IMG/VR virus record: IMGVR_UViG_3300013103_000052
Span: 1 to 26,938 of that record
Reading direction: 5' to 3' (one strand)
Length of the DNA: 26,938 bases
From: a virus
This document shows, one piece after another, positions 1 through 26,938 of this stretch. Position 1 is the first letter of the stretch. Each line of letters starts with the position of its first letter. Under the pieces are notes generated by a model. It ran no database searches, was not told the origin of the DNA, and saw only the letters and a list, made by a program, of their open reading frames with translations. The position numbers and the translations under genes are program-made.

Positions 1-1369
1 GCCTTGGTCTATATCTATCATCATCAGTCCTTCTGTATTGTCCCATATCAGTCGTAGTACTGTAGTCATAAATAGAAACATTAAAGACAGCTTCTACTTC
101 GTCTGTAAAGAACGGTTCTTTCACATCGAACGTCGAAGTTCTGACAGAAGAGGGATACACAAACTGATTCGCGGAAGGATAACCCCTAATATATGCTGAG
201 AAGCGGATTGAATTAGAAGACCAGAATACATCTCCATAACTAACACCATCAATAGACCAGTCTTTGTCAATGTCTGGCTCGCTTGACAAGTCATCAGTAT
301 AATTGACTGAATTAATGTAACCAACTTTCCACCATTTATCGGAATCTGCATCCGGAACTCGAAAGACCAACCAATACTGAACACCTTCATCAAGAGCAAT
401 AGATGATGCAGGTTGCGCCCAAGAAGATATAGTCCCTTCTTCTGAGATTGGGATATCTTCTGCATACCACATAAATTGTTGTTCGGTAATCTTTTCCTCC
501 GGATGAGCAGAGCCTGAATATACCTCGGCTACCATAAGATATGCTGGTGAGTCCGAATGAGTATATCTTCCTCTAACCGCTGTAAGCACGTTCCGATATA
601 AGCTCGGAGGGGTAGCAAAGGCTTGAGCCGCATATTTGCCGGGAGAGTCTAATGTGATAAATCCAGCTGATGAAGGAGCAAACGCTTCAGGAATTACAGC
701 CTCGAAGTTTTGAGAGCCTATAACCACGACATAGTTTTTAATATTATCATCTGCATGCTCTAATGGAGACATCTTTAGGATATCTTCTTCATTAACCGTA
801 AATTGGACAGCATCTGATACCTTGTAATATTGTAGTTTTCCGTTTTCATCAACATAGAAATGATAGCCGTCAAATTTGGAGATTCTCGATATTGCATCTC
901 CAAGCATCATATTCGAAAGGTCTATGTATTCTATGAATGACCCAGTATCTGGCTCGACGTCAGGAGGCTCAACATAATATCCAGAGCCTGAAGCATATGT
1001 TGCTACGAGCGATGATACAAGATATCCAGAATAAACCTGAGAGTATGTGCAGTTCTGTGGCAAAATAACTCTCCATAAATCATATGTCTTGCCTATACAC
1101 TGAATTCGAAGAATGGGTGAACCGAATAATTCAAGTTGCTTCCTAGAGATGTATCCAGCAAACTCCATTGAGTCTTGAATGTAAATCACAACTGGATTGT
1201 TGACTTCCGTTAACTCGTTTATTGTAGTACCCGAAACCATAATACGAAAGACTGCAGATTTGTAGGAACTCTCATATGAATCCGATATCTCAAGATTCTC
1301 TAAATATGACTCATCAAGATGTAATGCATTCTCAGTCCCGCTATTAATATAGATATCTATCAGACTCAT
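1..1369 (-). CDS. Tail hub / baseplate-like protein (3' end cut by window edge)
   Basis: An uninterrupted frame of 456 codons starts at ATG 1369 and runs off the left edge, so the C-terminus is missing. The start overlaps the tape measure stop as ATGA, which fits translational coupling. Residues 60-75 read VVIYIQDSMEFAGYIS, followed by an LRIQCIGKTYDLW segment near 87-99 and an FDGYHFYVDENGKLQYY segment near 166-182. A short 'value - G-x-I' beta segment, then a 'fyvDenGkL.Yy' strand pair, is the layout I know from phage tail hub and baseplate proteins of the gp27/gpD/Tal type. Position directly after the tape measure is where such proteins are encoded. The second half (about 300-456) is beta-rich and not recognised. 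The hub role is inferred from motif style and position. A distal tail protein is the main alternative. Confidence 0.6.
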   Translation of the reverse strand, partial: MSLIDIYINSGTENALHLDESYLENLEISDSYESSYKSAVFRIMVSGTTINELTEVNNPVVIYIQDSMEFAGYISRKQLELFGSPILRIQCIGKTYDLWRVILPQNCTYSQVYSGYLVSSLVATYASGSGYYVEPPDVEPDTGSFIEYIDLSNMMLGDAISRISKFDGYHFYVDENGKLQYYKVSDAVQFTVNEEDILKMSPLEHADDNIKNYVVVIGSQNFEAVIPEAFAPSSAGFITLDSPGKYAAQAFATPPSLYRNVLTAVRGRYTHSDSPAYLMVAEVYSGSAHPEEKITEQQFMWYAEDIPISEEGTISSWAQPASSIALDEGVQYWLVFRVPDADSDKWWKVGYINSVNYTDDLSSEPDIDKDWSIDGVSYGDVFWSSNSIRFSAYIRGYPSANQFVYPSSVRTSTFDVKEPFFTDEVEAVFNVSIYDYSTTTDMGQYRRTDDDRYRPR

Positions 1370-4300
1370 ACAGCCGTAGCTCTTGCCTTAAACTTCAATT
1401 CATTGAGAAATTCATCGATATTCGTAACGCCTTGGATAATTATGGGACCGTGAATAACATACTCTTCTCTGTTCTCTTCTATTGGTGTTGGTAGTCTTCC
1501 ACCTACATAAGCACCATATTGGAGTTTTAAATCAGGGAAATAACGAGGAATAATTGATTTAAGTAAGCGTTCACCATATCTCCTATACCGACCACCAAGT
1601 GGTATAACAGCCTCCGGTCCAGCCTCACCAAGAAGTGCATTTACAGGTCCCTTAACTATCGCTTTACCTAGCGTTCTCGGATTAAGTGGCTTTGGAATAC
1701 TTCTTGCAGCATTCATAATAGAGGTAGCCACACCAGCTAATCCGCCAAATGCATAAGGCCAAGGTATCTGTCCAGCTTCCATAAGTTCAGCAAGTTTTTT
1801 CCTCATTAGGTCGACAGCAGCTTGTAAACTCTTCGTCGTTGCAATCACCTGCTCTTTCCCTTGTTGAGAAATAGCAACAACTCCCCAATGTCCTAGCGGA
1901 ATTCCACTCCTACCACCTGGACGCACAACATAGGTCTTGATATAATCGACGGGTGTGGCTGCACCACCGCCACCTGCACCTCCGCCTGCACCACCTCCAG
2001 CTCCTCCGCCTGCACCGCCGCCTGCACCACCAGTCATACCTTCTGTAATGGTTCTAATTATCAGCTCAAGAATCCACTTGCCCATCGGTGATTTTGTGAA
2101 ACCTGCTCTTTCAAGCATTTCTGTAACTCTATTGATGAAATTCTGTGTATCCAAGACTGTATCAATAGTGAGCTCAGGATTGTTTGTGTCGAGAATAATC
2201 TGAAGAGCGCGTAATCTTTCTGGAGTGAGATGATTAAGAAATGTATTCCAATCTTCAGAATCCCATTTTGTAATCACATCAACAGATTGGCCTGATAAAC
2301 TCGAAACAGCTTCTAAGAATTGCCTGCGTTTTTCAACTGTCATAGAATTGATGAATGCGTCCCAGTCTTGGTCATCCCAGGAAGTAGTAATACTGAGTGT
2401 AAAGTCCATATCTTGCGAACGCATATATTTCATTAATTCTTGAAAATCACCATGGAAGCCCTTGAGGAGCATATCTGCAAAGTCATATCGGAGAGCGTAT
2501 TGGAATAAAGCTTCACTGCTTTTGTAATAAAGTGATATCATCTCTTTTAGAGTATCATTCATTGTATTGAGGACATTGGTTAAAGATTCTTTCAAGTCTG
2601 CTAATTCAGTAGTGATATCATACATTGCTTCTTCTTGAGAGTATGCATCTTCGACTGCATCAACAAACGCATCAAGAGATTCGACTTGCAATGCTGTTGC
2701 TATTTGAGCAAGAGTCATGCCATCTGCATACTCTCCAGTGATTTCTGCTATCTTCACTAACGCTGCAGCCGCTATCAATTGAGCATCTGTGAATTCGCTG
2801 AGAGAGTCGTAATTCGTCTGATACAGAGTATTCAATGTCTGGAGTATTTCTTCTGCAGTGCTTCCAAAAACATTCGTAAGATTTAAGCGTGATATCAACT
2901 CATCATATATTGATGCAACATTATCAACTTCTCCTGCTTCGTCCTGAAGAGCTCTTGCCAATCTCGCTATTATACCAGCAACACCATCTATTGACTCAGC
3001 TAAATCTTCACTCACTCCGTACATTTCAAGTTCGTAAGAGATGGCTTCTCCAGTGTTATCAATTAAATCTAAGAATTCTTTAATCACTTCAGCCGAAGCA
3101 GCGCCTATTTCTTCTAGGCTTGATACTAGTGGTGTAAGAACATCTTTGAATGCACCTATAGCATCATTCAATTCCTGCTGCGCTTCTCTGTAAGCAATAA
3201 CTATAGAAAGCTCCTCATCAGTAAGGAAGGTAAGTTCATCCAAACCTTCTCCGGTGTTTATATAGTTGTCAACCAGCTGACGCTGTTCTTCATTTAGACG
3301 TTCATAAACTGCAGCCAACTTCGGATTTAATGCAAGTAATTTACCTTTTGCTCTCATCATCTGTGCATATCCGTCTATAAGGTCCTGATTTATCAAACCT
3401 TCTTCTGCAAGTTGTTTGAACAATTCATCAAGTTGCTCATCTTCTCCAGTTCTCAGTTTATAGAGCTTGTATTCAATTTCATAAAGTTTCTTCCTAGCTT
3501 CATATAGTAATTTAGCTTTTTCTGCTAGAGCTCGTTCACCCTTCTCCAATAAGAACTGATATGCCTGCTCTTTAGCTTCAAGCGATGTTATTTCAGCCTC
3601 AATCTGAATATAACGTTCACGAAGGTCTATTAAATCTTCTGCAGTCCTCAGCAAATCCTTCTGCACATCTGTCAGCATCATAATCGTCTTACCTTCCGCA
3701 GTTTCAACTTCTACGCCATGTTCCATTATATATTGCAATTGTCTACGCAATGTTGCCAATTGTTTTGTAGTTTGTGCATTTTGCTCCTCCAATTGCATAC
3801 GCTCTCGCATTGCAGCAAATAATTTATATTCAGCATTTCTAACCTCATTTGATTGAGCACCATAAATTGCAATAGCATTTGCTAAATCCTTAATTGCTTG
3901 CTCTTCTTCTCTCAATGCAGCATTTAATTCATTTTGAGCAACGAATAATTCATAAGACTGCTGAGCCATATCTTCGAGTAGTCCAACAATCTTATCGAAA
4001 GGACCTGGCAAAGCTCTCATAGCCTGTAGGAAGTTCTTAAGAGAAGTTAAGAAGTCTTTCCGTGCATCCTCAGCTTCACGCTCTGCTTGGACATATGTCT
4101 CTACAGCTTCTCTCACTCGTCTATAATCATCAGCGGCGGTACGAAGAACATCATTTAATGCACTTTGAGTATGCGCTAGCCTGTCATTAGCTTCTCTTAA
4201 TCTAGATACAGAATAACTGAGTCCAACTAACTCTCCGGCAAGCGGACCAAGAATTTTAGCAGCTTCAAAATATGTGGTCTTGAATATCTCTATGAAGGCA

Positions 4301-6381
4301 TCTTTGATTTCCTGATACATCCTCATATCAACTGGATAATATCCACCGGTATATATCACGTTCCATGCAAGTGTAACAACTCCTTCGACTGATACTTCTT
4401 TACCGAGTCTCTTCTCTAATTCGCTAGCAACTTCTTGCCAGACATCCATGTAATCTCTTGCATTCTCAACCATATGTCTAAATGCATGCTTTGCAGCTTC
4501 GTCCATATTTTTCGTCTCTCTCAGATATCTATTGCCAACTTGAATTATTGAATTCCTCCATTCCTCAGAGAAATGAATACTTTCGAGTAGAGTGAGATTC
4601 AGACTCCTAAGTTCATCTTTTGCTTTTCTTGCCGAGCTGCCGAAGAGAATAAAGTAGCTAACTGCGGTGCCTAATGCAATGAGAAGTAGTGTGATAGGAT
4701 TCTTGAGCATTGCCGCATTAAGTGCTCTTTGTGAAAGTGCGGCAGCACCTGTCGCAGCAGCAAGCGTCTGTTGAGCTTTAGCATATAATTCGGCTGCTAT
4801 AGCTGCTTGGAATGTAATTTTCGCATTTCTACTCAATGCAGCAGCTTGAAGGAGCTGGAGACCTATGACGTATTTAGTCATGAAGGAGACGACAGCCATT
4901 GCAGCCTTGTAACCAATCAAAAGCGAAATAAGAATCTTGAGTGGAGGAAGAACTACAGTCTTCCATTTTCTGAAGCCTGCTGATATAGCTTCTATCATTG
5001 GAACAACCTTTGCTCTTATTATACTAGCACCCCACTCGAACATTGGAATGAGTGATTGTCCTAGAGTGATAGAAGCAGCTTGAAGAGCATTAGAAAGCTT
5101 AACTAATGCACCCCAAAGAGTCCTCTCCTGATATTTTGCAACCGATTCTGTGATTCCCTGAGACATTTCGAGCATCGCTGCAAACCGTGCAACATCATCA
5201 GCTGCATCGACGAGAACCATTGCAGATGCAGCCGTCCTAGCCCTGAACATTGCAGCAGCTTCTGTTGCACCAAAACCAGCAGCCTTAAGCTTATAAAGTA
5301 TCTCAACTAAATTATAGTATTTTGGATTTACATCATCTGCAGTAAGTCCTAATTGCTCAAGAGCTTCAGCCGCTTGGTCTGTCGGCTTTAGCAATCTGGT
5401 GAGTATCATATTGAGCCTCTGTCCTGCTTGTGAACCCTCTAAACCTCTATCAACCAATGCCGATACTGCAGCTACGGTTTCTTCGAGAGATAGACCTAAA
5501 GAGCCTGCAGTTGCACCAACATATTTCATAGCTTCTCGTAATCTTTGGAAGTTCATGAAAGACTTTGTTATAGCTGCGGTGAATACATCGACTACTCTTG
5601 CAGTTTCTGACATATCAAGATTGAATGATTTCAATACGGTGAGAACTGCATATGTGGCATCTTCTAATGAAGTTTGGGTTGCAGCAGCATAGTTAAGAAT
5701 TGGGATGAGTTCCTTCTTTGTAAGCTTGGAAACATCATAACCAGCTGATGCAATCTGATAGAAAGCCTTAGCAACATCAGTAGCTGAGAAAACTGTTTCC
5801 TTAGAGAGAGTCAGTGCAAGCTTTGAAAGGTGGTCAACAACTTCATCGAATGCATCGCCAAGATAACCAGAGATTGTCGCAGCATTAACTATTGCTCTCT
5901 GGAATTCTTTAGTGCTTTCAGCCATCTCTCTGAATCCTCGAACAATTGACATTACTAGTTGTACACCAATTGTGAATGTGATATAGTGAGCAATCTTTGC
6001 AATCAAATTCCTAAAGGAGAAGATGATTCTGAGTGTTCCCAATATGGATTCTCGAGACCTGCGATACATCATAGAAAATGCTGCTGGCAGCTCTTTGCTG
6101 ATATCCGTTTTCATCTTTTGTGTTGCCTCTCTGGTCTTTTCTGCGGCTTTATCAATTGCGATTTGAGCTTTAGCAGTAGACTGCGCAGCAGCTTTAGTTA
6201 TATTCTTTACAGCCTTCTCAAATTGCTGTGCAGTGACTCCGAATGGTTTAAAACCTGCTGCGATTTCTTTAGAGATGGCATTAAGTCCAGCTTGGAGTAC
6301 TTTTCTAAATTGCTTTAGCTGTCCTGCAATTCCTCGGAAATCGAGGACTAATCTAACCGATAATTCACCAAGGGAAGGCAT
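1366..6381 (-). CDS. Phage tail tape measure protein (TP901-type core)
   Basis: This 1671-residue protein would set tail length and be packed inside the tail tube before ejection. Residues about 150-450 match the TP901/PhageMin_Tail core: a series of Ala-rich helices with TVFSATDVAKAFYQIASAGY (196-215), then LGLSLEETVAAVSALVDRGL and SQAGQRLNMILTRL. Two hydrophobic stretches follow at about 481-510 and 562-581. Residues 600-1320 are long charged coiled-coil-like helices. Two WDxxDW-type helical repeats lie near 1332-1385, then a Gly-Ala linker (about 1451-1475) and a C-terminal domain with GEAGPEAVIPLGG near 1590, a motif typical of tape measure C-termini. ATG at 6381 follows a 161-base gap, one of the larger gaps here. 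Function is secure by family; the exact tail type is not shown. Confidence 0.93.
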   Translation of the reverse strand: MPSLGELSVRLVLDFRGIAGQLKQFRKVLQAGLNAISKEIAAGFKPFGVTAQQFEKAVKNITKAAAQSTAKAQIAIDKAAEKTREATQKMKTDISKELPAAFSMMYRRSRESILGTLRIIFSFRNLIAKIAHYITFTIGVQLVMSIVRGFREMAESTKEFQRAIVNAATISGYLGDAFDEVVDHLSKLALTLSKETVFSATDVAKAFYQIASAGYDVSKLTKKELIPILNYAAATQTSLEDATYAVLTVLKSFNLDMSETARVVDVFTAAITKSFMNFQRLREAMKYVGATAGSLGLSLEETVAAVSALVDRGLEGSQAGQRLNMILTRLLKPTDQAAEALEQLGLTADDVNPKYYNLVEILYKLKAAGFGATEAAAMFRARTAASAMVLVDAADDVARFAAMLEMSQGITESVAKYQERTLWGALVKLSNALQAASITLGQSLIPMFEWGASIIRAKVVPMIEAISAGFRKWKTVVLPPLKILISLLIGYKAAMAVVSFMTKYVIGLQLLQAAALSRNAKITFQAAIAAELYAKAQQTLAAATGAAALSQRALNAAMLKNPITLLLIALGTAVSYFILFGSSARKAKDELRSLNLTLLESIHFSEEWRNSIIQVGNRYLRETKNMDEAAKHAFRHMVENARDYMDVWQEVASELEKRLGKEVSVEGVVTLAWNVIYTGGYYPVDMRMYQEIKDAFIEIFKTTYFEAAKILGPLAGELVGLSYSVSRLREANDRLAHTQSALNDVLRTAADDYRRVREAVETYVQAEREAEDARKDFLTSLKNFLQAMRALPGPFDKIVGLLEDMAQQSYELFVAQNELNAALREEEQAIKDLANAIAIYGAQSNEVRNAEYKLFAAMRERMQLEEQNAQTTKQLATLRRQLQYIMEHGVEVETAEGKTIMMLTDVQKDLLRTAEDLIDLRERYIQIEAEITSLEAKEQAYQFLLEKGERALAEKAKLLYEARKKLYEIEYKLYKLRTGEDEQLDELFKQLAEEGLINQDLIDGYAQMMRAKGKLLALNPKLAAVYERLNEEQRQLVDNYINTGEGLDELTFLTDEELSIVIAYREAQQELNDAIGAFKDVLTPLVSSLEEIGAASAEVIKEFLDLIDNTGEAISYELEMYGVSEDLAESIDGVAGIIARLARALQDEAGEVDNVASIYDELISRLNLTNVFGSTAEEILQTLNTLYQTNYDSLSEFTDAQLIAAAALVKIAEITGEYADGMTLAQIATALQVESLDAFVDAVEDAYSQEEAMYDITTELADLKESLTNVLNTMNDTLKEMISLYYKSSEALFQYALRYDFADMLLKGFHGDFQELMKYMRSQDMDFTLSITTSWDDQDWDAFINSMTVEKRRQFLEAVSSLSGQSVDVITKWDSEDWNTFLNHLTPERLRALQIILDTNNPELTIDTVLDTQNFINRVTEMLERAGFTKSPMGKWILELIIRTITEGMTGGAGGGAGGGAGGGAGGGAGGGGAATPVDYIKTYVVRPGGRSGIPLGHWGVVAISQQGKEQVIATTKSLQAAVDLMRKKLAELMEAGQIPWPYAFGGLAGVATSIMNAARSIPKPLNPRTLGKAIVKGPVNALLGEAGPEAVIPLGGRYRRYGERLLKSIIPRYFPDLKLQYGAYVGGRLPTPIEENREEYVIHGPIIIQGVTNIDEFLNELKFKARATAV
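1957..2033 (-). repeat. Gly-Gly-Ala-Gly repeat linker in the tape measure gene
   Basis: A run of near-identical 12-base units (variants of GGTGCAGGCGGC) encodes alternating GGAG/GGGAG repeats between the helical body and the C-terminal domain of the tape measure. On the opposite strand the same bases read as a polyproline frame, which is an artefact. It is probably a flexible hinge. Short in-frame units make copy-number change by slippage likely. Confidence 0.8.
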
Positions 6382-6429
6382 AATCCATCACAATATTCAG
6401 GAAATTGTCGTAGAAGGCACAGAAATGGC

Positions 6430-6454
6430 CGTAGGGACGTTTTTCGTCTTTACG
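6430..6454. other. Hairpin-forming inverted repeat upstream of the tape measure gene
   Basis: In the 161-base gap between the tape measure start (6381) and the preceding stop (6543), the transcribed strand reads CGTA-aa-GACG, a five-A loop, then CGTC-cc-TACG: a 9-base arm with a 2x2 internal mismatch. It is short and has no T-run after it, so it is not a clear intrinsic terminator. It could be an mRNA processing or stability element, or chance. The rest of the gap holds a 54-codon open frame (ATG 6532 to stop 6365) with no ribosome-binding site or recognisable product. Confidence 0.3.
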
Positions 6455-6542
6455 AATATAATATGTCTCGGAGGTGCTCGAACTCGTCCCAGAACGCAAA
6501 TATGACGCTTTTAAAGGCATTTCTGGAGACATTTTGAGCCTA

Positions 6543-6851
6543 TTATTCAATTTCGACAAGCTGAAAGACTTCACGCTGAATTATTTGTCCAGAACCAAGT
6601 GCACCACCAAGGAGAGACCATCCAGACCACTCTACTGTGTATAGACCGAGCATCGCATTAGAAGATGTTTCGATGAAATAGTAGTATTTACCAACATCAG
6701 ATTTGAATGGTACGGCATTATCCACTAGTTTGGTTCCATCTGGTTTATAAACGTTAAGTCTTGGATAGAGAGGGTCAACTAACTGACCAGATGATTTAAA
6801 CTCTGCAGTTACTTTGATGGTTGTTCCGCGTTCGTAACAGTTATAAACCAT
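6543..6851 (-). CDS. Small Ig-like virion protein
   Basis: A 102-residue protein made almost entirely of predicted beta strands. It opens with a YERGTTIKVTAEFKSSGQLV segment, contains an LNVYKPDGTKL strand pair and ends with GLYTVEWSGWSLLGG and EVFQLVEIE. This 'rG-t..v.a.f...G.lvdP....vy.PdGt' pattern is that of a single immunoglobulin/macroglobulin-like beta-sandwich, seen in small accessory proteins near phage tail genes. It has no signal peptide or membrane segment. It lies between the 14-residue-repeat protein (22-base gap) and the tape measure, with ATG at 6851 preceded by AAGAAGAT. A virion surface or tail-fibre accessory role is inferred from fold style and neighbours; no enzymatic motif is visible. 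Confidence 0.6.
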   Translation of the reverse strand: MVYNCYERGTTIKVTAEFKSSGQLVDPLYPRLNVYKPDGTKLVDNAVPFKSDVGKYYYFIETSSNAMLGLYTVEWSGWSLLGGALGSGQIIQREVFQLVEIE

Positions 6852-6873
6852 ATCTTCTTAGAGATATTGACAT

Positions 6874-9051
6874 CTAACAGACTGCAGACGCACGTGCAGA
6901 TATTTCCATAATTGGTGACATGGATGTTTCAACTGTATCAATGAAACCGCGTCTGAAGATGTAGACTGTGAACGTATGAGATGCATAGTTTGGTCCTGCG
7001 AGAATTGTCTGAAACGTGTAACTCCGTAGCGGAGCTTCAGGCACAAGATAGGAGTTGATATTATAGGCAATAGAGTATCTCCCTTGAAGAACAGCATCAA
7101 GAACAGCCTGTCTAGCAATTCCCAGTTTTAGGAGTATAGACGCAATCCTATATGTCTCTGAATACGTCTTTAGGAGAAGTGAATCAATGTTTAGTGTTTT
7201 AGAGTTTCGTCTGACTATTAGGGAATCATATGGATAGTTTAAAGAATTAACTGTTATAGCTATCATATTGAAGGGATATGATTGAAGAGTTTCGCGAGAC
7301 ATTATAGCATCAAGGTATATGGAAACAAAGTTTGCAGCTCCAATAACTGCATCGAATCTATGATGTTTTTCCATCTCTATAGAAAGGATGGCGTCTAATA
7401 TTTGTTGAATAGAGATATTGGTAGCCATTAGGAGTGCGTTAATAAACAAGGAACTGCTTTTAATGCCAGATAGTATTACATCGAGAGTGTGTTCTTTACC
7501 GAGAAGAGTGGAAAGAGTAGTGATAAGATGGTAGGATTCTGACATTCTCTTTTGAGTTATTGCATCAATAAGTGAATGTATAGTCTTTGCCGCTTGTAGA
7601 CTCGTATCAAATGGAAGGCTCAATGATTTTAGCGTCTGCAACATTGCATCGATATCGAGCTCTTTTGCATTTATCTGAGAGAGCAGTGAATTGAGAAGAT
7701 ATTCAACTTCAACATTTTGAATTTCACTAATCGCATCAAGTATATAAGAGCGTACGGAAGTTTGTTCTAGAATCGAGTCGAGATACATTGAGACAAATGC
7801 TGCAGCTCCTACGATTGTATCGAATCTGTATTTAGTTGATGTCGTTTTAGATAGAACCGCATCAAAGACATGCTCGATTGAAACAGTCGGTATTGAAAGA
7901 AGTGCATCTAAGAACATTGAAGTTGACTTATATGCAGACAGCAGTGTGTTGAGAAGATATTCCTTGCCTAAAAGTTTCTGAAGAGCAACAATAATATTGT
8001 AGGTTCTTTTAGTCTTCTGTTGCGTCAGTGCATCAAACAAAAGAGAAATCATCTTTGTTGCTTTTAATCTTGTATCAAAGGAAATGTTCAGTTCATTAAG
8101 AGCTTGGAGGATAGAATCAATATTGAGTTCTTCAACATTAGTTTGCTGAAGAAGAGCATCCAATAGCTGTTCAACTTCTAGATTTTGGAGCTCAGCTATT
8201 GCCTGTAGTACGTATGATTTCATCGTTGTCTTTTGCAGGATAGTATTGAGATAATGTTCTGCAAAATTTGACGCACCAACAACGGATTGGAAGCGATACA
8301 TCAATGATTGAACTCCAAGAATAAGCGTATCAATTGAATGTGTCACTTCTTGATTCAGGATAGACAGGAAGGAATCAATCTTTGTGGCAAGAGTATATGT
8401 CTTAAAGATGAGAGCCGAGATATCATGAGATAAAGATGCTGTGCGCTGTAGGAGAGTATTGAATACATGTGATATTGATTTTGTCACCTGAATTAACGTG
8501 TCTATCTTGCTCTTTATATCAAATGTCTTCTCAAGAATGGCAGACAGGTCGTAGGACGCTAACAGATTTCTCAACTCAAGGAGGGTGGAAAGAACTTGCG
8601 AGAGGATATACTCACCTTGCAATAAGGCATCAATAGCCTGCTCTTTGGTTATATTTGGCTGCATAATAATTGTATCAATTTCTTCCGATAATGCCTTGGT
8701 TTGCTGCAATATCGTATCAATCTCAGCAGTAATAGGCGTTGTTTGCTGCAGGAGAGAGTCCAAAGAGTGCTGAATGGCATAGAGTTTAGAAAGGAGTGTA
8801 TCATAATCACAAGCAATCTCCTTGGTTTCTTGGAGAATCGCATCAAGCTTTTTGGAAAGATAAAACGTTTTTTGAAAGAGCGAATTAATTGCATAATGCT
8901 TCTTTTCAAGAGATTGAAGGAGGGATGAAAATGTATGCTGCTTTAAGTTGATTTGTTCAAGAAGCGTATCAATAGAATAGTCTGTAAACTGGCGATTAAA
9001 GTATGAATAATCAAACCGTCCTGTATCAAATAATGCGGAATAAACCGTCAT
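6874..9051 (-). CDS. 14-residue-repeat fibre-like protein
   Basis: A 725-residue protein built almost entirely from degenerate 14-residue repeats with the core pattern hDshLxxTxxxsxx, for example IDTLLQVTKSISHV and LDALLQQTNVEELN. About 48 units fill the protein from roughly residue 25 to 700. I chose ATG 9051, which overlaps the preceding stop as ATGA, over a TTG nine bases earlier. There is no signal peptide, membrane helix or catalytic motif. Residues 258-413 and 414-569 are two copies of a larger 156-residue unit. Repeats of this type occur in uncharacterised phage structural proteins; a solenoid or rod-shaped fibre is my inference. The last 40 residues (ending ISARASAVC) depart from the repeat and may be an attachment or capping segment. 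Confidence 0.6.
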   Translation of the reverse strand: MTVYSALFDTGRFDYSYFNRQFTDYSIDTLLEQINLKQHTFSSLLQSLEKKHYAINSLFQKTFYLSKKLDAILQETKEIACDYDTLLSKLYAIQHSLDSLLQQTTPITAEIDTILQQTKALSEEIDTIIMQPNITKEQAIDALLQGEYILSQVLSTLLELRNLLASYDLSAILEKTFDIKSKIDTLIQVTKSISHVFNTLLQRTASLSHDISALIFKTYTLATKIDSFLSILNQEVTHSIDTLILGVQSLMYRFQSVVGASNFAEHYLNTILQKTTMKSYVLQAIAELQNLEVEQLLDALLQQTNVEELNIDSILQALNELNISFDTRLKATKMISLLFDALTQQKTKRTYNIIVALQKLLGKEYLLNTLLSAYKSTSMFLDALLSIPTVSIEHVFDAVLSKTTSTKYRFDTIVGAAAFVSMYLDSILEQTSVRSYILDAISEIQNVEVEYLLNSLLSQINAKELDIDAMLQTLKSLSLPFDTSLQAAKTIHSLIDAITQKRMSESYHLITTLSTLLGKEHTLDVILSGIKSSSLFINALLMATNISIQQILDAILSIEMEKHHRFDAVIGAANFVSIYLDAIMSRETLQSYPFNMIAITVNSLNYPYDSLIVRRNSKTLNIDSLLLKTYSETYRIASILLKLGIARQAVLDAVLQGRYSIAYNINSYLVPEAPLRSYTFQTILAGPNYASHTFTVYIFRRGFIDTVETSMSPIMEISARASAVC
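7345..8280 (-). repeat. Two in-register 468-bp (156-residue) super-repeats
   Basis: Within the 14-residue-repeat gene, bases 8280-7813 and 7812-7345 encode two adjacent 156-residue blocks that align from VGASNF to VGAAAF without a single gap (hand count about 47% identical residues). A third, partial copy starts at 7344 (IGAANFVSIY) and decays after about 50 residues. Both full blocks share LLGKE at the same offset. 156 is slightly more than eleven 14-residue units (154), so the gain came by duplication of a whole block, not slippage of single units. Confidence 0.85.
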
Positions 9052-9440
9052 ACTCCCCAATCAAAGTCTGATATCTTTAAATAAGATTCGGTATCTTTCG
9101 ATGTGAATACATAAGCTTGATTACCGACAGTATGATATGCATTGAGACATTTCTCTCCAGTTGTGATTGTTTCTTGGAGGATGACATCTATACGCTTAGA
9201 TGGAGGAACTAAGCTAACATTCCAAGTTATGTCAGTATGCTCACCAAGATAAGATGCTCTCACATGTAAATCCTGACCTTCTGTAGCGATATTCTGAATG
9301 TTATGAAGATATTTGCCGTTGCTGTCAGAAGTAACTGTCACTTCGGATGTTCCCGAAATCTTCACTGGAAGATTCGGTAGAATGTCCTCATTGGAGTCTT
9401 TAGTTTGTCCATATATCGGAAATGGAATTGGTAGTGTCAT
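9048..9440 (-). CDS. Small Ig / carboxypeptidase-regulatory-like domain protein
   Basis: This 130-residue protein begins MTLPIPFPIYGQTKDSNED, followed by LPNLPVKISGTSEVTVTSDS and NGKYLHNIQNI. The 'G.t.D..g.plp.v.V.i......v.tds.GkY' order is that of a carboxypeptidase-regulatory-like or transthyretin-like beta-sandwich, common in surface proteins and phage fibres. The second half (about 75-130) has beta strands and is not recognised. It overlaps both neighbours with ATGA junctions (9437-9440 and 9048-9051), so its translation is probably tied to the gingipain-like gene before it and the repeat gene after it. No signal peptide is seen. A fibre-accessory or adaptor role is inferred from position only. 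Confidence 0.55.
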   Translation of the reverse strand: MTLPIPFPIYGQTKDSNEDILPNLPVKISGTSEVTVTSDSNGKYLHNIQNIATEGQDLHVRASYLGEHTDITWNVSLVPPSKRIDVILQETITTGEKCLNAYHTVGNQAYVFTSKDTESYLKISDFDWGV

Positions 9441-12400
9441 GCTTCAGGTCCAGGTATATTCCACGTTCTGGTGTCACCAACTTTGGTATACACTACAGTG
9501 AACTTATCAATCTCTACATTTAAATTAGAGAAGCCAACAACATATATCTCCCATTCGTAAGTGCTGTTATCCCAATAGCCTATAACTTCGCCGTCTTCTA
9601 AGCCTGCGTCATCAACGATGTCTGATAGCGTTGTAGTTGAGCCAGTATAACCAGTATAGTTAGCTCCTTTATTTGTTGAATTGATTAGAAGGACTGTTCT
9701 TGTAGCGCTGTAATTGATGTAGTTATTGGGAGTTGCATATATCTCAACGGTTCCGGTATCAGTGAGATAAATTCTAATGACATCGTAGGTGTGGATATAG
9801 AAGTCTTCGCCGGTGCCATCACCATAATAGAATATCCAAAGACCATTCTCAGAATCCCAAGTTGTGCCATTCCAGATTGCAATATATTCGGATGCCTCAT
9901 CGAATCCCGGAATGTCTTCAACAGCTTCAGACGCTGTGCAATTCTTTCCAACCCATATGAAATAGTCTTCTCCATCTGCACGAACTACCATGCGGAATGT
10001 GGACTTGACTTGAATATCAGGGTCATTTACTGTTCCATCTTCTCCATCGAAAGCGTAGAACAATATGTCATAGACGCCGGCCTTTAGTGTAGTGGAATAA
10101 GAATATAAGGCTCCGGTTAAATTATCACCAGAAACATATGTCATACTTGCATTTAAATACCATCCAGGTTTAGTGATATTAACTTTTATCTCACTTGGAG
10201 AATCATTATCTGGGTCAGAATATGTGATATTAAAATAGAAAACCGTGCTGCTTGCCTCTCCGACCGATGGTGTCGCTGACGGATTAGATAGTGTTGGCGG
10301 TGTGTTTTCAATAGTTCCTTCAATGTAAAGAGATGTACATCTGATTTTCGGTGATGGTATCGCCATAGCCGGGTCAAAGTAGAAACCAACCTCTAAGTTT
10401 GTCAAATCATTAGCTGTCCAGTTTTCATTTGTGAAGGGGTTCTTTGAAATATAGACGATAAATGTTTGGTAGTTTGTGTTGTCAACCCTTATCTTCGCAA
10501 TTCTTGTTAGTTGAAAGCCGGATTTCAATGTGACATATAGGTGATTATATGTACCACCGGTTGCTCTCGACACTATAACTATCTTCAAATATTTAAGCTT
10601 CGATGTCGTATCTTCAAAATTAAATGTCTCTTCGCCGATACCACCCTCGATGTATGTTGTGTCGCTATCGTGAGAAGAGCCATCATCGATACACTGCCAT
10701 TTGTAAGTTGCACCGTGTGCGGTAATATCATCATCATTGACTGTACCGTTGTCATTTGGAAGGAGAGTAAGGTCTGGTGTTGGATAATTTGTTCTGATAG
10801 TCTTAACAAAAGTCTTAGTTCTTGTCACGCCAGTCGATGAAATAGTATAGCGTAGAGTGTAGTTGCCATAGTCACTCATAAATGTTGTATTACTTATAGT
10901 TATCTGATTCTGCTCAGTGGAACCTACTCCTTCTTCCAGTGTTTGATACTCGCCATCAATTAGGCCTTCATATTTGTAGTAGTATGCATAACTTAATCCA
11001 TCAAGTCGACCATGAATTTGCGGCTGAAGTTGGTCGGTATCATTCTTTTCTATATAGAAGACTGACCAGCTGTTATCATAAGGATGTGTTTTGAACTTCA
11101 TGACTGCTTTGGAAGTGACAGAATCCGCTGTGCAAGTAACATTGATAAGATATGTTGTATCGGTGCTGGAGCATCCTGAGTACAGAGTTGAATAGATTCC
11201 GTAATTTTCCACATCACCATCAGAGAAAGATTTAGCGAGCTGCCAGTTTCCGTCTTTGAAATAAACATCTGCACTATCAATGTCCTTATTGTTGAAATTG
11301 ATAAATTTGAATTTAGCATAGGGATGACCTGGAATGCTGAATGTATTGTTCTTCATCGTGGGGCCGTAAACCTCAATGTTTGTGTATTCTGGATACTTTG
11401 GACGAAGAGTGGGGTCACCAAGTACTGATAATCCAGAAAAGGATGTTGTAAAGCCCTTTTCGTTCAATAAATTCATTATCGCATCACCGAATGTATAATT
11501 ATCTGCGTAGATGTATTGGATACACTGATACACAACAGGACCGCTGATAGTTTTTGTACTTCCAATAGTCATCACAGCCCCACCTACCTGCCAGAGAAGA
11601 ACTGGAAGAGTATCTTGGTTTGGAACATCATCCAGCCAAGCATTATCGCCACAACCGCAGGAAATCACGATAAAGGCTTTTTCTTCTGCACCAGTGTAGT
11701 TAAAACACCCATCATCTGGCGAATGGTCTGGGTCTTCCCACCAGTAACCTCCATGAGCCCTGACGAGATACATATAGAAGCCCTCTGTATAGCCTTCATG
11801 AGTTCCATTAAGATATTCCGTCATTTCGGATGAATTATGCACACTCTCATTAACACAGTGGTCAAAGCCCGGCGATTCCGGTGAGTCTAAGTAACCAACA
11901 TTGTCGAGGATGTTGAGATAGGTGTAATTCAGATAATCAGTCCATATTTCGTCATTCACTTCATATGTGCTTATGTTCATTGAGTACATAATGACGTTTT
12001 TATTAATCTCGGCATCATATGCCCGTGCTTCGTAAGCCTTTGTTTTATTGAACCAAGCATAGAATTGTGAATCTGTCTCGAAAGGAACTCTACCAACTGG
12101 AATATCTATCTTACCATCACTTAAATCGCTTCCGCCTTCACAGAAATAATCATCGTCGTCTTTGTTCTGTGTGCCGTTAAGTGCACCAAAGTACCACATG
12201 TCGACTGTTGCTACATCGTCCCACATTGGCTCTGATTCATAAGTCAACCTGTATGCTGTCTTACCAAATATCAATACAGCTTTGATAGCATTATCATTGT
12301 AAACTTTATCACGAATGAAATTTCTTACTTTACAAGCGGTATCATTGTAACCAGAAGCTGCATTCCAAGAAGACTGAGAAACATACCATGGATTTGAAGG

Positions 12401-14434
12401 ATTTTTGTCACCCCATGTCCCATCTGCCCAATAGTCTTCATCGTTTACAATGCTGTCTATGGTCTTAATGTAAACAACATATTCTGTGTTTGCCTCTTTC
12501 CACTCTTTGTATTCTGTCGCCAAATCATAGTCGCTTGCATCACAAATTACATAGATATGTGGACTGGTGGTCTTAAAATGCCAGATATCAGAAGAAGTAT
12601 TATGGATTGAATCATCAGCATAAACTCGCCAATAATATGTCGTTCCTTCTTCCGTAAATTCACTATAGGTATGAGAATAAGTTGCATTAGGTTCCTTATT
12701 TGTATCCGTTCCATCGTAATACCAAGTTGAGCCATCATAGGAATAGTACCATGAGATATTGAGAGTATCGCCATCTTCATCTGCAAAGTATGCTGAACAT
12801 GTAATACCACTTGGTGAAACAGGGATATCAACTGAGCCGTTTGCGGGATTAGGATTAGAGATGGTAGGTGCTTGGTTTGAAGTTACAGAATAAGTAATTC
12901 TCATTTTGATATAATCAACCTGACTTGCAGCGGATTGACCTGAAGAATTTACTACTCCTTGAGCAAATAGTTTGAAGTTTGAATTCGAGAAATCGTTTGG
13001 AACCCATTTGTGTGTTCCCCATAAATCATTACTACCACCTACAGAGACCGCTTCTTCTGAAGTACTTTCAAACTGTATTATTTTACTTTCGCTCCAGCTG
13101 CTTCCTCCATTCCATGAAAGTTTGACCGATATTCGAGAGTCATCTGGTTGAGGTATTACAAGCAATATATTACCCTCAAATACTACTTCAATACCCTTAA
13201 TAGTTGCATAACTTGGAATGTCAACATCGAATGTATAATAGTCCTCTTCATCCTTATCAGAGGAGCAATATACGATAGCATAATTGGCATCATCTTCTAA
13301 GGCATTTTGCGGATTCGTCCATTCGTTCTTGATGGAACCATAGTTCTCAGGGTCAAACCAATCAGTTGTGTGTGTCTCGCCCTCAGTGTGGAAGTGATAT
13401 GTCTCACTCACGTTTTCTGTTCCATCATCAACATATACCCGCCACCAATAAGTTTGGTCGTATTGATAAAATTCTTCATATGTATGAGAAACTGTTGTGT
13501 TTGCAGAAACGGTTTCTGTTGCGACATTATGCCATTCTCCTGTTGAAGCGTTTGTAGCCCACGTGACTGTGAGAGTGTCTCCGTCTTGGTCGCTGACATA
13601 TACAGAACAAGTAACTCCAGCATCTGATACTGCAACATTAGTAGAACCATTGGATGGATTTTCGTTGGATAATTCAGGTGCGGTGTTTCCGCCTGTAGTA
13701 TAATAGACAGTTATCCTAACATGGTCAATAAGAGCACTTCCACCATCTGGAGCATCTACTTTAGCAGAAATCGCAACACCAAACTTATCATCATTTATAT
13801 CATCAGGTGTCCAACTTGCTCCCCACAAATCATTGTCTCCACCATATGATGCATAGGCATCAGAGTCTGGCCAATGTGTATTAGTATCTGCCTTATCATC
13901 TCCAACAACTTCATCATATTTTATCAACCGTATGCTGTAATCAACTATATATCCATTCTTTAAATCCGCTTTCCTCTCGACTTCCACTTTTATACCATTT
14001 ATAGTCGCACCCGATGGAATGTTAAATCCGTATTGTTGAGTCCATAGATAATGAGTTCGAAAGATGCCCTTATATTCAGCATACGCATATTTATTGTCGG
14101 AGTCACAAGCACAATCTGGGTCTCTCCAGTCTATGGTCCCGACTTCATTATTATTTATTGCCTTATTGGGACTATTTGGTCCCTGAGAGTCCAAAGTGCC
14201 GGCTGTTGGAATTAGGATTGATGATGCAAGTAATGTGCTCGCTATTAGAAATTCTTTCCATCTACGCAATATAATATCCTTTGAAAATATCACTATAAGA
14301 CCTGAAGTGAATGCTGCGACTATAAACCCGAGAAGAGGAGAAATGTGCAGACCTGCTAGGCCAAAAATTCCCAATAATCCGCAGGTTAGGAGACTGAATA
14401 CCGCTATAAGAATTACCAAATCTAGCTTTTTCAT
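9437..14434 (-). CDS. Giant membrane-anchored surface protein with gingipain-like peptidase C25 domain
   Basis: A 1665-residue protein. Residues 1-80 hold about three hydrophobic segments (near 4-30, 32-50 and 62-79). Next come two A-B module pairs: A1 (about 97-246), B1 FN3-like (250-350), A2 (357-516), B2 (520-622). Residues about 625-1012 match the caspase-like peptidase C25 (gingipain) family: an HIYVICDASDYD opening, IDIPVGRVPFETDSQ, a VRAHGG motif (candidate catalytic His894), FIVISCGCGD (candidate catalytic Cys926), VGGAVMTIGST and a closing LGDPTLRP. Further beta domains follow to the C-terminus, including an Ig-like TPPTLSNPSATPS block. At least 30 N-x-S/T sequons suggest glycosylation. 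The start overlaps the fibre gene as ATGA. Cysteine endopeptidase activity is inferred from the family; the target may be the host S-layer or virion proteins. Confidence 0.8.
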   Translation of the reverse strand: MKKLDLVILIAVFSLLTCGLLGIFGLAGLHISPLLGFIVAAFTSGLIVIFSKDIILRRWKEFLIASTLLASSILIPTAGTLDSQGPNSPNKAINNNEVGTIDWRDPDCACDSDNKYAYAEYKGIFRTHYLWTQQYGFNIPSGATINGIKVEVERKADLKNGYIVDYSIRLIKYDEVVGDDKADTNTHWPDSDAYASYGGDNDLWGASWTPDDINDDKFGVAISAKVDAPDGGSALIDHVRITVYYTTGGNTAPELSNENPSNGSTNVAVSDAGVTCSVYVSDQDGDTLTVTWATNASTGEWHNVATETVSANTTVSHTYEEFYQYDQTYWWRVYVDDGTENVSETYHFHTEGETHTTDWFDPENYGSIKNEWTNPQNALEDDANYAIVYCSSDKDEEDYYTFDVDIPSYATIKGIEVVFEGNILLVIPQPDDSRISVKLSWNGGSSWSESKIIQFESTSEEAVSVGGSNDLWGTHKWVPNDFSNSNFKLFAQGVVNSSGQSAASQVDYIKMRITYSVTSNQAPTISNPNPANGSVDIPVSPSGITCSAYFADEDGDTLNISWYYSYDGSTWYYDGTDTNKEPNATYSHTYSEFTEEGTTYYWRVYADDSIHNTSSDIWHFKTTSPHIYVICDASDYDLATEYKEWKEANTEYVVYIKTIDSIVNDEDYWADGTWGDKNPSNPWYVSQSSWNAASGYNDTACKVRNFIRDKVYNDNAIKAVLIFGKTAYRLTYESEPMWDDVATVDMWYFGALNGTQNKDDDDYFCEGGSDLSDGKIDIPVGRVPFETDSQFYAWFNKTKAYEARAYDAEINKNVIMYSMNISTYEVNDEIWTDYLNYTYLNILDNVGYLDSPESPGFDHCVNESVHNSSEMTEYLNGTHEGYTEGFYMYLVRAHGGYWWEDPDHSPDDGCFNYTGAEEKAFIVISCGCGDNAWLDDVPNQDTLPVLLWQVGGAVMTIGSTKTISGPVVYQCIQYIYADNYTFGDAIMNLLNEKGFTTSFSGLSVLGDPTLRPKYPEYTNIEVYGPTMKNNTFSIPGHPYAKFKFINFNNKDIDSADVYFKDGNWQLAKSFSDGDVENYGIYSTLYSGCSSTDTTYLINVTCTADSVTSKAVMKFKTHPYDNSWSVFYIEKNDTDQLQPQIHGRLDGLSYAYYYKYEGLIDGEYQTLEEGVGSTEQNQITISNTTFMSDYGNYTLRYTISSTGVTRTKTFVKTIRTNYPTPDLTLLPNDNGTVNDDDITAHGATYKWQCIDDGSSHDSDTTYIEGGIGEETFNFEDTTSKLKYLKIVIVSRATGGTYNHLYVTLKSGFQLTRIAKIRVDNTNYQTFIVYISKNPFTNENWTANDLTNLEVGFYFDPAMAIPSPKIRCTSLYIEGTIENTPPTLSNPSATPSVGEASSTVFYFNITYSDPDNDSPSEIKVNITKPGWYLNASMTYVSGDNLTGALYSYSTTLKAGVYDILFYAFDGEDGTVNDPDIQVKSTFRMVVRADGEDYFIWVGKNCTASEAVEDIPGFDEASEYIAIWNGTTWDSENGLWIFYYGDGTGEDFYIHTYDVIRIYLTDTGTVEIYATPNNYINYSATRTVLLINSTNKGANYTGYTGSTTTLSDIVDDAGLEDGEVIGYWDNSTYEWEIYVVGFSNLNVEIDKFTVVYTKVGDTRTWNIPGPEA

Positions 14435-16185
14435 ATTATGCTACCAGCCATGAAGCCTAGACATTTGACATCATCATCGTCGCTTACAGAGGCTCCTGAA
14501 TAAATTATTCGTATGGTGACATTTGAGCCTGCATCGACACTCGCAAGCGGATTGCCAATTTTCACAACATTACTCGATGTTGAATAAATTACGGTGCTTC
14601 CGCTGAGGAGCTCAATCTTTAAATCAGCCACAGAATTGCCATCAACATCTGATATGCAAGCCTGCCAGAGATAGAAGGATTTATTGCTTGGTAATTTGAA
14701 TCGTGCAAGTCTAATATAACGATTTCCTTTGAGACCAACTGCTGGAGAAGCAAACGTCAGGGGAGGAAGTGTATTTTGCCAAGAGCCATCCAAATAAGTG
14801 AGTGTATGTCCATCTGCCTCAGAGTCGATTGAAGTATCGGATAAATCAGACAGTGCATGAGTGTGTGTTGCAGAGGCGAAGGATGATGCATCATAAGAAG
14901 AAGATTTTATTTTATCTTCACCGGAATCATAAACAAGGAATTTGTCTGCTGTGAATGATGAATTGTTTGTTCCACCATTGCTAACAGCAAGAATGCCAGT
15001 AGCATTAGATAAATCTCTGTCAGAAGAGTGGTAATGTAGGTCTGTATCTCCACCACCAGTTAATGCATCTTTCTGAGTGGCAGTTAGGTGGATAGAAGAG
15101 TCCTGAGAGTGGTCATAAGCAGTATTCCAATTGGCAGAGTTGTCTGTTACATAAGAAGTAGAACCACCAGCGATTTTAACTAACCCATCAAAAGACGAGA
15201 CATCAGCGTTGAGGCCTCCACGCTCATATGCCAAAGTTCCAGAGTTTATATCAGAAGCATCATGAGTGTGAGTAGCTGGAGCAAAGGAATTTTCATCATA
15301 TGATGTTGATGCCAGCTTACTACCGTCATACGCAATGAACTTTCCAGTGGTGAATGAAGAATTATTTGTTCCACCATGGTCAATGGATAATATACCTGTC
15401 GCATTTGATAAATCCCTATCACTTGAATGATAGTGAAGTGAGCTATCACCGCCATCTGTCAAATCGTCTCTTTGAGTTATTGTGAGCTTTCCATAAGTCG
15501 TACCATCGGGAACATCATCAAGAGAAACTTGGTTTGTGCCAGTTCCCCAATCTATGTGGCTACTCTTTACTGTATCATTGGCGTCTTGAATTGCACCGAC
15601 TTGAGAATAGGTTACGTTGTGCGGATTGGATGTATTTGTAATATGGTCATGACCCGTAGAAGAGGGGAAATAGTTCTCATCGCACTGACTCTTTGTATAG
15701 TATCTATCATCATGTAAGTGAGAGCCGGAAGCAACTTGGTCGCTGCCGCTACCTATTTTGTTTTCATCAACTAAATCATCATAAGCAGAAAATCTAGCTG
15801 TGGAAAGCGTTCCAGATGTAATATCGCTAGCATCATGCGTATGCGAAGCAGGAGCAAAAGATGAAGAATTATAGGTTGTAGATGCAAGTTTCGTTCCGTC
15901 ATATGCAATGAAATAACCATCTGAGAAGCTCGTATTGTTTGTGCCTCCATGAGAAATGTCCAACACGCCGGTTGCATTTGATAGGTCTCTATCGGCTGAA
16001 TGATAGTGTAATGATGTGTCACCACCACCAGTGAGTTGTGATTTCTGTTCTGGTGTGAGATGAATATTATTATTGGAAGTATGCAATGCTAACTGACCTG
16101 ATATTCCTTCTGTGTAATCCACAAAATCATTCCAGTCTTCAGCAAGTATTATATCGCCTGGAGATTTTGTATCGTTAAATGCCAT
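14431..16185 (-). CDS. Tail fibre with HxH and GGTN repeats
   Basis: This 584-residue protein has a T4/lambdoid-style tail-fibre layout. Three copies of a roughly 72-residue unit lie at about 51-122, 242-313 and 375-447. Each has LHYHS-(A/S)-DRDLSNATG, an (S/D)HGGTNN or SNGGTNN turn, a (Y/K)F-(I/L)-(A/V)-YD strand and an HTHDASD or HTHALSD motif. HxH triplets are known to bind metal in the trimeric shaft of T4-like fibres, and GGT turns are typical of phage fibre stems. A distinct C-terminal domain (about 485-584, starting NRYIRLARFKLPS) is the likely receptor-binding tip. The N-terminus MAFNDTKSPGDIILAEDWND is a probable attachment region. It starts two bases after the preceding stop and ends in an ATGA overlap with the gingipain-like gene, so the two are probably co-translated. 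The host receptor is unknown. Confidence 0.85.
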   Translation of the reverse strand: MAFNDTKSPGDIILAEDWNDFVDYTEGISGQLALHTSNNNIHLTPEQKSQLTGGGDTSLHYHSADRDLSNATGVLDISHGGTNNTSFSDGYFIAYDGTKLASTTYNSSSFAPASHTHDASDITSGTLSTARFSAYDDLVDENKIGSGSDQVASGSHLHDDRYYTKSQCDENYFPSSTGHDHITNTSNPHNVTYSQVGAIQDANDTVKSSHIDWGTGTNQVSLDDVPDGTTYGKLTITQRDDLTDGGDSSLHYHSSDRDLSNATGILSIDHGGTNNSSFTTGKFIAYDGSKLASTSYDENSFAPATHTHDASDINSGTLAYERGGLNADVSSFDGLVKIAGGSTSYVTDNSANWNTAYDHSQDSSIHLTATQKDALTGGGDTDLHYHSSDRDLSNATGILAVSNGGTNNSSFTADKFLVYDSGEDKIKSSSYDASSFASATHTHALSDLSDTSIDSEADGHTLTYLDGSWQNTLPPLTFASPAVGLKGNRYIRLARFKLPSNKSFYLWQACISDVDGNSVADLKIELLSGSTVIYSTSSNVVKIGNPLASVDAGSNVTIRIIYSGASVSDDDDVKCLGFMAGSII

Positions 16186-16187
16186 AT

Positions 16188-16889
16188 TTATTCATATTTC
16201 ATTTCGACATTACCATTCTCGTCAGCATACAGCATAACTTTATAATTTCTACCAGCAATGGTTTCCTGAAAGCCGACGACATATAACCGCCATCTTCGTT
16301 CGCGAGTATATTGCTTGCTTGTCACTCTTATTAGTTCAAGATAGCCACCACATTTTGGGCAATGACCATGTCCACCCTTCTCAGGTGGAGTGGATTCAGT
16401 AGCGCTGAATAAATCGTATTTCTCTCCACATTGCTTACATTGCCAATAGTCGTGTTTTCCACAATGTGGACAGATTGGAGAACGCCAGTAGGAATCTCCA
16501 AAGAATTTGACGCTTCCAGTAGCCTGAAATTCTTTACCACAATTCTCACAAATTCTAAACTCTTCAATTGAGATAAAATTCCTCATAAAGAGGATAAAAC
16601 GTTTATTCTTATTAATCTCAACTTCAATTTTCGGAAGAAGAGGATTGGAAATTGCAGGTATCCCACGCTTATTCAATTCAACAGCTAAATCATATGGAAT
16701 GGGATACCAACCAATCTTAACCAACTTAGAGTTGTCAATAATCTTAATAGAGTTCTCTTTAAATGTATTCAAATCAAACTGACTTGCATAGGTTCCATCA
16801 TTATAATGTGCTATCCAAAAATATACGAGAGGGCGAGGCTGGGATGCCATTTCCACCGCCTTGTATGGCTTGTAATCTCCAATAAACAT
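16188..16889 (-). CDS. Virion-associated protein with a double zinc ribbon
   Basis: A 233-residue protein with eight cysteines in CxxC pairs: C114/C117 (CENCG), C140/C143 (CPHCG), C151/C154 (CKQCG) and C177/C180 (CPKCG). These form two probable four-Cys zinc ribbons back to back. They interrupt a beta-rich scaffold: residues 20-110 contain RGIPAISNPLLPKIEVEI, and residues 196-233 contain WRLYVVGFQETIAGRNYKVM and an ENGNVEM strand. It has no membrane segment. It lies between the unknown 208-residue protein and the tail fibre, with gaps of six and two bases. I do not recognise a named family. The ribbons may stabilise a tail or fibre-attachment protein or bind nucleic acid; the structural role fits the neighbours better, but this is inference. 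Confidence 0.55.
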   Translation of the reverse strand: MFIGDYKPYKAVEMASQPRPLVYFWIAHYNDGTYASQFDLNTFKENSIKIIDNSKLVKIGWYPIPYDLAVELNKRGIPAISNPLLPKIEVEINKNKRFILFMRNFISIEEFRICENCGKEFQATGSVKFFGDSYWRSPICPHCGKHDYWQCKQCGEKYDLFSATESTPPEKGGHGHCPKCGGYLELIRVTSKQYTRERRWRLYVVGFQETIAGRNYKVMLYADENGNVEMKYE

Positions 16890-16895
16890 TAAACA

Positions 16896-17522
16896 TTACG
16901 CCTCATCATACACGAACGTTGCAGTCTTCAAGTCCTTCAGGCCCGGTGTAGCTCCTGGACCAACAATAAGCTGTGTAACTACCAGATGTGACTGTCCTGT
17001 CTGAGAGGATGTGAATGCAACTCCAGCTTGTACCATAAGCGCGCTAGACTGCGAGGAGAAGTGTGTTATGCTCGTATACTTTCCAGGCGTAGATGAATAG
17101 TATGAGTGTGTCGTCTCGAGGGGGTCTCCAGTCTCACCTTCCGTACCAGTTGCCTGGTCGTACTGGCTAAATGGACATCCTTGTGTTTTCGTTCTCCAAT
17201 CACTCTCTGAGCTTGAAGAGACACCGACTATTAAATCACCGCCAGTTCCTAACTCCCAGTCATCATGTGGAGAGCTATCCCAAGTCTGATAATATCTGAT
17301 ATCTTTGATGTGTGTAGATGGCGGACTCGTAACGTCTAAACAGTGGCTCTTCCAATAGGAACGATTGGTCCCACTATCTGGAATCGGGATTGGATAGTCA
17401 GTTAGATTGGATTCTGGTCTGTCTGCAGTGTAGTATCTCGATGGATTGGATGTATCCTTCAGTGTGAGTGTGGGAGATGCTTCAGAACCTGTAACTTCCT
17501 TAATATATACCGTTGCAGGCAT
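16896..17522 (-). CDS. Unknown tail-module protein, Ser/Thr-rich and beta-rich
   Basis: A 208-residue protein beginning MPATVYIKEVTGSEASPTLT. It is rich in Ser, Thr, Gly and Tyr, with predicted beta strands, an SDWRTKTQGCPFSQYDQATG segment in the middle and a VVTQLIVGPGATPG segment near the end. Two cysteines are visible (near 61 and 115). There is no signal peptide, membrane helix or enzymatic motif, and I do not recognise a family. It starts 56 bases after the chaperone-extension stop and is followed by the zinc-ribbon gene. The composition is like surface-exposed virion proteins. Position directly after the tail chaperone, where the tape measure usually sits, makes a tail or baseplate accessory protein the most likely role. 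Confidence 0.5.
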   Translation of the reverse strand: MPATVYIKEVTGSEASPTLTLKDTSNPSRYYTADRPESNLTDYPIPIPDSGTNRSYWKSHCLDVTSPPSTHIKDIRYYQTWDSSPHDDWELGTGGDLIVGVSSSSESDWRTKTQGCPFSQYDQATGTEGETGDPLETTHSYYSSTPGKYTSITHFSSQSSALMVQAGVAFTSSQTGQSHLVVTQLIVGPGATPGLKDLKTATFVYDEA

Positions 17523-17578
17523 ATTCCATCTATACTCTATTTAAACATGAAGAGAAACATGAAATATACATCCAGAGC

Positions 17579-17809
17579 TCACTTACGTCTGAACCTCCGC
17601 TTCTTCTGTTCTTGCAGCATCTTCTTATATTGCTGTTCTCTGAGCTCAGCAAGATACAGCAAATATCTTTCTATAAACATCATGCCAATAGGGTCTTCAC
17701 GTCTTAACCGTCCGAGTTGTTTCGGTGTTACCCGGAAGAATTCACAAAGCTTTCCTTCGAGAAGGCCTAAATCACTCTTTACGAAAGGATTCGAGTTCTT
17801 CCTCGCTGA
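17579..17809 (-). CDS. Tail assembly chaperone C-terminal extension, read by frameshift
   Basis: This frame is open from 17809 to a TGA at 17579 and lies +1 relative to the upstream chaperone frame, which it overlaps. It encodes NPFVKSDLGLLEGKLCEFF, RVTPKQLGRLRREDPIGMMF and a basic, helical C-terminus ending KKRRFRRK. There is no start codon before an internal ATG-ATG about half-way through, and no ribosome-binding site. It therefore probably continues the upstream protein, as in the lambda G/G-T pair. The sequence UUU-C at 17786-17783, four codons before the upstream stop, is the best +1 slip site: Phe-tRNA can re-pair from UUU to UUC. A shift there would give a fusion of about 230 residues. 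A -2 shift would reach the same frame. Confidence 0.65.
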   Translation of the reverse strand, partial: SARKNSNPFVKSDLGLLEGKLCEFFRVTPKQLGRLRREDPIGMMFIERYLLYLAELREQQYKKMLQEQKKRRFRRK

Positions 17810-18272
17810 TTAATGTGGAGCGTTGAGTAGCTGCTATGAGTTCGAATATGAAATTTTGGAGAGTCGTAAAGGAGACATGTTTTGACCAGAATTCTTCGTC
17901 TAGTTTTTCATCAACGGAAAGCCTAGCAGCAAGCTTAGGCAATTTCTGATATATCTCGGCCATCTTAGCTAAAGAGTCTGGGTCAGCACGTCCTTCGTAT
18001 TTCGCAGCTTCGGCAGAAAGCATCAATATATCTATCATTTCTTGTGGACTTGGCTTCTTTGCCTTTATTGTTCGCTTCGTTTCAGGTGATGTATAGAATG
18101 TCACAAAGATTGTATCTTCCTCATAATCTCTTTCAAGTTTTTCTCTAGTTGCGAGCTGTCTGAGCAGTTCAATTTTCTTCTTTTCTTCAGTCTTCTTCAA
18201 TTTTTCTAGGAACTCCTTCTTTTCCTCTTCACTAACATTTGGTCTTGTTTGGGACGTCTGCTTTTCAGCCAT
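17772..18272 (-). CDS. Tail assembly chaperone (lambda gpG-like)
   Basis: A 166-residue charged helical protein: a Lys/Glu-rich coiled N-terminus (about 14-50), a small beta segment DTIFVTFYTSPETKRTIKAK, then helices with SPQEMIDILMLSAEAAKY. This is the pattern of phage tail chaperones, which hold the tape measure before tube assembly. Position right after the tail tube genes supports this. AGGAGG at 18286-18281 sits eight bases before ATG 18272; a TTG one codon earlier is the alternative start. The frame closes at 17772, but a +1 frame continues to 17579 with no early start, the classic signature of the G/G-T frameshift pair. The expected next gene, the tape measure, is about 11 kb away here. 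Confidence 0.75.
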   Translation of the reverse strand: MAEKQTSQTRPNVSEEEKKEFLEKLKKTEEKKKIELLRQLATREKLERDYEEDTIFVTFYTSPETKRTIKAKKPSPQEMIDILMLSAEAAKYEGRADPDSLAKMAEIYQKLPKLAARLSVDEKLDEEFWSKHVSFTTLQNFIFELIAATQRSTLISEEELESFRKE

Positions 18273-18280
18273 CAACAGAA

Positions 18281-18286
18281 CCTCCT
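18281..18286 (-). promoter_or_regulatory. Shine-Dalgarno AGGAGG for the tail chaperone
   Basis: AGGAGG lies eight bases before ATG 18272 and five before the in-frame TTG at 18275. It is the strongest ribosome-binding site in the tail module, consistent with the need for much chaperone. Confidence 0.6.
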
Positions 18287-18330
18287 AACTATGAGCTCTG
18301 GACATTAAACATATAGGCTCAAATGTAACT

Positions 18331-18774
18331 TCAGAAGTCTTTGATGTATGTTCCACCGCCAGGCAGATATGTCACCGAAGATACTTTGTATGGCATTAGC
18401 AATGAAAAGTCTATGGACCCTTCAGTAATTGTGGACGCATCTCCAATGGATATATCAAATCCTGTTATCTGAGCAGATTTAAAGTAGAAGTGCAGAGATT
18501 TGTCGCCAACGCATCCAGATATTTCAACCGTATTACCATTTATAAGAGCCTCCAATAAAGCTCCAGCAGCTGAATGAGATAACTTTGCAGCTGTTAGAGA
18601 GCCCTCAACGCTGATTGGACCTTGCATATAGAAGTTTCCTTTTTCACCGACCAATGGCTCTTCAATGGTATCTCTTGAAAGAGTCAATGAGAAGTCTGAA
18701 ATACCTAATGCAGCATGAGACAGTCCTTTGATTGTTATGCTCGCATTTTCTCCGGTATAGGTTTCAGTCGCCAT
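18331..18774 (-). CDS. Tail tube protein, paralogue B
   Basis: A 147-residue beta-rich protein. Its core GISDFSLTLSRDTIEEPLVG, then ISVEGSLTAAK, VEISGCVGDKSL and QITGFDISIGDASTI, shares about 55% of roughly 108 aligned residues (hand count) with the preceding gene product. The 'iSdfsLt.srdtiE..lvg..g' opening and the small size are those of phage major tail tube proteins, which polymerise as hexameric rings around the tape measure. It starts one base after the preceding stop (18776), so it is coupled to its paralogue. The end, PYKVSSVTYLPGGGTYIKDF, differs from the sister protein. One copy may be the main tube subunit and the other a minor or terminal ring; the sequence cannot say which. Confidence 0.72.
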   Translation of the reverse strand: MATETYTGENASITIKGLSHAALGISDFSLTLSRDTIEEPLVGEKGNFYMQGPISVEGSLTAAKLSHSAAGALLEALINGNTVEISGCVGDKSLHFYFKSAQITGFDISIGDASTITEGSIDFSLLMPYKVSSVTYLPGGGTYIKDF

Positions 18775-18775
18775 A

Positions 18776-19222
18776 TTACGACGCGTCTGTTATATATCCA
18801 TTGGAGTAGGTCACATTATATGGGTCCATCACTGTAAAGTCGATAGACGCCTCTGATATCGTATCTGCATCGCCTATTGATATGTCATAACCAGTAATCT
18901 GGCATGAGACGAAGTACCAGCGGAGAGAGCCATCAGACACGCAACCAGATATTTGGACGTATTCTGATTCTACGATACTCTTGAGAGAGTCTGCAGCACC
19001 GGAAGCAGCAAACTTACAATTCGTGAAAGAACCTTCAACGGAAAGACCGCCTATTTTGAAGTAGTTACCAGGCATTCCAACGAGCTCCTGTTCAACTGTA
19101 TCTCTCGAAAATGTTAAGGAGAAATCAGATATTCCCCAGAGTTGGTGCCCTTTATTTGGCAAATCTCCGGCAGATGTGGCGATGTAGATTTTTGCGTCCT
19201 TTCCGCTAACTATTCCTGCCAT
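18776..19222 (-). CDS. Tail tube protein, paralogue A
   Basis: A 148-residue protein. ATG 19222 is chosen because AGGTGA lies five bases before it. The core GISDFSLTFSRDTVEQELVG, LSVEGSFTNCKF, VQISGCVSDGSL and QITGYDISIGDADTISEASI aligns end to end with the next gene product. It has a longer N-terminus (MAGIVSGKDAKIYIATSAGD) than paralogue B. Tail tube function is inferred from size, beta-rich character, position after the tail terminator and before the chaperone, and the family-like motif. Stronger translation signals than paralogue B suggest this may be the abundant tube subunit, which is inference. Confidence 0.72.
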   Translation of the reverse strand: MAGIVSGKDAKIYIATSAGDLPNKGHQLWGISDFSLTFSRDTVEQELVGMPGNYFKIGGLSVEGSFTNCKFAASGAADSLKSIVESEYVQISGCVSDGSLRWYFVSCQITGYDISIGDADTISEASIDFTVMDPYNVTYSNGYITDAS

Positions 19223-19227
19223 ATTAT

Positions 19228-19233
19228 TCACCT
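19228..19233 (-). promoter_or_regulatory. Shine-Dalgarno AGGTGA for tail tube paralogue A
   Basis: AGGTGA lies five bases before ATG 19222. It decides this start over an in-frame GTG three codons upstream (19231), which overlaps the site itself. Confidence 0.65.
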
Positions 19234-19256
19234 ACTCCATCAACATTGACATACAT

Positions 19257-19661
19257 TCAATCTTCATTAAATTTGACTCTGGTCCATGTAACAATTTTTC
19301 TATATGCGTTGATACTGTCTTCATAGGTGTCGACATCAGCGGTCTTATAATATATACCATCCGCATTGAAGAGAATCTCGCGAATTCTATCTGCTATCTG
19401 AAGAGTTTGCTTTCGAGATTCATCGGAGAATATGTTTATTTGCCAACTTATTCTTTCTTCCCATAATCTCTGACCGCTAGGTGCCGTTGCATATCCTAGA
19501 GAAGCTGAGTCTTCACCTCCAACTTGGACAATAACTATGCAGGGATATGATGTTGGAGCTTTTGTCCATCCAACTATTATGTTTTCTGGATTTACCATTT
19601 GAGTTAACTCTGTATCAGATATCAGCAAATTCCTTAACTCAACGTCTGCTGCCAGCGACAT
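19257..19661 (-). CDS. Tail terminator / completion protein (gp17 / DUF3168-like)
   Basis: A 134-residue alpha/beta protein starting MSLAADVELRNLLISDTELT. A YPCIVIVQVGGEDSASLGYA segment follows, then RLWEERISWQINIFSDE and ADRIREILFNADGIYY. The order 'helix - P.i.v......... - w.v.vys.......ia..v...l' is that of the phage tail terminator / head-tail joining gp17-like family, which caps the tail at the head-proximal end. It sits directly between the gp10-like neck protein and the tail tube genes, the expected place. ATG 19661 lies within two bases of the preceding stop. A TTG two codons earlier is possible. The family match is by pattern only. Confidence 0.65.
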   Translation of the reverse strand: MSLAADVELRNLLISDTELTQMVNPENIIVGWTKAPTSYPCIVIVQVGGEDSASLGYATAPSGQRLWEERISWQINIFSDESRKQTLQIADRIREILFNADGIYYKTADVDTYEDSINAYRKIVTWTRVKFNED

Positions 19662-19663
19662 CT

Positions 19664-20203
19664 TCAAAGCATAGAATATATTATACGTCGCAAAGACGAT
19701 GCAATTACATCTCTAATTTGCTTGCGATTCTTCCTTCCGCTTATGGCATTTGTGAGATAGTGATATCCACTCTGCAAACGTACCATAGCTCTGAACGCAA
19801 CTATAGCTCCCTGCTCTTTGCCTATTGGCCATCCACGATATATTCCACCACGTCTAGGCTCTGCAGCACCAGTTCCCAGAGAAATTTTTATTGGACGTGT
19901 AGAAATAATGGCCCATCCTGGTCTACCAAATTCAACAATTGCTGCATGTTTAGATGTAAACTTAAGCTCTGCTACAGCTCTTGTCGCTTTAGGAGTAGCA
20001 ACAATTCTCTTTGATTCTTCTATTGGGTCTGTTGACTGTCCATATGTTCTCGCTTTCTCTCGAAGATTTTGAAGAGCAATGTCAGCCGTCTTTTCTGCAC
20101 CGTCAATTGCAGCATAAATTGACTGAGTCTTTAAGATATTAAGAAATTTGCGAGATTTGTTGTAGATTGTATCAAATCCCTTAAATTCAACCCTCAATCT
20201 CAC
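19664..20203 (-). CDS. HK97 gp10-like neck / tail completion protein
   Basis: A 179-residue protein. The start is GTG 20203, supported by GGTGAT five bases upstream, and it overlaps the preceding gene by 17 bases. The N-terminal half is helical (AIDGAEKTADIALQNLREKA). The middle has AELKFTSKHAAIVEFGRPGW, where the 'ya.ivEfG' segment is the hallmark of the HK97 gp10 family. A YHYLTNAISGRKNRKQIRDV helix lies near the end. gp10-like proteins act at the neck between the head connector and the tail. Position between the head-closure and terminator genes agrees. The basic C-terminus is typical. Confidence 0.75.
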   Translation of the reverse strand: MRLRVEFKGFDTIYNKSRKFLNILKTQSIYAAIDGAEKTADIALQNLREKARTYGQSTDPIEESKRIVATPKATRAVAELKFTSKHAAIVEFGRPGWAIISTRPIKISLGTGAAEPRRGGIYRGWPIGKEQGAIVAFRAMVRLQSGYHYLTNAISGRKNRKQIRDVIASSLRRIIYSML

Positions 20204-20507
20204 GTAATATCACCGTTTTATGATGATGAGATGAATCTGAATATACAGCAAGAACTTCAAGAGTCTTATTTCCCCAAATTAATCTATCTTTCTCAGTAAT
20301 GGACGCAGATGATGGAAGAAAGCCCTTATATCTGGCATGCTCATATTCGCCGGATAATGTGAGACGCTCCTCAATGGTTATTGGTACAATTCTAGCTTCT
20401 ATGCTGCTTCCAGAACTCCATGAGTATATACGTTCGCCAAGCTCATTAATTGTCGGTGTTCTTGAAAGAATTGTTACAGTCGTGTTCAATAAGGATTTGA
20501 ACGTCAT
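20187..20507 (-). CDS. Head-closure / head-tail joining protein (SPP1 gp16-like)
   Basis: A 106-residue beta-barrel-like protein. It begins MTFKSLLNTTVTILSRTPTI and continues NELGERIYSWSSGSSIEARI, ITIEERLTLSGEYEHARYKG and EKDRLIWGNKTLEVLAVY, ending HHKTVILREIEG. The pattern 't.ti.r......g......w..g..i.Ari.p....e.......... - DRi.w.g..lev..v.....HH.t..l.ei' is that of the phage head-tail joining family (SPP1 gp16, HK97 gp9-like), which closes the connector and keeps DNA in the head. It lies between the adaptor and the gp10-like gene and overlaps the latter by 17 bases. No clear ribosome-binding site precedes ATG 20507. Confidence 0.75.
   Translation of the reverse strand: MTFKSLLNTTVTILSRTPTINELGERIYSWSSGSSIEARIVPITIEERLTLSGEYEHARYKGFLPSSASITEKDRLIWGNKTLEVLAVYSDSSHHHKTVILREIEG
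20209..20214 (-). promoter_or_regulatory. Shine-Dalgarno GGTGAT for the gp10-like gene
   Basis: GGTGAT, a six-base match to the 16S rRNA 3' end, lies five bases before GTG 20203 and inside the preceding gene. It makes the GTG start likely although it overlaps that gene by 17 bases. Confidence 0.7.
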
Positions 20508-20531
20508 AGAGAAATGGTGAGAAGTGAAACA

Positions 20532-20948
20532 TTAAGACTCATTTGAGAGCCTAATCTTCCAAACAGGAGATATTGAATTCAATATGTCGAGAGCGATTTG
20601 CTCCCACGTTTTTGCAATCTCATACGGAGAAACTTTGGTTCTGCTTCTAGGAGAGGAAGCAGCAATTTTGTAAGAGTAGTCACCAAGTTTTTCAGAATCA
20701 ATAGTGAGATAATCTTTGGCGAGTGCAGGAGAATAGATAAGTTTGGACGCTACTAAGAGGAGAATTGGAACCTTAACTTTATCTGCTGGCGGCGTCTTGC
20801 CGCCGAAATATGCATTAATCACAAACTCCTCAACGGCTTGGATTTTTAGGAGTATTTCAGCTTTTGATACTTTATCATAAGGTATTGGCGGTGTAAAGAA
20901 AGTACGAACATCCGCTTCGCTAACAAATTTAGGGGTGTAGTCAACCAT
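20532..20948 (-). CDS. Head-tail adaptor (gp6 / gp15-like connector)
   Basis: A 138-residue mainly helical protein. ATG 20948 is chosen because AGGTGAT lies four bases upstream. It begins MVDYTPKFVSEADVRTFFTP and has a long central helix around KAEILLKIQAVEEFVINAYF, then VPILLLVASKLIYSPALA and a C-terminal helix around AKTWEQIALDILNSI. Small helical proteins of this length, with a 'v...i...eefi......' helix and a second helix containing 'll.asklIy.p', form the adaptor ring under the portal. It is the first neck gene after the capsid genes. The family assignment rests on size, helix pattern and order. Confidence 0.6.
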   Translation of the reverse strand: MVDYTPKFVSEADVRTFFTPPIPYDKVSKAEILLKIQAVEEFVINAYFGGKTPPADKVKVPILLLVASKLIYSPALAKDYLTIDSEKLGDYSYKIAASSPRSRTKVSPYEIAKTWEQIALDILNSISPVWKIRLSNES

Positions 20949-20949
20949 A

Positions 20950-21225
20950 TCAATCACCTATCCAAGGTAATGTCCTAATGTCTATAACTTTTCGCCTACC
21001 AGATGTCGGAAACGGGAATTGTTTTATTTTGTATGTGCTTGGCTTCGTTCGTCCACCGCCTTTGGGGAAGGATATCTCAAGGTATTCAAGTTCTTCTTCA
21101 TCAAATTTTCTTCTATCCTTTAATGCTTTCCTTCGCTTTTCTTCGTAGCTTTTCTTCATCCAAGCCTCGGAGCCTTTACCAGTAAGCATATTATGGTTGG
21201 ACGGAATAACATATATCACATACAT
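20950..21225 (-). CDS. Small basic protein of the head module, unknown
   Basis: A 91-residue protein with a Lys/Arg/Glu-rich middle (WMKKSYEEKRRKALKDRR) and a C-terminal segment STYKIKQFPFPTSGRRKVID ending LPWIGD. A CTGTGATTC sequence precedes ATG 21225, giving weak ribosome-binding support; an internal ATG (MLTGKG) is an alternative start. It lies between the major capsid gene and the head-tail adaptor, where some phages encode a small head or neck accessory protein. The adaptor's ribosome-binding site overlaps its 3' end, so the two are translationally linked. I do not recognise a family. A DNA- or capsid-binding accessory role is only a guess from the charge. Confidence 0.5.
   Translation of the reverse strand: MYVIYVIPSNHNMLTGKGSEAWMKKSYEEKRRKALKDRRKFDEEELEYLEISFPKGGGRTKPSTYKIKQFPFPTSGRRKVIDIRTLPWIGD
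20953..20959 (-). promoter_or_regulatory. Shine-Dalgarno AGGTGAT for the head-tail adaptor
   Basis: AGGTGAT lies four bases before ATG 20948 and overlaps the last codons of the preceding gene. It decides the ATG over a GTG at 20957 that is part of the site. Confidence 0.7.
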
Positions 21226-21262
21226 GAATCACAGCCTAATAGGCTTAGCCGTATCATCCTGA

Positions 21263-22240
21263 CTACTTCGCGAGTATTCTTACTCCAGCCTTGTCGTCCA
21301 CTACTGCAACTCCATATCTCATGGTACACGATATACCGAGCAGGTCGTGTATTGGGTCATCATATTGTTCTATTGTTATATCTCTCCTCATTGCTATGAA
21401 GGCAGCATTCTTGGAATCGAGAACCAATGCATAGTAGTGGTTGTCCGCATCTGTACCATCCCAAGAGTATGTGAATCCGCTTTCAGTTGTAACCGACAGA
21501 GTGTATGGTCTCAGGCCAAGAATTCTCGGCAGTTCTCCAGTCTCGAGGGTTCTGCCCTGACCAGCATATGCAACGTAAACCAAGTTGCTGTCTTTAAGTA
21601 GCTGACCCTCTGCAATTGGATGGGTTATCAGTGTGTCAGGCAGTCTGCCCTCAGACTCAACAAGAGCTCTTGCAGTTGCTAAATCTGTGACTGACAAAGC
21701 AGTACCAGCTGGGTCGACATCCGTGATGCCATCAAGGTCCTTGAGTATTGCCTGGAGACAATCTCTGTTCAGTTTGTTCTCTAATCTGGCACCAGCCTTC
21801 TTCAGCTCGAGCTCAACGACGTCGAAGAGGGCATCCTCAATCAGTTCGTTTGTGATGAGTGGTCTTGTACCTATCTTCTTGATTGTAATGTCAGTCTTCG
21901 CATAAGAAGTTGTATCAATCGGTATCTCAGCTCCCTCAGCTATATCTTCTGCGTATGCATTACCCTGAGATGTGACGACTCTGACGGAGTAGGAATCCGT
22001 CTTTATAACTGGAAGAACATCTCTGAAGCATTTGTATGGCTCAGCGCCTTCGACTACCGTCTTATGAACCTCTTCCTGCAGAAGAGTCGTCTCGGAGATT
22101 GAATCAGACTGCAAAAGTGTCTTATATGTCTTGGAGTCTTTACCGCCAAGGTCGTGAATCACATGCGGGTTATTCAGGAGTCTCTTCCTCTCTGAGTTGC
22201 CAGCGTATGCAAGCTGGAGCAATCTTGTCAGCTTACTCAT
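21263..22240 (-). CDS. Major capsid protein (HK97 fold)
   Basis: A 325-residue protein that builds the icosahedral head. It has the HK97-type order: an N-terminal arm (1-70), a KTDSYSVRVVTSQGNAYAED strand pair and AEGAEIPIDTTSYAKTDITI, the P-domain/E-loop-like segment typical of this fold. Helices follow with ITNELIEDALFDVVELELKK, then TLITHPIAEGQLLKDSNLVY and an A-domain end containing YYALVLDSKNAAFIAMRRDI and MRYGVAVVDDKAGV. ATG 22240 is preferred to a TTG three codons earlier. No separate scaffold gene is visible; the acidic tail of the protease gene upstream probably fills that role. The neighbours (decoration protein before, neck genes after) are as expected. Confidence 0.9.
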   Translation of the reverse strand: MSKLTRLLQLAYAGNSERKRLLNNPHVIHDLGGKDSKTYKTLLQSDSISETTLLQEEVHKTVVEGAEPYKCFRDVLPVIKTDSYSVRVVTSQGNAYAEDIAEGAEIPIDTTSYAKTDITIKKIGTRPLITNELIEDALFDVVELELKKAGARLENKLNRDCLQAILKDLDGITDVDPAGTALSVTDLATARALVESEGRLPDTLITHPIAEGQLLKDSNLVYVAYAGQGRTLETGELPRILGLRPYTLSVTTESGFTYSWDGTDADNHYYALVLDSKNAAFIAMRRDITIEQYDDPIHDLLGISCTMRYGVAVVDDKAGVRILAK

Positions 22241-22295
22241 ATATATCAAACGTCTTTCAAAACATCTTTACATACATACATTAGATGAGAGGAAC

Positions 22296-22676
22296 TTAAA
22301 TGAGAAGCACCTTACCCACGCCAGGGTTGCTAGATGGTGCCTCCACAACGATTCCACAGTTTCTTCCGGTACTATCTCCGGAAAGATAACCTTCCTTGTA
22401 GGCACCGACTGTTGCTCCTACGGATGGTATGCTCGAACCTGATATACCGCATCTAACTATGTTCCCTGCACAGTAAATAGCAACCATCTCGCCATCAGAT
22501 GCATCGTAGTCCGCAATGCCAATTGCATCCTGATTTCCGGCAGACGTAGCTGCTACTGTATTATCGTCTACAAGCCTTACAGCCTGTCCCTTCTCAATAG
22601 AGCCGGATGCCTTGAAGGAAAATGCAAATGTTCCGAGCTGTATACCTATGTCATCATCTATTGTTATAAACGCCAT
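22296..22676 (-). CDS. Capsid decoration protein (DUF2190-like)
   Basis: A 126-residue beta-rich protein: MAFITIDDDIGIQLGTFAFS, a SIEKGQAVRLVDDNTVAATS segment, QDAIGIADYDASDGEMVAIY and a C-terminal EAPSSNPGVGKVLLI. The 'kGqaV.l......v..as.g...aiGia...a..Ge.v.v...G.v' arrangement is that of the DUF2190 / capsid-cement family, small proteins that sit on or stabilise HK97-fold heads. It lies directly before the major capsid gene. AAGGAGG lies ten bases before ATG 22676, a strong ribosome-binding site that fits a high-copy virion protein. There are no membrane or catalytic features. Confidence 0.75.
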   Translation of the reverse strand: MAFITIDDDIGIQLGTFAFSFKASGSIEKGQAVRLVDDNTVAATSAGNQDAIGIADYDASDGEMVAIYCAGNIVRCGISGSSIPSVGATVGAYKEGYLSGDSTGRNCGIVVEAPSSNPGVGKVLLI

Positions 22677-22730
22677 ATTCGCTTATCCTCCTTTCTTTCC
22701 AACATTAGCGACATATCTAAGATATACTGC

Positions 22731-24449
22731 TTAACATCTATATATCGTGCCGTGCTTTATAACAATATCTGAGTACTCTTCTTCCTCTTCTTCATCCTCT
22801 GACTTATTGATTGTCTCCGGTGGTTTCTCTGCTTTTTCGAGAGCCTCCAATCTCTTCTGCAGTGCATTTATCTGGTCATCCTTTGCTTTAATCTCAAGTT
22901 TTAATTGCTCAATCTCCTTTGCCTTCTCGCTATCGCTTTTAAATGCTTCGTATTTCTCCCAAAGGTCATCAATAGCCTTGACAACAACTTCATGCCACTC
23001 TGCCTTGGTTGGATATGGGTACTTCGATGGGTAAGGATAGCTTGTCGGATATGGGTAAGGATACGGATAATTGCTCCTGCGAAGGTTTGCAACCATATCA
23101 AGAATAGTCTGCAGCTTTGCCTTCGTACTGTCACTCTTTACTTCATCAATTAATTTTGTAAGCGCATCAACAATAGCCCCGACTAATCCACCCTGCTTTT
23201 CGGTTGTCTCTTCACCTTCCTTATCCTCGTCTTCCTGCTTCTCTTCAACAGTCTCTTCTTCCTTTACTTCCTCTTTCGTTTCTTCTTCCTCTTCTTTGGT
23301 TTTACTGTTGACAAGCTCAGATACAATCTTTGTGAGGCTCTCCAACTTTCTCTCTATTTCTTCTTTCCAAGTCTCAATGTCCTCTGTTTCCGTTTTCTCT
23401 TCGCTGACTGTCTCTGTCTGCTCTTCGGTGTTGCACTCTTCATCTTTTACGACACCAGTCTCCAATATGTCTTCAGTCATATTCTCATTTGTCTTCTCAC
23501 ATCCACATACATCTTCTGATTTAGATATCACTATAAAGCCTGAAAGAGGATTAGCTGGAGATTCGCAAACTGAAACCTCATAGATGTTAATCTTATCAAT
23601 TACTGTATAACATTGGTTCTCGTCACACTCTCTATGCGAAAGCAATGCTTCTCCAGCTATAGAAAATGAATTCAATTTACCTTTCAGAATATCTTCCCAA
23701 ACCCTATTTGCTATCTCTAAATCGTCTCTTATTTCTGCAACTATGAAAAGACCCTTATCATCTACATGAGTCTTTAAATTGCCGTATTCTCTAAGGATTC
23801 GGCCAATTTGTATATTCTGATGCTTGACCATAACGTTGGCATAGAACTCATCATTTAAGAGGGTTTTAATTGCATCCTTAAGAACTTCAACTGGAATAAT
23901 TTCATTATCCTTATCAACTATAGCTACGGATGCATAACCTGCAATAATTCTTCGTGACTTCTTTGCTTTGCCATTCGACATGACTCTAAAGTTTCCTTGC
24001 AAATCAAAATGAATGCCATTAGACTTTGACATATGAACAATCTGTGGATTCTTGATTGGAATGAATGTTTCTTCGTATATGGGGACATAAGAAGTAAAGG
24101 GGCCTGCTGATGTATAATGAATGGAAACGTATTTAGGTACCTCATCATATGGAACTCCAAGAATGTCTGCAAACATTCTGTATATTCTGAAGTCAAAAGC
24201 CATCCTCTGCTCTGGAGACCAATCTTCTCCGCGAACAACAATGTCTATATCGTTATTGCTCTCACCATGAACTGCGAGAGAGCCAACAATATATGCAACT
24301 GGCTTTCTAACTGAGAATGGCTTCAACTTATTAAGTATATCTTTAAGCTTTATCTTTTTTCCTTTGTCGCCACGTCCTGAGGGAGGAACTGGAGCGTATT
24401 CTAACTCACCGAGTTGAGATAGCGTTTTCAACTCCTTAGTTTCAATCAT
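22731..24449 (-). CDS. Nucleotidyltransferase - XkdF-like prohead protease - scaffold fusion
   Basis: ATG 24449 overlaps the preceding stop as ATGA and is preferred to a TTG at 24512, giving 572 residues. Residues about 50-130 hold a minimal nucleotidyltransferase signature, VGSLAVHGESNNDIDIVV (GS 56-57, D67, D69). Residues about 165-310 match the XkdF-like prohead protease: RIIAGYASVAIVDKDNE, NVMVKHQNIQIGRI (candidate catalytic His210), LNSFSIAGEAL (candidate Ser263) and a closing YEVSVCESPANPLSGF. From about 311 the chain is very acidic and helical, then has a Tyr-Pro repeat (about 461-479) and a final coiled coil, as expected of a built-in scaffold removed on maturation. The protease would process the procapsid. 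The role of the nucleotidyltransferase is unknown; a third acidic metal ligand is not obvious. Confidence 0.78.
   Translation of the reverse strand: MIETKELKTLSQLGELEYAPVPPSGRGDKGKKIKLKDILNKLKPFSVRKPVAYIVGSLAVHGESNNDIDIVVRGEDWSPEQRMAFDFRIYRMFADILGVPYDEVPKYVSIHYTSAGPFTSYVPIYEETFIPIKNPQIVHMSKSNGIHFDLQGNFRVMSNGKAKKSRRIIAGYASVAIVDKDNEIIPVEVLKDAIKTLLNDEFYANVMVKHQNIQIGRILREYGNLKTHVDDKGLFIVAEIRDDLEIANRVWEDILKGKLNSFSIAGEALLSHRECDENQCYTVIDKINIYEVSVCESPANPLSGFIVISKSEDVCGCEKTNENMTEDILETGVVKDEECNTEEQTETVSEEKTETEDIETWKEEIERKLESLTKIVSELVNSKTKEEEEETKEEVKEEETVEEKQEDEDKEGEETTEKQGGLVGAIVDALTKLIDEVKSDSTKAKLQTILDMVANLRRSNYPYPYPYPTSYPYPSKYPYPTKAEWHEVVVKAIDDLWEKYEAFKSDSEKAKEIEQLKLEIKAKDDQINALQKRLEALEKAEKPPETINKSEDEEEEEEYSDIVIKHGTIYRC
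23015..23071 (-). repeat. Tyr-Pro repeat in the scaffold part of the protease gene
   Basis: Short units of TATCC(G/T/A)TACCC type encode an alternating Tyr-Pro tract with Thr/Ser/Lys spacers. It separates two helical parts of the acidic C-terminal region and probably forms an extended linker. Confidence 0.75.
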
Positions 24450-24739
24450 GCTCCTAAGATTATTTTCCCGACTAGTCCTAGAAGGAAGACGAACATTACT
24501 CCAAGTAGCCAATAGAGAATTGAAACCTTCATTTTAACGGCGGATATGTCGGATATAAGGTCTTTTATAACACCACTTCGCATCGAATTTACCGCAGCCC
24601 ATATCTCATCAGTCTTGCTGTCGATTTTATCCTCTAGACTTCTTATTCTTACTGATAGTTCATCTTCATTCTTATTTATCGATTCTAAGGTAGCAAGCAC
24701 TCTACCATAGAATTCACGAAAGTTTTCTTCCAGCGTCAT
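24446..24739 (-). CDS. Small coiled-coil protein with a C-terminal membrane helix
   Basis: A 97-residue protein. Residues about 10-65 are charged and helical with coiled-coil spacing (VRIRSLEDKIDSKTDEIW). Residues about 73-95 form one clear membrane helix (YWLLGVMFVFLLGLVGKII). The topology resembles XhlA-type holin partners and other small phage membrane proteins, but sequence similarity to a named family is not evident to me. It is unusual to find it between DNA-end enzymes and the prohead protease, not in a lysis cassette. Its stop overlaps the protease start as ATGA, so both are probably translated together. It could anchor procapsid assembly to the membrane or act in lysis. Confidence 0.6.
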   Translation of the reverse strand: MTLEENFREFYGRVLATLESINKNEDELSVRIRSLEDKIDSKTDEIWAAVNSMRSGVIKDLISDISAVKMKVSILYWLLGVMFVFLLGLVGKIILGA

Positions 24740-24815
24740 AATCCTTATTTCGTAAGCTCTTTAAGAATTTTAAAATACAGAATTTTAAGTTCTTCTATTG
24801 CTTTCCCGACTCCAT

Positions 24816-25820
24816 TCATGGTTTACATGACAGCTTTTCAGAAAACTTCTCTACAGACATTTCTCTATATGCTTCTCTTCCGAATTTATCGAGCTCTTCA
24901 GCTTTTATTGGATAGTAATGGCCACAATCGGCATGGAGTATTGAATCCATTGGATAAGGGTCATCGTATGCCTTCCAAACCCACCAGCGTTTATCTTTCC
25001 CAGCTCTAAAGCATCTAATTATGAAACGGCCATTAAAGAGTTCTTGATTACGCTTAGGCATGTCCGTGCTTGGATAGAGGAAATATTCATGCAAATCAGG
25101 TCTCTGAACTCCTGCTTTCACCTTACCAAGCCAAATCGCACACATATATGCATTTTTGTATGCGGTGGCACCTACGTCTCCAGCTTCAATGATATACGAT
25201 TTATCAAAGAGGACATATTTCTCTATTAGTTTTGCATCCTCGGGACCAATAATCAAGTCTTCCTTTGCTTTAACCGCCTGAGTAGGTTCCAACGCCGATG
25301 GCTTGACAATTGCAAGTCCTTTTGATGCATTACCTGTCTTTGGGTCCCTCCGACCTATAATTGTATCGAAGTAATCCGGAATATGGTCTTGAGTGATTAC
25401 CCATTGAACGAAGGAATTCTTGAACTTCATTCTCAAATCCACATGAATCGAGTGACCTTGAATTAATTTTGCAAAGGACAACTTACCCTCAAGATATTTC
25501 TTAGTATCGTCTAAATTAAGTCCGCGAATATGCATCTGTGCCCAAGCAATGCCTTCGTCGTAGTCAACATAGCATATCTTTGGAAGCGGCTCCAATTCCT
25601 TCTTCAATTTTTCATAGATATCTTCTGGAATATGCTTGAGAGATAGCCATTCGCAAACATCTTCTTTTGTAATAGCTTTATCCTTGAGTATTTTACGCCA
25701 AGTGTCTGGCACCGCATCTGAATAATAGAGTTTGGTGTACTCGGCCAATGAGAGATTCTCAAGTGAAGATGAGTCTACAAATTGAAGAGAGCCATCTGGA
25801 TATTCAACTAAGACGCGCAT
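24816..25820 (-). CDS. LigD-type 3'-phosphoesterase-like protein
   Basis: A 334-residue protein; ATG 25820 lies inside the ligase gene (17-base overlap). The key segment is GHSIHVDLRMKFKNSFVQWV (about 142-161), which resembles the LigD phosphoesterase hallmark 'HDAr.lHyDfRle.dg.lksW', with conserved His and Asp of the metal site. The later GRFIIRCFRAGKDKRWWVWK segment (about 271-290) resembles the family's closing 'L.G.w.LvR....WlLiK'. Residues 1-110 and an inserted YIIEAGDVGATAYKNAYMCA region are not recognised. The LigD phosphoesterase trims 3'-phosphate or ribonucleotide ends before ligation. The ligase directly upstream makes an end-healing pair plausible. The similarity is distant, so activity is inferred. 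Confidence 0.55.
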   Translation of the reverse strand: MRVLVEYPDGSLQFVDSSSLENLSLAEYTKLYYSDAVPDTWRKILKDKAITKEDVCEWLSLKHIPEDIYEKLKKELEPLPKICYVDYDEGIAWAQMHIRGLNLDDTKKYLEGKLSFAKLIQGHSIHVDLRMKFKNSFVQWVITQDHIPDYFDTIIGRRDPKTGNASKGLAIVKPSALEPTQAVKAKEDLIIGPEDAKLIEKYVLFDKSYIIEAGDVGATAYKNAYMCAIWLGKVKAGVQRPDLHEYFLYPSTDMPKRNQELFNGRFIIRCFRAGKDKRWWVWKAYDDPYPMDSILHADCGHYYPIKAEELDKFGREAYREMSVEKFSEKLSCKP

Positions 25821-26938
25821 CGCCAATCTTAATTATTCTAACATAGGTGTCACCAATTTTGGCAATGTCTTGTTGAATATGTTGCAGCTCTTCAATTGGT
25901 ATTCGTTGCGGCTCAAATGATGATAATTTATCAATAGTTTCCAATGAATCCGTAACATCTTTCTCAGGGATTGGTTCCAACACTCTTCCTATGTAAAAGG
26001 AATACCGTGGATATTCTGGAAATTTCTCGTTATCAAACTTCAGCACTTCTTCGGCCGCTATCCTTATAATATCGCCGATTTTGATTTGTGTTCTCTCTTT
26101 ATGATTATCTGATTTGCCCATCAATGTTACAAATATCACTGAATTATCATTCAGATACTTCTTGCAGTCTTTGCCAACAGCTACAATTTTACCATTCTTG
26201 TAGCAATGAACTTTACCATACCAATCTTTTGTTGTCATATTTAGATACGCTTCAGCATAATCGCGCGGTGTATCATATCCAAGGTAGTAGTTATAAACGT
26301 CCTTAGTGCCTTTCACTAGCTTCTTATCGAGGACTCGCAAGTCAAGCTCATGATAGAACTTCACCTTCATCCAATAATGATTCTGAGGAGACTCGTATGG
26401 ACCATCCAGACGTTTCAGCATTACACCCTCTGCACAGAACTTTGGTCTACCATTCTTAGCATCACGAATAATCTCTGCAGCCTTTAGGATGCAATCGATA
26501 TTAGAACCATCACAAATATATCCATCAGCTTTCTTTTCGAAGGTAGTAGCAATTCTTTCTATCCAAATGTGCTCTGTTGGTTTCAATCGAGAGAGATATT
26601 CTAGACGTTCATGAAGAGGAAGATTGCGTAAATCTTCTCCTTCAAAGTAAATTATATCGAATACGACAATTATTGCATAACGTTCCAGCTCTTCTCCAGA
26701 TGCTTTTGAGTTTAAGAGTGAATTCGCCACCGTCCTATGAAGCATTTCTTTACCATTAGGATGAATAGCTAGAAATTCTCCATCAAGAATGGTATTGTCG
26801 GGAAAGTTGTCTTCGATTTCCTTTATTATAGCCGGTATTCTTTTCGACACATTCGGGTCCTTCTCTTTCACGTCTTCTGGGTCAACAAATGCAAATCCCT
26901 TTCCGTTGACTTTACCAATCGTCATTCTGAGTCCGTCC
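25804..26938 (-). CDS. ATP-dependent DNA ligase (5' end cut by window edge)
   Basis: The frame is open to the right edge. Just before the first in-window ATG (26925) it reads DGLR, the end of ligase motif I (KxDGxR), so the catalytic lysine lies just outside and that ATG is not the start. Further motifs are in order: ILDGEFLAIHP (motif III), VVFDIIYFEGEDL (IIIa), AEGVMLKRLDGPY (IV) and YWMKVK (V). An OB-fold region with QIKIGDIIRIAAEEV follows. The enzyme seals nicks using ATP. Length after motif I (about 377 residues) is somewhat more than in minimal viral ligases. It overlaps the phosphoesterase-like gene by 17 bases, suggesting joint expression. The gene may extend into another domain beyond the edge. 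Confidence 0.88.
   Translation of the reverse strand, partial: DGLRMTIGKVNGKGFAFVDPEDVKEKDPNVSKRIPAIIKEIEDNFPDNTILDGEFLAIHPNGKEMLHRTVANSLLNSKASGEELERYAIIVVFDIIYFEGEDLRNLPLHERLEYLSRLKPTEHIWIERIATTFEKKADGYICDGSNIDCILKAAEIIRDAKNGRPKFCAEGVMLKRLDGPYESPQNHYWMKVKFYHELDLRVLDKKLVKGTKDVYNYYLGYDTPRDYAEAYLNMTTKDWYGKVHCYKNGKIVAVGKDCKKYLNDNSVIFVTLMGKSDNHKERTQIKIGDIIRIAAEEVLKFDNEKFPEYPRYSFYIGRVLEPIPEKDVTDSLETIDKLSSFEPQRIPIEELQHIQQDIAKIGDTYVRIIKIGDARLS

Follow-up and report, generated by a model that had tools for sequence, protein, structure and literature searches.

A ligase, a LigD-type phosphoesterase and a nucleotidyltransferase domain in the head module of tailed HK97-type viruses

Gene content of the locus

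The window analyzed here is the entire stretch of 26,938 nucleotides of the IMG/VR record IMGVR_UViG_3300013103_000052 (positions 1-26,938). Its terminal region (22,731-26,938) had been described in an initial annotation as an ATP-dependent ligase, a LigD phosphoesterase-like protein and a minimal nucleotidyltransferase (NT), packed back to back in front of the prohead protease, decoration and major capsid genes. ORF and profile annotation assigns all cassette and head genes to the minus strand and recovers the decoration and major capsid genes beside the cassette, as proposed (Table 1). The tight packing holds in part: the start of the phosphoesterase-like ORF (ATG 25820) overlaps the end of the ligase ORF by exactly 17 nt and the start of the protease ORF (ATG 24449) overlaps the preceding stop as ATGA, whereas the phosphoesterase and the NT are not direct neighbors but are separated by a gene for a 97-aa protein, which begins after a 76-nt gap. 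Similarly, the NT is genuine as a domain but not as a separate gene, being the N-terminal part of the prohead protease ORF.

Table 1. Cassette and head genes in the window
Feature	Coordinates	Strand	Evidence
ATP-dependent polynucleotide ligase, 3' part only	25804..26938	-	Pfam DNA_ligase_A_M 3.5e-17
LigD 3'-phosphoesterase-like protein, 334 aa from ATG	24816..25820	-	AlphaFold2 + Foldseek
97-aa coiled-coil protein with C-terminal membrane helix	24446..24739	-	hydropathy, homologs in relatives
Minimal nucleotidyltransferase (Pol-beta/MNT-type) domain, N-terminal part of protease ORF	24030..24449	-	hhalign, alignments
S78 prohead (head maturation) protease domain	23532..23981	-	Pfam Peptidase_S78 1.9e-12; PHROG head maturation protease 8e-14
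Acidic C-terminal tail of protease ORF, with YPYP repeats and coiled coil (putatively scaffold-like)	22731..23531	-	sequence
Head decoration/cement protein	22296..22676	-	Pfam Phage_cement_2 2.6e-5
HK97-fold major capsid protein	21263..22249	-	Pfam Phage_capsid 1.6e-16; PHROG major head protein

The cassette ORFs are not due to chance because open frames of such length recur in many contigs. Judging from the comparison of the window with the related contig L003, the cassette genes evolve under purifying selection: pS is 0.68-0.88, at or close to saturation, and the dN values are 0.09 for the ligase, 0.14 for the phosphoesterase and 0.17 for the NT, compared with 0.085 for the major capsid protein.

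The 97-aa protein, in which the 19-residue hydropathy maximum (2.5) falls at residue 72, has counterparts of the same type in nearly all relatives, encoded next to the protease on its upstream side whether or not the cassette enzymes are present. Between the portal/HIT-like genes and the protease, gene content varies: different relatives have PAS-like proteins, a second major capsid protein-like gene or fiber-like genes there. In most relatives, a HIT-like gene, located outside the window, directly precedes the ligase gene. Its DHxHxH motif is complete in L018, L021, L022, L024 and L043 and is replaced by HxHxY in the window clade. We considered this gene as an aprataxin-type deadenylase partner of the ligase and rejected this possibility: the Foldseek search yielded nothing significant (aprataxin at a probability of about 0.8), and the gene also occurs in nearly all relatives devoid of the ligase, phosphoesterase and NT, and therefore belongs to the core head module.

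The ATP-dependent ligase

The initial identification of an ATP-dependent ligase with motifs III-V was correct, with motifs III, IIIa, IV and V all detected. The window copy, which covers the catalytic domain from inside motif I and the OB-fold region, is truncated by the contig end so that only the DG of KxDG remains; the motif I lysine is missing because the contig stops there. Complete copies in relatives consist of 900-1,300 aa (for example, L003:7299-10007), and most of the full-length ones contain motifs I (KxDG), III, IIIa, IV and V in this order. In a profile search against PDB, the ligase matches archaeal and human DNA ligases; the nearest annotated phage ligases are of the LigD/NHEJ type, from SPbeta-group and Rhizobium phages. 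By its motifs and domains, the cassette ligase is a member of the ATP-dependent DNA ligases (adenylyltransferase and OB domains) and a predicted nick sealer.

The N-terminal portion of the ligase in relatives carries extra domains, namely MBL-like, ASCH-like and helical ones, and is exchanged among relatives, with MBL-ASCH, D12 methyltransferase and PAPS-reductase-like versions (the last recognized by eye only). In some relatives, an ATP-grasp part is added (GARS_A E=4e-6), and in L149, L150 and L044 the ligase opens with a small Cys-rich module that is found as a free-standing head-slot protein in relatives without the ligase.

The LigD-type phosphoesterase

Attempts to prove homology of the 334-aa protein to LigD from sequence failed: there was no Pfam match to LigD_N, the PDB profile search gave no LigD match, and hhalign of the window family against LigD_N scored no better than shuffles. 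Structure prediction, together with more compact relatives of the protein, settled the homology. In the Foldseek search against PDB, the AlphaFold2 model (pLDDT 80.9) has 3p43, an archaeal LigD phosphoesterase (PE), as its sole significant match (probability 1.00, E 8e-4, TM-score 0.73 normalized by target; the next best match has a probability of 0.07). The compact relatives PE1 and PE2 match cellular LigD_N (31.8 and 36.6, against about 20 for shuffles), and PE1 in turn matches the window phosphoesterase family at 99.9%. Thus, according to the structural model, the protein has the LigD-PE beta-barrel fold, with large inserts relative to LigD PE. The proposed LigD phosphoesterase likeness and the DNA-end-processing character of the set are thereby supported.

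The catalytic residues present a mixed picture. In our alignment (A8), H99, H128, D130, Q97 and R132 (numbered from TTG 25826) are conserved in at least 90% of the sequences; these are the equivalents of the LigD-PE Mn ligands His42, His48 and Asp50, along with Gln40 and Arg52 (residue roles from PMC8656161). In contrast, equivalents of the phosphate-site residues His84 and Tyr88, which are needed for catalysis in Pseudomonas aeruginosa LigD (PMC8656161), are absent, the window clade having LAIVKPS in the aligned stretch and the L134 group AKEPLPW. With the metal triad and the arginine kept and His84/Tyr88 lost, the protein is a plausible candidate for phosphoesterase activity.

The nucleotidyltransferase-protease fusion

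The NT domain (residues ~36-161) and the S78 protease (residues 178-327) share one ORF. The NT contains the motif GSxAxHGxSxxDID, that is, the GS motif with DxD (GSLAVHGESNNDID), and an acidic residue, E147 (numbered from TTG 24512), on a later strand. The PDB profile search with this domain gave no match; in hhalign comparisons with cellular Polbeta-family proteins, it scored 28.5 against at most 16.6 for 60 column-shuffled controls. The usual position of the third carboxylate is occupied by Pro in the window clade and by Asp in ANMV-1; the acidic residue (E147/D) a few positions past the Pro is kept in those NT members whose alignment spans this strand. The domain is too small for a templated polymerase. 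The fusion to the protease makes a location in the head interior likelier than could be appreciated at the time of the initial annotation.

Distribution of the cassette and linkage of its components

Divergent viruses in IMG/VR share the cassette. Among 40 protease lineages for which 7 kb or more of upstream flank is available, the ligase and the phosphoesterase are both present in 16 and both absent in 24, without exception (Fisher p=1.6e-11, with relatedness ignored); all three components are missing in 22 of the 40. The linkage, the absence of which from relatives would have counted against the initial interpretation, is conserved in many related viruses as well as in ANMV-1: in the head modules of many divergent viruses, the ligase and the LigD-type phosphoesterase occur as a pair or are both missing. 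The protease tree requires several gains or losses of the module, and this patchy presence implies that it is not essential for head assembly. Pairwise identities of the ligase, NT, protease and major capsid protein correlate (Spearman about 0.8); those of the phosphoesterase correlate only at 0.4-0.5, partly owing to split, intein-containing or cut copies, and we do not claim strict vertical co-inheritance of all parts of the cassette.

The fusion partner of the NT varies: the arrangement is NT-protease in the window and most relatives and protease-NT in L140, and in the L134 group the NT lies between the other two enzymes (ligase-NT-phosphoesterase). Such swapping of partners within one set ties the set to the head. 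In L044, the ligase sits at the opposite end of the contig, with the phosphoesterase further on. The layout of L149 resembles that of L044; no phosphoesterase was found within 5 kb after the L149 ligase, which neither supports nor refutes the linkage because this contig stops before the protease.

In ANMV-1, the overall gene order of which differs from that of the window family, NT, ligase and phosphoesterase domains of the same families are joined, in the order NT-ligase-phosphoesterase, in a single 866-aa protein (AJP62006, annotated as 'ATP-dependent DNA ligase') encoded directly after the portal gene. In this case, the NT is not fused to a protease, and the C-terminus carries a second PE-like domain. 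As a single query in IMG/VR, this protein gave no matches. These observations amend the ANMV-1 record, in which neither the NT nor the phosphoesterase domains of AJP62006 are annotated and AJP62005, labelled 'MutT-like hydrolase', is the portal protein (Phage_portal_3 E=3e-22).

The host of this virus group is probably archaeal. One relative sits in a MAG labelled Thermoplasmata, although the binning of a virus contig says little about its host. Neither the bacterial beta clamp nor archaeal PCNA was found in the window's own MAG, and a search of 8 records for TBP was negative.

Comparison with known systems

Among the papers searched, none was found to describe the cassette. The initial annotation likened it to an NHEJ/LigD end-repair set, and it indeed resembles bacterial LigD and the archaeal split NHEJ system (PE, ligase, polymerase and Ku) in combining an ATP-dependent ligase with a LigD-fold phosphoesterase. 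Nevertheless, it is not canonical NHEJ: Ku was found in none of 12 contigs from relatives (the longest 138 kb, and all possibly fragments), and no LigD primase-polymerase domain was found in the cassette; in two contigs, a primase-like gene located elsewhere gave sub-threshold matches only. Instead of the polymerase, there is a minimal NT, and the location is the head operon. In mycobacteriophages Omega and Corndog, NHEJ chemistry is likewise used on the phage's own genome ends; there, however, the phage supplies Ku and borrows the host LigD for circularization (Pitcher et al. 2006, as cited in PMC7719229), whereas here the ligase and the phosphoesterase are viral.

Two further parallels are functional. 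African swine fever virus packages base-excision-repair enzymes and a ligase, so that a nucleotidyltransferase-fold polymerase (Pol X) and a ligase, together with an AP endonuclease, are present in the particle (PMC12172490); this virus is unrelated, Pol X is templated unlike the minimal NT, and packaging was established by proteomics there and is inferred here. In phage T4, the ligase (gp30) and Endo VII (gp49) are needed for encapsidation or act at the portal during it (PMC10893049), which similarly involves DNA repair and processing enzymes in packaging, although their genes are not part of a head cassette and are not fused to the protease.

Possible role of the cassette

Phage ligases are normally encoded in replication regions. 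We consider the chances about even that the cassette is a conserved, head-associated module for healing and sealing strand breaks in tailed HK97-type viruses, probably of archaea. The domain composition, its conservation, the gene linkage and the fusions are observed; that the phosphoesterase and NT domains are catalytic, in which order the enzymes act and that they work in the head we infer from this genomic and structural evidence. The phosphoesterase would clean 3' ends by removing a 3'-phosphate or ribonucleotide, the NT domain would add or handle a nucleotide at the end or else serve as a docking domain, and the ligase would seal the cleaned break. The module might work on viral DNA as it passes the portal into the head, within the capsid or as the DNA is ejected, so that the encapsidated duplex stays free of breaks. 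If so, it would show how some viruses keep packaged DNA intact and provide new end-repair enzymes to study. Because the NT is fused to the prohead protease/scaffold, at least this domain should enter the procapsid, and we tentatively suggest, as a possibility short of an even chance, that the protease/scaffold ferries a break-repair kit of the viruses' own into the particle, so that the genome could be mended once packaged or upon entry. Such a kit would amount to an end-repair system carried in virions of prokaryotic tailed viruses.

A possible, although somewhat doubtful, alternative is that these are general replication, repair or DNA-modification enzymes that reached a variable 'cargo slot' in the late operon by an accident of gene traffic, so that their position is uninformative on action in the head. 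The unrelated genes in the portal/HIT-like-to-protease stretch, the swapped ligase N-termini with ATP-grasp additions and the patchy distribution are all compatible with such traffic, but it does not readily account for the fact that most members have the NT covalently joined to the capsid protease, for the placement of the same set after the portal in ANMV-1 despite the different gene order, or for the invariable pairing of ligase and phosphoesterase. That the enzymes accompany the injected genome and then join its ends in an NHEJ-like manner, as in Omega and Corndog, appears unlikely: the LigD-type character of the ligase and phosphoesterase and the phage precedent fit this scenario, but neither Ku in the 12 contigs nor a LigD polymerase in the cassette was detected.

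The missing His84/Tyr88 equivalents and the displaced third carboxylate of the NT in the window clade raise the prospect that neither the phosphoesterase-like nor the NT domain is catalytically active and that both were exapted as structural or DNA-binding head parts, leaving the ligase as the sole enzyme. We deem this improbable given the conservation of the Mn triad and of the Gln40 and Arg52 equivalents, the nearby acidic E/D of the NT and the retention of all ligase motifs in most copies. Compared with these alternatives, healing and sealing of breaks in association with the head remains our preferred reading. The ATP-grasp, D12 DNA methyltransferase and ASCH partners could also hint at RNA repair or other polynucleotide chemistry, such as hypermodification of DNA bases; this appears highly improbable, as the ATP-grasp and methyltransferase partners are sporadic and the ligase profile fits DNA ligases best.

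Gene organization of the window locus

The window is an entire contig from a 1.82 Mb MAG; its examined part is viral, with the late genes on the minus strand. Starting at the right end and following this strand 5' to 3', the order is ligase, phosphoesterase-like, coiled-coil/membrane-helix, protease, decoration and major capsid protein (MCP) genes. The 17-nt and ATGA gene overlaps reported in the initial annotation are both exact in the window sequence, and its nucleotidyltransferase (NT) is likewise present, not as a separate gene but as a domain at the N-terminus of the protease ORF.

Head-module features of the window and of related virus contigs (L numbers; L011 is ANMV-1, KP703175.1)
Feature	Contig and coordinates	Strand	Details
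Ligase gene	window 25804-26937	minus	truncated at contig end
Phosphoesterase-like gene	window, ATG 25820, stop 24816	minus	334 aa
Coiled-coil/membrane-helix gene	window 24739-24446	minus	97 aa
Protease ORF	window, ATG 24449, stop 22731	minus
Ligase fused to D12 DNA adenine methyltransferase	L134:4992-6776		methyltransferase domain E=2.4e-17
Ligase fused to PAPS-reductase-like domain	L053	reverse	by eye, on 718-aa ligase ORF
LAGLIDADG-type intein within ligase	L002:5576-9361 (ligase gene); L026:3175-5160		between motifs III and IIIa
ANMV-1 AJP62005	L011:1913-3193		portal
Second S78-like protein	L003:6480-7010		176 aa; Pfam E=0.0025
HIT-like protein	L003:6982-7299		CPxC...EH...DHxHxH/Y
Second MCP-like gene in slot	L098:8269-9204; L106:5773-6699; L108:8316-9284; L112:7805-8758		308-322 aa
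PAS-like proteins	L105:8506-8982; L117:8630-9055; L043:10935-11312; others		125-158 aa; ...ICIPLxYNGVSGVxxI...
Large insertions	L018:3862-6294, 8565-12455, 12860-15676; L159:9677-12310; L024:4179-6518

Domain architecture

The window ligase matches DNA_ligase_A_M in Pfam (E=3.5e-17), with archaeal and human DNA ligases as its best PDB relatives. The complete gene, recovered from L003 and L002 (a near-identical virus), begins with an MBL-like domain that matches Lactamase_B_2 (E=1e-4) and in which most of the canonical zinc ligands are altered. Next come a domain that we read as ASCH-like, a helical region and finally the ligase. Among relatives, the region ahead of the ligase is exchangeable: the L021 and L022 ligases lack it, a D12 DNA methyltransferase takes its place in L134, and a Cys-rich head-slot module does so in L149, L150 and L044 (in the L044 virus we read the N-terminus as PAPS-reductase-like). 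An ATP-grasp protein forms a C-terminal ligase fusion in L008 and is separate in L015 and L017. The ligase intein (junction ...EMLHRT/C...HN/CANSLL) is absent from the window's 99%-similar virus.

Sequence-profile searches gave no match for the window phosphoesterase. An AlphaFold2 model built with 12 viral sequences (pLDDT 81) has a single significant Foldseek match in PDB, the 3'-phosphoesterase of an archaeal LigD (3p43; prob 1.00, target-normalised TM-score 0.73); the runner-up reaches prob 0.07. The Mn ligands of Pseudomonas aeruginosa LigD, His42, His48 and Asp50, and also Gln40 and Arg52 (PMC8656161), correspond to H99, H128, D130, Q97 and R132, respectively; LigD His84 and Tyr88 have no equivalents in the phosphoesterase. 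Compact relatives without inserts strongly match the window family and match cellular LigD_N above column-shuffled controls.

The NT domain (GSxAxHGxSxxDID) resembles cellular Pol-beta-type minimal nucleotidyltransferases (hhalign 28.5 versus at most 16.6 in shuffles). Catalytic activity is possible, given that an acidic residue is conserved on a later strand; the domain is too small for templated synthesis.

Distribution and domain fusions

Scans of IMG/VR and GTDB contigs and record searches yielded relatives with the gene order terS-terL-portal-small S78-like-HIT-like-[slot]-coiled-coil gene-(NT)protease-decoration-MCP, where ligase and phosphoesterase occupy the slot. Among the 40 of 54 protease lineages with at least 7 kb upstream, 16 encode both and 24 neither (Fisher p = 1.6e-11, which overstates the evidence because the lineages are related); the 16 include L044, with its ligase at the opposite contig end. 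The protease tree still requires several gains or losses. Profiles detected NT in 14 of the 40 lineages, two without ligase, and missed it in the L134/L139 group, yet it is plain there between ligase and phosphoesterase (AGSLIYHAEG...NDIDII).

The domain order varies: NT-protease in the window, protease-NT in L140, ligase-NT-phosphoesterase in the L134 group and NT-ligase-phosphoesterase in ANMV-1. Fusion of ligase with phosphoesterase is seen in L004, L007, L018, L021, L022 and L043; in the window and L003 the two are encoded separately. ANMV-1 AJP62005, labelled 'MutT-like phage hydrolase', is a portal protein (Phage_portal_3, E=3e-22); AJP62006, with unannotated NT and LigD-phosphoesterase domains, starts 6 bp after it, and the C-terminus of the following protein resembles, in our reading, minor head proteins of the SPP1 gp7 type. 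Such repeated refusion of a small set of domains, in each case next to portal or protease, is the best indication that they act jointly and at the head.

Possible function

Each part of the cassette belongs to a known family or comes close to one. An NHEJ/LigD-type set was not supported: Ku was not found in 12 relative contigs, all possibly fragments, and no polymerase was found in the cassette, so the system is not canonical LigD-NHEJ. Domains, motifs, linkage, fusions and selection are observed; in the mechanism inferred from them, the phosphoesterase may clean 3' ends of viral DNA, the NT may extend or dock, and the ligase would seal. The site of action would be the portal or head interior, because NT is fused to a protease whose acidic tail resembles a scaffold, ligases are fused to a head-slot module, and the gene neighbourhood is that of the head. 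Missing phosphate-site residues, patchy presence and the variable slot count against such head repair. There are precedents for the need: T4 ligase is essential to encapsidation, gaps and nicks impair short-DNA packaging, and Endo VII works at the portal (PMC10893049, PMC3012670); ASFV is a precedent for carrying repair enzymes (PMC12172490). Our literature search, of incomplete coverage, found no description of a head operon that holds a LigD-type set together with a fusion of NTase and protease.

Host clues

One relative lies in a Thermoplasmata MAG (GTDB contigs). A search of 50,697 phage records found one relative of the phosphoesterase, ANMV-1, for which an uncultured archaeon is recorded as host. 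The best phage matches of the protease include haloarchaeal tailed viruses. In the window's MAG, neither bacterial beta clamp nor archaeal PCNA was found; two contigs carry a primase-like gene.

Other head-module genes

Large insertions interrupt TerL, phosphoesterase, the NT domain, ligase (L159) and portal (L024), and at least two have intein or LAGLIDADG matches; inteins favour conserved active-site stretches. The HIT-like gene, with homologues in most relatives, is a core gene between portal and protease even without the ligase set; its product is possibly aprataxin-like or a structural zinc protein. Several relatives lacking the ligase set have a second MCP-like gene upstream of the protease. 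In many relatives the PAS-like genes directly precede the coiled-coil gene. Almost every member encodes the second S78-like protein after the portal, which suggests that this virus group has two head proteins with a protease fold.
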